Positions 1-64,000 of a stretch of DNA of 64,000 nucleotides are shown one piece after another. Source of the stretch: Spirochaetales bacterium (GTDB taxonomy: Bacteria > Spirochaetota > Spirochaetia > DSM-2461); NCBI GenBank assembly GCA_022360655.1, contig JAKSCK010000039.1, positions 1 to 64,000 on the forward strand, written 5' to 3'. How positions within the stretch are numbered: the first letter of the stretch is position 1; each line of letters opens with the position of its first letter. The translations under genes were made by a program, and so were the position numbers. The notes beneath the pieces were generated by a model. The model did not search any database, was not told the DNA's origin, and worked only from the letters and a program-made list of their open reading frames with translations.

Positions 1-414
1 CATGTGGTCATGTATAGCAAAGCCGCCGAGGCACTCTTCCCAGGCCAGTTTCCAACGTTCCGCTCCTCTGGCCTCACTGTGAAAACCATCGCCAACACAA
101 AGCACTTGAACCTTGTTTCGAGCCAAACCCTCTAGCAAAGTGGCTCCCTCCCATGACCAATCAAGAAGGGCATCAAGAAAGCCTGTTCGAGCATGCAAAT
201 CAGGAACCACAATGGTGTAGAGGTGAGGATTGAGGAGTAGTAAACCACCAGGACGTCCCTGATGGTCCCTGGGCCTGGAGGATGGATCTTCGTGATTTAA
301 GGCATCCTGGGCCGCAAAGAGTATCTCTGAGAGGTCATCTCGCTGGGGAGGATGAAGACCAACATGAAGGCGACGAACCACACGTCGGATGGCCTGAATC
401 TGCCCAAAATCCAT
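1..414 (-). CDS. Metallophosphoesterase-like protein (3' end beyond window)
   Basis: This is an open frame of 138 codons that starts with ATG at 414 on the minus strand and runs off the left edge. The reading shows a strand-like segment ending in PDLHAR (D72, H74) and, about 35 residues later, VGDGFHSE (D109). A D-x-H followed by GD fits the first two metal-binding motifs of calcineurin-like phosphoesterases; the later GNHD/E and H-x-H motifs would lie outside the window. The ATG overlaps the stop of the upstream gene (TGATG), so the two are probably translationally coupled at the end of a minus-strand operon. The substrate cannot be told. The family call is moderate because half the motifs are missing. 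Confidence 0.6.
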   Translation of the reverse strand, partial: MDFGQIQAIRRVVRRLHVGLHPPQRDDLSEILFAAQDALNHEDPSSRPRDHQGRPGGLLLLNPHLYTIVVPDLHARTGFLDALLDWSWEGATLLEGLARNKVQVLCVGDGFHSEARGAERWKLAWEECLGGFAIHDHM

Positions 415-944
415 CACTCAGCCGTCATCCTTGTCCCGTCAACTGCGGCAAATTCTCGTGTTAAAACAAGAGTGGCTTCATCCAAGCGGGTATTCTGATC
501 AAGGGCAGGGAGGTCTTCTGGAAGTAAGGCCAATCGGTACACTGCAGAGCTTTGTTTCACAGGACCTTGATTAAAAACAATTTCACATCCAACCTGGACA
601 GATCCAGAGAGAATGGCGTTCTCATGCTCCACTCGTGAAGGGACATCCCTCCTGCGATCAATGCTCACATACACCGCCCGGCGTTTTCCATCCTGTTGTG
701 GACCAATGGCCACAAGCGAACCAGAATAGGTCAGGGCAAGCATCCCACGTCCAGAATGACGGCATTCTGTAGCCTCTTCCATTCCCATGGCCTGCCGTTG
801 TTCCTGGAATGCGTTTTCCTTATTCATCCAATCCTGGGCAAGAGCTTCTAAAGAAGAAGCCCCTTCTGGTAGACCCGCCCCTTCTCGTATAACCAACAAA
901 TGACTTTGGATTGCAGGATCCAGTCGCTTATATACACTTCTCAT
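414..944 (-). CDS. Conserved hypothetical protein, 176 aa
   Basis: I do not recognise this protein. It has no signal peptide or membrane segment. The N-terminal 70 residues look helical (Glu/Gln/Ala rich). The C-terminal 100 residues alternate strand-like stretches (LALTYSGSLVAIG, AVYVSIDRR, VGCEIVFNQGPVK), suggesting a small beta domain. The ATG at 944 is preceded by GGAG at a normal distance. It sits between the PilZ-type gene and the phosphoesterase, overlapping the start of the latter by one base, so it most likely belongs to the same operon and is a soluble cytoplasmic protein. Confidence 0.7.
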   Translation of the reverse strand: MRSVYKRLDPAIQSHLLVIREGAGLPEGASSLEALAQDWMNKENAFQEQRQAMGMEEATECRHSGRGMLALTYSGSLVAIGPQQDGKRRAVYVSIDRRRDVPSRVEHENAILSGSVQVGCEIVFNQGPVKQSSAVYRLALLPEDLPALDQNTRLDEATLVLTREFAAVDGTRMTAE

Positions 945-1035
945 ATCAAAACTCCATTCGAATGGTTCAAAGGTCCATAAACAGCATGGCCGTGAATAAG
1001 CGCAATATTCTAGAAATCGTCATCCCTTTTGCGCT

Positions 1036-1722
1036 TTAGGAATCACCCAACTTACGCTCAAGAGAGGCATAAATAAATTGTCGAAGGGAATCTATGCTCT
1101 CAGAAGAAACATGGGAATCAAATCGAAAAACATGAATGATTTGACCAGAAACACAGCGACGAAGGGTGAATCGACCGGACAATGTCACTGAACGATCCAC
1201 CATATTCAGTTTCAGATTCACAATGGGTTGGTGATTCATTCCCTGTGGTTCCGGTTTGAATGTACAAGAAATGGCCGTCGTGCTCATATCATGAACAATT
1301 CCCGCATAACGATGATCGCCGAGCTGAAATGCAAATGTTGCAATGGAGGCAATTTGCTGACCAAAACGGACATAGTTCCGGTGCCCGCGAACAGACTGAG
1401 AATCCAAATACTCCACAAGAGCATCAAGAACGGATTCATCATCCTCCGGAAAACTTTGATCCCAACCCACCGGAGTTTTCTCTGTTCCAAGCGCAATCAA
1501 ATGAAGGGCCGAATTGGATTTTACCATCTCACGAACAAAGGCTTCATTCTCATCCTTGTTGCTGATGCAAAGAATGGCCTCCCGGCGTCGGTCGTAATGT
1601 TTCTGGCCCGAAGCATCCACAGCATAGGCCTCAATCTCACAACGACGTAATTCATCAACAAGCTTTTGGCCAACATCCGCATTGGAATGAGCAATAAAAA
1701 CCTGTAGTCCTTGGTAATCCAT
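1036..1722 (-). CDS. PilZ-domain protein with TIR-like N-terminal domain
   Basis: A 228-aa cytoplasmic protein. Residues 1-110 read as an alpha/beta domain: a first strand LQVFIAHSNAD, a helix KLVDELRRCEIEA, and later strands AILCIS and LHLIAL, resembling a TIR or receiver-like fold. The C-terminal half is PilZ-like: RNYVR at about 115-119 matches the RxxxR c-di-GMP motif and DMSTTA at about 145-150 resembles D/NxSxxG with Ala for Gly. The ATG at 1722 is preferred to an upstream TTG at 1746 because GGAGG lies six bases before it and the TTG start would overlap the previous gene. Inferred role: a c-di-GMP-responsive regulator. The N-terminal assignment is tentative. Confidence 0.7.
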   Translation of the reverse strand: MDYQGLQVFIAHSNADVGQKLVDELRRCEIEAYAVDASGQKHYDRRREAILCISNKDENEAFVREMVKSNSALHLIALGTEKTPVGWDQSFPEDDESVLDALVEYLDSQSVRGHRNYVRFGQQIASIATFAFQLGDHRYAGIVHDMSTTAISCTFKPEPQGMNHQPIVNLKLNMVDRSVTLSGRFTLRRCVSGQIIHVFRFDSHVSSESIDSLRQFIYASLERKLGDS

Positions 1723-1738
1723 CAAGCCCTCCGGCTCA

Positions 1739-3745
1739 TCAAACAAAAGCCGCTACCAAGGCCAAAACAAGAAGAAGGAGAGCCATAGCATACCGGGTAT
1801 GAGCTCCTCTTTTTCGAAACCATTGGGCAAGTCGAGTAGCGGTAACTCCTTTCAATGATACAACGAAGATGAGGAGCAATGGAATGATGAAGGCAATGTT
1901 ATACAAAAGGAGCCACAACCAAGGGGTCACGCCCTCGGTCCCCCGATCAATCATCCAAGCAATAGAGGGAAGATACACCTGTCCAGTGCATCCCAATTCC
2001 ACCAGAGCCACAACAAATCCCAGACCAGTGGCCCCAAGAATCGACGCGCCCGCCCCTCTTTTAAGGATTCTCCGCACACGAGCCGACCATGCCTTGGGCA
2101 ATCCAAGCTGTAAATCCTGGCGTCCCCGTGATAAGCGCCATCCATCAAGAGCACTCAAAACGGCCAGAATAAGCATCACACCAATCAAGAGAATATTCAA
2201 AACCAAAGAAGCCGCTGGTTGAGCTGTGATTCGTCTCAAGCCACCCAACAACCCAGCCCCTACAGCAAAATAGGTGATAAAAACTCCCAAGGCATAACAA
2301 AGCCCCACCGCGAGCATGCGCTTTCGACCTCCTCCTGCAAGGGCAAGAGCCGAAACCAAAAACACCATGGCCGAAAACGCACAGGGGTTCACGCCATCCA
2401 AAAGTCCTGCAAGAAATACGGCACTGGGCTCCCAGCGCATTCCTTGTGGAGAAGCATTGGGCGTCCTCTCGGGAGCATCCAAACCCGATAGGGTCAATTC
2501 CAAGGATTGGGAAATCTCCTCATCCCCCTGCCATACCCCATGATGGGAAATCATCAATGGCAACTGATTCAATGATATTCCCATCGAATCCAAACGCTCT
2601 TTTAACTCATTGAATTCTTGAGGAAGACTTGAATCATAACGAAGAACTCGTATGTCCCTCAGGTATTGCCCTTCCAAGCGTGGAACATCTCGTGAAAGGA
2701 ATCGTTCACAGGAACGACAACCAAAGGGATACCAGTACTCCAATTCCAAAAAATCCCGTCGACGGTGCTGCTCTGCAACAACACGTTGCAACTCATCACA
2801 GCCAAGACAGCCACTTCCACCAGAAGCTTTTTGAGCAGCATCCGCCAAGATTTCTTCATAGGCCCCAGCCCAACGAAGTACCACTTTGCTCTCAGGAGAT
2901 TCTCCTCGTACAAGTGAAGACAATTCCAATTGGGGATGGGAAGAAGAAAGATCAACCTTGAGCACGCCATTCCCCCGTGGAGCCAAAGAAACCCAAGGAA
3001 TGTCATCATTCACCCGTCCTTGAACGCCCCCTGCATCCAGAGAGGCCCCGGGAGCCAAGGCACCACTTAATATCACAACATCAGGTTGCCGAGCCTCCCC
3101 AAGAGCTCCAAGCCATTGTTCTAAATCCTCAAGTCCTCCCCGAAGCAACAGAACCTGCCAATCAAAATCCTGTTGTTCCAGCTTTTTCCATTGACGAACG
3201 GATTCCAACACTGAGAGAGACTGAAGTCTTCCCTCCTCCTTCCATTCGTCACGTGCCCACCAGGACATCAGTGCCACATTCTCAAATGCGGAATACTGGG
3301 GCTTTACAGTGATGGGAATTCCAAGATTTTTTTTCAAAATCGACCCCGCCGCCTTCAGCGGCAGGGTGTTTCGTCGATCTTTATAGGCCTTCCAACCATC
3401 CCGCAAATCACTGGCTGCAGGAAACAGTGCATCATACTCCATGGCCAGAGCCACCTGATCCAAAATCCCCTCAAGGAGGGGATCGGAACGATGCGGTTCC
3501 CGAAATCCGCCCGCATCAATCAGCAAATCCCCTTCTTGCCGCTCATCATTCAGCCATTGCGCCAGTGCAGGAAGTCCGGCAGAATTTCCCGACGGACAGT
3601 AGCATCCAGAAAGGTAACCTTGCACATCCGCAGTCACCCATAAAACTGGATGACTGGTGGAAGATTCCAAACTGCCAAGAGACATGAGGGAACTCCATAG
3701 CATCAGAGCTCCAAGAATCACAAAAGACCTGAAACCTCGATGCAT
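1739..3745 (-). CDS. Fusion: 5'-nucleotidase-like + thioredoxin-like + CcdA/DsbD-like membrane domain
   Basis: A 668-aa membrane protein in three parts. After a signal/anchor segment, residues about 35-300 resemble UshA-type phosphoesterases with the GYLSGCYCP variant and a LLIDAGGF segment; later metal motifs are not evident, so this domain may be inactive. Residues about 330-430 hold two Cys pairs, CLGC and FGCRSC, the latter in a thioredoxin-like setting (strand, CxxC, helix). From about 445 there are six or so membrane segments with NPCAF (Cys about 456) and ELGCTGQVY (Cys about 587), the two intramembrane cysteines of CcdA/DsbD electron carriers. Inferred role: electrons pass from the cytoplasm to the periplasmic CxxC. 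ATG at 3745 or GTG at 3748 are both possible starts, touching the upstream stop. Confidence 0.72.
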   Translation of the reverse strand: MHRGFRSFVILGALMLWSSLMSLGSLESSTSHPVLWVTADVQGYLSGCYCPSGNSAGLPALAQWLNDERQEGDLLIDAGGFREPHRSDPLLEGILDQVALAMEYDALFPAASDLRDGWKAYKDRRNTLPLKAAGSILKKNLGIPITVKPQYSAFENVALMSWWARDEWKEEGRLQSLSVLESVRQWKKLEQQDFDWQVLLLRGGLEDLEQWLGALGEARQPDVVILSGALAPGASLDAGGVQGRVNDDIPWVSLAPRGNGVLKVDLSSSHPQLELSSLVRGESPESKVVLRWAGAYEEILADAAQKASGGSGCLGCDELQRVVAEQHRRRDFLELEYWYPFGCRSCERFLSRDVPRLEGQYLRDIRVLRYDSSLPQEFNELKERLDSMGISLNQLPLMISHHGVWQGDEEISQSLELTLSGLDAPERTPNASPQGMRWEPSAVFLAGLLDGVNPCAFSAMVFLVSALALAGGGRKRMLAVGLCYALGVFITYFAVGAGLLGGLRRITAQPAASLVLNILLIGVMLILAVLSALDGWRLSRGRQDLQLGLPKAWSARVRRILKRGAGASILGATGLGFVVALVELGCTGQVYLPSIAWMIDRGTEGVTPWLWLLLYNIAFIIPLLLIFVVSLKGVTATRLAQWFRKRGAHTRYAMALLLLVLALVAAFV

Positions 3746-3747
3746 CA

Positions 3748-4449
3748 CTAAAACCGCTTCCAGGGATTGATCTTTTGTTTTCGACTCATCACATAGATTT
3801 GAATCACATAGATCAAATCAAATACAAATATGGCCACATACACAAAAGGCCAAAAGAGTTCACCAGGGGCAGGAGTCCCAGGATGAGCTGCATTGGGGAA
3901 GGGGGCAATCAAGAAGGGAATATCCGCAAAAATTGTTCCTAAGAATTTGAACAGGGCGATGTACAGCGATTGTCCCTGTAGGCTTCCTCGTTGATGGCAA
4001 AACACCACAAAAAGAACAGACATCATCAGATTCATGAGGAAGGCAGAATAGGCACGCCCCATACCTAAGGGATGATTCCTTTGAGAGAAGAACTCAGGAT
4101 TCATCATATCCATTTGAATGAACAGAACAGCCAAGAAACTGGTGGCAATGAGGAGAAGAAAGAAGGAATAAAAGGCTTTCGCTTGGAGCCCAAAACCTTC
4201 ATTTTTCCAATAACGGAACACCTGAAATAAAATCACGGCATCAAAGAAGAACCACACCAGATTAATCCACCTTTGTGGTCCTTGATGGGGAATGATCACA
4301 CTGTAAATCAGCTCCCAGGAAATATTGAGGCTTAAGGCCGCCAATGGCATTCCATAACGTTGATCTTTAAAACCCCGTCGAATAATGCCTATATAGGTGA
4401 GGGTCCAAAACAAACCTGAAGCTGCTGCGAAACCAAGATATGCGTCCAT
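3748..4449 (-). CDS. Seven-helix membrane protein resembling Pyr4-type terpene cyclases
   Basis: A 233-aa protein with about seven hydrophobic segments. Length and spacing fit the Pyr4/PaxB transmembrane terpene-cyclase family of fungal meroterpenoid pathways and its bacterial relatives. LNISWELIYS carries E46, and an Asp (D211) lies in the last helix (FVFDLIYVIQ); acidic residues in these two positions are catalytic in Pyr4. A second family-like block is WFFFDAVIL (D70). No prenyltransferase or terpenoid genes lie nearby; the next gene is the redox fusion, reached through a stop/start overlap. The fold family is a plausible match by motif; enzymatic function is inference, and it could be a structural relative with another job. 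Confidence 0.5.
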   Translation of the reverse strand: MDAYLGFAAASGLFWTLTYIGIIRRGFKDQRYGMPLAALSLNISWELIYSVIIPHQGPQRWINLVWFFFDAVILFQVFRYWKNEGFGLQAKAFYSFFLLLIATSFLAVLFIQMDMMNPEFFSQRNHPLGMGRAYSAFLMNLMMSVLFVVFCHQRGSLQGQSLYIALFKFLGTIFADIPFLIAPFPNAAHPGTPAPGELFWPFVYVAIFVFDLIYVIQIYVMSRKQKINPWKRF

Positions 4450-4459
4450 TGTACCTGCC

Positions 4460-6058
4460 TTATTCCAGGGAATTGATCACCAATTCCAATTTTTTCATAT
4501 GAGAATCATTCTCTTCACCGGCCCGTTCTAACTCTCGTCCTCCCTCGACAATCTGCTTTGAAACAGCAACAAGTGAGGACATACGACCATCTACACCAAC
4601 AGCCGCATCACCAATGGACAAAAGGCTTTCTTCAATTCGTCCGGTTGCCGCTTCCATTTGAGCCAAGGCCTCCCGAACCGCTGAATTGGACTGATTCAAA
4701 TGCCCCATGGCAGCTGTAATTTCTCCCGTTCCTGAGGAAAATTCCGACAAGCCATCTAGGATGGAATGAATGGCCTGTCCCACTTCATCGGCTCGTTGGG
4801 AAACATCATCGAAAATCTCAATGGTTCGTTGATTCTCAACCGAAGAGTTTCGAACCTGAGCAATGTTATTCTCTAAGCTGGCTTTAATCACAGAGGATTG
4901 AGAATTTGTTTCTTCTGCCAACTTTCGGATTTCTTGAGCCACAACGGCAAAGCCTCTTCCAGAATCGCCAGCATGAGCCGCCTCTATGGCGGCATTCATT
5001 GCCAACAGATTGGTTCGTCCTGCCACATCCTCAATGACATCAATCACATCCAACAGTTTCTCTGAATTCTCCGCAACCATAGCCATGGATTTTCGAGAAT
5101 GAGCTAATTGGGATGCTCCTTCTCGAGAGGAGCTCACCAGTTCATCAACGGCCTTTGCTCGTCGCATGACCGTTTCATTCATCGTGTGCACAGTAGCCGT
5201 GAGCTGTTCCACAGAAGCGGAAGATTGGGCCATAGCGACACTCTGTTCATCAATGCGGCTAACAACATCTTCACGACTCAAAGCGATGTTCTCTTGATCA
5301 CTTCTTGCGCTTTCCAATTCTTGATGAAGGCAGTCCAAGGCCATTTGAATCTCATCCATATCACAGCGAATTTTCTCTGCTGAACGAGAAGAATTTCGTG
5401 AGGCATCATTGAGAGCTGATCCAACAGACAGCCCTTCCCGGACGGATCGAATCAAAGATGTGAGTTTATCAAAGTTTTGGGTTGCAAAGTGTTCGTCCTT
5501 TCGAGATTGCCGTAGCACCCGGGCAGAATTCTTCATTGTGGACAGTAAAAGGATCCCACCAAGCATCAAAAGAATCAAAACAGAGGTGACATCACTCACC
5601 CCAGCCTGCTCCCAATGCCCTCTTTGAGTGAGAAAAAAAATCAGGACATAGATTAATGAGCCAAGAGCCACACCCACGAGTACCCAAGAGGCATAAGCAT
5701 ACAAGGCCGCTGCCATCATCACAGGAGCCATCATGGCTGCAATTTTGAATAAATCCCCTGAACTGCCAGACGCTAAAAGAATACCCAATGCCGCCATGGC
5801 CATGAAGATTGTGCCCACATTGAGAAGGGATGCCGCGGCAAAAGCCCTTTTATATAGGAGGAAGAGTGAGAATGCAAAGAGTCCAATCACCAGAAGATTA
5901 ATAGTTCCAGCGGCATAGTTTTTTGTGACTGTAAATGACAAGACTACAGCCACACTCAGCAGGCTCATGGCCACAAAGCTCACACGCTGCATCGCTTGAA
6001 CTTTTAAACGAACATCAAAATCCTTGTGGGCATACAACTCTTTGAGAGACAATTTCAC
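4460..6058 (-). CDS. Methyl-accepting chemotaxis-type receptor
   Basis: A 532-aa protein. Residues about 20-180 form roughly six hydrophobic segments without a large periplasmic sensor domain. The rest is a long coiled coil with the receptor hairpin tip around residue 355, [19 protein letters not shown] followed by [18 protein letters not shown], which contacts CheA and CheW. A membrane-embedded sensor of this kind suggests detection of membrane state or a hydrophobic signal rather than a soluble ligand (inference). The start is GTG at 6058; its Shine-Dalgarno-like GGGGAG lies in the loop of a hairpin. The che operon lies just upstream beyond a tRNA. Confidence 0.9.
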
Positions 6059-6061
6059 GCT

Positions 6062-6078
6062 CGCGGCTCCCCGCCGCG
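6062..6078 (-). promoter_or_regulatory. Hairpin presenting the RBS of the receptor gene
   Basis: CGCGGC and GCCGCG form a perfect six-pair stem around a five-base loop that reads GGGGA on the minus strand. This is the only Shine-Dalgarno-like sequence before the GTG at 6058, about 11 bases away. Structure is seen; an effect on translation is inferred. Confidence 0.4.
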
Positions 6079-6177
6079 GATCACCATTTTGAAATCGGGA
6101 TGTTCACGGCTTTGCAAGGCATTTTAGCACAAGCAGAGCCAGTATAAACAACCGAGTTTTTTTGTCCTCTGCAAAGC

Positions 6178-6212
6178 AAAAAAAAGGACTTGGTAAAAAC
6201 CAAGTCCTTTTT
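6178..6212 (-). terminator. Rho-independent terminator of the tRNA-Val gene
   Basis: AAAAAGGACTTGG and CCAAGTCCTTTTT form a 13-pair stem with a six-base loop. On the minus strand it is followed by a run of U, starting just after the tRNA 3' end. The A/T flanks make it potentially bidirectional. Confidence 0.9.
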
Positions 6213-6213
6213 G

Positions 6214-6287
6214 TGGGCGGTACTGGATTCGAACCAGTGACCCCGTGCATGTCAAGCACGTACTCTAACCAACTGAGCTAACCGCCC
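6214..6287 (-). tRNA. tRNA-Val (anticodon GAC)
   Basis: A full cloverleaf is readable on the minus strand: acceptor GGGCGGT/ACCGCCC, D-arm with AGTTGGTTA, anticodon stem CGTGC/GCACG around loop TTGACAT, and T-arm ACTGG-TTCGAAT-CCAGT. Anticodon GAC decodes GUC (valine). It is 74 nt with discriminator A; CCA is not encoded. It has its own promoter and terminator. Confidence 0.95.
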
Positions 6288-6299
6288 CAACGAGGCCCT

Positions 6300-6327
6300 A
6301 TTCTACCCATCGTTGGAGAAGTGTCAA
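6300..6327 (-). promoter_or_regulatory. Sigma-70-type promoter for tRNA-Val
   Basis: On the minus strand a perfect TTGACA (6322-6327) is followed by a 16-bp spacer and TAGAAT (6300-6305). The predicted start lies about 6 bp before the mature tRNA 5' end, leaving a very short leader. Confidence 0.8.
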
Positions 6328-6345
6328 CCAGTAGCAATTTTTTTT

Positions 6346-6783
6346 CTAACTCTTGAGCACACTCACAACACGTTCAAGCACTTTCTTTCGATCTAAAGGC
6401 TTTACAATGTAATTTCGAGCACCAAGCATCAGGGACTTCTTAACCAAATCCTGCTTTCCCAGTGCACTGATCATCACCACTCGTGCTTCTTTATCAAACT
6501 CAACAATTTTTTCCAAAGCACTGACACCATCCATTCGAGGCATGGTGATGTCCATAGTGACCAAATCCACATTGGGATAAAGCTCTTTGTACTTCTCAAC
6601 ACCTTCAAGACCATCTGTGGCTGTTGCAACAACATCAAAGCCTTCTGAGGTGAGAATCTGTCCAATCTGCTTTGTCACAAACATGGAATCGTCTACAACA
6701 AGAACACGATAAGGAGCACCGTCCTCCCGCTTTCCATCGGGGGTTCGCTCGTTAATGGTGGGAAAATCACTCGTCGTTTTCAC
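6346..6783 (-). CDS. cheY: Chemotaxis response regulator CheY
   Basis: A 145-aa single receiver domain with a 25-residue N-terminal extension. Motifs: acidic pair DDS near residue 31, phospho-acceptor Asp at about 78 in VTMDITMPRMDG, the switch Ser in VVMISA, and the conserved Lys in IVKPLD. Phospho-CheY carries the signal from CheA to the flagellar switch. The start is GTG at 6783: AGGAGG lies six bases before it, while longer in-frame starts would run into cheX. Ten bases after cheX, it is the last gene of the che operon. No clear terminator follows, so readthrough towards the tRNA is possible. Confidence 0.93.
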   Translation of the reverse strand: MKTTSDFPTINERTPDGKREDGAPYRVLVVDDSMFVTKQIGQILTSEGFDVVATATDGLEGVEKYKELYPNVDLVTMDITMPRMDGVSALEKIVEFDKEARVVMISALGKQDLVKKSLMLGARNYIVKPLDRKKVLERVVSVLKS

Positions 6784-6793
6784 GTGACGCCTC

Positions 6794-7258
6794 CTACATG
6801 CGCTCCCGAATGGCCACATTGATTTCCACAAGTCCTTGGGGAAGTTCTAAAGGAACAATCAATGCTTCCACATCGGCATTGGACACCTGCATATTGTCGC
6901 CGGTGATGATAGATGGGGGGGTGAGGTCAAACTTAAAACCCAAATCAAAAAGCTTGGTCACGGCTTGAGCAGTGATCATGTTGGCAAGCTCCGTGATGGT
7001 GGCTTTTGCTAACTCATCCATTTCTGTCAACTCTTCACCATTCATGGTTGATGCAATTTTGACAGCAGTTTGCTGGCTCATATCAATGAGCACTCGTCCT
7101 TCCACATCCCCTGCCAAACCAACCAAGGCAGCAACACCCATCACAGGCTGGGAAGTTTTTTTCAGGTACAGGTCTTTTCGCACAATTTGTGACTGAAGAA
7201 CTTCCTGTATAATCCCGAACGCCGATTCAACGAACGGATTGATGTACTCGACCCTCAT
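6794..7258 (-). CDS. cheX: CheY-P phosphatase CheX
   Basis: A 154-aa protein of the CheC/CheX family. The first residues MRVEYINPF, the core LVGLAGDVEGRVLIDMS, and the catalytic helix containing ELAN (the E-x-x-N phosphatase signature, about residues 88-91) all match CheX. It dephosphorylates CheY-P and resets the motor signal; spirochaetes use it instead of CheZ. The start at 7258 is chosen because GGAG lies just before it and homologues begin MRxEYINPF; a start at 7318 would overlap the cheW-cheR gene. It lies 19 bases after that gene and 10 bases before cheY. Confidence 0.92.
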   Translation of the reverse strand: MRVEYINPFVESAFGIIQEVLQSQIVRKDLYLKKTSQPVMGVAALVGLAGDVEGRVLIDMSQQTAVKIASTMNGEELTEMDELAKATITELANMITAQAVTKLFDLGFKFDLTPPSIITGDNMQVSNADVEALIVPLELPQGLVEINVAIRERM

Positions 7259-7277
7259 GACGCTCTCCTCTTCCGTA

Positions 7278-8573
7278 TCAATTCTTTTTATAAGCGACAA
7301 AACCAGATGCTTCCACACGCGTCCAGTTATCGCGGTCTAAAGGAACCTCATGGCTCCCTAATATCATAATTCCTCCACTCTTCATGGATTCACCAATTGC
7401 AGAAAAGACTCGTCGCTGTCGATCAGCAGGCAAATACGAAATGGTGTCACGCATTACCACCATGTCAAGGCGAGGAAGAGTGATTTCATGATTGATATCA
7501 TGATACTCAAACAGAATAGAATCCTTAATGGTCTTACCAAACTGTCGGGAACCATCTCCATCGACAAGGAACGGATCAAAAAATCCCGAGCTCACCCCAG
7601 GATCAACAGTCAATCCTGGTGCTGTGGAAATCTTAATCAAATCATGATCTTGGGCAATGATTTTGAGATTGACCTGGGGATATCGTTTTTTCAACACAGT
7701 GGCAATGGAATAACTTTCATGGCCGCTACCACAACCAGGATTCCAAACATGGAGATTTCCAGTTTTCTCCTCTGGAAGCAATGAGGCTATGCCATCCATG
7801 TATTCAGCCGACCAATACGTCTGACTATGAGGAGAGGTAAACGGTGCTAAAAACGCTTGAGCATCGGCAGTATTGGAAAGTTGAACATCATCACCTCGCT
7901 GTGATTTCCAACTTCGAAACCGTTCATGAATCCACTCTTGATTCACCCCACTGGGGTGGAAGTTCATGAAGGTCACCAAGGTTTCTTCAATGAATCCAAT
8001 GTCCACATTTTCTCGAAGGATGGGCTCCATAGAGGGCTGTTCAGGAAGTGATGTCTGTACAGCTTCAACCTGAGGACGCTCCTCCTGAACCTCTTCCTCT
8101 TCGACTGTGCCAAAGATTCGTTCCACATCCAGTACGACGTAAAGCTTTTTTTCATGCTCCACAACACCACTGATGTACTTGATATTGATGTCTCCAAAAA
8201 GGGGATGTGGAGGTTGGACGGCCTCTGATGAAATCCCGACAACCTTTTCAATGGTATCAACAATCACAGCAAGAACATGATCATCAAGTCGTAGAATGAT
8301 CATGTTGACTGGAGTTCCCCCCTCCTCATCCTCAGAGGAAAGATTAAAAAAGGTTCGAAGATCAATCACGGAAATAATGTCTCCACGAAGATTGTAGACA
8401 CCACGGACAAAGGGAGCGGCATTGGGCACAAAGGTGAATTTTGAGGCCTTGGAGATTTCCTTCACCTTCATGATATCAATGCCATAGTCTTTACCAGCAA
8501 GGGTAAAGGTTACCATTTTATAATCGACTCTGGTCTGTTCGCCTTCAGGAGGCTCATGCACTGCGTTTTTCAT
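7278..8573 (-). CDS. CheW-CheR fusion protein
   Basis: A 431-aa two-domain protein. Residues about 15-160 are CheW-like: GKDYGIDIMKVKEI, then VRGVYNLRGDIISVIDLR, which couples receptors to CheA. After an acidic linker, residues about 195-430 resemble the SAM-binding domain of CheR: WNPGCGSGHESYSIA corresponds to motif I and MRDTISYLP to motif IV. CheR's usual N-terminal helical domain appears shortened, so methyltransferase activity is uncertain. The same fusion is known from Treponema che operons. It lies 9 bases after cheA and 19 bases before cheX. Confidence 0.9.
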   Translation of the reverse strand: MKNAVHEPPEGEQTRVDYKMVTFTLAGKDYGIDIMKVKEISKASKFTFVPNAAPFVRGVYNLRGDIISVIDLRTFFNLSSEDEEGGTPVNMIILRLDDHVLAVIVDTIEKVVGISSEAVQPPHPLFGDINIKYISGVVEHEKKLYVVLDVERIFGTVEEEEVQEERPQVEAVQTSLPEQPSMEPILRENVDIGFIEETLVTFMNFHPSGVNQEWIHERFRSWKSQRGDDVQLSNTADAQAFLAPFTSPHSQTYWSAEYMDGIASLLPEEKTGNLHVWNPGCGSGHESYSIATVLKKRYPQVNLKIIAQDHDLIKISTAPGLTVDPGVSSGFFDPFLVDGDGSRQFGKTIKDSILFEYHDINHEITLPRLDMVVMRDTISYLPADRQRRVFSAIGESMKSGGIMILGSHEVPLDRDNWTRVEASGFVAYKKN

Positions 8574-8582
8574 CCTTGCTCC

Positions 8583-10970
8583 CTACTGGACAATGCGATT
8601 TTGTCGGGCTTCCTGCTCTGTGCGAACGCCCAATTCCAGTAACTGACTCACATCAATGATCAACGATACGGTACCATCTCCAAGAATTGTGGCCCCAGCA
8701 ATGCCAGGAGAATTTGTGTAGCGATCTTTTAGTGGCTTGATCACCACATCTTCCTCTCCAATAAGAGAGTCCACCATCAGCCCCATCTTCTTGTCACCAC
8801 TTCCAACAATGACAATAAAGTTGTATTCCGCATCATCTTTTGTATCAATGCGGAAGAGCTTGTTGAGACGCAACAGACTAATCACATCCTCACGGACATT
8901 GAAAACTTCATAGTTGTCAATGACATTGATGTCTTCAGGTTTGATTCGATGACTCTCCACAACACTAGTGATGGGAATGGCATAAACTTCTGTCCCCACA
9001 CGCACAAGTAAGCCTTGAATGATGGCCAAGGTCAGAGGAAGTTTGATTGTGAATCGAGTTCCTTCGCCCAGCTTGGACCACACAGTGACACTTCCATTGA
9101 GTTTTTCAATTTGCTTCCGAACCACATCCAGGCCCACACCACGTCCGGAGATATTTGTTACCTCACCCGCAGTGGAAAATCCGGGTTCAAAAATCAAATT
9201 GTAGGCCTCAATATCGGTGAGAACCTTACTTGGATGGATAATGCCCCGATCAATGGCCTTTTGACGCACCTTGTCCACATCAATTCCAGCACCATCATCG
9301 GCAATTTCGATGACAATCATATTGCCTTCATTGGATGCTTTCAGAAGAAGACGTCCCATTCCATCCTTACCGGCTTTTCGGCGCTCATCCACGGTTTCAA
9401 TACCATGATCAAGAGAGTTCCGAACACAATGCATCAAGGGATCAAGAAGTTCTTCCGTAACCGACTTATCCAACTCGGTATCCTCACCTTCAATGATGAG
9501 GTCAATCTTTTTATCAAGACTCTTGGACAAATCTCGAACCAAACGAGGGAATCGGCTAAAGATCTGACTGATGGGCACCATGCGAATCCGCAAAATGGCC
9601 TCATGGAGATCACTTGTGTTACGCCCAAGATTGGCTGCAGTATTTTTAAACGATGCCACGGTTGATTTAAAATCGGCTTCAAATCGATCATATTGGGAGG
9701 ACAATTCCCCATATTCGTTCAAAAACTCTTCTTTGAGTTCTTTTGCAGGCCGACCGGTCTGTAGAGCATCCAACCACTGAGGAAACGCTTCAGAAAGATT
9801 CTTTAAATGCTCCTTAAATACCACAGTAGCAGAAGAAAACTCATTCTGGATTTCAGAGAATTGGGAACTGATTTGATTGAATGTGGCCTTATTGATGACC
9901 GACTCACTGACCAAATTCAGCAAATTATCAATTCGCTGACTATCAACCCGAAGAATAGAACCTCCACCATCACGTTTAGACGGTGCTTTTGAAGAAGATT
10001 TACTTCCTTCTGTTTCCTTCGGAAGAGCAGCATCTCCCTGAGAATTAACCGCGGAAACATCTGCATGAAGATCTTCCTCTGGTATCTGGGGCTTTTCTAC
10101 AGCAACCTCAGTGGGCGTTGAAGGCACCGATGGTGGAAGAGATTCAGCTCCCGTGGAGAGATTCTCAAGATTTGATACCAGGACTTCTGTTGTCACATCA
10201 CTGATGGACACACCCTGAATCAATTCCTCTTCGCTTTTCGAAGTCGACAAAAAATAATCAACAACGGGATGGTACACATCTTCATACAGGGCATCAAAAT
10301 CGGGCATTGTTCGAAGGATTTGTCCCAGATCCTTCATTCGCGCAAATATCTGAATACCACCTACCGAATTCATGGGGTTTGATTCATCAAAATGCACGCG
10401 AATCCGATAAACGGATTCTCCTTCTTTCGCCACTTCAGCCATTTCTAACATCTCATACTCTGAAAGAGCATGAGAGGAGAGTTCTCCCGCGGAAAGGCCG
10501 AGAGAAGAGGGTGTGGGAGAAGGAGTTGAAGGTAGCTCAGGAGGTGGTGATACCGATGTGGGCATCATGGATCCACCATTGGCAAGAACCTCCAGGTTTG
10601 CCGCAATCGCAGAATAGTCCCCATCATAGGTACTCCCATCCTGCCGCGCTTCTAACATACTCTTAATCACATCAATGGATGCCAGTAAAACATCGACTTG
10701 CTCGCCATCAATGCGGACTCTCCCGCTACGGATAACATCAAGAAGGTCTTCTAGCTGATGGGTAAAGGAGGACAACTCCTCCATCTGCACTGTCGCAGAA
10801 CCACCTTTCAAAGTATGAGCCGCTCGAAAGATCTCATCGATGGCATCTTGGTCTGCTGGATCATCTTCCAGGGCCAGGATGTTTTGCTCCATTGCCTCGA
10901 CCTGCATTTGGGCCTCGGAATAGAAATCCTTCAGTAATTCTTCGTTGTTCGGATCCAGGTAATCACTCAT
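8583..10970 (-). CDS. cheA: Chemotaxis histidine kinase CheA
   Basis: A 795-aa kinase with the full domain series. HPt (1-110) carries the phosphorylated His at 52 in RAAHTLKGGSAT. A P2-like regulator-binding region lies at about 165-275. A Pro/Ser-rich linker follows. The dimerisation domain begins near 340. The ATP-binding domain has HCVRNSLDHGIE (N box), DDGAGID (G1) and GRGVGLDVVRK (G2). The C-terminal CheW-like P5 domain follows from about 650. It phosphorylates CheY under receptor control. It heads the cheA/cheW-R/cheX/cheY operon, 140 bases after flaA with a terminator in between. Confidence 0.97.
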   Translation of the reverse strand: MSDYLDPNNEELLKDFYSEAQMQVEAMEQNILALEDDPADQDAIDEIFRAAHTLKGGSATVQMEELSSFTHQLEDLLDVIRSGRVRIDGEQVDVLLASIDVIKSMLEARQDGSTYDGDYSAIAANLEVLANGGSMMPTSVSPPPELPSTPSPTPSSLGLSAGELSSHALSEYEMLEMAEVAKEGESVYRIRVHFDESNPMNSVGGIQIFARMKDLGQILRTMPDFDALYEDVYHPVVDYFLSTSKSEEELIQGVSISDVTTEVLVSNLENLSTGAESLPPSVPSTPTEVAVEKPQIPEEDLHADVSAVNSQGDAALPKETEGSKSSSKAPSKRDGGGSILRVDSQRIDNLLNLVSESVINKATFNQISSQFSEIQNEFSSATVVFKEHLKNLSEAFPQWLDALQTGRPAKELKEEFLNEYGELSSQYDRFEADFKSTVASFKNTAANLGRNTSDLHEAILRIRMVPISQIFSRFPRLVRDLSKSLDKKIDLIIEGEDTELDKSVTEELLDPLMHCVRNSLDHGIETVDERRKAGKDGMGRLLLKASNEGNMIVIEIADDGAGIDVDKVRQKAIDRGIIHPSKVLTDIEAYNLIFEPGFSTAGEVTNISGRGVGLDVVRKQIEKLNGSVTVWSKLGEGTRFTIKLPLTLAIIQGLLVRVGTEVYAIPITSVVESHRIKPEDINVIDNYEVFNVREDVISLLRLNKLFRIDTKDDAEYNFIVIVGSGDKKMGLMVDSLIGEEDVVIKPLKDRYTNSPGIAGATILGDGTVSLIIDVSQLLELGVRTEQEARQNRIVQ

Positions 10971-11000
10971 TGCAACCGCCTCAAACGGACTTCCGAGCCC

Positions 11001-11006
11001 ATTATA
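11001..11006 (-). promoter_or_regulatory. Candidate -10 element upstream of cheA
   Basis: A perfect TATAAT lies 31 bases before the cheA ATG, in the gap between the flaA terminator and cheA. No good -35 box is found at 16-18 bp, so the promoter may be activator dependent or the match may be chance. Confidence 0.4.
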
Positions 11007-11055
11007 GGTGAAAAATGCTCTTGGCTACACCACTATTTCCCAAGTTTCTCTGAGT

Positions 11056-11088
11056 AAAAAAAGACCCGGCCCTTTTGGCCGGGTCTTC
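11056..11088 (-). terminator. Rho-independent terminator after flaA
   Basis: GACCCGGCC and GGCCGGGTC pair over a short loop and are followed on the minus strand by a run of seven U. It sits 23 bases after the flaA stop and before cheA, so it should limit flaA-to-che readthrough. Confidence 0.92.
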
Positions 11089-11110
11089 AAGGTGCAAAAT
11101 CAAAATGCTC

Positions 11111-12082
11111 CTACTGAACGGCATCCGCTCCAACAGGATCCTGATGCATCTTCTGCTGCTCAAGGAAACGCAGAACCTGCATGTTCCCCAGGCGGCTCAG
11201 TTCAGAATTGCGGCGTTCTTCCTCACGCTCAGAGAGGATTCCCCACACATCTTCGTGGTTCAGATCAGACTCAACATCCACAATGACAGCCTGGTCATAC
11301 ACCACTGAGACATCTTTGATGTACACAATGAAATCTCCGCCTTCCACCTGAGAATCTCGGAAAAACTGGAAGCTATCCAAGGTCATGGAGGGGGCATTGC
11401 GGGGATAGAGGGGGTAGCGGCGAATCTCACGATTACGCACTTCACTGATGTAGTTGGGATTCACCCAAGTCAGTTCTCGCCAACCATCATAGTCCAGGTA
11501 TCCAAGAGGAACTTCCTGAGTCTGCTCCATCTCATTCTTCAGGACAATGGCCATCCCCATGGGGTAGTTCATCCCGTAAACATTTGCTTTAAGGGATTTA
11601 ATCACGCCCACATTTTTCACAACACCATAGCCAGTGAACTGATCACCCTTGGGAGGATTCTCAAGAATGGGGCTGGTGGCATAGGCAGGAATTGCGAAGG
11701 GAGGACGAACCCAAGCATAAGAATTAAATGAACCCTCAGGGTAATGAACCCGAACACCCATGACCTGATTTCCAGCAAACTTCTTTGCAGTATCATTAAC
11801 GGTTACTGGACGTACATAAGAGAGGGTGTCATTGGTTACGGTTCGTGAGGAACTGGAAAGCTGCACATCCCAATTGGGAACATACAGGGAAGTGTTCATG
11901 GCCGCCTTCTCTTCCTCGGTGAATCGCGTGCCGGCCACGCTGCTGAAGTCCACAAGTGTGGCCTGATGTTCGCCCTGGTAGTCGTCTAAAAGATCGCTAA
12001 AATCAATCAGGACGCTTTCCTCAGCAAAAGCCACTCCCGAGAGAATCAGGGCAGCGGCCAGGAAAACGAGAATACGTTTCAT
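11111..12082 (-). CDS. flaA: Periplasmic flagellar filament sheath protein FlaA
   Basis: A 323-aa exported protein. Residues 1-20 form a signal peptide with cleavage likely after AFA. The mature part matches spirochaete FlaA in its GVRVHYPEGSFNSYAWVRPPF region, the jelly-roll-like strands, and the DFIVYIKDVSVVYD segment near the C terminus. FlaA sheathes the periplasmic flagellum. ATG at 12082 is chosen because AGGAG precedes it and the signal peptide starts there; an in-frame upstream start at 12127 has no such support. A strong promoter lies 49-76 bases upstream and a strong terminator follows. Linkage of flaA to a che operon is also known in Borrelia. Confidence 0.93.
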   Translation of the reverse strand: MKRILVFLAAALILSGVAFAEESVLIDFSDLLDDYQGEHQATLVDFSSVAGTRFTEEEKAAMNTSLYVPNWDVQLSSSSRTVTNDTLSYVRPVTVNDTAKKFAGNQVMGVRVHYPEGSFNSYAWVRPPFAIPAYATSPILENPPKGDQFTGYGVVKNVGVIKSLKANVYGMNYPMGMAIVLKNEMEQTQEVPLGYLDYDGWRELTWVNPNYISEVRNREIRRYPLYPRNAPSMTLDSFQFFRDSQVEGGDFIVYIKDVSVVYDQAVIVDVESDLNHEDVWGILSEREEERRNSELSRLGNMQVLRFLEQQKMHQDPVGADAVQ

Positions 12083-12130
12083 AGAAGGCTCCTTTGCCAA
12101 AAAATGCATTGTTATCAACCTATCCAAAAA

Positions 12131-12158
12131 ACTATAGCGGGGCGTCGAACACTGTCAA
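12131..12158 (-). promoter_or_regulatory. Strong sigma-70 promoter for flaA
   Basis: On the minus strand, perfect TTGACA (12153-12158), a 16-bp spacer and TATAGT (12131-12136). The leader before the flaA ATG would be about 40 nt. The match is to the housekeeping factor, not sigma-28. Confidence 0.85.
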
Positions 12159-12210
12159 CGAATTAAAGAATTTTTTGCTTGGTTTTGAAAATTTTTTGCC
12201 GATTTTAGGC

Positions 12211-12708
12211 CTAAAGGACCTCTGCTCGGAAATATGGGGCATGAACTTGCTGCCCTTCAATGGTGAAAATCACCTCTTCAACCCGCCTGAAATTGTCAAG
12301 TATATTCTTTTCAAGAATGGCTAAGGCTTTGTTAAAATCAACAGGGACACCTGTGTTTTCGTTCTTTAAGACATTGCTTTTAAAATCGACACAAACTGTA
12401 TCATTTAGAAGAAATACAGATCGAACTTCACTCTCCCGTGGGAGAAGAGGCGCCCATTCTAAAGCTTCTGGCCCAAGCACAAGTTCCTCAAGAAAAAGCA
12501 CAATACTCTTCTCATAGGAAGAAGCCGATGGTACCCAGCGTCGCTCGGTTCCGACACGCTCCCCACTATTGCTGGGGAAATAAAAGATTCGACCATCAAC
12601 ATCTGGGCCAAAGATGAGAAGTGATAGCGAGGAGATGAGGAAGGCAACCACCAAAAGGGCCAAGGGGAGACTGGGCCCCCAGAGAATACGACGTGTTTTC
12701 GGAGTCAA
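12211..12708 (-). CDS. GerMN-domain membrane-anchored protein
   Basis: A 165-aa protein with an N-terminal membrane anchor (residues about 12-34) and an outward-facing GerMN-type domain: FLEELVLGPEALEWAPLLP, VRSVFLLNDTVCVDFKSN, and LAILEKNILDNF follow the family pattern. GerMN domains occur in envelope and sporulation proteins, often beside cell-wall enzymes, and their ligand is not established. Its start overlaps the stop of the amidase gene by four bases (ATGA), so both are probably expressed together. It is the last gene of the seven-gene operon. Confidence 0.8.
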   Translation of the reverse strand: MTPKTRRILWGPSLPLALLVVAFLISSLSLLIFGPDVDGRIFYFPSNSGERVGTERRWVPSASSYEKSIVLFLEELVLGPEALEWAPLLPRESEVRSVFLLNDTVCVDFKSNVLKNENTGVPVDFNKALAILEKNILDNFRRVEEVIFTIEGQQVHAPYFRAEVL

Positions 12709-13760
12709 AAATAACTCTCCTTGCTCTCGAAGTAACGAACAAAGTCCGCCACGCCATTATAGAGACCCTCTGTGATGCGACTCAAGTATTCTGGGCGCCT
12801 CAAACGTTGAGCTTCTGAGGGGTTTGTGAGAAAACCAATCTCCACAAGCACTGAGGCCATCCGAGCATTACGTACCACAAACCAGCTTTCCTCTCGCCTT
12901 CCTCGATTAGCAACATCGTCACCAAGATTTCCAGAAAAACCATCCAAAATCATATCAGCTAGACGAACGCTTTCATGGGTGAATTCCTCTTCCCAAAGGG
13001 CATTCACAATGGGGGCTATTCGAGAATCCAAGCCTTCAGATTTATCTTCTAGTGTCCGACGATAATCCCGGGGCAAATACCAAACCTCAAATCCTTCTGC
13101 TTTTGCATTGAGTGAAGCGTTGGCATGAATGGAGATATAAATCATTCCTTCTCGAACCCCAGTTTCTACACCATTGGCCATAGCAACCCGCTCTTCAAGA
13201 CTTGGATAAACATCGTTATCCCGTGTGAGAAGCACATTTTTTTGGGGATATCGTTCTTGCAGGGCCTGGGCCAGTCTCAAACTGATTTCCAAAACCACAT
13301 CTTTTTCCGGTAAGGGATGGAGCACATCATCCACTGGCCATGTTCGAGAAGCACCTGAATCTCGTCCACCATGACCTGGATCAATCAGAATGGTGGTGAG
13401 TCGATAAGGCTGGGGAAGGGAATCCTCCATTCCAAAGGCCGAATAAATCGCTGATGCCGCCTCTGTTGAGAAGACAAGTTGCCCATCCCTTTCAATCACG
13501 GTACCACCAGAGAGAAGTCGACCTCCATCCAAAACAAACCAAGGTTGTCCAGGTTGAAAAACAATCACTCGCCCTTCTTTCACAAGTCGCCCCTCACGTC
13601 TCCAGGGGTTCCATTGCATGGTGGCACCGCTTCGTATCAACAACTGTTCCAAGGAAACAGGTTGGGCCCAAAGAGTCCCCCAAGGGGCACAATAAAAGAG
13701 GAGCAAGCCTAGGAATAAGAGGAACTTATAAGGATGGCGAATCAAGATACCAACGTGCAC
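12705..13760 (-). CDS. N-acetylmuramoyl-L-alanine amidase (Amidase_3)
   Basis: A 351-aa exported amidase. A hydrophobic signal segment spans about residues 11-33. The catalytic domain begins near 120: ILIDPGHGGRDSGA gives the first zinc His, EKDVVLEISLRLA gives the Glu ligand, SIHANAS the second His, and VLVEIGFLTNP the C-terminal catalytic Glu. It cleaves the amide bond between MurNAc and the stem peptide in peptidoglycan. The start is GTG at 13760 with GGGAGG at a good distance, inside the end of the ATP-grasp gene (35-base overlap). Its place in a sugar-modification operon links that pathway to the envelope. Confidence 0.9.
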   Translation of the reverse strand: MHVGILIRHPYKFLLFLGLLLFYCAPWGTLWAQPVSLEQLLIRSGATMQWNPWRREGRLVKEGRVIVFQPGQPWFVLDGGRLLSGGTVIERDGQLVFSTEAASAIYSAFGMEDSLPQPYRLTTILIDPGHGGRDSGASRTWPVDDVLHPLPEKDVVLEISLRLAQALQERYPQKNVLLTRDNDVYPSLEERVAMANGVETGVREGMIYISIHANASLNAKAEGFEVWYLPRDYRRTLEDKSEGLDSRIAPIVNALWEEEFTHESVRLADMILDGFSGNLGDDVANRGRREESWFVVRNARMASVLVEIGFLTNPSEAQRLRRPEYLSRITEGLYNGVADFVRYFESKESYF

Positions 13761-15303
13761 CCATTAACCCTCCCCGGAATAAGGCTTTCCAGAAATTGGA
13801 GTTCTGCTGAGAATCCAATAACGGTTCACGGCCTTCCATGATTCGGCCCTCTTCTACAAGAATATTCAACAGAGTGCGTGCATCGCGTCCTTCCGCATCT
13901 TGGTATTCCAGAATCTCCTCACAGGGAAGCTGATAAACAAGAACGTTCCCTCGATGTCCCAAAGATGGTTGAGGTGGAAAACGCTCCCAAAGCTTTAATA
14001 ACGCCAAAGGAAGTTCTGTGATGTCTTGCTTTGCTCTCAAAGCATAGGGAGGGAATTCACTCGACTCATCAAGATAGAACCCTGTTCTTTCATCTTTTGG
14101 ATCCAACTCAAGCGTGAGGGTTTGGAGGGCCTTTTTTGCTCGGTTTTGGGCTTCTAGGGCTGTGGTTCCAAGGGCAAGAACATTCCCTACCTTTTCAACA
14201 TTATTTTTTGGAAATTGCACTGCATCACCAGATTCATACCGGAGAAACACCTCTTCCACGCCTGGAAGCTGCTGTGCTTCCTGCGAACCCCCAATCTTTT
14301 TTAGGGTTCCATCAATGGCAATCAAAGCTCTTTCTGAACAATAAAACGATTTTTTTGGCCTGCAATCTCCTGCATCTAACCCAACAGCCAGTCGAAGGGC
14401 ACCAGAGGTGGGTTGCACACCACTGGCCAAGGGCCAAGTCCATCCAGACATATACCCTCCCGATAATCGGGCTGCAATTTCACCAATCATGGGTCCCTCT
14501 TGGGTCCATTTTAAATCACCTTTTGCAGCCCCTCGTGTTAAGCCAAGAGCCTGTATACCTTTTTCAAAGGCCTCCCAGAGCCCCCTTTCTACGTCAGGAG
14601 AGCAGGAGGACGGGATGGTATGTCCTATTTCAATAAAATATGGCGCATGCGCTATATGTCGATCCGCTAGCCCACACGGAATCACTCGACCATCTTCAAC
14701 AAGGGCATCCAAGCTGAATTCCGGTCCATCCATGTAGGTTTCCACCAATGCCCGGTGACTTCGAGAATAGCCTCTGGCCGTGCTTAAGGCTTGGGGTAAT
14801 TGCTGGACATCATCAATGCGAACAACCCCTCGTGCTCCCATGCTGTCCACAGGTTTTACAACCCAAGGTCCGGGCACAGAATCTAAGACCAGTTGAAGAG
14901 AATCCTCTGCACCCATTTCCATAAAAGCTGGAGAAGGAACATCATGTTCCAGGAAGGCCTGACGCATGGCGATTTTATCAGTAGCCTTCCAGGCTGCATC
15001 GGGATGGTGACCTGGCAATCCAAAATGAGCGGCAACCTGAGAGACCGCAAAGGAAAAATCTGTTCCTGCAGTGAACACACCATCAAGTCCACCATTATCC
15101 ATCAGCTTTTGGGCCACTTCAATCAGACCATCCAAATCTTTTAAATCAACGGGAAAAAACTGATCCGCCAAATCCCGTCCAGAGGCCTCCGGATTTCCAT
15201 CAACAGCGGCAACATGCCAGCCCATTTGTTTGGCAAGTTGGAGCGCCGGTTCCTGCATTGTGCCACACCCAAGAATGAGAATTGTTTTGTTATTGTTGCT
15301 CAA
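13726..15303 (-). CDS. ATP-grasp ligase
   Basis: A 525-aa enzyme of the ATP-grasp superfamily. Residues 1-110 form a Rossmann-like preATP domain (ILILGCGTMQEPAL...VAAVDGNP). The grasp domain has WVVKPVDSMGARGVVRI (ATP lysine and glycine loop), VETYMDGPEFSLDALV, and IGEIAARLSGGY (metal-binding Glu). It resembles PurK/carbamoyl-phosphate-synthase-like ligases that join a carboxylate to an amine. The acceptor is unknown; the neighbouring genes suggest an amino-acylated or amidated sugar (inference). The start is TTG at 15303, supported by GGAGAGG just before it and the MSNNNKTILIL beginning. It overlaps the amidase by 35 bases. Confidence 0.8.
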   Translation of the reverse strand: MSNNNKTILILGCGTMQEPALQLAKQMGWHVAAVDGNPEASGRDLADQFFPVDLKDLDGLIEVAQKLMDNGGLDGVFTAGTDFSFAVSQVAAHFGLPGHHPDAAWKATDKIAMRQAFLEHDVPSPAFMEMGAEDSLQLVLDSVPGPWVVKPVDSMGARGVVRIDDVQQLPQALSTARGYSRSHRALVETYMDGPEFSLDALVEDGRVIPCGLADRHIAHAPYFIEIGHTIPSSCSPDVERGLWEAFEKGIQALGLTRGAAKGDLKWTQEGPMIGEIAARLSGGYMSGWTWPLASGVQPTSGALRLAVGLDAGDCRPKKSFYCSERALIAIDGTLKKIGGSQEAQQLPGVEEVFLRYESGDAVQFPKNNVEKVGNVLALGTTALEAQNRAKKALQTLTLELDPKDERTGFYLDESSEFPPYALRAKQDITELPLALLKLWERFPPQPSLGHRGNVLVYQLPCEEILEYQDAEGRDARTLLNILVEEGRIMEGREPLLDSQQNSNFWKALFRGGLMGARWYLDSPSL

Positions 15304-15323
15304 TGCCCTCTCCCTGCGATTCC

Positions 15324-17084
15324 TTAACGAATCCGCTCTGCATATATTTCAAATGTATCACCAAGATGAAAACAACGGCTCAAAAGAAGAAGAAACCGGT
15401 AAAGCATTGTCTGCTTTTCAAGAAAGGGAAAAAGCCGTTCAGGATGATGCCCCGTCACCCGAATATGATAGGTTTTGAAGCCATATCGGCGAAGATACTT
15501 TTTTGCCGTTCGGGGAGTCCAAATGGTGTAATGATCAGCAGGACTGGCCTGAAGAAAACGTTTTTTGTTTTTTCTTCCAGAAAGACCCGCACCATTGGGA
15601 GTGGAAAGTGCCAGAACACCCTTCTTCTCAACAAGTGACGCCAGCTGTTCCATAAAGACATCCAGCCGGGGAATGTGCTCAATGACATACCAAAGAGTCA
15701 CAACTGAAAATGTACGCCCCTCAAAAACAGCATTATTCTTCTCAAAAGGAAACCGGATTTGTTGCGCAGGAATCTCCAATTCTTGCTGAACATGGTGCAC
15801 GGCTTCAGCAGAGGCATCCGCCCCATAAGGAGTAAAACCAGCTTCTCGTGCGGCATCAAGAAAGGGACCATAGGCACAGCCCAAATCCAGAACATCCCCT
15901 TGCCGTACTTTCTTTTGGATGTGCTGAAGACGAGGACCGGCCAAAGCGCGAATACTCGCAAAATCTTCTAAATAGGTTCGGCCATATTGTGCGGCATATT
16001 CCTGACCAAAATACTCTGGACCATACTCATCCTCTTTCTCATAGAACCGATACAACCCCATCATTCCGCATTGAGGACATTGATAAAAACTTCGTTGGGG
16101 GTAACGGGCAATCACTGGAGGGAACGGATGAGAACAGGCTGCACATTGGGGACGAGGAGCAGAGAGCGGCTGAAGAAACTGAGCCATAGACGCTTCTGTT
16201 CCCTCTTGAAGAACCTCCTTCCATCTCTGACTTGCAAGATGAAGGTGCTTCCTTTTCTTATCCTGAGTCATCCACTGATTTAGGTGTTTGAAAATGTTCT
16301 TCCAGTTTGATCCATTTCTGCTCACAAAACCGGCTGAGGGAAGCTGAGCCCAATGCGATAGACTCTCATGCACAGAACTGGGATTAATTAAAATCACGGC
16401 ACATCCTGCAGCCAATGCCTCCCAGGCTGTTAAACCAAAGGATGTGATCACAAGACCAAAACAATGCAGTTGATGCTTGAATCCCTCTTGATGCGGTAAA
16501 ACCTCAACCCTTTGTGATGGGAAATCGATGCTCCTCTCTCCAGGAGGGATCACCCAGATCCGTCTTTCCTGGGGAAGGAACGCATCCAGGTGGGTGAGAA
16601 CAGGATGGGTGAGCTGAGCCGGATCTTCCCCTCCAAAACTGATCAGAACATCCCCGTCAACATCCGGTTCTCTTTTTCGAGCTGGCAAACCCAACAAATC
16701 GGTACGCAAGGTGTTTGGCATACTTCTTCTGGGACCAGGAATCGTATCTAAAACAAATGGAGCCCATTGCCGAGCATCACCATCATCATCCACCAGCAAG
16801 GGAGTTCCGGAAAAACTCATGGATTCTAAATCCTCCACAGAGGACTCTCGTCTATCCACAACCAAGAGATGGGAGAGAAACCCATTGTGTTCGTGAACAT
16901 CAAACGATGATGGAGGCTCAACCCGAACTCGGCCAAGCATGGGTGCCGGAAACTCTTCATTATGTAAAGACAAAAGATGAGTGGGAGTAGAGAAATGCTT
17001 CATCCAGCCCAGACATCGCCGGAGATGTCCACTTCCACTCCCCTTTTTCCAAACTGGAAGCAAATTGATGTGTTCAACGGGCAA
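15324..17084 (-). CDS. PseG/SpsG-like sugar-nucleotide hydrolase fused to methyltransferase
   Basis: A 586-aa bifunctional protein. Residues 1-300 resemble PseG/SpsG (GT-B fold): GSGSGHLRRCL holds the catalytic-type His, and TSFGLTAWEALAAGCAVILI matches the C-terminal nucleotide-binding part. A linker with CAAC and CPQC, probably a zinc ribbon (about 310-345), leads to a class I SAM methyltransferase with VLDLGCAYGPFLDAA (motif I) and WYVIEHI (post-II). A hydrolase, zinc ribbon and methyltransferase in one chain suggests sequential tailoring of one sugar nucleotide (inference). The start is TTG at 17084 with AGAGAGG seven bases before, overlapping the SpsF gene by 11 bases. Confidence 0.82.
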   Translation of the reverse strand: MPVEHINLLPVWKKGSGSGHLRRCLGWMKHFSTPTHLLSLHNEEFPAPMLGRVRVEPPSSFDVHEHNGFLSHLLVVDRRESSVEDLESMSFSGTPLLVDDDGDARQWAPFVLDTIPGPRRSMPNTLRTDLLGLPARKREPDVDGDVLISFGGEDPAQLTHPVLTHLDAFLPQERRIWVIPPGERSIDFPSQRVEVLPHQEGFKHQLHCFGLVITSFGLTAWEALAAGCAVILINPSSVHESLSHWAQLPSAGFVSRNGSNWKNIFKHLNQWMTQDKKRKHLHLASQRWKEVLQEGTEASMAQFLQPLSAPRPQCAACSHPFPPVIARYPQRSFYQCPQCGMMGLYRFYEKEDEYGPEYFGQEYAAQYGRTYLEDFASIRALAGPRLQHIQKKVRQGDVLDLGCAYGPFLDAAREAGFTPYGADASAEAVHHVQQELEIPAQQIRFPFEKNNAVFEGRTFSVVTLWYVIEHIPRLDVFMEQLASLVEKKGVLALSTPNGAGLSGRKNKKRFLQASPADHYTIWTPRTAKKYLRRYGFKTYHIRVTGHHPERLFPFLEKQTMLYRFLLLLSRCFHLGDTFEIYAERIR

Positions 17085-17751
17085 GAATCGGCCTCTCTTG
17101 GAGCCAGGGAAGAATCTCTGGAAGGTCTAAAGGAATTCCCTTGTACAGATGATTAAATAATTCTGATAGGAACATATAGTCCTCAGAAGTATCCAAAGTC
17201 AGTCGATAATCCCCCCAAAAAGATGGTGGAGCCATGGGTTGTTCCACTTGAAAATGTTCAGAATGGCGATACAAATAAGGGCAAACATGCTCCCGTTCAT
17301 ACGATTCAGAAGTCTCCTGAGAAGCCTGAACAAGAGCCTGAGCTCGGACCACCTCCACACCTGTTCCTAAGGGCATCCCCAACAATCCACAGTAATCCGC
17401 TTGTTTTTGTGAAAAATGCTCCAGAGCTTTTTGTGCCAGAAGCGCAGAAACCAAGGGGTTATCCCCAGTTGCCCGGACAACCGTTTGGACTCCATATTCT
17501 TGGATGGCTTTCACATATCGACCAAGAACATCGCTTTTGGGCCCAACAAAAATGTCCCAACCTTCTTGGTGGGCAATGGATTTTAACGGCTCCACAGAAT
17601 CTTCTGTGGTCAAAAGAACACGATGATCAGCTGGAACCCGATTCAAGCTTTCCATGGCATGCGCCACCACAGGTTTTCCTGCAAGGGGCAAAAGAGCTTT
17701 TTGGGGAAGACGCAACGAATCCAACCGAACTTGAAGAAAAATCCCTCTCAT
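17074..17751 (-). CDS. SpsF-like cytidylyl/nucleotidyltransferase
   Basis: A 225-aa enzyme of the SpsF/CMP-sugar synthetase type. It begins MRGIFLQVRLDSLRLPQKAL, the glycine-poor variant of the NTP-binding R-x-x-S-x-R-L-P-x-K signature, followed by LLTTEDS and ATGDNPLV (metal-binding Asp). It would activate a sugar as an NDP- or CMP-sugar. ATG at 17751 is preferred over 17772 because the family starts here, GGGGGA precedes it, and it overlaps the upstream stop as ATGA. It lies between the GT-A gene and the PseG/SpsG-like fusion, a pairing also seen in legionaminic/pseudaminic-type and spore-coat sugar pathways. Confidence 0.85.
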   Translation of the reverse strand: MRGIFLQVRLDSLRLPQKALLPLAGKPVVAHAMESLNRVPADHRVLLTTEDSVEPLKSIAHQEGWDIFVGPKSDVLGRYVKAIQEYGVQTVVRATGDNPLVSALLAQKALEHFSQKQADYCGLLGMPLGTGVEVVRAQALVQASQETSESYEREHVCPYLYRHSEHFQVEQPMAPPSFWGDYRLTLDTSEDYMFLSELFNHLYKGIPLDLPEILPWLQERPILAR

Positions 17752-18737
17752 TCGCCATTCCCCCAATCCCATTGACGCGTCAAGGAGGCGGCATCACGGC
17801 GAAAACGATACTGATTTTGCTGCACCCAGTGACGAATTTCCTTCCAGGTTTCTCGTGAACTTGTGGCTGATTCACCAGAAAACTTCATATAAGCCCACCA
17901 ACGAGCTCGAGGAAGTCGAGCCATTCCTCCTCGAAATCGAATGGCTAAGGTTTTGAGAAAGAAGCGGCGGTATCCTGCCCCTGTTGAGGCATCAAGGGAT
18001 GGAGAATAGTCAAGATAACCAACTCGAAGAGAAGGATGGGTGACGGGGCCATCTCCAAACAACCAACATCGCATTCCATATTCCATCACCTGCCACCAGG
18101 ATTCCTCTATGCGCGCATCAAATCCACCCACCGCCATATGAAGGTCTTTTTTATAGATTCCGGCATAATCCCAGGGCACAAGAGTGGGTAACTCACGGGA
18201 TTCTGGAAGCACAGGTTGAAAATCAAACTGTCCTTTGGAACCAGGGACCGGGCCAATGACAGAAGGGAGAAGTTCTCCTCGTCCATCCCGGAACACTGGT
18301 ACGGTGCACACACGGTTCCGGTCAGCAATTTTGGCAAAGACTCGGGAGGAAATGTCTGCCGCTTTGAGGGTCATATCACCATGCAAAACAAAGACATGAT
18401 CACTCACAGCCTCTCGGAATGCCGCATCAATACGGGCTCCAGTATTAGAGCTCCGGGAAAAGACAATAAACCGAAGATTCTCATGCCGACGCACCAAGGC
18501 ATCCACATCATAAGGACAAGGACTGGATTCGAGTGAAATGACCTCACGAGCACCAATTTTGCAGAGTTCATCAAACAAATCTCGACGGAACTGACGTGAA
18601 CCACGATTCACAAGAACAATGGAGAGCCCTGGTCTATTCTTTGATTCAGTATCAACACCATTCCCTCCCACCACGGTGTAGGGTCCGGCATCTGGTGTGA
18701 CGGAATCTCGCTCAAAAGTTGAAGATGTAGTATTCAT
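17748..18737 (-). CDS. GT-A-type glycosyltransferase-like protein
   Basis: A 329-aa soluble protein with a family-2-like glycosyltransferase core: LSIVLVNRGSRQFRRDLFDEL, then ENLRFIVFSRSSNTGARIDAAF, and DHVFVLHGDMTL with the D-x-D-like metal site reduced to GDM. Later VPWDYAGIYKKDLHMAVGGFD matches the acceptor-side region. Donor and acceptor are unknown. ATG at 18737 is chosen; longer starts lie deep in the preceding gene. Even so it overlaps that gene by 26 bases, and it overlaps the SpsF gene by four. Position in the operon suggests it transfers the sugar made by its neighbours. Confidence 0.75.
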   Translation of the reverse strand: MNTTSSTFERDSVTPDAGPYTVVGGNGVDTESKNRPGLSIVLVNRGSRQFRRDLFDELCKIGAREVISLESSPCPYDVDALVRRHENLRFIVFSRSSNTGARIDAAFREAVSDHVFVLHGDMTLKAADISSRVFAKIADRNRVCTVPVFRDGRGELLPSVIGPVPGSKGQFDFQPVLPESRELPTLVPWDYAGIYKKDLHMAVGGFDARIEESWWQVMEYGMRCWLFGDGPVTHPSLRVGYLDYSPSLDASTGAGYRRFFLKTLAIRFRGGMARLPRARWWAYMKFSGESATSSRETWKEIRHWVQQNQYRFRRDAASLTRQWDWGNGE

Positions 18738-20277
18738 CACAGTTCTCACAACACGAAGGATACTCACCAGCCACATGGTGGCGATGCCAAGAATCGGCGG
18801 CAGCCCAAATCTCCGAGAGTTTCCCTTGAAAAGCATTTCCTAAGGAAGGGATTCGCCCCCGTTCTACAACACAAAGAGGAACTTCTCCATCCAATCGAAT
18901 GGGCAGATCCCGCTTCAGATGCCAGCAAGGGAATCGATCCAATGGAGCTAAATCTGCCGGTCTATGATCATCCCGGAGACCAGCACAAGCATTATATTTC
19001 TGAATGATGACCTGAGCACCAGCTTCTGTCCAATAGGAATAAAACGCTTCAAGATGCTCCTCATTCTCTTCCATGCGAACCGCTTGAATCCAACATTGAG
19101 TTGGAAAAAGTTGTGAAAGTCGAAGAGCTGTGGCCTCGGCTTCAATTTGCCCCTCTCCCCTTAACTGCTGATAAAGGGAAGGATCATGGGCATCCAGGGT
19201 CACAATCCACATGAGTCGCTCAGAGGCTCCCCAATCCTGGGCAAGGTCCTCCAAAACCTTGTGATCCCAACCAAGTCCGGCTGTTTCAATAAGAACACGG
19301 GAGGAGGGGCCGCCCTCCTTCCCTTCACCTGCTTTTAACGCTCCACGAATGAACTGCTCCACCTGAGGATGCAGAGCTGGATCTCCATCCAAGGACAAAT
19401 CCAAAACAGCATCACCAGCAAAGTCCAAAATTTGGTGACATAATGACTCAAAGTGATGGTATTCCATGAATCGGTCTTTACCATCCTCAGAACGTTGTGG
19501 AAGATCTGAAAGAGCCTGCTGTGGACGTTGATCACAGATCTGAATGGGAAAATATGCGGGTCTATCTCGTAATAAATCCCGTCGTTGAGGAATCAACTGA
19601 CAGAGCGATTCCGCATCAACCCCTCCGGCGGCCCATAGAGCTTCCGTTATGGCCACATCTCTCAACGTGGCAGCAGCAAGAACAACTCGTTCCATTCTCA
19701 AATCCACCGGAGACAGGTGTGTTTCCACATCAAAGGAATTGATATCTTTTCTCAGAATCTCAAACAAAGCATCCCGTCCCACCTTCCGTCCCTTGTCTTG
19801 AACAAGAGAATTCAAGCGGGCAGGAAAGCTTGGAGACAAAATTTCGGGTGCTAAACCAATCGGGTAGCCATCTGCAAAGGTGTACTCTGCACCAAAACTC
19901 TGATGAAGTTTCCACAGAGTCTCACTCAGGGCAGAATCCAAAAGTGGCTGATCACCCCAGGCATAAAACAAACTCTGACATAGGGTTCCATCTGGGAGAG
20001 GCAGAGCAGCGGCCTCCGTGAGTGCCTGAACAAGCGCACTCTCATCCCATGTATCTTGGAGAATCACCTGGTGAAGTAATGATTCTTGTACCAACCCTTC
20101 TGATGTGAATCCATCAGGCAATGCATCTTGAGGTCCCGCAATCAGCACAATTCCAGCAAGCTCTGGAACGGATGCAGCCCATGCAAGTGCTCCCTCCAAC
20201 GCAGAGGAGCGGCCCACAATGGGGCTCCGGGAAAGGGGTGAAAGCCCCACAATGTTCAATACGGCCAGATTTCCCAT
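18712..20277 (-). CDS. Spiro-SPASM protein: NTase-like + degenerate radical SAM + SPASM
   Basis: A 521-aa protein. The first 200 residues recall a sugar nucleotidyltransferase (VLNIVGLSPLSRSPI, AWGDQPLLD). The middle resembles a radical SAM barrel: LDLSLDGDPALHPQ corresponds to the GEP region, but where CxxxCxxC is expected (FPIQICDQRPQQAL) only one Cys remains. The C-terminal 85 residues form a SPASM-type cluster-binding domain, with FPCWHLKRD, PLCVVERG and YPSCCENCDEY. This layout agrees with what I recall of a spirochaete-specific 'spiro-SPASM' family. It is first in the operon with GGGGG before the ATG. Function is not known to me. Confidence 0.8.
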   Translation of the reverse strand: MGNLAVLNIVGLSPLSRSPIVGRSSALEGALAWAASVPELAGIVLIAGPQDALPDGFTSEGLVQESLLHQVILQDTWDESALVQALTEAAALPLPDGTLCQSLFYAWGDQPLLDSALSETLWKLHQSFGAEYTFADGYPIGLAPEILSPSFPARLNSLVQDKGRKVGRDALFEILRKDINSFDVETHLSPVDLRMERVVLAAATLRDVAITEALWAAGGVDAESLCQLIPQRRDLLRDRPAYFPIQICDQRPQQALSDLPQRSEDGKDRFMEYHHFESLCHQILDFAGDAVLDLSLDGDPALHPQVEQFIRGALKAGEGKEGGPSSRVLIETAGLGWDHKVLEDLAQDWGASERLMWIVTLDAHDPSLYQQLRGEGQIEAEATALRLSQLFPTQCWIQAVRMEENEEHLEAFYSYWTEAGAQVIIQKYNACAGLRDDHRPADLAPLDRFPCWHLKRDLPIRLDGEVPLCVVERGRIPSLGNAFQGKLSEIWAAADSWHRHHVAGEYPSCCENCDEYYIFNF

Positions 20278-20345
20278 GTTCCCCCTATCGGCTGAACGAG
20301 AGCCTGGGTTGACCCCATCCAGGGTCCCTCACCATATTAAACAGG

Positions 20346-20864
20346 ATGAAGCAGCACCGGAACCCGTTTCCTCCTCACCTTCTCATTCTCATTGCGATGA
20401 TTTTCCCCTTTCTTTTTTTGGGCTGTATGAGCCATGAAAGACTTTCGAAGGTCGTCAAGCAATTAGGATGGGAATATTCCTTAGACGCAGAAGGGGATTA
20501 CCGCATTCAGGTTCCTCTTGAATCTGGTGGTACCCACACTGTGGGAATCAGTTCTCATGCCACCATTTTGGAAGGCGAATTTGCCGTTCGTGATGTCTGG
20601 GCCGTGGCCGCCCGAATTCCTGGAGAACTCCCAGATGGTCTGGCTGAAAACTTGATGAGTGACAGCTGGGGAACCCGTTCCTGGGGGACCTGGGCACTGG
20701 CAGGCATCACCTCCGATGGAAAACGTGTGTTGGTTCGCCTTGGACGAATACCGGTGGATGCAGAAAAGAAGATGATGGCTTCTGTTCTCCTCGAAACTGC
20801 AAGAACGGCTTATCAAATGCAGAATGCACTCTCTGCCATTGACGCCTCAGGTGAGCAGGAATGA
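20346..20864 (+). CDS. Putative lipoprotein, 172 aa
   Basis: The N terminus has a hydrophobic stretch ending in FLFLGC, a lipobox with the lipidated Cys at about 27. The mature part is a mixed alpha/beta domain with no motif I recognise; blocks such as YRIQVPLESGGTHTVGIS and WGTWALAGITSDGKRVLVRLGRIP look strand rich. It is divergent from the spiro-SPASM operon and its stop overlaps the xseA start as ATGA, so it is co-transcribed with the exonuclease VII genes. A functional link to DNA repair is not evident. Confidence 0.75.
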   Translation: MKQHRNPFPPHLLILIAMIFPFLFLGCMSHERLSKVVKQLGWEYSLDAEGDYRIQVPLESGGTHTVGISSHATILEGEFAVRDVWAVAARIPGELPDGLAENLMSDSWGTRSWGTWALAGITSDGKRVLVRLGRIPVDAEKKMMASVLLETARTAYQMQNALSAIDASGEQE

Positions 20865-22078
20865 ACCCCATATGGACCGTAAGCGAACTGACAGAGGCCA
20901 TAAAGAATCAACTGCAAGGTCATTTTCCTCGGATTATGGTGACCGGAGAGGTGACAAATTGCCGCCCCTCAGGGGCTGGGCATGTGTATTTTACTCTCAA
21001 AGATCAAGGGGCACTCCTCCCTGCCGCATTATTTCGGGGTAGACGAGCAACGTGCTCTGTGCAGCCTGCCGATGGTTTGCAGGTGATTGCCACAGGGAAA
21101 ATTGATGTGTACCCCCCCCGAGGGGCCTATCAACTCATCGTGGATCAGGTCAGACCGGCTGGACGTGGCGCCCTTCTGGAAGAACTGGAAGCCAGAAAAA
21201 ATGCATTGGCTGCAGAAGGTCTGTTTCGCCAAGATCAAAAGAAAAAGCTTCCCCCCTATCCCCATCGTGTGGCCATCATCACCTCCCCTACTGGAGCTGC
21301 TGTTCAAGATATTCTTCGTGTTCTTTCACGGCGAGCTGCGGCTCCACAAATCACGATTCTTCCCTGTCCAGTCCAAGGAAGTGATGCTGCGGAAAGAATT
21401 GCCCATCAAATCACCTCTGTAGGACGCTATGCCTTAGGAGAAGTGGCCATCGTGGCTCGAGGTGGTGGTTCCCTAGAAGATTTGATGTGCTTCAATGATG
21501 AGCGTGTGGTTCGGGCCATTGCAGGGTGCTCCATCCCCATTGTGAGTGGAGTGGGACATGAAACAGACACCACCTTGACGGATTTAGCCGCAGACATTCG
21601 TGCTGCCACACCCTCAGCAGCAGCAGAATTGGTGAGTGAAAAGTCTGAGGATCTTCTTGGAAAAGCTCAAAACTTTCAGCGGGAAACCGCCGACATTCTC
21701 CATTCACGGCTCAGAGAGGCCTGGGGACGGTGGGATGCGCGAAACCCCATCCAACTTGAGCGCAGCATTCGGGAGCATTTGGAATGGGCCATTCGCCGAG
21801 AAGACGAAGCACGCATGGTGATGAATCAGGAAATGATCAATCGAAAAGAATCGGCTCGCCATCGCTTAACACTGGCTCTTCAAGGCTTGCATGATGCCTC
21901 ACCCAAAGCGCTTATGGAACGCGGTTATGCCCGAGTAAGCCACAATGGCCATACCATCTGCGATGCCTCTGAACTTCACCCACAATCCGAAATCTTGTTG
22001 GAATTTGCCCAGGGTCGGGCAAAAGCCTTGGTCACAGAGATTGAGACTGAAACGGTGTTGAACCGTGAAGAGATTTGA
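20861..22078 (+). CDS. xseA: Exodeoxyribonuclease VII large subunit
   Basis: A 405-aa subunit. Residues 1-100 form an OB-fold DNA-binding domain (WTVSELTEAIKNQL, GEVTNCRPSGAGHVYFTLKD). The nuclease domain has VAIITSPTGAAVQDI, ARGGGSLEDL and SGVGHETD, all conserved in XseA, followed by a long helical region. With XseB it degrades single-stranded DNA to acid-soluble pieces. Length is near the usual 400-450. GGTGAG lies six bases before the ATG, which overlaps the lipoprotein stop. Confidence 0.96.
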   Translation: MNPIWTVSELTEAIKNQLQGHFPRIMVTGEVTNCRPSGAGHVYFTLKDQGALLPAALFRGRRATCSVQPADGLQVIATGKIDVYPPRGAYQLIVDQVRPAGRGALLEELEARKNALAAEGLFRQDQKKKLPPYPHRVAIITSPTGAAVQDILRVLSRRAAAPQITILPCPVQGSDAAERIAHQITSVGRYALGEVAIVARGGGSLEDLMCFNDERVVRAIAGCSIPIVSGVGHETDTTLTDLAADIRAATPSAAAELVSEKSEDLLGKAQNFQRETADILHSRLREAWGRWDARNPIQLERSIREHLEWAIRREDEARMVMNQEMINRKESARHRLTLALQGLHDASPKALMERGYARVSHNGHTICDASELHPQSEILLEFAQGRAKALVTEIETETVLNREEI

Positions 22079-22129
22079 AAAACAACACATGACCATCAGA
22101 CATCATCAAAGCTGATGAAGGAGTATCCT

Positions 22130-22351
22130 ATGGAAGGTTTTGAGGAACGACTCAAAAAACTGGAAGAACTGGCTGAGCAAATTCGAAATCGGGAGATTCC
22201 CTTGGAACAGGCCATGGCCCTTTATGAGGAAGGTTCCCAATTGGCTAAAGGGCTTGAGACCGAATTACGCGGTTTTGAACAACGCATTGAAATTCTTGCG
22301 AATGAACTTCCGCCAAATGGAGAAGGAGAACCAGACCTACAGCCATTTTGA
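22130..22351 (+). CDS. xseB: Exodeoxyribonuclease VII small subunit
   Basis: A 73-aa helical protein beginning MEGFEERLKKLEELAEQI, typical of XseB, with IPLEQAMALYEEGSQLAKG in the middle. It forms a hairpin that binds the XseA helical region. The second ATG (22130) is chosen because AAGGAG lies six bases before it; the ATG at 22115 lacks such a site. It follows xseA after 51 bases. Confidence 0.93.
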   Translation: MEGFEERLKKLEELAEQIRNREIPLEQAMALYEEGSQLAKGLETELRGFEQRIEILANELPPNGEGEPDLQPF

Positions 22352-22424
22352 GAGCGCCGTCATGACCTTATCAACGGAGAACTTCCAATCCCTACCGTTA
22401 AAACCACCCCGTAAGGGGTTGGTA

Positions 22425-22859
22425 TTATAATCCCTGAATTTTCATCCCCTCTTCTATCCCATGCTCGGCAAACCAGCCACGATTCACTTCAAGGGCATAG
22501 AGAACGCGTCGGCGTGAGGGAACGGAGGCCAAGGAGTGAGGCTCTAAATCTTCCATTTGACGAATGGTTCCATCTGCGGCCACAAAGGCAATGGACAGTT
22601 CCAACGATGTATTCTTCATCCAGAATGAAACCTGCCGCTCTGATTCAAAGACAAAGAGCATGCCATGATTGTCTTTCAGGTGCCGGCGGTTCATGAGTCC
22701 CTGTTCCCGTTCATCAGGGTCATCTGCCACCTCTACGATCAGTGGTATCTTGCCAACAAGAATCTCTTTGGTTTCAAGTCCTTGTGTGCAAGAGAACAGA
22801 GAACAGAATCCGGTCAGTACAAACAAGAATGGATGAAGATGATTTTTTCTAAAATTCAT
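22425..22859 (-). CDS. DUF192 family lipoprotein
   Basis: A 144-aa protein with a lipoprotein signal (FCSLFSC, Cys about 24). The rest matches DUF192: EVADDPDEREQGLMNRRHL, GMLFVFESERQVSFWMKNT, and ALEVNRGWFAEHGIEEG. DUF192 proteins are small envelope proteins of unsettled role. The start overlaps the stop of the next upstream gene by 11 bases, so the pair is coupled. It converges with xseB; the 73-base gap has a weak imperfect hairpin. Confidence 0.88.
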   Translation of the reverse strand: MNFRKNHLHPFLFVLTGFCSLFSCTQGLETKEILVGKIPLIVEVADDPDEREQGLMNRRHLKDNHGMLFVFESERQVSFWMKNTSLELSIAFVAADGTIRQMEDLEPHSLASVPSRRRVLYALEVNRGWFAEHGIEEGMKIQGL

Positions 22860-23421
22860 TCAAAAATTCCTCACGAGCTTTTTCTCTCCAGGCTTGGCGA
22901 TTGCTTGTCTTCTCTTGAGAAGAGGCATACACATTCAAATCAAGATACTTGACTGTAAGAGGGCGTTCTATGGCCACGCGTGTTTGCTCATCTTCCCACC
23001 AGGCCCTCTGTGGGTTCATCTCCGTGGGTTCACCATAGCGTTCAGAGAGTGTGGTGAACACAGTGTACCAATCCACTGTTTCTGGATTGAGTTCTAAAAC
23101 AATTGTACTCAAGCCATTCTCTTCAAATTGGAAGAGACCGCGGGTTAAAAATAAAGTTCCTTCTGCATCAATGAGGGAGGCCTGTGTTCCCTCTAAAAGG
23201 GTGACATCCGCTTCACCGCGGTAATAGAACCACCCGTCTAAACGAAGCTGTTCTTTTACAACCTCTGGCTTGGATCCAAGCTCTATCCCCCGATAGTCCC
23301 TGGGAATGGTGGTCTTGGATGGGGCATCAACCAATGGAGTGTCCTCTTTTGGATTTGTTTGTCCAAAAAGTGGAGTGAAAAAAAGAAAAAGAAGAATGAG
23401 AAAAGATGCATTTCGTGCCAT
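22849..23421 (-). CDS. Exported hypothetical protein, 190 aa
   Basis: A signal peptide (residues 1-20, ending LFGQ) leads a mature domain I cannot place. YRGIELGSKPEVVKEQL, followed by strands LFQFEENGLSTIVLELN and YTVFTTLSERYGEPTEM, resembles small periplasmic proteins that use a 'G-I-x-L-G-x-x-x-x-x-V' beginning. Conserved-looking WWEDEQTRVAI follows. It is probably periplasmic. AGGA lies five bases before the ATG. It is divergent from the PEGA/barrel gene and coupled to the DUF192 gene. Confidence 0.7.
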   Translation of the reverse strand: MARNASFLILLFLFFTPLFGQTNPKEDTPLVDAPSKTTIPRDYRGIELGSKPEVVKEQLRLDGWFYYRGEADVTLLEGTQASLIDAEGTLFLTRGLFQFEENGLSTIVLELNPETVDWYTVFTTLSERYGEPTEMNPQRAWWEDEQTRVAIERPLTVKYLDLNVYASSQEKTSNRQAWREKAREEFLNEF

Positions 23422-23503
23422 AGCGTTCCTATTATCGGCGATTTCATGGCCTCTGCCGAGAACCTGCCTTGAAAGTGAAGGCTTTCACCCCCATCATGAA
23501 GCC

Positions 23504-25126
23504 ATGCATCGTCAATATTTGCTGCTCGTGGCCTTTGTTCTCTCTGGTGTTCTTGGCGCTCAGGAATCTTTGGATGAACGTTTGAAGATTCAAGATTTTG
23601 AAAAAGAGGAATACAAAAGAACACCGCGAATGGAGGAAGAAGACCGGCTGAGGGGCCGGGATTTTAAATTTTCACCAGGGCTGGAAATCATTGCAGATGT
23701 GGATGATGTGGAGGTTCTGCTTTTTGAGGAAGAGGCGGGGTACACCCCCTGGGAACGGGACATTACCACTCCAGGCGCCTACCGTGTTGAATTAAAACGA
23801 AGCGGTTATGCCCCCTTAACCTTTTGGATCACTCTCCGAGGAGATCGACGCGTGGTGGTTCATGTCACCATGGAAAAGGGATTGGCCAAACTCCACCTGA
23901 AAAATCTTCCTCCCCAAGCCCGGGTGTATGTGGATCATCAGTCAGTGGAGCTGTCCTCACCTCTTGCCCTGCCTGTGGGACGGAGAAACATCCGCGTAGA
24001 GGCGTTTGGTTGGACCTCTGAAGAAGTAGTGCTTCTCTTCCAGGAAGGAGAGGAAAAAGAATGGGTTTACCCAGGACACACAGCAGAGTTTCAAGCAGAA
24101 CTCTCCCGTGTGCGATTGCATGAAGCCTCTCCCTCTTCTCCCCGCCTCTTCACCATTCCGTGGAGGGCCACAGGAAAGGGGCAAGGACAACTTCATATCT
24201 ATACAGATGGAAGAATACGAGAATCACTCCCCATCCAATTGGAGGAAAGCAAGGGGCGAATTCAGTGGCGGGATGATGCTCAGGAAGCTCCCCGTGTGTA
24301 CCGCTTTGTTCTGGATGTAACAGGCCAGGATGGGAGTCATCAGCAAAGTGATACTGAGGTGAAACGGGATGGGCGTTTTTTTTCTGTACCGCGTCATATT
24401 GTGGGAGGTATACCAGGGTATTACGCCCTTCCTGGTGCCACACTTCTTCCTGCAAAGAGTTGGCAAATCTCCTCTGGAGTGATGTTGCAACGAGCCTATG
24501 GAAAATCCTCCTTCACCCCCAGCATTCCAACCCATCTTTCCATGAGAGTCTCTCCAGCTCAGGGTTGGGAGGTTGATACAGCCTTTCGTGTTGTGATTCG
24601 TGATCCATTTGATGAAACGGGTATTGGATTTGACCTTGGCGTGTCCTGGCGCATGACTCCTACCGGCCCTTTTGCGGTGAATGCTGCACTGGGTTTCAAC
24701 TATGACTCTCTTTTGATGAATTACTCTCAAATGGTGGATGTGGTGAGTCGTCCAATACTTCCTGGGATTCTTTTGACCATCCCCTCAGAATGGCGTTTTG
24801 GCCCTCTGATCATTGGATTTTCTCCTGGCATGCAACTCACGTTTCTGGATGACGATTTTGAGCAGTTTACCCTTCCAGCTCATGTGACTCTCTCTACGGC
24901 CATTGGTATCCATGTGGAATTCACACGGATCACAGCCGGAATTTCTGCAGCTTATCGTAGCTCCGGCTTGGGAGGCTCAGAACTTCCGGCCTCCCTCCAC
25001 ACAGGTGGGAGTCTTTCTCTACGACTTCCTGGAGAACAGGCCTATTTGGCTCTGGAAGGGGGAGCCGAGCTGATGTCACCCCATCCCCGGTGGCAGGTAG
25101 GAATGGATATTGGAACCGTGTTCTAA
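23504..25126 (+). CDS. PEGA-type repeat protein with C-terminal outer-membrane barrel
   Basis: A 540-aa exported protein. The signal peptide ends near LGAQ (residue 20). Two beta-rich repeats follow (about 50-130 and 130-190): each has a strand, a W-E or P-L turn, then YRVELKRSGY or NIRVEAFGW, the pattern of PEGA surface domains. From about 310 to the end the chain alternates short hydrophobic and polar strands and ends in VGMDIGTVF with a terminal Phe, typical of outer-membrane beta barrels. ATG at 23504 is chosen for its signal peptide; an upstream in-frame start would run into the divergent gene. Transport role unknown. Confidence 0.72.
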   Translation: MHRQYLLLVAFVLSGVLGAQESLDERLKIQDFEKEEYKRTPRMEEEDRLRGRDFKFSPGLEIIADVDDVEVLLFEEEAGYTPWERDITTPGAYRVELKRSGYAPLTFWITLRGDRRVVVHVTMEKGLAKLHLKNLPPQARVYVDHQSVELSSPLALPVGRRNIRVEAFGWTSEEVVLLFQEGEEKEWVYPGHTAEFQAELSRVRLHEASPSSPRLFTIPWRATGKGQGQLHIYTDGRIRESLPIQLEESKGRIQWRDDAQEAPRVYRFVLDVTGQDGSHQQSDTEVKRDGRFFSVPRHIVGGIPGYYALPGATLLPAKSWQISSGVMLQRAYGKSSFTPSIPTHLSMRVSPAQGWEVDTAFRVVIRDPFDETGIGFDLGVSWRMTPTGPFAVNAALGFNYDSLLMNYSQMVDVVSRPILPGILLTIPSEWRFGPLIIGFSPGMQLTFLDDDFEQFTLPAHVTLSTAIGIHVEFTRITAGISAAYRSSGLGGSELPASLHTGGSLSLRLPGEQAYLALEGGAELMSPHPRWQVGMDIGTVF

Positions 25127-25144
25127 GGCCATCCTGCTGTAAAA

Positions 25145-25456
25145 TTAACTTCGAAAAAAGCGGTTCAGCATCAAGATGCTAAGAATCACGAGGAATGCAC
25201 TGGCCATCCAGTAATATCGTCTTGGCCAATTTTTTGTGGGAGATGGGTTCTTATGAATCCTCTTGGGTGATGATGGTGAAGAAGCTTTCGCTGTATACCC
25301 GCATTCTGGGCACCCTTGAGAAAACCATTTCATTGGGCCTTCCATTCCACATTGCGGACAACGCACTCCATCAAAGGCTTTCCCACATTGGGGACAGGAC
25401 GATTCATGGGTTCCTACAGCGGCACCACAACTTTCACAAAAAAAACCTCGTCCCAT
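25145..25456 (-). CDS. Zinc-ribbon membrane protein, 103 aa
   Basis: Four CxxC pairs (7-10, 21-24, 33-36, 49-52) form two zinc ribbons in the first 55 residues, followed by a basic Ser/Pro linker and one C-terminal transmembrane helix (about 82-100). Small tail-anchored zinc-ribbon proteins are common and their roles are mostly unknown. The ATG overlaps the stop of the giant phosphatase gene as TGATG, so translation is probably coupled to it, suggesting a shared process. Confidence 0.8.
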   Translation of the reverse strand: MGRGFFCESCGAAVGTHESSCPQCGKAFDGVRCPQCGMEGPMKWFSQGCPECGYTAKASSPSSPKRIHKNPSPTKNWPRRYYWMASAFLVILSILMLNRFFRS

Positions 25457-28400
25457 CAGAGCCTCTGATAAGCCCAGATTGTGAGATCATCATCTTGAGG
25501 ATCCTCCCGGAGATGGGAATAGTGCACATAGGGAGAGTGCCCATCATCATCCACAGGATGCTTGTAGAACTCCCTAAACTCTTTAAAGTGCTTTTTCAGA
25601 AATTCCACAATTTTCCGGTCCACACGAACCCGACTGTTGGCTCCACCAGAATCATCAGGAATCAATCGGAATACTTTTTCCACCGAGGCCAGAGCCATAA
25701 CAGCATCTTCACCGGTTCCCTCTAGTGTGGTGAAATCAAAATGAAGAGGTTTTCCTATTGTCATATCGCAGCGACGTTCTAATACATATTCTCCCCGATG
25801 CATGGCGGCTTCAATCACCGCATCAATGCGCACTGGATCAAACTCTTCATTATCCTGCGTTTCATCCATGGGTTTATAGCCGGCTTCCACAAAGGGGGCA
25901 TCTTTTTGACGAATCTCTTCAGGCAGATTCTCATAGGTGATGATTTCAAAGGATTCATCCCGAAGAATATGATGGGCTTCTTCAATACCATCAGTGTAGA
26001 GGAACAGAACATCCCCTCGATTCAAACGCCCTTTGACTTCCTTGTACATGGTGGGATTCATCTCAATCATGAAGGAATCAATTTGACCAGTGGCCGGAGA
26101 TTCAGGCAACTCCACCACCTTCATTTTCTTCTTCTTTGCATCGTAGATATGCACCAAATTATCCCCGGCATGAATCATCTGGTATTCTGCCGTTCGCACA
26201 TTCACCACAGACAAGTTAAATGCTGCAAATCGCCCTTTGAATCCCACTTCGTTGATGAGATCATTGATTCCAAAGGTGAATTCCCGCAGATTGTAACGAA
26301 GCTTTCCAGTTTGTTTGGCCTTTTCCCTCACCTTACGGAAATAGTCCACATAAAGAGCGGCAACCTGAACCATGATGAGGGATGCCGTCACTCCATGCCC
26401 GGCAATATCCAATTTGATCATCACATAGTGATCATCATCCAACTGCCTGAAGTCAAAATAGTCTCCAGAAACCGCATCGGCCCCTTCATAGTAACCAAAG
26501 AGACGGAAGTAGGCATTTTCCGCTCCACCAATGGAAAGCTTCTTTCCTGATTTTTCATCTTTGACCAGGGGCAAGAATGTTTTCTGGATTTCCTGACCAG
26601 CAATGAGTTCCTTCTGCTCTATGGCCGCCTGCACCAGGCCCCGCACCATATCATTGATGGTATCTGCAAGCTCTGAAAGTTCATCCTTGGTGCGAAGACT
26701 CACATCAAAATCTTCATGTTGCAGCATGTCGGGTTGCTCTCGAATCAGACTCACCCCTTTGTATACCGCTCGAATAGGGCGAAGCATGAGGGAGGAGATG
26801 AACATGGCCACGAGAACACCAAATCCCAGAGCAGCAGCAGAAGCAAGGGAGGTGATGAGAATGATCCGATTCTGCACCAAGGCCAATGACGTTCGAATGT
26901 CTTGAACCGAAACGGCCAAGCGCACCGTTCCCCGGAAAAAGTTGACATCCTGATTCCCCACCCGATAGAGAAGTGGTTTGTAGAACACAAAGAACTCCGG
27001 ACCACCAGGGCGGAGCGATTCCGCGTTGAATTCAGGATAACTGGCAAATCGCTCACCAGAGAGCTCAAGAAGCAGAGTTTCAATTTCCTTTTTCTGAGCG
27101 GCAACAGCCTGCTCCGCTTCCACATAGGCAGGATTCTCAAAGTCCAAGGTTAATACCACCTGTTGAGCAAATTCCGTGTACTGCTGTTCCAGCACTTCCA
27201 ATTCGCTGATCATCCGGGCAATACCAGCATCCTGAGCCGCCTGTTCCACATCTCGGCGCATCATTTCTATGGCTGCACTCAGCTCATCATCCACCCGATT
27301 CTGCCCCAAGCCTGCTTCCGATGGCAAAATACCCAGCTCCCGAAGATAAGCTGAGAGAATGGTTCGTTCATCTGCAGACTCCGGACGCCGAAGAACATAA
27401 CTTCCATCAACCGGAACATAAGATTGGGCAATCCGTTCCTGATCCTCATCGCCTGCAAGTTCGGCCAACTGCCTCCATTGGAAGTCTGGAAGAGAATCTG
27501 GCAGCTCCAACTTGTTCAATACATCGGGATCATTGGAGGCCCAGACATATTCACTTCCCTCAGAAGTGGCTCCCAAAACCCCATTCACTAACTCACCGCG
27601 TGGCCCTGTGACCGTCGTCCAAAGTGCATCTTGTAAGGCACTGATTCGGTCTGGAAGCAACAACAAATCCCCTCGCTCGGCCGCAGGTATACTGTTTTGA
27701 GCACTGGAGGACAGAGTTTCCACTAACAGACGGGATTCATTCTCTAAGCCTTCAGCCAAGGCATCCCGCTCCATACGAATCCAAACAACACCAAGCACAC
27801 TCGCAATCATGGCAATGGTGATCATCACCAAGGCGCTAAGGGAAAGAGTGAACTTTGTTCGTAATCCCATACCTTTCCTCCTGAGACTTTGAGAAGCAGC
27901 CTGACGGGCTTCAAGAGAAAGCTCTCCACCATTCAAGAGAGCTTGCGCATTGTAGGCTGCCACTCGCATCTCCCGAGCTAAGGAGATGAGGCGCCAAGTC
28001 GATAGGAGCATCGCCATGGCAATCGTGAGAAGCAGTAGAAGATCTAAGAATTGATTCCCTGTGAGTCGAAGAGCCAGGGCCACTGGTTCCCAGAGCGGAG
28101 CATAGGCGTAGAGGCCATAGGGACCAAATTTCACATTCCCTGTGGCATCCAACCGCATAGTGCGATTCCAGAACACGGTGCCCCGAAGCGGATGAACCAC
28201 ACCAACCCGGTAAGTCCCCGCTTCCATTTCCTCTATGCCCACCACCCGAACCAATCGGTCAGAGAGCACGTCCAATCCGCCGGCTCCAGCCCTGTAGGAA
28301 TAATCCCAAGGCTCTTCCCCATCTCGGTCTAGAACCACCGCATCCAAATCCCCACCAGCAGCAAAACCACGTCCCAGGATTTCAAGAATGATGCGGTCGG

Positions 28401-30390
28401 CCTCATCACGGCTTGCCGAAGCTCCTGTGATGAAAGTGACATCCACATAACGATTGGTGAAAAGAAGACGGGTGCTGGGAGGGCCTTGGTTTCCAGCCTG
28501 GTCCACCGCCACCACAGTGAAGGCCCATACTCCATTGTCCAGATTCACCCAAGACTGACGACGTTCCGAAGATTCTGCCGCCCCTGATCGCTGAAAAGGC
28601 TGACGCCCATCAGCCACCTGGAAGGCCTGAAGCACATCAAGATCCAACCGTTCTGGAGAAGCGGCCAGATAATCCATTCTCCAGCGATAAAAGGCGGCCT
28701 CCTCCAGCTCGCCATCCGTCCAACTCAGTTCAAAGGTATTGGAATCCAAATACCCATAGGAATCTGTGGGAGGACCACCCACAAGGGGTGGTGGAGGGGG
28801 TGTTTCATCCAGAACATAGGTCAAACGCAACGGTTCAGACCAGTTTCCCGCCTGGTCATGGGCAATCAGAGAAAAATACCAGAGTCCTTCCCCTTCGCCT
28901 TGTTCCCGACCAGGAATCTCAAAGTAGGAACGGGTTTGATCATACAGTTGGTCAGATTCACGACGAGAGGGTTCATCCTGAGCATTTTGAGACCACAACC
29001 AGCTGTATGAGAGGATTCCTGAAGAGTCCACGGGCTCTCCCCAATCCACCGAAAGGCCCCGGAAATTCCCTGGTTGACCAGAACGAAAATTGGTGGCCTG
29101 CAATCCAGGAGCATCCACCCTGAGGTCCGGTCGGAGGAGCACCGAGCGGCTCCGTCCCCCAGAAAAATCTTCCCAGAGAACAGAGGTGGCCCCTTGAAAC
29201 ACCACAGGCATGGGAAAGGACGCAGTCCCTCGATCCGCACCTCGAGACTGGGCATCCAAAGAGGCGGCTTGAATATCATAATCAAAAGCACCGTTTCGCT
29301 GCGCTAAACGAATCCCCGTGTCGTCAAACCAGAGAATCCAGGTTCCACCACGAATGGTTGTGATCTGGGGAGAGGCGCTGGTATAACGGTCCAAAACCAC
29401 ATTTTCCACTCGCTCGCCTTCAGCAGAACCATTGGCTTGAAGAGCCACAAGCGAAATATGAGGACGTTCCCTTAGGCCCCGCCGCTCCCAGGCCAGGAGA
29501 ATTTGTCCATTCTCATCAGCCCCTAGACTTGGGCGTTGATTGTCCCAGTCTAAAGACGTTCTTCTTGGATCAGAACTCACCAATCCTTCTGTGATGCTGA
29601 TGGCCGGACTCCAATCTCCGCCTTTGCGCCTCACTTTGGTATAAATCTGATAAACCTGTCCTTCGCTTCCCTGTCGGAGGCTTTGAAAGGCCACATATTC
29701 ATCTGTCCCCTGACTGAAATAGACCGGAAGAAAATTCTGTTCCAAGGGAGTACCATCTCCAGCCCGGTCCTGAGCAGGATCAACAAAGAGCTCGGGAGAG
29801 GTCCAATTCCGCCCATTCTGCGATTGGGACAAAAAGGATGTCAGGGTGGTGGGGCGAGCACCTCCAACCACGGTGGTTCGCCGGGTGAGAAAAAGTAAGA
29901 ACGACCCCTGCGGGGTCCGAGCCAGCCGGGGGGCCACTGCCGCATCAGCCGCCCCTTGACCACTAGGAACAAGATCAAAGGTCTCAAACTCCCCGAAGGG
30001 GTCGTTTTGACCAAAAACAGCCACACCTTCCGTGCCGGCAGCAACAGCCACAACAAGACGCCCATCATCCAAAGCTACAGCAGAAAAGAGGGGGACCTCA
30101 TTGGCCCAAAGATAGGGGATATCCTCGGCAATCGTGAGAACAGGAGAGGTCCAATCCACACCATCCGGAGAAAATTGCGCCTTGAGAGAAAGGGTGGAAT
30201 CCAAACTCCCTTTTTCTCCAGAAAACTCCTGCCAAACCAAAGCCAATTGATTGTTGGCCGTCAGGAGAACTGGGAAACGACCATCGGAGGCCGTACGAAT
30301 GGGCTCAGGGAAATCCCAAAAAAGCCGTTCCTGCCCCCAGACATGAAAGGTCAGAAAAATGAGGATTCCCAGCAGGAGAGGTTTCACCAT
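25456..30390 (-). CDS. Giant RsbU-type PP2C phosphatase with exported beta-propeller sensor
   Basis: A 1644-aa membrane protein. After a signal peptide (FLTFHVWGQ), about 430 residues of sialidase-like repeats (IGADENGQILLAWERRG type) and FN3-like domains (about 430-650) face the periplasm. There are transmembrane helices near 790 and 850, a second extracytoplasmic segment rich in helices, a third helix near 1165, a HAMP domain (LRPIRAVYKGVSLIRE), then a SpoIIE/PP2C domain with SGDYFDF, LDIAGHG and YTDGIEEAH, whose acidic residues bind metal. A 200-residue C-terminal extension is unusual. Inferred role: dephosphorylation of an anti-sigma antagonist in response to an outside ligand. The start ATG lies two bases after the upstream stop. 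Confidence 0.85.
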   Translation of the reverse strand: MVKPLLLGILIFLTFHVWGQERLFWDFPEPIRTASDGRFPVLLTANNQLALVWQEFSGEKGSLDSTLSLKAQFSPDGVDWTSPVLTIAEDIPYLWANEVPLFSAVALDDGRLVVAVAAGTEGVAVFGQNDPFGEFETFDLVPSGQGAADAAVAPRLARTPQGSFLLFLTRRTTVVGGARPTTLTSFLSQSQNGRNWTSPELFVDPAQDRAGDGTPLEQNFLPVYFSQGTDEYVAFQSLRQGSEGQVYQIYTKVRRKGGDWSPAISITEGLVSSDPRRTSLDWDNQRPSLGADENGQILLAWERRGLRERPHISLVALQANGSAEGERVENVVLDRYTSASPQITTIRGGTWILWFDDTGIRLAQRNGAFDYDIQAASLDAQSRGADRGTASFPMPVVFQGATSVLWEDFSGGRSRSVLLRPDLRVDAPGLQATNFRSGQPGNFRGLSVDWGEPVDSSGILSYSWLWSQNAQDEPSRRESDQLYDQTRSYFEIPGREQGEGEGLWYFSLIAHDQAGNWSEPLRLTYVLDETPPPPPLVGGPPTDSYGYLDSNTFELSWTDGELEEAAFYRWRMDYLAASPERLDLDVLQAFQVADGRQPFQRSGAAESSERRQSWVNLDNGVWAFTVVAVDQAGNQGPPSTRLLFTNRYVDVTFITGASASRDEADRIILEILGRGFAAGGDLDAVVLDRDGEEPWDYSYRAGAGGLDVLSDRLVRVVGIEEMEAGTYRVGVVHPLRGTVFWNRTMRLDATGNVKFGPYGLYAYAPLWEPVALALRLTGNQFLDLLLLLTIAMAMLLSTWRLISLAREMRVAAYNAQALLNGGELSLEARQAASQSLRRKGMGLRTKFTLSLSALVMITIAMIASVLGVVWIRMERDALAEGLENESRLLVETLSSSAQNSIPAAERGDLLLLPDRISALQDALWTTVTGPRGELVNGVLGATSEGSEYVWASNDPDVLNKLELPDSLPDFQWRQLAELAGDEDQERIAQSYVPVDGSYVLRRPESADERTILSAYLRELGILPSEAGLGQNRVDDELSAAIEMMRRDVEQAAQDAGIARMISELEVLEQQYTEFAQQVVLTLDFENPAYVEAEQAVAAQKKEIETLLLELSGERFASYPEFNAESLRPGGPEFFVFYKPLLYRVGNQDVNFFRGTVRLAVSVQDIRTSLALVQNRIILITSLASAAALGFGVLVAMFISSLMLRPIRAVYKGVSLIREQPDMLQHEDFDVSLRTKDELSELADTINDMVRGLVQAAIEQKELIAGQEIQKTFLPLVKDEKSGKKLSIGGAENAYFRLFGYYEGADAVSGDYFDFRQLDDDHYVMIKLDIAGHGVTASLIMVQVAALYVDYFRKVREKAKQTGKLRYNLREFTFGINDLINEVGFKGRFAAFNLSVVNVRTAEYQMIHAGDNLVHIYDAKKKKMKVVELPESPATGQIDSFMIEMNPTMYKEVKGRLNRGDVLFLYTDGIEEAHHILRDESFEIITYENLPEEIRQKDAPFVEAGYKPMDETQDNEEFDPVRIDAVIEAAMHRGEYVLERRCDMTIGKPLHFDFTTLEGTGEDAVMALASVEKVFRLIPDDSGGANSRVRVDRKIVEFLKKHFKEFREFYKHPVDDDGHSPYVHYSHLREDPQDDDLTIWAYQRL

Positions 30391-30392
30391 TC

Positions 30393-33300
30393 TCACTGGC
30401 GAATCTCCAGCTTCTGTTGCCATTCTTTCACCCGTGGATCATTGGCAAATCGGGGATAATCGGTCAACACCCGGTCCATGAAGGCTTGGGCCAAGATGTA
30501 GTTGGCTTGGGCGTAGTACTCCTCAATAAAGTTCAACAGATTCAACAACTCTGCCGGCAAGGGAGGCAGACGTTGTGGTTCGGTGGAGAGTAGTATTTCA
30601 TTCTTAAGCTGAGAGGCATTCTCATTTTCCAACCACAGAGCCAGGGCTTGGTCCAGCAACTCAATGGCCCGATCGGATCCCGCTCTTCCCAGATTATCCC
30701 AAATCTGAGTGGCCTGATTGGCCAAATCTCGGCTTTGGGCCAACACACGGGGATCGGGGGGGGGAATGATCACTCCTAGGGCCACTTCCACATCATAGAT
30801 TACTGCAGCTAATCCTGAGAAATCAGGAGCAATGCCTTCCAACACCTTCAGCTGGGCGTAAAGTCCCTTTCGGCGTTCATCCCCCCGAAGCTCATCCAAG
30901 TTATTGATGGATACAGCTCTGCGAGACTGAGTGACCACCTGACGAGCTTCTGCATTCCAAGCTTCTTCATCCGTTTGACGCAGGATTTTTTGTTCCAAGA
31001 GCAGGGCCTCTTCATTCCCTGGGAAGGTATTGAGAACCTGAAGTACCAATTCTTCCGAGGAACGGAAAGCCAGCAGAGCATCCGCTGTTCCTGGTCGATT
31101 CTGGGCCACTTCAATTCCTTCGGCATAATAACGGTTGGCCAAGTTCAAATACTGGTTCATTTCCGCATAAAGAGGGTCTTCTGGAGCAATGACTGTTTGG
31201 AGCAAGGCCTGCTGGGCATTTCGTAAACGCATGATCCAAGCATCCAATTCTGGATCTTCTTCTCCATAGGCCTGAACCCAAAAATCCTGAGATTGAATGA
31301 GCACGGCCAAACCTTCGGAGTAATAGCCATCTTCATAGGAGTTTCGCCCTTCATCCACGGCATTCTGCTTCACCACAACGGCCACTCGACTTCGGTCTGT
31401 TTGAACTCGATCCCGTAAGGCAGCACGCTGTTCATCCAATCCTGATTGTGCGGCAAGATCCGCATCTTTGATGAGCACATCCAGATACAGCCGATCCACA
31501 ACATCCAAAGATCCATCCACAGCATCATAGAGGGCAATAGAACGATAGAACGAATCTATGTCATTTTGCTGACGCCCCTGGTCAACGGCAGCCTGTGCGG
31601 CCAGAAGATCTCTTTCTGCTGTTGCTAAACCATTCTGGGCTGTCGCTATGGCTCGACGGGCTTCTGAAGCTTGTGACTCGGCCTGGGACTGTAAATTGGC
31701 ATAAGCATCCCGGAATCGTGCCACCTCTCCCAGCAGAGCCTGTCCTGAATCCACATATCGGCGAACCTGTTGGGGATCTTCAATGGGAGGTTCACGACGC
31801 AAAACTTCTTCCATCACATCCAGAAAATCGCCAATATCCTCTTCTGCTCCATTGAGAGCGGCCAAGGTGGGAATGATGGCATTGGTGATGGCAAAACTGG
31901 GGCGTCGTAAGGGAATCTCTTCTCCAGGTTCTGCCTCCGCGAGGAAGAGCTGAGCCACTTGCTCTGGATTCAAATTGATGGCCTGACGGATGTCCTCCTC
32001 CAAGGCTTCATAAAGCGGTTTGACCGCATTCACATACAGATTCACTCGTCGATCTGTAAACACCTCAATGGCATCATTGATATCATTTCTAACGGAACGT
32101 CCCAGCATCACAGACTCGGCAGATTGAGGTTCAGCCCGCTCTTTTGAGGCCACCACACGGGCATTCCATTCTGCAAGCAATTCCCGTAATCTTCGTGTTC
32201 CCTCCAGTACGGGATTGGCAACAGTATCAATGCCCTCAACCCCCAACACTTCATAATTCACCGAATCTAAACGAGGAAGATTTGCATACAAAGCACTGAG
32301 TTCTGCCCATGTCTGGCCTCCTCCCTCTGCAAGATAACGGTAACTCTGAGCTGGAGCATCAAAGCCCTGTGAGAACTGCTCTGCAGCCAAAACAGCCTCA
32401 ACAAGCAAATCAAAGAACTCAATGGCCCCATCCCAATTTTCTGCGGCAAAGGCCTCTCGCCCTTCCGCAATAAAGGCCATGATACGCTCATCCAATTGGC
32501 TTTCCGTCGCCGTGTACGATTGCTGGATTTGCCGACTTTGAGCTTCAAGGATTCCTTCCGCATCAAAAGTGGCTCGGCCACTCATGAACTGACCAATCCG
32601 TTCATAACGGAAATCTTCAGGAATGCCATCCAATATGCTATACATGCGCTCTCGGACACGATCCAGCTGAGAAGCAATGCGTTGTCCCTCATCTGTTCGT
32701 GATTGAACATCTTGTATTGTGGTTGTGAGTACGTTCAGTATCTCCGGCCATTGTTCAGGCCCTTGTGTTTCTAAGATTTGTGCAACTCGAGAATTGAGAA
32801 GTGGGATATCACCGGAAACATCACGCCAAAGATCAAGAGCAACGGAGAGTTCCTCAATCACAAGATTTCCAAGAGGTCCCACTTCACCATAGGCCTCCCA
32901 GACCTTGGCCTGGCGCTCCGGGTCATCGATGTAGCGAACAATCTCCGCTTGATCTTGAGCCAGCATGATGAAGTCATCATAAAATTCGAGATAGTCATCA
33001 TTGATGAACCCTTGGCGGTAGATGTCCACAGCTCCTGTGTAATCACCACGAGCCAAGGCTTGGTTTCCTCTTTGAAAAAAATCATCCCGAATGGCATCAT
33101 TCCGTGCTTTACCAACAACAATGGCAGCGAGAATCAGATTATTGAGAGTATTTCGATTGGGACTGGCATCCACATTTTTGACTTCGCGGATTTTAGCATC
33201 AGCCAGCTCCTCATCTCCACTCATGATGGCTTCATTCAATTCTTCAAAAAGGGTATTCACCTGCTCTTTGATGCCCCGAATCACCAATATTCGGTCTTGA

Positions 33301-33557
33301 ACTCGTTCGATTTGCTCCGGATCTTTACGAGCAATATCAACCAAAGCTGCGATGGCTTCGTCTAACCGTCCCTCATCAATCAGGACTTCAGCCTCTTCTA
33401 ATGCAAGTATGGGATCAAAATTTTCTTGGACTTCCCCGCTCCCTCCACCCCAAAGAGACACAGGTATCCCAACCACGATGACGACAATAAGAAATGTCGT
33501 GCACAACAGACTTCTTTGGAGAGGAGAGTAGAATAATGGCAAAAATACGTTGAACAC
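30393..33557 (-). CDS. Large exported helical-repeat protein, 1054 aa
   Basis: An N-terminal hydrophobic segment (about 14-36) acts as signal or anchor. The rest is almost all amphipathic helices with TPR-like motifs (EAEVLIDEGRLDEAIAALVDIARKD; ARGDYTGAVDIYRQGF; NWDGAIEFFDLL; YYSEGLAVLIQSQDFW), so it is probably an extended periplasmic scaffold. I know no function. The start is uncertain: GTG at 33557 gives the longest signal-bearing form but its GGAGG is about 14 bases away. It precedes the phosphatase gene by two bases; the same pair next to a UPF0164 gene is, as I recall, also present in Treponema. Confidence 0.75.
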   Translation of the reverse strand: MFNVFLPLFYSPLQRSLLCTTFLIVVIVVGIPVSLWGGGSGEVQENFDPILALEEAEVLIDEGRLDEAIAALVDIARKDPEQIERVQDRILVIRGIKEQVNTLFEELNEAIMSGDEELADAKIREVKNVDASPNRNTLNNLILAAIVVGKARNDAIRDDFFQRGNQALARGDYTGAVDIYRQGFINDDYLEFYDDFIMLAQDQAEIVRYIDDPERQAKVWEAYGEVGPLGNLVIEELSVALDLWRDVSGDIPLLNSRVAQILETQGPEQWPEILNVLTTTIQDVQSRTDEGQRIASQLDRVRERMYSILDGIPEDFRYERIGQFMSGRATFDAEGILEAQSRQIQQSYTATESQLDERIMAFIAEGREAFAAENWDGAIEFFDLLVEAVLAAEQFSQGFDAPAQSYRYLAEGGGQTWAELSALYANLPRLDSVNYEVLGVEGIDTVANPVLEGTRRLRELLAEWNARVVASKERAEPQSAESVMLGRSVRNDINDAIEVFTDRRVNLYVNAVKPLYEALEEDIRQAINLNPEQVAQLFLAEAEPGEEIPLRRPSFAITNAIIPTLAALNGAEEDIGDFLDVMEEVLRREPPIEDPQQVRRYVDSGQALLGEVARFRDAYANLQSQAESQASEARRAIATAQNGLATAERDLLAAQAAVDQGRQQNDIDSFYRSIALYDAVDGSLDVVDRLYLDVLIKDADLAAQSGLDEQRAALRDRVQTDRSRVAVVVKQNAVDEGRNSYEDGYYSEGLAVLIQSQDFWVQAYGEEDPELDAWIMRLRNAQQALLQTVIAPEDPLYAEMNQYLNLANRYYAEGIEVAQNRPGTADALLAFRSSEELVLQVLNTFPGNEEALLLEQKILRQTDEEAWNAEARQVVTQSRRAVSINNLDELRGDERRKGLYAQLKVLEGIAPDFSGLAAVIYDVEVALGVIIPPPDPRVLAQSRDLANQATQIWDNLGRAGSDRAIELLDQALALWLENENASQLKNEILLSTEPQRLPPLPAELLNLLNFIEEYYAQANYILAQAFMDRVLTDYPRFANDPRVKEWQQKLEIRQ

Positions 33558-33744
33558 CTGCGGTAGGCCGTCCTCCCAACGGTCCGTTTCCCTAAAGGGG
33601 AACGCGTTTTCTTTCGATCATACCAATATATATCGGCACCATCATGAAGGGGTGTAACGGGATTTCTTCTTCAAGAACGCATGATCATCAATGAATCCAT
33701 GAACCTGGATAAACCCTTGAGTCAGAGGTATATTAGGTGTACTG

Positions 33745-34983
33745 ATGAAACGCTATGTCTTTGTGTTGGGATCACTTTTTTTTGCAGCGATTCTTTGGGG
33801 GAATGATTCATACTCCAAAACGTCTGCATTATTTGGATTAGATCCTAATGCCGGTACGAATTCCTTTCTCACGCTTCTCATCCCCGGAGGAGGGAAGTAT
33901 GAAGGCATGGCCACAGCCCACACAGCCGTTGCCCTTGATGGTGGATACATGGAAGCCAATCCTGCGGCTGGATCATACATCCCCCGAACCATGATCAGTT
34001 TGGCCCACGTGGACTGGATTTCTAACTCCGCACTCGAAAATCTCACCTTCACCTTCAGGCCTGAGTCATTGGAAGACATGGGAATAGGGTTCAACTTAAA
34101 GTACCTCCATGTTCCCTTTGCTGCATACAATGAATGGGGCTCACAATATGAGCGTTATGGGGGAACCGCGAGTGGTTGGTATTCCGAACTGATTGCCACC
34201 TCATCCATTTCTTACAACTTTCTTCGAAGCTTCTATTTTGGAGGGCTTTCCATTGGAGCCAGCCTGAAAGCAGGTTATCGTGGAGTTTCTGCTGCATTAG
34301 AACCTGGCCAGAATGCCATTTCTTTAATGGGTGATGTGGGATTGATGACCCAATTCAACTTCCTGAAGCCTTATGCCGCAAGGGACATGAACTTTTCCAT
34401 TGGGGCTTCCATTAAAAATCTTGGAGCAGAATTCATCAAAAATCCTGATCCTCTCCCAACACATGCCAGTTTTGGTTTGGCCTACAAACCTCTACGACCT
34501 TTAACCATTGCGGTTGATTTCAACGTCCCATTCAATCTGGATGGGAGCCCTGCTCAGGGGGTGAGTGTTGCGACTGGATTAAACGCGGATATCACGTCAT
34601 TTCTCTCCGCCCATACTGGTGTGCTCATAAAAACCGGTAAGCCTCGTTTCACCATTGGAACAGATGTGGTGCTAAAGAAAATGACCATCTCCGCAAACTA
34701 CACCCTAGACCTTGCTTCTCAATTGGAACTTTTTGACAGAATGAGTGTCTCCATTAAGATTGATCTGGATACAGTTCGTCAGTTGCTCATCAAAGATGAT
34801 GTTCAGGCGCTCTACCTGGAAGGATTAGAATTTTACGCTTCCGGTAAAGTTGTGGAAGCCATCACCACTTTTGAGAACTGCCTTGCACTTGATCCCAGTT
34901 ATAAACCGGCACGAGAAATGCTCCAAACCGCACAAGAAACCTTACTCCATGGTGAAACACTCCGGGATGCACTCATCGAATAA
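33745..34983 (+). CDS. UPF0164/FadL-like outer-membrane protein with C-terminal TPR
   Basis: A 412-aa protein with a signal peptide (about 1-19, ending LWGN). The barrel part has GMATAHTAVALDGGYMEANPA and ISLAHVDWI, typical of the treponemal UPF0164 family that is related to the FadL fatty-acid channel. About 340 residues of alternating strands follow. The last 60 residues read as a TPR (LEGLEFYASGKVVEAITTFENCLALDP), here periplasmic. Inferred role: uptake of a hydrophobic solute. It is divergent from the helical-repeat/phosphatase operon with 187 bases between; that gap has a hairpin at about 33588-33605 but no promoter I can defend. Confidence 0.85.
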   Translation: MKRYVFVLGSLFFAAILWGNDSYSKTSALFGLDPNAGTNSFLTLLIPGGGKYEGMATAHTAVALDGGYMEANPAAGSYIPRTMISLAHVDWISNSALENLTFTFRPESLEDMGIGFNLKYLHVPFAAYNEWGSQYERYGGTASGWYSELIATSSISYNFLRSFYFGGLSIGASLKAGYRGVSAALEPGQNAISLMGDVGLMTQFNFLKPYAARDMNFSIGASIKNLGAEFIKNPDPLPTHASFGLAYKPLRPLTIAVDFNVPFNLDGSPAQGVSVATGLNADITSFLSAHTGVLIKTGKPRFTIGTDVVLKKMTISANYTLDLASQLELFDRMSVSIKIDLDTVRQLLIKDDVQALYLEGLEFYASGKVVEAITTFENCLALDPSYKPAREMLQTAQETLLHGETLRDALIE

Positions 34984-35008
34984 CAGTCATGTATGAAGAT
35001 GAAAAACT

Positions 35009-35929
35009 TTATGTGTTTCCGCTAATTGTTTTTTGAATCGCCTTGAGCACAGAACTTCTGGAATACAGTTCTGCATATTTGCGTGCTGACATTCCTAAAC
35101 GATCCTGAACATCAATATTCGCACCAGCTTCAACAAGGAGCACGGCACAATCTTCCTTCCCATTCCCTACAGCTAAAATTACGGCCGTTTGTCCTTCATG
35201 GCTCACAATCTCAAGTTCAGCTCCTTGGGATAGAAGAAGGCGCATTGTTGTTTCATCTCCAAGAGATGCGGCATCCATCAACGCAGTGGTCCCACGGTCT
35301 TTTGCGATGGCATTCACGCCACCACCTGCATGCAGGAAGACTGGAACCAATTCACCATTTCGAGACCGAATGGCGTGATTAAGAATAGGAACTCCTTCCC
35401 CATCACGAAGTTCGGGGGAAAATCCCGCCTCAAGGTACTGCCCCACCAGAAAACGATTTCCCTCTCGGACAGCTTCAACAAAGGCTCGAGCAGAAACCTC
35501 TCTCCCATGATGAGAGATTTCTTGCTTGGCTAACCTGGCATTGGCCTCTTCATTCCAACGGCGTTCAATGTCTTCATAACAATGAGCCACATCCAATTCA
35601 TTGCCAAAAACAACTGGATAGCGTCTCATCCAAGGCGGAAGTGCAGGAGCATCCTCAGGGCGAAGCCAAAACAAAATTCCATCACTTTGTCCACGTTGAT
35701 ATCCCAGAGCAAAATGCAACCATGGGGCCAAGGCATCACATGGAGATATGAGGCAAAGGACATAGGAGGAATATTCCAAGCATTGTTCCATGGCTGCAAC
35801 AGCTTCTTCCATGGTCCAATCATCTCGACGGTACCAAGCAAGTGTTTCAATCAGAAGTCCATCAAAAGCTTCTCGTAAAGTTGGAAGTTGACTGATTCGC
35901 TCAGTACTACAAAGCACGGCCAGTTTCAT
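35009..35929 (-). CDS. TIR-like domain plus ankyrin repeats
   Basis: A 306-aa soluble protein. Residues 1-125 read as alpha/beta: LAVLCSTERISQL, helix EAVAAMEQCLEYS, strand YVLCLISPCDALAPWLHFALGYQRG, resembling TIR domains in which a Ser/Asp-rich loop follows the strand; a catalytic Glu cannot be assigned with confidence. Residues about 145-300 hold four ankyrin repeats (GEGVPILNHAIRSRNGELVPVFLHAG; GTTALMDAASLGDETTMRLLLSQGA; GQTAVILAVGNGKEDCAVLLVEAGA). Inferred role: protein-protein signalling. It is divergent from the TPR gene, with 53 bases between their start codons. Confidence 0.75.
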   Translation of the reverse strand: MKLAVLCSTERISQLPTLREAFDGLLIETLAWYRRDDWTMEEAVAAMEQCLEYSSYVLCLISPCDALAPWLHFALGYQRGQSDGILFWLRPEDAPALPPWMRRYPVVFGNELDVAHCYEDIERRWNEEANARLAKQEISHHGREVSARAFVEAVREGNRFLVGQYLEAGFSPELRDGEGVPILNHAIRSRNGELVPVFLHAGGGVNAIAKDRGTTALMDAASLGDETTMRLLLSQGAELEIVSHEGQTAVILAVGNGKEDCAVLLVEAGANIDVQDRLGMSARKYAELYSRSSVLKAIQKTISGNT

Positions 35930-35946
35930 GTTTGCCTACAACATCG

Positions 35947-35952
35947 TATAAT
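35947..35952 (+). promoter_or_regulatory. Candidate -10 box before the TPR membrane protein gene
   Basis: A perfect TATAAT lies 31 bases before the ATG at 35983. No strong -35 box is found (TTTCAT at 17 bp is weak). Confidence 0.35.
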
Positions 35953-35982
35953 CATCCCCACAACACTATAGCCGAGGCCCAT

Positions 35983-37332
35983 ATGCCGCAAGCGGGAAAC
36001 GACGAAGAGATTGCCGCCGAATCCACTCTACGCCAATTCATCTCAGCTCTGGAGCAATGGCCGGAACATCGTCCCCCTCAACCCCAAGAATATAGAGAAC
36101 TCAAAGCCCAATTCCCCTTAGATGAAGCCCGCCGAGAAAAGTTGGCCTTGCTGGCGGAAAATCATGTTCGGCGCGCTAGAACGGCTCAAAAAGCTGGCTC
36201 TTATGATCAGGCGGCCGCCGAACTTTCCCGTGCCGCCCAATTGCGTCCCATGGATCCTCGTCCCCGAGTGGAATTGGCTGATGTATATCTCCAACGATCT
36301 TTAGAACGAGGCTATGAGCGCAAAGATCGCCAGAAAGCTCTCTCCATGGCACGTGCGGCCCTGACCCTGCATCCTGGGAATCGAGAGGCTCGTGATTTTT
36401 TAAAAAGCTATCGGCGGATGAATACCGATTTTCGATTTGCGAAGATTCGTCGGTACAGCCTTCCTCTCCTTGTGCTTATTCTGGCCATTTCCATATTGGC
36501 ATGGTGGAGAAGAGAATGGATTCTTTCTGTAATAGATCCCCCTCCCCTCCCCCCTCTTCAGCGATCATTTCTTCCAAGAAGACCCGTGCAACAACGGGAG
36601 ATCCCTGCAGGATTTACAAGTCAAGCCAATTCAGGTGCATTCCCCGGAGGGGAGATCCTGACATCAGAAGTGGGAAGAAAAAATGGATTGAGCTACCTCA
36701 AAGTCCTGGGACGAGTCCAAGCAGGGGCTTCAGGAATTCAGGACATGGAGTTGTCATTGATTGGGAGAGGACGAGAGGAAGAGATACTCTTTACGCTCCC
36801 GGTTACGGTGCACCACGAATCTCAAGCTCCTCTCATTGCGGGAGATTCACTGTCCTTCCATATCTTTCACTGGCTCAACTCCGATGAAACTCAGGTTGAG
36901 CAATTAGAAGTTATACCTTCTGACTGGAATCCCTATGAATCACAAATTCTAAGAAGTGAATCCCTCCCACTGCTCTGGGAAACACCCCCTCCAGAAGGTG
37001 CGATGCTAGACGCTCAGATACGGCAACAGGAATGGATTGAAGCCTACGATCGTCAAGTGCTTGTGGTGGATGTGAGCATCAGCAACTTGGGAACTCGGCC
37101 ACTAGAATCCCTCAATGTCCAATTAGGTTTTGAGGGTTTAGAAGAGGGAAGCATCACCCATCTCATTGCTCCTGAGGATGCTCCTTTGGAACGGCAAGAA
37201 CGAAGAGTGTGGAGAAGTTTAATTTCTCAACCTCTGGATGCAAACCGAGATCTTCTGAACCTTGTTCTACGGGTTCAGTCTGCGGATGTGCTGTCATCTT
37301 GGGATGAGTTTTCCAATCTATCCTCGCCTTGA
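35983..37332 (+). CDS. TPR membrane protein, 449 aa
   Basis: The N-terminal 150 residues, cytoplasmic by prediction, contain TPR-type helices (AQKAGSYDQAAAELSRAAQLRPMDPRPRVELADVYL). A single transmembrane helix follows (PLLVLILAISILAWW, about residues 165-180). The outside part has a Pro-rich linker and two beta-sandwich-like regions; the last has VLVVDVSISNLGTRPLESLNVQLGF, as in DUF-type adhesion or C2-like folds. Function unknown. ATG at 35983 is chosen over a TTG at 35932 because GAGG lies six bases before it. The last 58 bases overlap the convergent trpR gene. Confidence 0.72.
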   Translation: MPQAGNDEEIAAESTLRQFISALEQWPEHRPPQPQEYRELKAQFPLDEARREKLALLAENHVRRARTAQKAGSYDQAAAELSRAAQLRPMDPRPRVELADVYLQRSLERGYERKDRQKALSMARAALTLHPGNREARDFLKSYRRMNTDFRFAKIRRYSLPLLVLILAISILAWWRREWILSVIDPPPLPPLQRSFLPRRPVQQREIPAGFTSQANSGAFPGGEILTSEVGRKNGLSYLKVLGRVQAGASGIQDMELSLIGRGREEEILFTLPVTVHHESQAPLIAGDSLSFHIFHWLNSDETQVEQLEVIPSDWNPYESQILRSESLPLLWETPPPEGAMLDAQIRQQEWIEAYDRQVLVVDVSISNLGTRPLESLNVQLGFEGLEEGSITHLIAPEDAPLERQERRVWRSLISQPLDANRDLLNLVLRVQSADVLSSWDEFSNLSSP

Positions 37333-37628
37333 ACAGTCCGTCCTTTTTCAAATTGACGAATCATGGATGCAAACGGAGAAGCCTCTTTTTTGAGCTCTCT
37401 TGAACCTCTGGTGATTTTGCAAAGACTCAAGCCAAGCTCACGAGAAATTGCTCGTTGAGACATTCCTCGATCAATCAGCCGAACAAGGGTCCAACGAGAG
37501 GAAATATCATCCACTTCATTCCCTGTGAATAAGCTTTCCAGAAAGGCATGAATTAATGCAGGATCATCCGTTGCGGCCAGAGCAAGGGACAATTCTTTCA
37601 AAGGCGTGGGATCAACATCATCATACAT
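37275..37628 (-). CDS. Trp repressor family regulator
   Basis: A 117-aa helical protein with the TrpR pattern: helices around residues 10-50, FTGNEVDDISSRWTLVRLI, then the helix-turn-helix MSQRAISRELGLSLCKITRGSRELK, close to the [21 protein letters not shown] type. A 35-residue tail rich in Ser/Asp/Gln is extra. TrpR binds operators when charged with tryptophan; whether this one uses tryptophan is not shown, since no trp gene lies in the window. A good promoter is so close that the mRNA would have almost no leader. The 3' end overlaps the convergent TPR gene by 58 bases. Confidence 0.82.
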   Translation of the reverse strand: MYDDVDPTPLKELSLALAATDDPALIHAFLESLFTGNEVDDISSRWTLVRLIDRGMSQRAISRELGLSLCKITRGSRELKKEASPFASMIRQFEKGRTVQGEDRLENSSQDDSTSAD

Positions 37629-37636
37629 ACAAGGCC

Positions 37637-37666
37637 ACTATAGATTCCGACTTCCAAACCCGTCAA
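37637..37666 (-). promoter_or_regulatory. Promoter of the trpR-family gene
   Basis: TTGACG (37661-37666), an 18-bp spacer and TATAGT (37637-37642) on the minus strand. The start would fall within a few bases of the ATG at 37628, which predicts a leaderless or nearly leaderless mRNA. Confidence 0.65.
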
Positions 37667-37674
37667 CATCACAG

Positions 37675-37727
37675 TTTTTAGAACATTTTTTAGAACCAAG
37701 ACTCTCTGGAACTGTCTTCTAAAAAAT
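37675..37727. repeat. AT-rich direct and inverted repeats upstream of trpR-family gene
   Basis: TTTTTAGAAC occurs at 37675-37684 and 37687-37696, 12 bp apart. The 11-bp arm ATTTTTTAGAA (37685-37695) has a perfect inverted copy at 37717-37727 across a 21-base spacer. It lies between the ntrC-like stop and the trpR promoter and could be an operator array, an UP-like element or a weak transcript end. Confidence 0.5.
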
Positions 37728-37772
37728 ACTTGGAGAAAAGGCCCTCTTCGTCTCAAAGAACGCCCCCATAAA

Positions 37773-39149
37773 TCAAAGCGACTTTAAGAACTCTTCTTCC
37801 ATTCCAAAATCATGGATTTTCCGATGTAAGGTTTTTCGACCAATTCCTAAGACCTCAGCCGTTCGACTTTTATTGCCTGATTGCGCATGCAAGTTTGCTC
37901 GTATGATGAGTTTTTCTGCCTCTGCCATGGGGAGTCCAAGAGGGACAAGAACACCATTTTCCTCACCACCTTTGCTCAAATGGGAGGGAAGATCTTCCAC
38001 TCCAATAAAATCTCCACGGCTCATCACCACCGCACTTTCCATCACATTTCGTAATTCTCGTACATTCCCTGGCCAACGATAAGAACGAAGAACCATGGCC
38101 GCCTTGGGTTCAAGTCCCTGCACACTTTTGCCATTCTCTTCTGCGCATTCTTCCAAGAATCGTGATGCAAGAAGAGGAATATCATCCGGTCGTTCTCGCA
38201 ATGGTGGAAGATGAAGATTCACCACATTCAAACGATAATACAAATCCTCCCGAAACCGGCCAGCATCCACCTCTGCCTTCAAATCCCGATTTGTTGCAGC
38301 AATGATTCGAACATCCACATGAAGCGTGCTTTCGCCTCCAACCCGTTCAAAACTCCGTTCCTGGAGAACGCGAAGAATCTTTATTTGAACGGAAGGGTCA
38401 ATCTCACCTATTTCATCAAGAAAGATGGTTCCTCCATTGGCCAATTCAAAGCGCCCCTTCCTCTGGGAGGAGGCTCCAGTAAACGCCCCTTTCTCATGGC
38501 CAAAAAGTTCCGATTCTAAGAGTGATTCAGAGAGAGCGGCACAATGAACCTTGATGAGGGGAGAGTCCTTTCGAGGAGAGGAAGAATGAAGGGCGTTGGC
38601 AACCAACTCCTTTCCTGTCCCACTTTCCCCAGTGATGAGCACACTCGCCCGTGTGGGAGCCACTTGATCAATCATTTCAAAGATTCGTGACATTGGAGCA
38701 CTTTTTCCCAATAGTTGTGCCCCATTTTTCCTCTTCTCTAAGCGGCTCACTTCATCCTGAAGTTCTTGATGCTTTCGAGCCAGCTCTCGTCGTCCAAGAG
38801 CTCGCTTCACAAGGAGCCCCAGTCGATCAAGATTGACGGGTTTGGTTAAAAAATCATAGGCACCATCCCGCATGGCCTGAACCGCATTATCCACAGTTCC
38901 ATGGCCGGTAAGGATGATGACCGGTACGGTGGGATAAGAGGACGTGACTCGCTTCAGCAACTCCTCTCCAGACAGTTTGGGCATTCTCAAATCAGCAATG
39001 ATCAAATCAATCTCGGCTTTGAGCATCACCTTCAGAGCTTCTTGCCCATCTTCCGCCTGATAAACCTCATATCCATCCATTTCCAGGGCTTTGGCTAAAC
39101 CACTACGAATGTTCTTTTCATCATCAACAACAAGCAAACGAAATTGCAT
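37773..39149 (-). CDS. NtrC-family sigma-54-dependent response regulator
   Basis: A 458-aa activator with three parts: receiver (1-120, acidic pair VVDDEKN, acceptor Asp in IIADLRMPK, Lys in FLTKPVN); AAA+ domain (about 145-370) with Walker [12 protein letters not shown], the sigma-54-contacting GAFTGA, and Walker [14 protein letters not shown]; Fis-type helix-turn-helix at the end ([21 protein letters not shown]). It drives sigma-54 promoters upon phosphorylation by the kinase three bases upstream. Treponema has a similar pair, often named AtoC/AtoS; the target here is unknown. It is the last gene of the murG operon. Confidence 0.93.
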
Positions 39150-39152
39150 GGT

Positions 39153-40307
39153 TTAACCTCCTGAAAGTAGCTTATGTTCCCCTTGAGGAACAGGAAGAAG
39201 AATACGAAAGGTGGTTCCACGGCCAACAGAAGAATCCATTTGAATATCTCCTCCATGCTCTTTCACCACTTTGTACACCACCGTGAGCCCTAATCCAGAA
39301 CCTGTATCTCGAGTTGTAAAATAGGGTTCAAAGATCTTGCCCTGAAGCTCTTCTGGGATTCCTGTACCAGTATCACTCACAATGATGGAGGCATTATCTC
39401 CTTCATACCGAGTTTGCACACGAAGTTCCCCTCCCTCAGGCATTGCGGCCACTGCATTCTTCACCAGGTTAAGGAGTGCCCGTTTCATGGCTCCCTCATC
39501 CAAAGGTATCAAGGGAAGTTCGTCATCCAGAAGAGGCACCACAGCCACGTGTGCTTCCTGAGCTTCAAAGCGCACAAACTGAAGCAAATCCGTTACCAAT
39601 CCATTCAGATCGGCATGACTTGGCCGAGAATCTCGAGGACGAACAGCAAAGAGATAATCGGATAAAACCGAATTCAACCGATCCACCTCTTCCTCAAGTA
39701 CCTCAACCGAATCCCGTAAATCCTCAGCAGGAGCACAATCCCCTTTCATCTGCCTTTTCATCAATTGAAGATGAATACTCATGGAAGCGAGGGGGTTTTT
39801 AATCTCATGGGCCACACCTGCGGCCATGGTGGTGAGAGAGGCCAGACTTTCCGCTCTCTTCAGTCGTGCAGCCTCTGCACGGATTTCTGTCACATCCTCA
39901 ACATAGAGCATGCTGCCCTTTATACGTCCTCGATCCACAAGTGGAAGTATTCCACATCCAAGAATCAGGGATCGACCACGGAGCATGATTGGAAAATCAC
40001 GCATGGGGGCCCCTTGATCAGCTTCCAGAGCCTCCCTTACAGCTTGAGCAAGTTCGCCACTTGAGATGGCCTCCCAGGCCAATTGATCAATGGGATCATC
40101 ATAGGAAAGAGGGAGCAATCGACGAGCGGGGGTGTTGATCATCATGACTCGATTCTCTTGATTCATGACCATCACACCACCAGGAATGGAAGAAAGAACC
40201 ATTTCTAATTGCTCATTGTCACTCACCAAATCCCCCACAAGACTGTGGAGTCGATCTTGATCAAGACGATCCAGACTCTTGAGTGCCCGACGGATGTGCT
40301 TACGCAT
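39153..40307 (-). CDS. Sensor histidine kinase (NtrB/AtoS-like)
   Basis: A 384-aa kinase. A PAS-like domain (about 40-150, with SSIPGGVMVMNQENRVMMIN) is followed by HisKA with AAGVAHEIKNPLASM (phospho-His) and a HATPase domain with NLVKNAVAAMP (N), VSDTGTGIPEE (G1) and GSGLGLTVVYKV (G2). With the downstream regulator it forms a two-component pair. ATG at 40307 is chosen because GGAG lies seven bases upstream; earlier in-frame starts extend far into the previous gene. It overlaps that gene by eight bases. No transmembrane segment remains with this start, so it is probably cytoplasmic. Confidence 0.9.
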   Translation of the reverse strand: MRKHIRRALKSLDRLDQDRLHSLVGDLVSDNEQLEMVLSSIPGGVMVMNQENRVMMINTPARRLLPLSYDDPIDQLAWEAISSGELAQAVREALEADQGAPMRDFPIMLRGRSLILGCGILPLVDRGRIKGSMLYVEDVTEIRAEAARLKRAESLASLTTMAAGVAHEIKNPLASMSIHLQLMKRQMKGDCAPAEDLRDSVEVLEEEVDRLNSVLSDYLFAVRPRDSRPSHADLNGLVTDLLQFVRFEAQEAHVAVVPLLDDELPLIPLDEGAMKRALLNLVKNAVAAMPEGGELRVQTRYEGDNASIIVSDTGTGIPEELQGKIFEPYFTTRDTGSGLGLTVVYKVVKEHGGDIQMDSSVGRGTTFRILLPVPQGEHKLLSGG

Positions 40308-41469
40308 GAGGGGCTCCAAGAGCCACATGAAGACTTTTGAGAACCAGAGAATGCGGTAAATTGAGACTCTCCGTTCGTAAACGTGCATCCCGAATCAAAG
40401 CCACTTCCCGTTGATACTGTTGATGAGCAGGTTGGTCATCCTGTTCCCATCGTCGCCTCAATTCCAGCAATAAGGCTTCCAAGAAGACAACAAAGTCTCC
40501 ATGATCCTTTCCACTGAGCCCCTCAGGTAAAGCAGGGATGCCTTCTTTTGCCCCATCAAGAAACTGAGAAGCTTTGCTCTGGAGTTCATGAGAAGGTCCG
40601 CTTTTTCGGGAACGAAAAAACTCTCCTAAACCTCCCCAACGGTCCTCTTCCTCACGAAAGACTCGTCGAAGGACATCGGCCTCTTCCGCCACTCGTCTTC
40701 CTCGAAAAGCATAATCTCTCAATCGGGAAACAATGGTTGGAAGCAAGAGAGATTTGCGATCTGTAATGAGAATGGCTGTGGTATCAGCAGGGGGTTCCTC
40801 AAGAAATTTCAACAGGGCATTGCGGGAGGCATCGGGCATTTTATCTGCTCCATCCAAAATGATGGTTTTATGATCACCACTGGCAGAATGAACAGCCCAA
40901 CTTGTGATGCGTCGGACCTGGGAAACAGGAAGTTGACTGGGCAAGGTTTTTTGAAGAAGGGCACAATCCTCTTTCAAGGCCTTAATGGCTTTTTTTAGTT
41001 CTCTTCTTCCTGGAAGGGCTTTACCAGGTAAAAGCACATCCACCGTTTCTGCAAGCCGTTCCATACTGGTTCGAGCTTTCACAAGCTTTTTTTCATCCCC
41101 CTCCCAAAGGACAGGATCAAAGCGTCGTAGAAGTTTTCGTGCAGAACGAACAAGAAGATAACGTGGAGCATCCGATCCATCGCGAAGAAGCACATCAACA
41201 GCTGCATCAATTTCAGGTAGCAGGTCTCGATGACCAGCCAAAAGAGTTCGGGAATGGGCCAGAGCACGATGGGAGCGGCAATGTGCACAGGGACATTGCC
41301 ATCGCCCATCCTCTGCGCAGGAGAGTACACGAGCCAACTCAAGAGCAGCCGTGAGTTTTCCAGCATGGGCCGGTCCAGAGAATAAAAGCGCTGGAGGAAG
41401 ACTACCATCACTGGCATCTTTCACTAATCGATGAATCACCAAATCTTGGTGAAGGAGATTTTCAAACAT
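40300..41469 (-). CDS. DNA polymerase III delta-prime-like clamp-loader subunit
   Basis: A 389-aa protein of the delta-prime/gamma clamp-loader family: LLFSGPAHAGKLTAALELARVLSC with a degenerate Walker A, a zinc-type Cys set (CPCAHC), AIKA, then KTIILDGADKMPDASRNALLKFLEEPPADTTAILIT, the sensor-type region (SLLLPTIVSRL). The degenerate P-loop fits the non-ATPase delta-prime subunit. ATG at 41469 is chosen: GGAG lies seven bases upstream and homology begins there; the frame is open much further upstream but overlaps cvpA. It starts as TGATG at the CvpA stop. Confidence 0.82.
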   Translation of the reverse strand: MFENLLHQDLVIHRLVKDASDGSLPPALLFSGPAHAGKLTAALELARVLSCAEDGRWQCPCAHCRSHRALAHSRTLLAGHRDLLPEIDAAVDVLLRDGSDAPRYLLVRSARKLLRRFDPVLWEGDEKKLVKARTSMERLAETVDVLLPGKALPGRRELKKAIKALKEDCALLQKTLPSQLPVSQVRRITSWAVHSASGDHKTIILDGADKMPDASRNALLKFLEEPPADTTAILITDRKSLLLPTIVSRLRDYAFRGRRVAEEADVLRRVFREEEDRWGGLGEFFRSRKSGPSHELQSKASQFLDGAKEGIPALPEGLSGKDHGDFVVFLEALLLELRRRWEQDDQPAHQQYQREVALIRDARLRTESLNLPHSLVLKSLHVALGAPHA

Positions 41470-42005
41470 CACATCACTCCAGAGAGCGTTGGTATAAAGA
41501 GTTGACCCCAGGAACCTAAGAGGGCCAAGAGAAGACTCTCTCCTGCCACAGCAACAGCCGGCGGCCAAGGGAGCCTGAGAGTTGTTGCAGCCAGTATGGT
41601 TCCAAGAGCCAAACCACTGAGAACACCAACTGGTGCTCCCAGGATTCGCGACCAGAGGCTTCGCCCTGGCTTGGGAAATCGTGCCCGAAGGAGACGTCCC
41701 ACAACCAACATAACCACAAAAAGAAAGAGAGAAAACAAACCTGGTAGCACCGCAGCAAACTGAGCCATGACATATTGATCTTCCAAAATCAGCACCGCAA
41801 CACCTGGAGCTCCTGGATAGGTTTTTGGCGATATTCCGGAAAGGATGAGTACCAAAGACTCCAAGAATGGACCAAGCAAAAGCATGGCAAGAACAGCCAT
41901 CAGTGTCGCAACCAGGGTGTACAGCGCTCCTCGAAGTCCATTCCATGAGCCATAAATGCCAAAGATGAGGACAAGTAGAACAAAAGCGCTGTCTAAAAGA
42001 TTCAT
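41469..42005 (-). CDS. CvpA family membrane protein
   Basis: A 178-aa protein with four to five hydrophobic helices. The start LLDSAFVLLVLIFGIYGSWNGLRGALYTLVA is the CvpA signature of a helix followed by G-x-x-R-G. CvpA proteins are needed for colicin V production in E. coli, and more widely for envelope homeostasis. It overlaps murG by four bases (ATGA) and the delta-prime gene by one. Confidence 0.85.
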   Translation of the reverse strand: MNLLDSAFVLLVLIFGIYGSWNGLRGALYTLVATLMAVLAMLLLGPFLESLVLILSGISPKTYPGAPGVAVLILEDQYVMAQFAAVLPGLFSLFLFVVMLVVGRLLRARFPKPGRSLWSRILGAPVGVLSGLALGTILAATTLRLPWPPAVAVAGESLLLALLGSWGQLFIPTLSGVM

Positions 42006-43093
42006 GTTAAAACCGTCCCAAGAATCTTCACAATGGTATCCGCCGCATCCCGGGCCGGATAGGCTGTGAGATTCTTTGTCATGGATTCCAGTTGCACCTG
42101 ATCCTGAGAAAGAGCAAGGACAAGAGAGACAAAATCCTCCCAGCTGGCTCCCTCTGGTAGTGTTTTGGAAATACCCGCTTTTTCAGCTCGGAGGGCATTG
42201 CGAATTTGATCACCCCGTGAAGAACTGCGCAGGGGAACATAAATGGCCGGAGTTTTTGTTGCTGCAAGTTCCCAAACTGCAGAAGCTCCTGATCGAGCCA
42301 CAGCAAGATTGGCCGCGGCAAGAAAATGGGGCAACTCATTATGGATGAAAGGGAGAGGAAGATAGCCAGGCCGAGCCTGCACCTGAGAATTCCCTTCCCC
42401 AAACTGATGCACAATGGCCACATGCTCCAATAGCTGATCCAGGGATTGGGTGATGAGATCATTAATTTCCCGTGCCCCTTGAGATCCCCCCATCACGAAA
42501 AGAAGTGGACGGGAATCATCTGGAGCAAGCCCTGCCAAACGGCGCCCCTCCTCTACAGAACCTGAAAAAAGTGCATCACGAATGGGATTCCCCACCACGG
42601 AGACCTGTTTCTGATTTGCAGCAGATAAGTACGCTTTTGTTTCCTCATAGGCCAACAGAGGACGAGCCCCAAGTTTAAGATTTAAACGTGTGGCCAGTCC
42701 CGGATCAAAATCGGATTCATGCGTGAAGGTGGGAATCCCAAGCCATTTTGCCGCAGCAACGGGAGGGACACTCACAAATCCCCCTTTTGAGAATAAAAGA
42801 GCTGGTTTTTCCCGTCGAAGATATCGGATGGCACAAAAAATTCCCCCGATGATTCGAAACATATCCGTGAAATTTTGCCAGGAAAAGTATCGGCGCAATT
42901 TACCGGAAGGGATTCCATAAAAAGGGATTTGAGCATCGTTCAACCACTGCTCTTCCTTCCCCCCCTTTGACCCAATCCAAAACACTGTATGCCCGGCCTT
43001 CCGTAGACGTTCGGCAACGGGTAATGCCGGAAAAACATGGCCAGCGGTTCCTCCGCCAGTGAATGCAATGACTGATTTCTTTGAGCTACTCAT
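42002..43093 (-). CDS. murG: MurG, lipid II-forming GlcNAc transferase
   Basis: A 363-aa GT-B glycosyltransferase. FTGGGTAGHVFPALPVAERL is the N-terminal glycine loop, FSKGGFVSVPPVAAAKWLGIP the second G loop, MGGSQGAREINDL and ARSGASAVWELAATKTPAIYVPL the UDP-GlcNAc-binding part. It adds GlcNAc to undecaprenyl-PP-MurNAc-pentapeptide on the inner membrane face. It heads the operon murG-cvpA-delta prime-kinase-regulator. A Shine-Dalgarno sequence is not evident before the ATG. Confidence 0.96.
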   Translation of the reverse strand: MSSSKKSVIAFTGGGTAGHVFPALPVAERLRKAGHTVFWIGSKGGKEEQWLNDAQIPFYGIPSGKLRRYFSWQNFTDMFRIIGGIFCAIRYLRREKPALLFSKGGFVSVPPVAAAKWLGIPTFTHESDFDPGLATRLNLKLGARPLLAYEETKAYLSAANQKQVSVVGNPIRDALFSGSVEEGRRLAGLAPDDSRPLLFVMGGSQGAREINDLITQSLDQLLEHVAIVHQFGEGNSQVQARPGYLPLPFIHNELPHFLAAANLAVARSGASAVWELAATKTPAIYVPLRSSSRGDQIRNALRAEKAGISKTLPEGASWEDFVSLVLALSQDQVQLESMTKNLTAYPARDAADTIVKILGTVLT

Positions 43094-43166
43094 CGTGTTT
43101 TAGAGTACCAGCGGGAGCAGTTCGGCGGAACCCCTCGATACGGAAGGAGAATCCTCCATTCCCATC

Positions 43167-43973
43167 TTATGGCAATGAGAGGGGCTCATGCGTCATAAGC
43201 AAAAAATTGGGAAGGGCGCGATGAGCAAATCGTGGTGGAAAACTCTTCAGAACACCCATTTCACGCCACATGAGTCGAGCCGATCCTCCCCCATCCATGG
43301 CCAGGGCATCCATGGCACCAAGCGTATGGAGAAGAGCTCCTCCCTCTTCATAACTCAATCCCTTTCCATCCCGTCCCTCTGCGACAAAAAGAAAGACCTC
43401 ATGATCATTCCAACCAATGGCACAGAGGGCATCCCGAACAGAAACAGGCTGTTGGGGAACCCCCTGAACAAGAAGGGCATAAAACCCGCCAACCGCATCC
43501 TCAGTCCATTCCTTTTGATGTTCAGGTGAGAGCAAGTGAATCATTCCATCCCCATCCAAACCCAGAGCATCATGCCGGCCATCAGGCATGCTGTGGGTTT
43601 CTCCATTGGTTCTGAAGAATCCACTCACATTTTGCTCTTGATGAGCAAAGAATCGTATGGGGTCATGGGGAGATGCACTCATCACACCAAAAACATTCTC
43701 ATCCTGAAAGAAGGAAGGGGCATGTTGGGATTCCAGTGGTAATCTCTTTGGAGAGGAAATTTTGAGTCGATTCTCCTCTTTTGTGAAAACAAGCGCCACC
43801 CATTTCCCATCTGGATGCCCGCCCCGAAGCACCCGGAAAGAATCAAGTTGGATCTCCTGAATTGATGTGAAACCTGGGCCTTTTCCCGAAGAAAACACGG
43901 CATCATATGGGGCACCAGCACAGGAGACAAAGAGAATGACGATTGCCAAAAGGGTAGAAGGAAAAACTCGCAT
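43167..43973 (-). CDS. Phosphodiester glycosidase family lipoprotein (NAGPA/DUF2233-like)
   Basis: A 268-aa protein. MRVFPSTLLAIVILFVSC is a lipoprotein signal with Cys at about 18. The mature part matches the NAGPA/DUF2233 type: MSASPHDPIRFF, GRHDALGLDGDGMIHLL, and the hallmark DALAMDGGGSARLMW near the C terminus. These enzymes remove GlcNAc from GlcNAc-1-phosphodiesters, or in bacteria act on glycopolymers. ATG at 43973 is chosen as the signal start; a GTG at 44024 is in frame but would give a non-signal N terminus. It lies between the divergent GGDEF/EAL gene and murG. Confidence 0.82.
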   Translation of the reverse strand: MRVFPSTLLAIVILFVSCAGAPYDAVFSSGKGPGFTSIQEIQLDSFRVLRGGHPDGKWVALVFTKEENRLKISSPKRLPLESQHAPSFFQDENVFGVMSASPHDPIRFFAHQEQNVSGFFRTNGETHSMPDGRHDALGLDGDGMIHLLSPEHQKEWTEDAVGGFYALLVQGVPQQPVSVRDALCAIGWNDHEVFLFVAEGRDGKGLSYEEGGALLHTLGAMDALAMDGGGSARLMWREMGVLKSFPPRFAHRALPNFLLMTHEPLSLP

Positions 43974-44090
43974 GCTCTTGAGAATAACCGGTTTCTTCCC
44001 ACCATCCCAACCTGTGACTGCCACTTGATGCCTCCATGGCTTGGAGAAATTCAGCTATGCTCCATCCACAGAATTCGGTATGCTTCCACC

Positions 44091-46157
44091 ATGCCCTATG
44101 CTGGACAAACATTCTGGGATTTTTTCCTCCCGTCTCTTGTTGTGGGTCTCAGTTTGTTTTCTGCCCTTGGCTTCTTTGCACTGGGGAGACGTTTTCAGCA
44201 AAGCTACTTTGCAGCCCTTGCTGTTGTTTCCTTCACCATACTGGCGCATTCTGCTTGCGAAGCCATTATGATGCATCAGCAACTCTTAGGTCTGAGTTCC
44301 CAAGGGGCACATTTCTTAGAGCATCTTCAGCTCATCACCTTTTTTCCGCTCCTATGGGTGATTCCACATTTTGCATTGAGCCTTCAGCCACTTGAAGAAA
44401 AAGTCCGATATTTTCTTGTCCAGATTCGCCGAGGATCAGGGGTTCTTGTGATTCTCTTCATTCTGTTGAATGTTCTTTGGCCTGAGAGTCTTTTGAAGCA
44501 TCAAAACCTTGGATTTCGGGGACAAAGAACCCTTTTGCTTGAGATCTTTGGCATCCTTGTTGTCCTTGAGGTGATAGGACTTTTTTCGTTGTACCCTATT
44601 TTTCGGCGAAACGCCGAATTATCCCAGCGTCTCTTAGCTTCCTTTATTCCCTGGATGGTGGCCATTTTTCCCTTTGCTGCCATGGAACTCTTTATTGATT
44701 TTGTTTCAATAGAGTCACTTCCCTCCAGCATCTCCAGCTTTCCCTATTTCACGGCTGCATTCCTGCTCTTTGCGATTGGCATGCTCATGTCTGCACTCCG
44801 CTATGTTCTCATCAAAGCGGGAATGGAAGAAGAAGCTCGTTCTGATGCCGCTGCGAGCCAAATGGCCCTCAATCGAGAAATTCTTTTTGATTCACTCACC
44901 AATCTTCCCAACCGGCGTCATTTTCGGGAAACACTTTCCCGGCTTGTAGACCGACCCGTTGAAGACCTCCCTGGTCGCACAGCCCTCATTCTTTTAAACC
45001 TCGACGACTTCAGTTCCTACAATGATACCTTTGGTCATCTGGCTGGAGATGATTTACTCCGCGATGCAGCTCGACGCCTCAAAGAAGTGCTCCGGGAGGA
45101 AGATGAACTGTTTCGGGTAGGCGGAGATGAGTTTGCTGTGATTCTTCATGATATTGATAACTCAAATGAATCCTCTCTGGTCACCTCCCGGCTCATTGAG
45201 GTGTTTGCCAGTCCTGTCACCTGGACCAATGGAACCCCTCTGTTCATCAGTGCCAGCGCTGGCATTGCCGCTTGGCCCTATGATGGCACCAGCTCCAGAG
45301 ATCTCATGCGTCATGCCGACGCGGCTCTTAAACGGGCCAAAAAACATCGCAATTCCTATCGCACCTTTTCTCCTGATATGTCCGTAGAAGCCTCCCATCG
45401 AATCCAAGCCATCCACCTCATCAAAAGTGCATTGATTGAAAATCGATTCCGACTCAATTACCAGCCCGTCACAGATAGACGGGGACAGATGGTGGGTGCA
45501 GAAGCTCTTGTGCGAATTGAAGAGGCTGGGAAACTCATATTTCCCAATTCTTTTATCCCTGTTGCAGAAAGTTCAGGACTCATCATTGCCGTTGGAGAAT
45601 GGGTGATCGAACAGGCTCTCGCCGACCGAAGAGCCCTCTCCCACCTCCCCGAAGACTTTTACTTTTCCATCAATCTTTCGGTGAAACAACTTCGCGACCC
45701 CGAACTTGTAAAACGCGTGAATGATGACATGGTACTCAACAACCTTTCTCCTGAAAGCATTCGCTTTGAGATCACAGAAAGTTCTTTGATGGAAAATTAC
45801 CGGGAGATCCTTCCTGCCATCAGCAGCTTTCGAGATTTAGGCTTTAAACTCAGTCTTGATGATTTTGGCACAGGATACTCCTCTCTTGGGTACCTTCTGG
45901 AACTTCCAGTAGACATTTTGAAACTGGATAAAGCCTTTCTCACAGGTCTCTCCAAAGGACATCAAGGCCAGTCCATTGTGAATGCTCTTTTGATGATGGC
46001 CCGAGGATTGGAAATGGATGTTATCGTAGAAGGCATTGAAGATTCCACACAACGAGATTATTTAGCTGGATATGAAGGTGTTTATCAACAAGGCTTTCTT
46101 CATGGGAAACCAATGGATCTCAACCACCTCTCTCAACTCATGGCGGTGAAAGCATGA
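44091..46157 (+). CDS. Membrane GGDEF-EAL c-di-GMP turnover protein
   Basis: A 688-aa protein. About seven hydrophobic helices in residues 1-240 form a membrane sensor. The GGDEF domain keeps GGDEF intact (VGGDEFAVIL) and an RxxD inhibitory site five residues upstream (REEDELFRV). The EAL domain has AEALVRI, SINLSVKQL, ITESS, LDDFGTGYSS, KLDKAF and VEGIE, so both catalytic centres look active. One protein could therefore make and break c-di-GMP under membrane control. The start is uncertain (ATG at 44091 or 44028); 44091 begins the first helix. The next gene overlaps it by four bases. Confidence 0.92.
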   Translation: MPYAGQTFWDFFLPSLVVGLSLFSALGFFALGRRFQQSYFAALAVVSFTILAHSACEAIMMHQQLLGLSSQGAHFLEHLQLITFFPLLWVIPHFALSLQPLEEKVRYFLVQIRRGSGVLVILFILLNVLWPESLLKHQNLGFRGQRTLLLEIFGILVVLEVIGLFSLYPIFRRNAELSQRLLASFIPWMVAIFPFAAMELFIDFVSIESLPSSISSFPYFTAAFLLFAIGMLMSALRYVLIKAGMEEEARSDAAASQMALNREILFDSLTNLPNRRHFRETLSRLVDRPVEDLPGRTALILLNLDDFSSYNDTFGHLAGDDLLRDAARRLKEVLREEDELFRVGGDEFAVILHDIDNSNESSLVTSRLIEVFASPVTWTNGTPLFISASAGIAAWPYDGTSSRDLMRHADAALKRAKKHRNSYRTFSPDMSVEASHRIQAIHLIKSALIENRFRLNYQPVTDRRGQMVGAEALVRIEEAGKLIFPNSFIPVAESSGLIIAVGEWVIEQALADRRALSHLPEDFYFSINLSVKQLRDPELVKRVNDDMVLNNLSPESIRFEITESSLMENYREILPAISSFRDLGFKLSLDDFGTGYSSLGYLLELPVDILKLDKAFLTGLSKGHQGQSIVNALLMMARGLEMDVIVEGIEDSTQRDYLAGYEGVYQQGFLHGKPMDLNHLSQLMAVKA

Positions 46158-46783
46158 TTGAATACATCATTCCAGGGAACATTGATGACAGAGTCCTTAA
46201 GCGAGCCGCCTTGATTTTAGAAGACGGCGGTCTTGTGGCTCATCCCACCGACACCACCTGGCATGTGAGCTGTTCCTCATCCTCTCTCAAAGGAATTGCC
46301 CGCTTGGCACATCTTCGTGGAGGCAATCAGGGCTTACTCACCTTAATGACAGCGGATATTTCCCAAGCCTCCGCCTTTGCGGAAATAGGAACGCCTCAAT
46401 ACAAGGTGATGCGTCGTCTCACACCTGGCCCCTATGTGTTCATCTTAGAAGCAACACGAACCCTCAGAAAACGCTGCGGAATGAAACGCCGAGAAGTGGG
46501 TGTTCGCATCACCGAACATCCTGTGGCCACCGCTCTTGCCAATACACTTGGGGTACCTCTCTTCACCACCACCGCGGCTCGTACCATGGACGATGAAAGC
46601 TGGTGGGATCCGGTCTTTGCTGAAGAAAACCTATTTTCCATGGGGTGGGAAATTGAGGACATTCCTGGCGTTGATTTAGTACTGGATGGGGGGGACGATC
46701 TTACCAAAGTTCTCACAACGGTTCTTGATCTCACACATGATGAAATGCACATCATTCGAGAAGGCGCTGGAGTGCTCACCTAG
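46154..46783 (+). CDS. YciO/Sua5/YrdC family protein
   Basis: A 209-aa protein of the YrdC fold. HPTDTTWHVSCSSSSLKGIARLAHLRGG matches the YciO subgroup more than TsaC, because the K-x-R of threonylcarbamoyl-AMP synthase is replaced. RRLTPGPYVFILEATRTLRKR and GVRITEHPVATALANTLG follow. YciO enzymes have weak or no threonylcarbamoylation activity, so a role in tRNA t6A is not assured. It overlaps the GGDEF/EAL gene by four bases and shares its transcript. A 208-base gap with no gene follows before the RRM gene; I see no defensible promoter in it. Confidence 0.85.
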   Translation: MIEYIIPGNIDDRVLKRAALILEDGGLVAHPTDTTWHVSCSSSSLKGIARLAHLRGGNQGLLTLMTADISQASAFAEIGTPQYKVMRRLTPGPYVFILEATRTLRKRCGMKRREVGVRITEHPVATALANTLGVPLFTTTAARTMDDESWWDPVFAEENLFSMGWEIEDIPGVDLVLDGGDDLTKVLTTVLDLTHDEMHIIREGAGVLT

Positions 46784-46991
46784 TCCAGCTCCCAAGAATT
46801 TCTTATTCCAGCCTTTTTCTCCCCTTAAATCCCAGAACTTTCCGCTTTTTTCTCTGAATAGAGCCAATTTCCCCTATGACTCACCAGATGTTGGGTTATG
46901 ATAAACCATCAAGGGTTGACGGATGTCTGCGTTTGAAACACAACATCCCGATGCCCCGCAAACCATCGCGCCACTGGCAAAGGAAGAATGA

Positions 46992-47267
46992 ATGGCTAAG
47001 AAGATTTACGTGGGGAACCTGAGCTTCCGAACCGAAGAAGATGCACTGAGCGCTCATTTCGCCCAGTACGGCGAGGTTCTCTCCGCAAGAATCATCACGG
47101 ACCGGGAATCCGGTCGCTCTCGGGGTTTCGCTTTCGTGGAAATGGCTGATGACGGTCAGGCAAGTGAGGCCATTGAAGCCCTCAACAATCAAGAATTCGA
47201 AGGACGAAATTTGAACATCAGTGAGGCCCGCCCTCGCCGAGATGACCATTACCGACGGGATTACTAA
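46992..47267 (+). CDS. RNA-recognition-motif protein, 91 aa
   Basis: A single RRM domain with RNP-2 KIYVGNLSF near the start and RNP-1 RGFAFVEM in the middle, followed by a short basic tail (RPRRDDHYRRDY). It binds single-stranded RNA. Small RRM proteins of this sort occur in cyanobacteria and some other bacteria including spirochaetes, and are often cold induced. AAGGA lies seven bases before the ATG. A terminator follows at 47331. Confidence 0.93.
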   Translation: MAKKIYVGNLSFRTEEDALSAHFAQYGEVLSARIITDRESGRSRGFAFVEMADDGQASEAIEALNNQEFEGRNLNISEARPRRDDHYRRDY

Positions 47268-47330
47268 TCCCTTTTCCTTCTTCTTGAGGAATCCATCAAC
47301 ATTCCATGCAGAAGAGGGAGTCTCTAGATC

Positions 47331-47359
47331 GACCCCGCCTTTCGGCGGGGTCTTTTTTT
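47331..47359 (+). terminator. Terminator after the RRM gene
   Basis: GACCCCGCC and GGCGGGGTC pair over TTTC and are followed by seven T. It lies between two convergent genes; for the V-ATPase transcript the A-rich side is not followed by U on the minus strand, so it serves mainly the plus strand. Confidence 0.92.
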
Positions 47360-47402
47360 ATTACCAAGACTTCAGATGAAACCTGTTCAGGGTTCTCCAG
47401 AA

Positions 47403-47852
47403 CTACATGAGATTTCGCATCAAAATGGCCACAACCAGAGCCAGAATGGCATAGAATTCTGGGAAGGCTGCCAAAATCAGGGTGTTGCCAAAAACATCAT
47501 GGCCACTGCCCAGGGCTGAGATTCCAGCAGCACAGACTTTCCCCTGTTGAATGGCAGAAAACAGTGCAGCTAAGCCTAAAGCAATCCCAGCTCCAAAAAT
47601 CAAAGCTCCTTGGAACACAGACATTTCAGGAGAAACATAGCTGGAAAAAAGAAAGAACCCCACAAATCCATAGAGTCCTTGAGTGGCCGGAAGAGCGGAT
47701 AGAACCAAGGAGGAGCCAAAAGATTCTGGCTTCTTCTTCACAGCACCCACGGCACTGGTTCCTCCAATCACAAGGCCAATGGCTGATCCGGTTCCTGAAA
47801 GACCTACCATAAGGCCCATACCAATGGCGGCGAGAATGAATGCGATGGTCAT
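47403..47852 (-). CDS. V-type ATPase proteolipid subunit K
   Basis: A 149-aa protein of four transmembrane helices, a fused pair of c-subunit hairpins. Positions L54, T57, Q58 (LPATQG), Q103 (IQQG) and E132 (FPEFY) correspond, each shifted by seven, to the Na+ ligands L61, T64, Q65, Q110 and E139 of Enterococcus hirae NtpK. This predicts a sodium-binding rotor ring. It is the last gene of the operon; its start overlaps subunit I by four bases. Confidence 0.95.
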   Translation of the reverse strand: MTIAFILAAIGMGLMVGLSGTGSAIGLVIGGTSAVGAVKKKPESFGSSLVLSALPATQGLYGFVGFFLFSSYVSPEMSVFQGALIFGAGIALGLAALFSAIQQGKVCAAGISALGSGHDVFGNTLILAAFPEFYAILALVVAILMRNLM

Positions 47853-49708
47853 GATGCGTTACCTCCGAAGGGTGCATAAGGTTGGCCTCCGCCGACAAAC
47901 CCCACAGATTTATAAAATTCCACAAAGGTGAGGCGGAGGGGATGAACAAAGGCCCCAAGGGCCGCAAGAATAAAGTTGATGCCATGGCCAAGAACAAGCA
48001 CAACCAAGGCGGCAATCCAAGAAAAGACACCTGGATTTTCACCTCGAATCATCATGGCAATCAGATTGATGGCTCCGCCCAATAATCCTCCTGCAAGAGA
48101 AAGGGCAAAGATTCGAATATAGGAAAGAATGTCTCCTGGGAGTCCTGTGGCAAGACCATACATTTCCCAAAGTCCTAATAAAGGACGCTTCCATAGGGCC
48201 ATGGCCGGATGATTGAAAAAGAGGATGAGCACCACCCCAACAAAGGCCACTATGAGACCTATTTTGATGGGTTCTCCCAATAGAGCGAACCAAAAACCAA
48301 GAGGGATGGGCCCCACCGTCATCGCCGAGCCTTGGAATCCAACTCCGGCCATCACAGCTCCAAGAAGGACGAGAAGCGTGCCAAAGGGTTGAAGCGCTTC
48401 CACCATCCCTCCCCGTCGCCAAGCATTCGCCATCTGAAGAGAAAACCCCAGGATCAATTGAAGAACACCTAAGAGGAGAGCAAAAGCCATGGTGGCATTT
48501 AAGTCTGTGAAAACCACCATCCGTTGAATCCCCTGGGGGAGTGGCAATCCATTGATTTTTACACCAAATCCCGTATTAAACAGGAATCCTCCCAACATTG
48601 TGGTGATCCCTAGTATGGCCAAAAGTGTGGCAAGAGGCCGAAAATCCTTCCCCTTCAAAGCCAGCATGGCCACCAAGGCCCCCATGGTCACCACCATTCC
48701 ATAGCCCACATCAGCAAGGCATAACCCAAAGAACAGGGCAAAGAACGGGGCAAAAAATGGTGTTGGATCCAATTCCAGATACTGTGGCAGGCCAAAAATC
48801 CGGGTGATGGGTTCAAACAGTTTGGCAAAAGCACCATTTCGAAGCCGTACCGGAACAGCCTCTCCCTGTTCTGGTGTGGAAAACTCGGCCACCACATCTC
48901 GATGAGCCATGGCCGTTTCCAACGAGTAAAGAGCCGATTCCGGAACAAAACCCTGCAAATGCACAAGGGCACCATCCGCTTCTTCACCAAGAGCCATAAA
49001 GGCCAATCGCCTCTCCTTTCGTTGTTCTAACTCACCCAGTTCCGCTTCAAGAAGTGCATTTTGGGTTGCGAATGCCGCAATACGGCCAAGAAGCGACTCG
49101 TGAAAACGTTTGACTTTATCAAGCTCATCTTGCAGAGCTCTGATGGACTTGGTAGGAAGAGGCTCCTCTGGGAACAAAGGATGTTCCACCTCATCACGCA
49201 GGCGGAATTCAACAAAAAGAATGTTATTTTTGTCCTGACGAATCACTTCAATGGTGCGCTGAGAAAAATCCGCTGATGCAAACGCCTTCGAAGAAAGTCG
49301 ATGACGACTCATGACCAAACCGGCCTGCTCAAGCCAATCTTCCTCTTCCAAAGCCCTCTCCCCCCAAGGCTGCAGAAGGTCCAAATCCCGAGAAAGTGCA
49401 TCTTGTTGAGAAAGACATTGGATTTCTTCCTCAAAGGCCTGATGGGCCTCTGCCACCAAAGCTTCCACTCCCGAAGGCGCGGTGATGCCAGGAGGGATGG
49501 CCACCCCCTGTGACTGACGTTTGTTCAATTCTTGGGAGATTTTTCTCAGTTCATGAATGCGGTCCTCCAGAAGGGACACATCAGCATCAATCATTTGTCC
49601 TTCTTGGGAGATGATGTGGAGAACCCCCAAAGACTCTAGGGAATGCACCAGCGATTCGCCATCAGCCGCAGGGGCAAGAAGGTGCACTTTTTTCATGGTT
49701 TCAATCAT
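47849..49708 (-). CDS. V-type ATPase subunit I
   Basis: A 619-aa stator-membrane subunit. The first 300 residues are coiled-coil rich cytoplasmic arms (MKKVHLLAPAADGESLVHSLESLGV). Seven or eight transmembrane helices follow; the ion-path region has PFFALFFGLCLADVGYGM and ILSYIRIFALSLAGGLLGGAI, the latter with the conserved Arg used by the rotor ring. It couples rotor rotation to ion movement. Start ATG at 49708 overlaps the D gene end by eight bases, with a G-rich site before it. Confidence 0.95.
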   Translation of the reverse strand: MIETMKKVHLLAPAADGESLVHSLESLGVLHIISQEGQMIDADVSLLEDRIHELRKISQELNKRQSQGVAIPPGITAPSGVEALVAEAHQAFEEEIQCLSQQDALSRDLDLLQPWGERALEEEDWLEQAGLVMSRHRLSSKAFASADFSQRTIEVIRQDKNNILFVEFRLRDEVEHPLFPEEPLPTKSIRALQDELDKVKRFHESLLGRIAAFATQNALLEAELGELEQRKERRLAFMALGEEADGALVHLQGFVPESALYSLETAMAHRDVVAEFSTPEQGEAVPVRLRNGAFAKLFEPITRIFGLPQYLELDPTPFFAPFFALFFGLCLADVGYGMVVTMGALVAMLALKGKDFRPLATLLAILGITTMLGGFLFNTGFGVKINGLPLPQGIQRMVVFTDLNATMAFALLLGVLQLILGFSLQMANAWRRGGMVEALQPFGTLLVLLGAVMAGVGFQGSAMTVGPIPLGFWFALLGEPIKIGLIVAFVGVVLILFFNHPAMALWKRPLLGLWEMYGLATGLPGDILSYIRIFALSLAGGLLGGAINLIAMMIRGENPGVFSWIAALVVLVLGHGINFILAALGAFVHPLRLTFVEFYKSVGFVGGGQPYAPFGGNAS

Positions 49709-50315
49709 GCATACCCCCCGGAAGCTCTAATTGGGTTTTCCGACTTTTGGTAATTTTCTGAGCGGCTTTTTCAAGATTTTCCACATCTTCGAGATAGCGT
49801 TTGATTTTCAACACCGCCTCAGAGAATTCAGGAATTTGCACCTTCTCATACAAATTCACTTTTTGGGTGGTTTTCTTCCGAGCATGTTCCAGAAGAGCAA
49901 TACGCCGATTCACCACATCAATTTCTGCCAGGGCCCTGGCCAATTCACGGACAATATGTTCTCCCCATCCAAACCATATGGGATGAAGAACTGGAGCCTC
50001 TTGGTTTGAAACAATGGTCACTGCATCTAAAGTTGGAACGGTAATCCCAGCCACATTGACCTGGCCAAATTCCACATTCTTCGCATGCAAAACCTGCTCT
50101 GGGAATTCTGCAAAGAGGCGTTCATTCTCTCCCAAGTTCGCTCTGAGTTGTTCCAATCGTTTTTGAAGAGATGAGCGCTGCTGCTTCTCTTTCTTGATGG
50201 TGAGCCGGAGATAGGCCTCTTTACTTTTCAGAGTAGGCAGAGCCACAGCGCGAATCTTCAGCTCTTTCTGCAGAGCCTGCATGGAAACTTTATTGTACTG
50301 AAATTTCACTGCCAT
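49701..50315 (-). CDS. V-type ATPase subunit D
   Basis: A 204-aa central-stalk subunit, mostly two long helices: QYNKVSMQALQKELKIRAVALPTLKSKEAYLR at the N terminus and EIDVVNRRIALLEHARKKTTQKVNLYEKV near the C terminus. It turns inside the A3B3 head. The usual partner F (NtpG) is not seen in this operon. It follows B after 49 bases. Confidence 0.92.
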   Translation of the reverse strand: MAVKFQYNKVSMQALQKELKIRAVALPTLKSKEAYLRLTIKKEKQQRSSLQKRLEQLRANLGENERLFAEFPEQVLHAKNVEFGQVNVAGITVPTLDAVTIVSNQEAPVLHPIWFGWGEHIVRELARALAEIDVVNRRIALLEHARKKTTQKVNLYEKVQIPEFSEAVLKIKRYLEDVENLEKAAQKITKSRKTQLELPGGMHD

Positions 50316-50364
50316 AGGCGCCCCTGGTCACGGAGAACGGCCTGAGTCAAGGAGGGCAACCAAG

Positions 50365-51693
50365 TCATGCATTGCCACCTTTCCAATACACATCAGAAAT
50401 CGCTTTTTTGATGCTGAGTTCTTCGAGAGAAAAGTGCTGTTCAAAAAGTCGCCATACCGCATCCAGCATGGCATCGGTTCCTAAATCCACATCAATGGCT
50501 AACAGTTGATCCGAATATTCCTTCGCAAAGGCCATGCAACGTTCATCATATTCAGTCAGATCAAATCCATTGTCTTTTTTTGTTCGTGCTTCTGCCGCAT
50601 CCGCATAAAGTCGAACAGCGGCATTCATCACCTGACCATGATCTGAACGCGTTTTCTTACCAATCACCTGTTGCTTGAGACGAGAGAGGGAACGGAAGGG
50701 ATCCACAATCACTTTTCCAATATCCGTATCTGTTCGTAGAAAAAGCTGTCCCTCTGTGATGTAACCTGTGTTGTCTGGAATGGCATGGGTGATGTCCCCT
50801 CCAGAAAGGGTGGTGACCGCCACGATGGTGATGGATCCACCCTCAGGAAATTGCACCGCTTTTTCATAGAGTTTTGCCAGATCAGAATACAGCGATCCTG
50901 GCATGGAATCCTTGGAGGGGATTTGATCCATCTTGTTGGAAACAATGGCCAAAGCATCAGCATAAAGGGTCATGTCCGTGAGAAGGACCAGCACCTTTTC
51001 ATTCTTGTCTACAGCAAAATATTCCGCTGCAGCCAAGGCCATATCTGGAACCAAAAGGCGTTCCACGGGAGGATTTTCTGTGGTGTTGATGAAGCTGATG
51101 ATTTTATCCAAGGCTCCCGCATTCTCAAAAAGAGACCGGAAATACAGATAATCATCATTGGATAACCCCATTCCTCCCAGAATGATTTTATCAGCCTCTG
51201 CTTTAAGGGCCACGTTGGCCATCACTTCATTGTAGGGCTGATCAGAGTCGGCAAAGAAGGGGATTTTCTGCCCTGTCACCAAAGTGTTGTTCAGGTCAAT
51301 TCCGGCAATACCGGTGGCAATGAGTTGATTGGGTTGCTGACGGCGAACTGGATTAACCGAAGGGCCACCAATTTCCCGTTCTTCTCCATCCACCTCCGGT
51401 CCCCCATCAAGGGGTCGTCCAAAGGCATCAAAAAAACGTCCAGCCAAATCATCCGAAACACGGAGAACAGGAGGACGTCCAAGAAACGTCACCTGGGCAT
51501 TGGTGGAGATTCCTTCTGTTCCCACAAAAACCTGGAGTGTGACCTGCTCGCCGGCAATCCGAACCACTTGAGCCAAGCGGTCATCCACATAGGCCATTTC
51601 CTCATTGCCAACCCCCTGAGCACGGAGGGTCACTGTAGCCTTAGTAATCTCATCAATGCGTGTATGAATCTTTCGAAATGCACCCGCTTGCAT
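50365..51693 (-). CDS. V-type ATPase subunit B
   Basis: A 442-aa regulatory subunit. DRLAQVVRIAGEQVTLQVFVGTEGI is the N-terminal barrel. In the central domain the P-loop is replaced by non-catalytic residues (GQKIPFFADSDQPYNEV), as expected in B. PGSLYSDLAKLYEKA, VTTLSGGDITHAIPDNTGYITEGQLFL and RSDHGQVMNA follow. It shares the catalytic interface with A. It overlaps A by one base (TAATG). Confidence 0.95.
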   Translation of the reverse strand: MQAGAFRKIHTRIDEITKATVTLRAQGVGNEEMAYVDDRLAQVVRIAGEQVTLQVFVGTEGISTNAQVTFLGRPPVLRVSDDLAGRFFDAFGRPLDGGPEVDGEEREIGGPSVNPVRRQQPNQLIATGIAGIDLNNTLVTGQKIPFFADSDQPYNEVMANVALKAEADKIILGGMGLSNDDYLYFRSLFENAGALDKIISFINTTENPPVERLLVPDMALAAAEYFAVDKNEKVLVLLTDMTLYADALAIVSNKMDQIPSKDSMPGSLYSDLAKLYEKAVQFPEGGSITIVAVTTLSGGDITHAIPDNTGYITEGQLFLRTDTDIGKVIVDPFRSLSRLKQQVIGKKTRSDHGQVMNAAVRLYADAAEARTKKDNGFDLTEYDERCMAFAKEYSDQLLAIDVDLGTDAMLDAVWRLFEQHFSLEELSIKKAISDVYWKGGNA

Positions 51694-53459
51694 TAGGCCA
51701 CCTCTCCTCTCTTCTGGGTTTCTGCCAGAATGCTATTCAATTCTTTTTCAAATCCAGCAAATTCGGAGGATCCAAAAGCCGAGAAATTCATTTGCTTAAG
51801 AGCATTGATCATGCGCTTAAAATACGGAGCAACCTCTTCAAAGTTCTCAAAGAAATAATCCTGGTCACAAATGCTTTTCACCGTTTTTAAACCAAATTCC
51901 TGGCGATCCACCGAGGCAAATCGATCCACAGCATCAAAGGCATCTTGCTGAATCAGTGCAAAGTCAATCACCTCGCTTTTCCAGAAATCCACATGGTAAT
52001 CCACTGGAACTCCATCATCTCCCAGGATGGAAATTTGATCTTGGGCTTCTTTTCCTCGGAGCAAACGATTTTTCAGAGACAGAACATCATCCACCCAAGC
52101 AGGACCTGAACGCTGAGTCAGGTAGGCGCGAATCTCTGGACTATCCAAATACTTGGAGTAACTTTCTTGAGGATCAATGGCTGGGTACCGCTTAGAATCG
52201 GCCCGTTTTTGGGAAAGGGCATAGAAGCACTGTGCAGCCTTTTTGGTGGACTCTGTCACAGGTTCTTTGAGGTTACCTCCCGCAGGGGAAACGGTGCCCA
52301 AAAATGTGACGGAACCTTGTTCTCCATTGTTGAGAATCACGGAGCCCGCCCGGGCATAAAAATTGGCAATGATGGCAGAAAGATCCATAGGAAAGGCATC
52401 AGGACCAGGAAGTTCCTCCATTCGGTTGGACATTTCTCTCAGGGCCTGAGCCCATCGGGAGGTGGAGTCAGCTAAAAGAAGAACACTCAAGCCCATTTGC
52501 CGATAATACTCCCCTATGGTCATGGCGGTATAAACTGATGCCTCACGGGCGGCCACAGGCATGTTGGATGTATTGCAAATGATGGTGGTTCGCTCATAGA
52601 GCTTCCGTCCGGTTCGAGGATCTTCTAATTCAGGAAACTCGGTGAAGATTTCCACCACCTCATTGGCTCGTTCACCACAGGCTGCCACAATGATGATATC
52701 GGCTGAGGCATTTTTACTGACAGTGTGCTGCACCACCGTTTTTCCACATCCAAAGGGGCCTGGAATGAACCCTGTTCCCCCTTCGGCCAACGGATTGAAG
52801 GTATCAATGATGCGGTACCCGGTTTCCATAAGTCGATTGGGACGGGGCTTTTCTGAATAGCAGCGTATGGGAACTTTCACCGGCCATTTTTGTGTCATGG
52901 TGAATTCTTTTTTCTCACCAGCATCATTCACAGCCACGGCCATGGTGTCATGAATGGTATACGAACCAACGGATGCAATGGACTCAATGGTCCATTGGCC
53001 CTTGAGAGCAAAGGGAACCATGATTTTATGGTTCACCCAATTTTCTTTCACCTCTCCGAGCCAATCCCCGGCTTCCACGCTGGCTCCTGATTCAACAAGG
53101 GGAGTAAACTCATAGTGTTTGTTCTCATCCAAGGGTGAAGTGTACTCACCTCGTTGAAGAAAGAGCCCCTCTTTTTTATCAAGGTCATTTTGCAGCCCAT
53201 CATAGTTCTTCGAAAGGAGCCCTGGCCCTAGTTCAACTTCCAGCATTCCACCGGCAAAATGAACTGGAAGGCCCGTTCGCACCCCCCGTGTGCTTTCAAA
53301 ACACTGAATGGATGCGACTCTTCCATTGATGCGAATCACCTCAGACATCAATCTCTGTCCATCCAAAATCACATAAGCAATTTCATTCTGACTGACAGGA
53401 CCATCCACTTCTACTGTGATGAGATTGGCTGTCACTCCTGTAACTTTGCCTTGAGTCAT
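51693..53459 (-). CDS. V-type ATPase catalytic subunit A
   Basis: A 588-aa subunit with Walker A GPFGCGKTVVQHTV (Cys instead of the usual Ser), the bulge domain of V-type A subunits at about 115-190, ACGERANEVVEIFTEFPEL (catalytic Glu), and SVLLLADSTSRWAQALREMS. It hydrolyses or makes ATP in the head. Start ATG at 53459 overlaps the DUF2764-like gene as ATGA. Confidence 0.96.
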   Translation of the reverse strand: MTQGKVTGVTANLITVEVDGPVSQNEIAYVILDGQRLMSEVIRINGRVASIQCFESTRGVRTGLPVHFAGGMLEVELGPGLLSKNYDGLQNDLDKKEGLFLQRGEYTSPLDENKHYEFTPLVESGASVEAGDWLGEVKENWVNHKIMVPFALKGQWTIESIASVGSYTIHDTMAVAVNDAGEKKEFTMTQKWPVKVPIRCYSEKPRPNRLMETGYRIIDTFNPLAEGGTGFIPGPFGCGKTVVQHTVSKNASADIIIVAACGERANEVVEIFTEFPELEDPRTGRKLYERTTIICNTSNMPVAAREASVYTAMTIGEYYRQMGLSVLLLADSTSRWAQALREMSNRMEELPGPDAFPMDLSAIIANFYARAGSVILNNGEQGSVTFLGTVSPAGGNLKEPVTESTKKAAQCFYALSQKRADSKRYPAIDPQESYSKYLDSPEIRAYLTQRSGPAWVDDVLSLKNRLLRGKEAQDQISILGDDGVPVDYHVDFWKSEVIDFALIQQDAFDAVDRFASVDRQEFGLKTVKSICDQDYFFENFEEVAPYFKRMINALKQMNFSAFGSSEFAGFEKELNSILAETQKRGEVA

Positions 53460-54295
53460 GCATCCACCTCCTGGTGGGTTAAATCGAGTATTTGCTGATG
53501 CAGGCCCTTCAATAAAGCATCAAGCCGCTGTTTCCCTTCCTGAGGAGAAAGGAAGAGCCACCGCTCCACATCCGCTATTTTGACGGCATAGGACAACACG
53601 GCGTTCCGGTGAAAAGGCTGCACATCCAAGGTTTCACTCAAACGCAACCATCGAAGGTCTGTGAGGATTTTTTCCCCGGAAAAAGGCTGATTCTGAACAA
53701 AGGTATCCAACATCATGGAGCAGTGTTCCAAATCCCCCCCCAGACCAAAATCAGAGGAAGGATCTGTGGCAATCTTCTGAGAAAAATCATCAAACACCAC
53801 AATGTCATCATGATAGGGCAATCCTGCTTGCCGACGAGAAAGAGCCAGGGCTAAATTCCGTTCCCGCATTTCCCAAATCAGATGCTGTTGAACAAAATCA
53901 TCCTGGGGTTTGACTTCTCCCTGAACCAAGGCTTCCATCAAGCGTTGGAGGATGAATTCTTGAGGATGGAGAAAGGAGGGAGAATCTGGATGCTCCTGAT
54001 ATTCCCAGAGAATATCTTCAAATACTGGTATCAGTTCATCCCCATTCATGAAGTCATGGATTTCATACAAGGATGGTGTTTGAAATTCAATCTGGTTGTT
54101 CTGTTTCTTCCCTACAATGAACTGGGCCAAATTTGACACATCATGAAGAAGGAACATGGAGCGTAGAGCTCTATAATCTGGAACTGACAGCTCTTCCTGA
54201 GCCAATTGATGAAAAAGAGGATAGGGATGTTGGGAAAAAGAATCCACCTGGGAAAGCTCAGGCAGACTGGATACCAAATAGTAGTATTGTCCCAA
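53456..54295 (-). CDS. DUF2764-like V-ATPase operon protein
   Basis: A 279-aa soluble, mainly helical protein. It begins MGQYYYLVSSLPEL, a typical start for this family found between E and A in the V-ATPase operons of spirochaetes, chlamydiae and Bacteroidota. No subunit C gene is seen in the operon, and the YYYLVSSLP start with helical repeats recalls subunit C/d. Inferred role: the rotor-to-ring adaptor in place of C. Its stop overlaps subunit A's start by four bases. Confidence 0.82.
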   Translation of the reverse strand: MGQYYYLVSSLPELSQVDSFSQHPYPLFHQLAQEELSVPDYRALRSMFLLHDVSNLAQFIVGKKQNNQIEFQTPSLYEIHDFMNGDELIPVFEDILWEYQEHPDSPSFLHPQEFILQRLMEALVQGEVKPQDDFVQQHLIWEMRERNLALALSRRQAGLPYHDDIVVFDDFSQKIATDPSSDFGLGGDLEHCSMMLDTFVQNQPFSGEKILTDLRWLRLSETLDVQPFHRNAVLSYAVKIADVERWLFLSPQEGKQRLDALLKGLHQQILDLTHQEVDA

Positions 54296-54298
54296 GGT

Positions 54299-54919
54299 TT
54301 ATTCTCCTTCAAAAAGAAGGTGGCGAATATGCCCTTTCAAAAAGGAACGGAAGAACTCCTCAAAATCGGCATCAGAGAAAGAAAGGACATAGGAGCCATC
54401 CAGAGATTCAATGCGGAAACCAGCCACGAGACGGGGGGAAAATTGGATTTCCGGCACTGTGTGGAGTTCGGCTTTCAAGACATCCGCGAGTTTCTTTGCA
54501 AAGACGCCAGAATGCTCTTCACCAAGGACAAGAGCCATGTCAGGAACAGAGTGATGAGCATCATCCCCCCAGGACTTCATGGCCAAAAGGATGAGTTCAC
54601 TCAGAAGTTCCTGGGAGGAAAGCGATTGTGCAATTCCTTGGGAAAGAAGAGAGTGGCAAAGCGCATTGGTGATATTTTGCTTCACCATGGCCTGCGCTTG
54701 TTGTGCGGCCATGGCCAATTCTTTTTGAGTTCGAAGTTGCAACTCGGCAGCTCGTTTTTCCGCTTCTTGAAGAATGCGCTGGGCATCGCTTTCTGCCTGC
54801 GCACGAATATTCATGGCATCTTTCTGCGCCTGGTCTCGAAGGCTCTGCCCCTCAACTTTGGCTTTTTCCACACCATCACGATACAAACGTTGGGTGAGTT
54901 CTTTTAATTTGTCGCTCAT
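54299..54919 (-). CDS. V-type ATPase subunit E
   Basis: A 206-aa peripheral-stalk subunit. The N-terminal half is a long coiled coil (LKELTQRLYRDGVEKAKVEGQSLRDQAQKDAMNI) with the alternating Ala/Glu pattern; the C-terminal half is a globular domain (QIQFSPRLVAGFRIESLDGSYVLSFSD). It is first in the operon. The 100 bases upstream hold TATAAA without a matching -35. The stalk partner G/H is not recognisable nearby. Confidence 0.9.
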   Translation of the reverse strand: MSDKLKELTQRLYRDGVEKAKVEGQSLRDQAQKDAMNIRAQAESDAQRILQEAEKRAAELQLRTQKELAMAAQQAQAMVKQNITNALCHSLLSQGIAQSLSSQELLSELILLAMKSWGDDAHHSVPDMALVLGEEHSGVFAKKLADVLKAELHTVPEIQFSPRLVAGFRIESLDGSYVLSFSDADFEEFFRSFLKGHIRHLLFEGE

Positions 54920-55021
54920 GGTTCTCCTCTCGAACCTCCAAGAATTTTGTTTGAAACTTTTCTTTATAGCTGATGTCCAAGATAGGTTTATCCATTCAAG
55001 GGGATACTCCAGTCCTTGGAC

Positions 55022-55960
55022 TTAGGGGAGGGAACATCCAGCCCCGCGATAAAGTTCATACCACTCCTTACGGCTCAAAGTGATTTCTGCAGCCTGTGAA
55101 AGGGAAATGAGTCGTTGAGCATTGGTTGTTCCCACAATGGGTTGCATGGCGGCTGGATGACGCAGAAGCCATGCAATCGCAATGGCCTCAGGTGTGCTCC
55201 CCTTCTCTTCTCCCATCCTTTTGAGAGACTGATTCAATGTGGCGTATTGTGGATGATTAATCACACAGCCCTCAAAGAATCCCACTCCTAAAGGAGACCA
55301 GGGTTGTAGAGTAACATGATTTAATTGGCAATAGTTCACAATTTCATCACCTGGAACCGTTGAGCTGCGCGGTGTCGAAACACCGTCATGAGGAGCCATT
55401 CCCACCCGCATGCTCTGTTCTATGAGATGAGGTTGGCCTAGACCTAATTGGATTTGATTAGTGACAATGGGGGTGTCCAATGCGGATGTCAGCAATTGCA
55501 TCTGGTAGGAGTTCATATTGCTCACCCCAAAATGAAGGACTTTCCCCTCTTTTTTGAGCTGATGAATGGCCTGAGCCACTTCCTGAATATCCATGAGGGC
55601 ATCGGGCCGATGGATCAGCAGGACATCAATGTAATCGGTATCTAATCGCTTTAAGATGCCTTCTGTGGAATGGCGTATATGCTTGGCAGAGGAGTCATAA
55701 TAGCCATCACAGATTCCACATTTTGATTGGAGAATAACGGCATCTCTTGGAATCTCTAGACGGCTCAATGACGATGCAAAAACCTCTTCTGACTTTCCTT
55801 GTCCATAAATATCCGCATGATCAAAGAAGTTCACGCCAACCTCTATGGCCGTAGAAACGAGGGCGTCAATCTTGGCGTCCCCCATTCCGGCAATCCTCAT
55901 GCACCCCAAACCAAGGGGGGGCACCCGCAGATTACTATTCCCGAGGGTCATTCTTCTCAT
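55022..55960 (-). CDS. Aldo/keto reductase
   Basis: A 312-aa TIM-barrel oxidoreductase. Catalytic set: NFFDHADIYGQGKSE (Asp, Tyr), AVILQSKCGI (Lys), and VLLIHRPD (His). LHFGVSNM, TNQIQLGLGQPHL and IVGTTNAQRL complete the NADPH-binding pattern. It resembles YdhF-type enzymes. The substrate cannot be told. ATG at 55960 is chosen because GGAG lies just before it; ATG at 55951 and 55981 are also possible. It has no operon partner. Confidence 0.9.
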   Translation of the reverse strand: MRRMTLGNSNLRVPPLGLGCMRIAGMGDAKIDALVSTAIEVGVNFFDHADIYGQGKSEEVFASSLSRLEIPRDAVILQSKCGICDGYYDSSAKHIRHSTEGILKRLDTDYIDVLLIHRPDALMDIQEVAQAIHQLKKEGKVLHFGVSNMNSYQMQLLTSALDTPIVTNQIQLGLGQPHLIEQSMRVGMAPHDGVSTPRSSTVPGDEIVNYCQLNHVTLQPWSPLGVGFFEGCVINHPQYATLNQSLKRMGEEKGSTPEAIAIAWLLRHPAAMQPIVGTTNAQRLISLSQAAEITLSRKEWYELYRGAGCSLP

Positions 55961-56094
55961 AATGCTCCGAAGTATAGGCATAAATGGTCCATGAGGCCCA
56001 GAGAAAGAAGGTGAATAAAATCTGAAGTTTCATTTATTCCTGTTCAGGTAAAGATTTTCAGATGAATTCATTTGAGATGAATGGGGCCTCGATC

Positions 56095-56291
56095 CTAGGG
56101 CTTTTGCGATAGCGATTGAAGCGAAAAGCCCGCAGACCGGCGGGCCTGAGTTGGGGCGGAGGGAACGGAGCCCTAGAACTCAGGCCAAGAAGGCGGGCGA
56201 GGACTTGCAGCGGAAAGCGCGGGGGCGCTGGCGATAGGCCCTTTCATGTTCTCTTCAATTTGTTGGGGGAAAGTGATGGGCGCCCATCGCC
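56095..56291. repeat. GC-rich structured non-coding element
   Basis: This fills most of the 351-base gap between the AKR and AEC genes and contains no credible gene. Nested inverted repeats: GGGCTTTT (56098-56105)/AAAAGCCC (56124-56131); GCCCGC (56128-56133)/GCGGGC (56140-56145); GGCCTGAGTT (56143-56152)/AACTCAGGCC (56177-56186) with inner GGGC/GCCC; CTAGGGCT (56095-56102)/AGCCCTAG (56169-56176); palindrome at 56275-56288 and GGCGAT (56230-56235)/ATCGCC (56286-56291). It is much richer in GC than its neighbours. It may be a dispersed repeat of the kind that fills intergenic gaps, or a structured RNA. Confidence 0.6.
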
Positions 56292-56311
56292 CAAGATTGT
56301 CTGAAGATGAT

Positions 56312-57223
56312 TCAACACACCAGTTTTATGAGTATGGGCAAGAGAATGAATCCTGGCAGGAGGGTTCCAATGGCAAGGTTGGCGGCGAGAGTTTCATCGC
56401 TCTGATGTTGTTGGGCCACGATTTGGATGAAGGTGGCGGTGGGGGCGGCAATGTGGAGCAGAAGGGTTCCAGCTCCTTCTTTGGGAAGGGGAATGAGGAG
56501 AAGCAGGGCAAGAAGTCCCAGGGGAAGGAGGAGCATTTTGATGAGGGCAATGTGAATGAGAGCTGATATGGATTGAGTGAGTTTCTTCATGGGCCCCACG
56601 CTGGCCCCAAGACTGAGTAGAGCCAGAGGGATGGTGCAGTTTCCAATGCTGCTCAGTGCATTCTGGAAGAGGGGTGGCAAAGTGTATGGAGTGAGTCCCA
56701 AAAGAAAGGCCATGAATAAGGCAAGAAGTGGAGGTTGAAAGAGGGCTACGAGGATGGTTTTCAGAGGATTGGTTTTGGATTGGATTGATTTCTGATGGAG
56801 AACTTGAGGCACGTAGATCCAAAAGGCCAAATCATGGACAAGGGAAAACAGGGTGGAATACAAAAGCCCGGTGGGTCCATATAGGCTCACACTCAGAGGC
56901 AGGGCCACATAGGTGAGATTTCCAAAAGATGCGGAGGCCCGGAGTATGCCCTGTTCCGGTTGTTTTTTATGACAAAACACAGAATGCGCAATGCCGATTT
57001 GCATTCCCAAGCTAAGGAATGCAAGGAGGAGAAATTGTGAGAGGTTTTGAAGGGGAATGCCCCTCAATGCAGAGGGAACGGTGGCCAGTATGAGGGCTGG
57101 TGTGGTGAGGTTCACCAGAATGAGGGCCATTCCTTTTCGCACGGAAGGTCGGAACATCCCCAACCGGGATACCCCATGACCAACAAGGATGATGAGGGTC
57201 ATGGAGAGGAGTGGGGTGATCAT
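56312..57223 (-). CDS. AEC family transporter
   Basis: A 303-aa membrane protein with about ten helices in two repeats. ILVNLTTPALILATVPSAL, SFGNLTYVALPLSVSLYGPTGLLYS and NCTIPLALLSLGASVG are the N-x-x-x-P motifs of the auxin-efflux-carrier family, which includes bacterial malate and other anion exporters. The substrate is unknown. Its ATG overlaps the sulfatase stop by four bases; it may export or import a product of sulfatase action such as sulfate or an organic acid (inference). Confidence 0.88.
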   Translation of the reverse strand: MITPLLSMTLIILVGHGVSRLGMFRPSVRKGMALILVNLTTPALILATVPSALRGIPLQNLSQFLLLAFLSLGMQIGIAHSVFCHKKQPEQGILRASASFGNLTYVALPLSVSLYGPTGLLYSTLFSLVHDLAFWIYVPQVLHQKSIQSKTNPLKTILVALFQPPLLALFMAFLLGLTPYTLPPLFQNALSSIGNCTIPLALLSLGASVGPMKKLTQSISALIHIALIKMLLLPLGLLALLLLIPLPKEGAGTLLLHIAAPTATFIQIVAQQHQSDETLAANLAIGTLLPGFILLPILIKLVC

Positions 57224-58725
57224 GCTTCGGCAACGCGGTCCATCGGGAGAGGGGCTTTGTCCATTTCAGCAGACAAGGCCGAAAGCAACAGCTGATTTTT
57301 CACTCCTTGGGACTCAGGATGATCCCAAAGATTGGTGAGCTCTCCTGGATCGGTTTGTAGATCATAGAGTTCACCATATTCCCGATCATAGTAGACGGTG
57401 ATTTTGTACCGTGAATCAATGTAGGTGCGCAGATTCACCGTTGTGGGCTCATGCTGATTCTCACAAATCACCCGGTTTCGGAAGGGCTGGGAGGGATTGG
57501 TAAGGAGAGGAGTCATGTCCTTTCCGGCCATGGTGCGGGGAGCTTGGATTCCCATGGTGGCCAGGAAGGTAGGAGCAAGATCAATGAGGGAAAGGAGTTG
57601 GCTGGACTTTACGCCCTGAGGAATAAGGTTGGGACAGGCGGCAATGAAGGGAACTTTGATGCCATCATCATAGTGGAAAGCCCCTTTGGCCGTGAGATTG
57701 TGATGACCAAGATAATGACCATGATCGGTGGTGAACACCACGAGTGTGTCCTCACTCTGACCATTTTCTTCCAGCCTATCCAGAATTTTTCCTATGTAAT
57801 GGTCCATCATGGAAACCATTCCATAATAGATGGCCATATCTTTTCGCAGGTTTTCTTCCTCTTCTCGATGACAGTGAAATCCATGAATCTGCTTTCCCGT
57901 TTCTTTATATGAGGAGAAATCAGGATGGAGTTCTTGGGTTTTTTGAATATGGGGAGGACTGTCCTCATGCTCTCCAGGATGGGAGGGAGGCAGTGTGATG
58001 GTGGCCGGATCATACATGGAGGCCCAGGGTTCTGGAACAAGGTAATCCGGATGGGGGTCAAAGAAGGAGGCCCAGAGGAAGAAGGGGGTATCCGTGTTCT
58101 TATGCGCATCCAACCGAGCACAGGTGCGTTCAGCAATCCAGGTGTCATAATGAAATTCTTCCGGGATGGGCCAGGTATGACGAATGGTTTCATCCATGGT
58201 TCCTGTGGGAGCCAAGAAATATTCCCGCCAGTTCTTGCAACCCTTCTCTTCCATCCAAAGAGCATAGTGCTGCCCCACATGCGCTTCATTGGTATGATTC
58301 CGAGCCAATTCATAATGGTTAAAGCCATAGAATTTCTTGGTATATGTTTTCCAGAATTCCAAATCCTGAAGCACTGGATACGCTTCTAATGAGGGATGGT
58401 CTGGTGTGGATGCAAGGGGTTGAAAATGAGCCTTGCCAATGAGCTCACAACTCATGTTGTTGGAAGCCATAGAGTCCCCAATGGTGGGGACATCCTGGGG
58501 AAGTGCGGTTCCCAAGGACCAGGCACCATGCTGTGAGGGATAGAGTCCAGTAATCCAAGAGGCTCGTGTGGGTGTGCAAGTGGGATTCACCGTGTAGGCC
58601 CGTTCAAAAAGGGCACCACGAGCTGCCAGTTTATCTAAATTGGGGGTTTGGATTTCCGGATTGAGAACCCCTAGGGTGTTCCAATGCTGTTGATCACTGG
58701 TGATGAATAATACGTTCTTTGCCAT
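57220..58725 (-). CDS. Type I (formylglycine-dependent) sulfatase
   Basis: A 501-aa sulfatase. FITSDQQHWNTLG is the N-terminal metal block; NPTCTPTRASWITGLYPSQHG carries C50-T-P-T-R, the C-x-P-x-R site where Cys becomes formylglycine; VFTTDHGHYLGHH gives further metal ligands. No signal peptide is seen, so it is cytoplasmic by prediction, acting on imported sugar sulfates. A formylglycine-generating enzyme must be encoded elsewhere. GGGAG lies before the ATG. Together with the AEC gene it forms an operon. Confidence 0.93.
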   Translation of the reverse strand: MAKNVLFITSDQQHWNTLGVLNPEIQTPNLDKLAARGALFERAYTVNPTCTPTRASWITGLYPSQHGAWSLGTALPQDVPTIGDSMASNNMSCELIGKAHFQPLASTPDHPSLEAYPVLQDLEFWKTYTKKFYGFNHYELARNHTNEAHVGQHYALWMEEKGCKNWREYFLAPTGTMDETIRHTWPIPEEFHYDTWIAERTCARLDAHKNTDTPFFLWASFFDPHPDYLVPEPWASMYDPATITLPPSHPGEHEDSPPHIQKTQELHPDFSSYKETGKQIHGFHCHREEEENLRKDMAIYYGMVSMMDHYIGKILDRLEENGQSEDTLVVFTTDHGHYLGHHNLTAKGAFHYDDGIKVPFIAACPNLIPQGVKSSQLLSLIDLAPTFLATMGIQAPRTMAGKDMTPLLTNPSQPFRNRVICENQHEPTTVNLRTYIDSRYKITVYYDREYGELYDLQTDPGELTNLWDHPESQGVKNQLLLSALSAEMDKAPLPMDRVAEA

Positions 58726-58765
58726 GAGATTCTCCCGTTCATGCCTTTATTCAGTTTTTTAGATG

Positions 58766-58817
58766 GCCCATTTCACGGCCAGTTGCATGAGAAAAGGTTC
58801 AAGAAATGGGCTGTCAA
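58766..58817 (-). promoter_or_regulatory. Candidate promoter/operator of the sulfatase operon
   Basis: A perfect TTGACA (58812-58817, minus) is directly followed by the arm GCCCATTTC, whose inverted copy GAAATGGGC lies 28 bases further on (58803-58811 and 58766-58774 on the plus strand). A good -10 box is lacking (T-rich TTTCTC at 17 bp), so the promoter is uncertain; the repeat is firm. Confidence 0.4.
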
Positions 58818-58829
58818 AGAATTCCCTGA

Positions 58830-58875
58830 TGATTTTTCAAAATCGACCCTCTTGAACGAAAACGTTCAAGAGGGT
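58830..58875 (-). terminator. Terminator of the glycosidase/uptake operon
   Basis: ACCCTCTTGAACG (58846-58858) and its complement (58863-58875) form a perfect 13-pair stem over AAAA; the minus-strand transcript then reads CGATTTTGAAAAAT. It lies 66 bases after the GH4 stop. Confidence 0.8.
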
Positions 58876-58940
58876 TTGGGACTGTGTTCCTTCCTCAAGA
58901 AGGGATTCCCCAGGTCCATATTCAGAGTTTTTCAAACAAC

Positions 58941-60239
58941 CTAGCTCAATGAAGGAATCCAGGAACCATGGGCCGCAATCAAATCATCACAAAGGGAAAC
59001 AATCTCATCTGTGGACAACTCTGCTGCTGTATGGGGATCGAGCATGGCAGCTTGATACACCAAGTCTTTCTTTTTCTGCAGGGCCGCTTCGATGGCCACA
59101 AGCTGAACATTGATGTTGGTTTGATTGAGGGCGGCACATTGGACCGGAAGAGTTCCCATATGACAGGGCGTGATTTTTCCCTTTTCTGCGACGCAGCTCA
59201 CTTCCACAATGGCCTGGGAAGGAAGGTTATCGATGAGTCCTGTGTTCTGCACATTTCCTGCAAAAACATAGGGACCACTTCCACCTGCTAAGGCTTCGAT
59301 GATGTAGGAGGCATATTCTTTGGAGCGCTCATGTTCCAAGGTATCTCCATTGAGGAGTTCAGTGCGCATGTCATTCCATTCTGCACTTTGCTTAATGCAA
59401 CGCCGGGGGTATTCATCAAGAGGTATGTTGAATTGTTCAATCAGTTCTGGTTTATGGGATTTGATGAACCAGGGACTGTATTCTGCATTATGTTCGCTGG
59501 ATTCAGTGACATAGTAGCCAAAGCGGCGCATGAGTTCATAACGAACCATGTCATCATGGGGTGTTTCTCTGGCAAAGCATTTTTCCCGGATCTCCGGGTA
59601 TAAATCCTGTCCATCTTTTGTGACAGAGAGAACCCATGCCATGTGATTGATGCCATAAACCTCGGCTGTCACTCCATCCAAATCCATACCAATTGGTTCT
59701 AAAAGCTCTGGAAGCATTTCCTGAACACTGTGACAAAGTCCAATGGTTTTGATGGGAGAGGCCTTGAGGGCCGCACCGGTCACAATGGCCATGGGGTTCA
59801 CATAATTAATGAAGAAGGCATGGGGACAAACCCGTTCCATGGTTTTGAGAAAATCAAGAACCACGGGGATGGTTCGGAGACCTCGAAAGATTCCACCAAT
59901 TCCTAAGGTGTCACCAATGGTTTGTCGTAAACCATATTTTTTAGGGATTTCAAAATCCGTGACGGTGCAGGGTTCATAACCACCAATCTGAACAGCGTTC
60001 ACCACATAATCGGCCCCTTGAAGAGCTTCTTCCAAATTCAAGGTTGCCATGATTTGAGCCTGGCAGGAATACTTGGCTGCAAGATTACGGAGCATCCTTT
60101 CTGAATCGGCTAAGCGATTCTCATCAATGTCATACAACCGATAGGTGGAACCTTTCAGCCCCTCGGCTAAGAGGCAGTCGCCCAAAACATTTTTTGCAAA
60201 GATGGTGCTTCCTGCACCCAGAAAAGAAATAACAGCCAA
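58941..60239 (-). CDS. GH4 family glycosidase (alpha-galactosidase-like)
   Basis: A 432-aa NAD+- and metal-dependent enzyme. ISFLGAGSTIFAKNVLGD is the Rossmann loop; NYVNPMAIVTGA, GLCHSVQ (the CHSVQ form typical of MelA-type alpha-galactosidases and related galacturonidases) and YGINHMAWVL hold metal and catalytic residues. It breaks the glycosidic bond by an oxidation-elimination route inside the cell. The start is TTG at 60239 with AGGAG ten bases before; no ATG alternative is seen. It follows the binding-protein gene by 103 bases holding a stem-loop, and ends the operon. Confidence 0.9.
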   Translation of the reverse strand: MAVISFLGAGSTIFAKNVLGDCLLAEGLKGSTYRLYDIDENRLADSERMLRNLAAKYSCQAQIMATLNLEEALQGADYVVNAVQIGGYEPCTVTDFEIPKKYGLRQTIGDTLGIGGIFRGLRTIPVVLDFLKTMERVCPHAFFINYVNPMAIVTGAALKASPIKTIGLCHSVQEMLPELLEPIGMDLDGVTAEVYGINHMAWVLSVTKDGQDLYPEIREKCFARETPHDDMVRYELMRRFGYYVTESSEHNAEYSPWFIKSHKPELIEQFNIPLDEYPRRCIKQSAEWNDMRTELLNGDTLEHERSKEYASYIIEALAGGSGPYVFAGNVQNTGLIDNLPSQAIVEVSCVAEKGKITPCHMGTLPVQCAALNQTNINVQLVAIEAALQKKKDLVYQAAMLDPHTAAELSTDEIVSLCDDLIAAHGSWIPSLS

Positions 60240-60266
60240 AGTAAGTACACTCCTGTCTTTGAAATT

Positions 60267-60290
60267 CCCTGGAATCCATTGATTCCAGGG
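60267..60290 (-). other. Intercistronic stem-loop
   Basis: CCCTGGAATC and GATTCCAGGG form a perfect ten-pair stem over CATT. No U-run follows on the minus strand, so it is probably an mRNA-stability or processing element between the first binding-protein gene and the glycosidase gene. Confidence 0.5.
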
Positions 60291-60342
60291 AGATGTTGCA
60301 CGGTGGAGTTCTCATTTGAGAACAAGGACTCCACATAATGAA

Positions 60343-61842
60343 TTATTTTCCAGATCGATAGGCTCGATACTGCCGTTCTGCTTCTTCAATGATTTTGGAA
60401 TAGCCGGCCAATTCCAACTGCTCATGAAGTGCTGCTAAACCGGCTTCAGGCTCGACGAGTCCCCAATACAGAGGGGTTTTGTACTGCGCCATCACGTTGG
60501 AGACGGCGGCAATCTCACTTTCAATGGGAGTTTCATCAAAGCTGAAATCTCCAATGGGATTCACCGCTTTCTTATGACCATACGCTTCCTGAAGCTCCAA
60601 CCAGTGTTCCCAATCATTCTTGCTGGGAAGAAGTTTAGAAACCTCATTCCATCCCCAAGCTGTGAAGGACCAGCCATCGGCAGAATCAAATCCTTCAGGG
60701 AAGGCCATCTTTCCATCCTCCACCACATAGTGCACTCCTTCCTGGCCATACTGAGTCAGGTTGTAGTACCGGTCATCCATATGAAGTTTTTCCAAAAGCT
60801 TGAGGGCCTTTTCTGGATGGGAGGCATTGCGGTTGATACCCATACCATTGCTGATGTAGGGGAAAATTAAGCGCACTGGCTTGTCCTGATAAAAATCGAA
60901 ATAGCCAAATTCCCAGTCAGGATGACGTTCGGAGGTGTTCTGATAAAGATTGTTAAAGTTCACAGAGTTGCACAGAGCAATGGCACTGGTGCCATTCTCA
61001 AAAGCATCACGGCTTCCAATCTGATTGGACATCACATTCTTTGACCAAAAACCTTTTTGTTGCCATTGACGCATGGTGGAAGCAAAGGCTTTGAACTCAG
61101 GATCATACTCATCAATGGTGAGTGGGCCATCCAAGTTGGCCATATCCACAAAGATGTTCCAATCCTCATTGATGACGGGAAGATACACTTCACTTTTGAG
61201 TCCAGAGAACATCAACTCAATGAGCCGTAAATCCCATGTTCCAGCATTGTAGGGAATCATTGAGGGTTCATTGGATTTCACTGCTTCAAGATAGCGCTCC
61301 AAGTCCGCTAAGCTTGTGATGTCAGACTTGAGCCCATATTTCTGAGCTAAATCTTTTCGATACAAAAATCCATAGCCATCATATTCTGGACTGTTGCTTG
61401 GAATCATGTAGCTACGGCCATCAATGAGTGTCTGATTCCAGGCATCTGCAGGTAAAGAACCATAGAGTTCAGGTGTTACCTCTTTGGCCAAATCTGTGAT
61501 GTCTAAGAAGGCTCCATTCCGTGCTTCTCGGAAATAGAATGCCCAATCTGAGGTATAAATCAAATCAAACTTCTCACCTGAAGCAAACAGCAAGGGATAT
61601 TTGGTCCGCCAATCTCCCCAAGGCAGATAGTTGACCTTCAGCGTGGCCCCAATATCCTCTGCCATCATGGTGTTGAGCTCTTCAATGACCGCATCGGTAT
61701 CCCGATGTGGTTCTCCAATGAGATACATTGTGAGCTCATCAATGTTCTCTGCTTCACCCTCACCATTGGCAAACAGTGGCAAACTGCCAAGGGCGGCGAT
61801 GACGCAAGCGATGCTCATGAAACGTGTAATGAATCCTTTCAT
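60343..61842 (-). CDS. ABC transporter substrate-binding protein, copy 2
   Basis: A 499-aa exported binding protein. The signal peptide ends near LPLFANG (residue about 26). DELTMYLIGEPHRDTDAV and YLPWGDWRTKYPLLFASG are typical of the LplA/DUF3502-type sugar-binding proteins. It shares long identical blocks with the following upstream gene (GFWSKNVMSNQ, SRDAFENGTSAIAL, NLYQNTSERHPDWEFG, LEKLH, YYNLTQYGQEGVHYVV), so the two arose by tandem duplication. Start ATG at 61842 has AGGA before it. Ligand: probably an oligosaccharide. Confidence 0.9.
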   Translation of the reverse strand: MKGFITRFMSIACVIAALGSLPLFANGEGEAENIDELTMYLIGEPHRDTDAVIEELNTMMAEDIGATLKVNYLPWGDWRTKYPLLFASGEKFDLIYTSDWAFYFREARNGAFLDITDLAKEVTPELYGSLPADAWNQTLIDGRSYMIPSNSPEYDGYGFLYRKDLAQKYGLKSDITSLADLERYLEAVKSNEPSMIPYNAGTWDLRLIELMFSGLKSEVYLPVINEDWNIFVDMANLDGPLTIDEYDPEFKAFASTMRQWQQKGFWSKNVMSNQIGSRDAFENGTSAIALCNSVNFNNLYQNTSERHPDWEFGYFDFYQDKPVRLIFPYISNGMGINRNASHPEKALKLLEKLHMDDRYYNLTQYGQEGVHYVVEDGKMAFPEGFDSADGWSFTAWGWNEVSKLLPSKNDWEHWLELQEAYGHKKAVNPIGDFSFDETPIESEIAAVSNVMAQYKTPLYWGLVEPEAGLAALHEQLELAGYSKIIEEAERQYRAYRSGK

Positions 61843-61887
61843 AGAGTCCTCCATGTGATTGATTCTTTAATCGCTCATCCCACCGAA

Positions 61888-63384
61888 TTATTTTTCAGCA
61901 CGATAGGCGCGATACTGCAGTTCCAATTCCTCTAAAATGGCAGGGAAGCCTGCGCGATCTAATTGTGTTCGAAGGTCGGCCATGCCTTTTTCAGGATCAA
62001 CCAGCCCCCAATACAGAGGTGTTTTATACTGACCCATCACACTGGTAACGGCCGCAATTTCACTCTGAACACCTTCACTGTTGAAGTTAAAATCTCCGAT
62101 GGGATTGGACGCTTTTTTGGTGGAGTAATCAGCCTGCATCTCCAGCCAATAGTCCCAATCATTGGAGCTTGGAATGACCTTGGATTCCTGGTTCCATCCC
62201 CAGGAAGTGAAGGACCAGCCATCGGCAGGATCAAAGCCCTCTGGGAATCCTAATTTTCCATCCTGAACCACATAATGCACACCTTCTTGGCCATACTGCG
62301 TCAGGTTGTAATAGCGATCATCGGTGTGCAGTTTTTCAAGCAGTTTGAGCGCTTTCTCAGGATGGGCTGCATTACGATTAATCCCCATTCCATTGCAAAG
62401 ATAAGAAGAAACAACACGGTAGGGATGATTCTGATAGAAATCAAAGAAACCAAATTCCCAATCAGGATGGCGTTCAGAGGTGTTTTGATACAGGTTGTTC
62501 ACATTGATGCTGTTGCTCAAGGCAATGGCACTGGTGCCATTCTCAAAAGCATCACGGCTGCCCACCTGATTCGACATCACATTTTTGGACCAGAATCCTT
62601 TCTGCTGCCATTCTCGCATCAGCTTCAAGTAGTCCATAAAGGAATCCTCAAAAGCATCCACAACAATGGAACCATCAAGATCATTCATGGAAATACTGAC
62701 ATTCATGTTGTCCTGATCCAGGGGAAGCATAACCTGGGATTTCAATCCAGGGTACATCTGCTCAATCAATTGAATGTCCCAAGATCCGGCATTATACGGA
62801 AGCATGGCCGGCTCATTCTCTTTCACAGCTGTGAGGAAGGCGCCCAGTTTTTCCAGGCTATCAATCTCAGGATCCACTCCATACTTCACAGCCAAATCTT
62901 TTCGATAAAGGAAGCCATAGCCATCATATTCCGGGTTATTGCAAGGAACCATGTAGCTTCGACCATCAATGAGTGTTTCTCCCCATGCCTCTGGTGGTAA
63001 GGCATTGTAGAGATCTGGTGTGGATTCTTTGACCATGTCAGAAATATCGAGGAAGGCCCCATTCCGAGCTTCTCGAAAGTAGTAGGCCCAGTTTGAGGTA
63101 TAGATCAAATCAAAGCGTTCACCAGAAGCAAAGAGCAAGCCATACTTGGTTTGCCAATCGCCCCAAGGCAGATAGTTCACCTTTAAAGTGGCTCCAATGT
63201 CCTCCGCCATGTAGCCATTGAGCTCAGCAAGTACGGTCTCCGTATCGCGATGCGGCTCACCAATGAGATACATGGTGAGCTCATCAATGCCATCCTCTTT
63301 TTCCCCATTGGCAAAAGCCGGGGAAATTCCTGTCAGGGCGAGAATGGCAAGAAGCATCACCATTGTTTGCAGGGTCTTTTTCAT
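61888..63384 (-). CDS. ABC transporter substrate-binding protein, copy 1
   Basis: A 498-aa paralogue of the neighbouring gene, with signal peptide ending near SPAFANG. The ligand-facing middle part is where the two copies differ most (around residues 150-250 here: EQMYPGLKSQVMLPLDQDNMNV against ELMFSGLKSEVYLPVINEDWNI), so they may bind related but different sugars. GGAGG lies five bases before the ATG at 63384; an in-frame start at 63396 is less likely. It lies 156 bases after the permease. Confidence 0.9.
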   Translation of the reverse strand: MKKTLQTMVMLLAILALTGISPAFANGEKEDGIDELTMYLIGEPHRDTETVLAELNGYMAEDIGATLKVNYLPWGDWQTKYGLLFASGERFDLIYTSNWAYYFREARNGAFLDISDMVKESTPDLYNALPPEAWGETLIDGRSYMVPCNNPEYDGYGFLYRKDLAVKYGVDPEIDSLEKLGAFLTAVKENEPAMLPYNAGSWDIQLIEQMYPGLKSQVMLPLDQDNMNVSISMNDLDGSIVVDAFEDSFMDYLKLMREWQQKGFWSKNVMSNQVGSRDAFENGTSAIALSNSINVNNLYQNTSERHPDWEFGFFDFYQNHPYRVVSSYLCNGMGINRNAAHPEKALKLLEKLHTDDRYYNLTQYGQEGVHYVVQDGKLGFPEGFDPADGWSFTSWGWNQESKVIPSSNDWDYWLEMQADYSTKKASNPIGDFNFNSEGVQSEIAAVTSVMGQYKTPLYWGLVDPEKGMADLRTQLDRAGFPAILEELELQYRAYRAEK

Positions 63385-63493
63385 GAATTCCTCCAAATCT
63401 ATTCATCAGACCTTTTCAACATGTTGGAAGAGGCCGTCAAAGATCTTGAATACAACTCCATTTTGAGCTGTTCAACACGGATGATTTGCGAGA

Positions 63494-63515
63494 AGTTCAG
63501 ATCATGCACTGAACT
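63494..63515 (-). other. Intercistronic stem-loop
   Basis: AGTTCAG and CTGAACT form a perfect seven-pair stem with an eight-base loop 26 bases after the permease stop. No U-run follows. Together with 60267-60290 it fits an mRNA segment-stability element in this operon. Confidence 0.35.
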
Positions 63516-63540
63516 CCTTTGGGGGTATTTACCAGCGAGA

Positions 63541-64000
63541 TTACTCCTTCACAGCACCAATGGTGATTCCGCTGATAAAGTATTTTTGTACAAAGGGATA
63601 AAGGAAAATAATGGGGCCAGTTGCAATCACGGACATGGCCATTTTGATGGATTCATTCGGAAGGTCTGGAGTCGGAACGCCAGATTTTGCTGAAACCACA
63701 CTGGCAAACCGAACACTGGACAGCATTCGGTATAAGAAGTACTGCAAGGGGTATTTGGCTCGATCATCAATAAACAACAGAGCTGGCATCCATGAATTCC
63801 AATAATCCAAGGCAATGAAAAGTCCCACCGTTGCCAAAGCTGGCACACACATGGGAAGGATGAGACGAACAAGGATTCTCCACTCTCCAGCCCCATCCAT
63901 TTTGGCTGATTCAATCACCGACTCAGGGATGCTCTTCACATAATTTCTCATCACAAAGATGTAGAACGGTGCCAAAAGTGAAGGAAGTATTAAGGCCAAG
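63541..64000 (-). CDS. ABC transporter permease (LplC/CUT1-type, 5' end beyond window)
   Basis: About 153 codons of the C-terminal part of a sugar ABC permease, cut by the right edge. The EAA loop ESAKMDGAGEWRILVRLILP contacts the ATPase; three transmembrane helices are visible, and it ends KYFISGITIGAVKE, the usual C terminus of LplC/YtcP-type permeases. With the two binding proteins and the partner permease that should lie further right it forms the importer; a shared MsmK-like ATPase is expected elsewhere. Confidence 0.92.
   Translation of the reverse strand, partial: LALILPSLLAPFYIFVMRNYVKSIPESVIESAKMDGAGEWRILVRLILPMCVPALATVGLFIALDYWNSWMPALLFIDDRAKYPLQYFLYRMLSSVRFASVVSAKSGVPTPDLPNESIKMAMSVIATGPIIFLYPFVQKYFISGITIGAVKE

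Follow-up and report, generated by a model that had tools for sequence, protein, structure and literature searches.

The FlaB flagellins of Treponema denticola bear a glycan of 450.2 Da that cells require both to assemble the filament and to swim (PMC9481697, citing Kurniyati 2017). The motifs glycosylated in T. denticola, VEVSQL and DRIAS, are shared by the FlaBs of Leptospira, and in Borrelia burgdorferi the serines of both motifs are substituted (PMC7431986). Putative FlaB1 glycans of Leptospira have been located between core and sheath (PMC13144727). Flagellin is also modified by the pseudaminic acid system of Campylobacter, Helicobacter and Aeromonas, which comprises PseB-C-H-G-I-F and Maf. 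In Bacillus subtilis, the sps pathway for legionaminic acid uses enzymes of the SpsF, SpsG (PseG-like) and SpsE (NeuB-like) types, all of which have counterparts in the genome studied here; its product is found in the spore crust and not on flagella, and we know of no spiro-SPASM protein, or ATP-grasp ligase of the family described below, in that pathway.

The operon in the window

The window, a stretch of 64,000 nt, comes from a genome of 3.6 Mb in 273 contigs whose nearest named relatives are uncultured Spirochaetaceae/Spirochaetales, with a spiro-SPASM identity of about 53%. The first-pass annotation had described seven near-gapless minus-strand genes at 12211-20277, and this was borne out: all seven ORFs are intact and most overlap their neighbours by a few bases. 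In the direction of transcription they encode a spiro-SPASM protein (18712-20277), with an SpsF-like nucleotidyltransferase domain, a radical-SAM-type barrel without CX3CX2C and a SPASM domain; a GT-A glycosyltransferase (17748 to about 18737), whose conserved ATG lies at 18737, whereas the longest ORF opens at 18836; an SpsF-like cytidylyltransferase (17074-17772; CTP_transf_3, PF02348, 4.2e-25) with the motif R..S.RLP.K; a PseG/SpsG-like domain with a GSGHLRR motif, fused to a Methyltransf_23 domain (15324-17084; PF13489, 7.7e-25); an ATP-grasp ligase with LAL_C2 (13726-15303; PF18603, 3.9e-17; PF13535, 1.4e-13); an N-acetylmuramoyl-L-alanine amidase of the Amidase_3 type (12705-13760; PF01520, 3.3e-43), whose true start may lie inside this ORF; and a GerMN-domain protein with an N-terminal membrane segment (12211-12708; PF10646, 7e-09).

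The junctions from spiro-SPASM through GT-A and SpsF to the PseG-methyltransferase gene are overlaps of 26, 25 and 11 nt; those leading on through ATP-grasp and amidase to GerMN are a 20-nt gap and overlaps of 35 and 4 nt. After GerMN, a spacing of 83 nt containing a near-consensus sigma70-like promoter (TTGACA-16-TATAGT, 12158-12131, minus strand, 11 of 12 consensus positions) precedes flaA, the gene of the filament sheath protein (longest ORF 11111-12127, minus strand; PF04620, 2.4e-75). A strong terminator-like hairpin lies 3' of flaA, and cheA is the next gene.

The operon consists of two modules. Module 1 comprises the spiro-SPASM, SpsF-like, PseG-like plus methyltransferase and ATP-grasp genes, and would catalyse the later reactions by which a nonulosonic acid of the pseudaminic/legionaminic type is made for the O-glycosylation of FlaB, a reading to which we give a probability of roughly 0.78.

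Genome G165 is provisionally assigned to T. denticola and G056 to T. pallidum; G019 belongs to the same genus as G165 and is matched by published T. denticola primers. The T. denticola FlaB system, from the same phylum, resembles that of the window: G165 has spiro-SPASM, an SpsF-PseG-methyltransferase fusion, ATP-grasp, a PseC-like protein and Maf, a genome of the same genus has NeuB, and the acceptor motifs are kept in the FlaBs of the window genome. It differs in that ATP-grasp and flaA lie at other loci and in that SpsF, PseG and methyltransferase form one protein. As in Campylobacter, Helicobacter and Aeromonas, PseB/PseC-like proteins, a PseG-like motif, a NeuB-type synthase, a cytidylyltransferase and Maf are encoded; however, the spirochaete members diverge from the curated equivalogs, no PseH was found above the cut-off in 33 genomes, and ATP-grasp, the methyltransferase fusion and spiro-SPASM are spirochaete extras.

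Spiro-SPASM and its radical-SAM motif

The spiro-SPASM protein of the window matches TIGR04321 with 459.7 bits (cut-off 250) over positions 3-510 of 510, and its model (pLDDT 86) has fold matches in the PDB to SuiB, anSME, BtrN and the cytidylyltransferase 6oew. With the SPASM radical-SAM enzymes BtrN, anSME and SuiB it shares the fold and the SPASM cluster domain. It retains the four cysteines of this domain (C451, C469, C510 and C513), every one of which is conserved in 119 or more of the 121 aligned rows. Unlike these enzymes, it lacks the cysteines of the SAM cluster, the alignment placing ICDQRPQQALSD where CX3CX2C would stand, and it carries an N-terminal domain related to SpsF (199 columns, E 5e-5) and to a Leptospira cytidylyltransferase structure. 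At the level of the motif, the window protein is thus ruled out as a standard radical-SAM enzyme.

The motif is kept in 91 of the 121 rows and lost in 30, namely the window and 29 of its 120 relatives. On a quick tree with some long branches, this distribution takes at least 5 changes, with 8 in the most parsimonious case; the clade to which the window belongs is itself divided, with the motif intact in four relatives and gone from three rows, including the window. Among those without it are proteins of the putative T. pallidum genome (L111) and of a T. denticola-type genome (L112), and the latter indicates that a radical-SAM centre is not needed to make the T. denticola glycan. Spiro-SPASM might still act in the pathway as an active radical-SAM sugar dehydrogenase resembling BtrN, as its profile match to BtrN (4m7t, 1.3e-13) and the majority of members with an intact motif would suggest; we regard this as unlikely in view of the members that lack the motif and the repeated, separate changes. 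Binding or cytidylyl transfer is our guess for its role, and its job is the least certain part of the proposed pathway.

Distribution, proposed pathway and probable flagellin target

Neighbours of spiro-SPASM were detected with profiles built on the window's own proteins, in a sample of 80 loci from named relatives and 40 from further genomes. The order spiro-SPASM, GT-A, SpsF, PseG-methyltransferase, ATP-grasp, amidase, GerMN, flaA is kept across most of the class. Downstream sequence of 8.5 kb or more past spiro-SPASM is available for 89 loci, a count that includes at least four duplicate pairs of loci; of these, 57 have the full, co-directional neighbour set through flaA, and flaA is at the equivalent place in 61. 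This linkage exceeds chance. Outside the class, the neighbours are mostly just SpsF and PseG, and in Brachyspira-like genomes spiro-SPASM is solitary. In Treponema-type genomes, SpsF, PseG and the methyltransferase are fused into a protein of about 850 residues, which argues that the three act in one pathway.

Module 1 tracks flagella. The co-occurrence panel covered 296 genomes of the phylum: 251 flagellated non-Borrelia, 30 Borrelia-type and 15 without flagellin, the last from families f9 and f12. We presume f12 to be Sphaerochaeta-like and f25 Brachyspira-like, and take f5, the family of the 30 Borrelia-type genomes, as Borrelia by synteny and FlaB sequence. A spiro-SPASM match (E ≤ 0.001) was found in 248 of the 251 flagellated non-Borrelia genomes and ATP-grasp in 242, the genomes missing one or the other being mostly incomplete or fragmented assemblies. 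None of the 15 flagellin-less genomes has spiro-SPASM above the cut-off, and none has ATP-grasp. Both are likewise absent from all 30 genomes of f5, although flagellin is present there; this is a single clade and counts as one event, not thirty, just as the flagellin-less genomes count as two families. The putative T. pallidum genome G056 retains the module-1 set despite its very small size.

The acceptor sites follow a similar pattern. Both FlaBs sampled from the window genome have Ser/Ser at the VEVSQL/DRIAS sites, and both serines are present in most module-1 genomes; exceptions with one serine are Brachyspira-like genomes (N/S), G003 (S/K) and G096 (N/D/F at the second site), and some FlaB copies in module-1 genomes deviate from the exact motif. 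In all five Borrelia-type genomes, Glu/Asp replace both serines, so that the clade that lost the enzymes has lost the acceptor sites as well. The first-pass annotation had suggested a spirochaete-specific glycan for the periplasmic flagella or for modification of the peptidoglycan or envelope. For flagellin, the idea is well supported by (i) the co-occurrence, (ii) the co-loss in the Borrelia-type genomes and (iii) the loss of the acceptor sites; FlaA is an unlikely target, the sheath protein not being the reported glycoprotein. The same annotation knew of no described product for this set of genes, which is too strong a statement, as the 450.2-Da FlaB glycan of T. denticola (PMC9481697) is the obvious candidate.

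For the individual reactions and the product, we infer the following route. An unlinked PseB/PseC-like pair would produce a UDP-amino sugar, the PseG-like domain would split off the UDP, pyruvate would be added by a NeuB-type synthase encoded elsewhere in the genome, and the SpsF-like enzyme would form the CMP-sugar. The ATP-grasp ligase would join an acid to the sugar amine as an amide, the fused methyltransferase would methylate the sugar or its acyl group, and a Maf-type transferase would place the sugar on serines or threonines of FlaB, where it would mediate both the assembly of the filament and its contact with the sheath. In T. denticola, the FlaB glycan is reportedly a pseudaminic-type acid with a 2-methoxy-4,5,6-trihydroxyhexanoyl amide, a structure that an amide ligase plus methyltransferase, and also a hydroxy-acid dehydrogenase fused to ATP-grasp, would fit. 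Such a fusion, with an FMN-dependent hydroxy-acid dehydrogenase, is seen outside the class. This dehydrogenase was discarded as a universal partner, having no strong match in the window genome and several others, and as a partner in the pathway it is only suggestive.

Candidates for the unlinked steps are encoded elsewhere in the window genome. PseB/CapD-like and PseC-like genes are adjacent (L252), the PseB-like protein scoring 161 bits against a cut-off of 407.75 and the PseC-like protein 288 against 423.5. A PseC-like transaminase occurs in all module-1 genomes tested and in none of five Borrelia-type genomes; related transaminases are present in some flagellin-less genomes. Under the PseG model TIGR03590, the window's PseG-like domain is a weak match (20.7 bits, cut-off 153.55), with the GSGHLRR motif in place. 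The NeuB-type gene (PF03102, 2.2e-60, plus SAF) adjoins serS (L211), outside the operon, and its protein scores under the PseI and NnaB equivalog cut-offs. Of the module-1 genomes tested, all have a full-strength match to the NeuB-type synthase save one that is 83% complete, and none of five Borrelia-type genomes has any; the flagellin-less genome G227 carries a strong NeuB. Classical PseH was dropped as the acetyltransferase, since none of the 33 genomes has a match above the cut-off and G056 has no match whatever; another acyltransferase may take its place. Tentatively, and with the odds somewhat against it, we propose that ATP-grasp, rather than an acyl-CoA enzyme, acylates the nonulosonate with an O-methylated hydroxy acid, and that in the same pathway the cytidylyltransferase-SPASM protein, formerly a radical-SAM sugar enzyme, repeatedly lost its radical centre and was kept with its auxiliary Fe-S cluster for a non-radical job.

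The Maf/MptE-like family is present in 31 of 31 module-1 genomes and in none of five Borrelia-type or eight flagellin-less genomes; the protein of the window genome (L308, 4799-6445) matches MptE-like at 5.1e-25 and Maf_flag10_N at 3.5e-12. This distribution bears on the possibility that the sugar-acid pathway supplies glycans of the cell surface (on LPS, capsule or lipoproteins) and not flagellin, its linkage to flaA being historical. Surface use of such sugars is common, Leptospira has nonulosonate clusters and makes these sugars (PMC3438082), and the operon includes envelope genes. However, module 1 vanishes with flagellin in two families and tracks Maf, a flagellin transferase family; its loss in the Borrelia-type genomes coincides with that of both FlaB serines, and the very small, putative T. 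pallidum genome keeps it. A surface destination is therefore decidedly improbable, and O-glycosylation of FlaB remains the preferred reading.

A literature search found no paper naming spiro-SPASM or TIGR04321 and, Kurniyati 2017 lying outside its reach, none tying genes to the T. denticola flagellin glycan. Flagellar nonulosonate glycosylation is already known; what is new is a conserved spirochaete version with ATP-grasp, a fused methyltransferase and a decaying radical-SAM protein. It provides a small conserved candidate gene set for a little-understood flagellin modification, makes its genes directly testable, and is also found in what appears to be the reduced genome of the syphilis spirochaete. 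It also offers a reason for the Borrelia difference and sets the sugar pathway apart from the neighbouring envelope module.

The envelope module

GT-A, amidase and GerMN form that separate module, at the same locus as flaA. In the Borrelia-type family f5 (L225, L226), the three genes lie together, adjoining flaA, and in the flagellin-less family f9 (L231, L232) they stay grouped; G246 (L243) lacks GT-A and carries the sugar module together with amidase, GerMN and flaA. The triad is thus kept without the sugar genes, and the sugar genes without GT-A, which shows that the modules are separable and that the seven genes, presented in the first-pass annotation as one set, do not make up a single pathway.

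In T. denticola, RT-PCR joins flaA to TDE1713-1716 (PMC9481697); published primers, mapped to a genome of the same genus, identify TDE1714 as the amidase and TDE1713 as the GerMN gene of the operon type. That all seven genes jointly tailor peptidoglycan, a secondary polymer or some other part of the wall and envelope around the periplasmic flagella, as this co-transcription and the presence of GT-A, amidase and GerMN in the operon might suggest, is highly improbable given that the triad persists without the sugar genes, and the sugar genes without GT-A, in the genomes just described.

GT-A is an unlikely flagellin transferase: f9 keeps it without having flagellin, and it is missing in G246 as well as outside the class, whereas the match between Maf and flagellin is exact. 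As a candidate for the metal-binding DXD, GT-A has a single conserved D in a [WHQ]-[NGS]-D-M segment. The GT-A model (pLDDT 88.6) has its best PDB matches among polypeptide GalNAc-transferases (probability 1.00, TM 0.56), a likeness of fold that is unspecific.

Linkage of the NeuB-type gene and dehydrogenases near the sugar genes

In two related small genomes (L219 and L220), a flaA-cheA-cheW-cheX-cheY run is closely followed by serS and the NeuB-type gene, encoding the proposed pyruvate-adding synthase, which is thereby physically linked to the operon. Outside class Spirochaetia, an FMN-dependent hydroxy-acid dehydrogenase domain is fused to ATP-grasp in ORFs of about 720-745 aa (regions L234, L235 and L233), and the T. 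pallidum-sized genome encodes a similar dehydrogenase (L111 15341-16219) about 1 kb after its SpsF-PseG-methyltransferase fusion. Inspection of the same genome's sequence also showed a KDPG aldolase-like gene (L212 16512-17141, minus strand) about 6 kb from the NeuB-type gene; this putative aldolase could supply a 3-deoxyhexonic acid from which the acyl group of the glycan is made.

Borders of the operon

Upstream of spiro-SPASM, the orphan lipoprotein-like gene orf172 and xseA are oriented divergently from it (window 20346-22078, plus strand). This position is conserved, and Borrelia-type genomes keep orf172 alongside GT-A. At the other end, flaA may be expressed separately from the operon, since it has a near-perfect sigma70-like promoter (TTGACA-16-TATAGT, window 12158-12131, minus strand) and a 12-pair terminator-like hairpin (window 11088-11060, minus strand).

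Variant spiro-SPASM and GT-A relatives

In the window's nearest named relative, spiro-SPASM is split by an in-frame stop (L031 1432-3015) and also lacks the third radical-SAM cysteine; this may stem from incorrect sequencing, the genome being a metagenome bin. A distant GT-A relative was found in genomes of the flagellin-less family f12 (L244 9333-10286, L245 9197-10114). Its neighbour at both loci is a proB-resembling, kinase-like gene, and L245 also has an Amidase_3 gene next to it.
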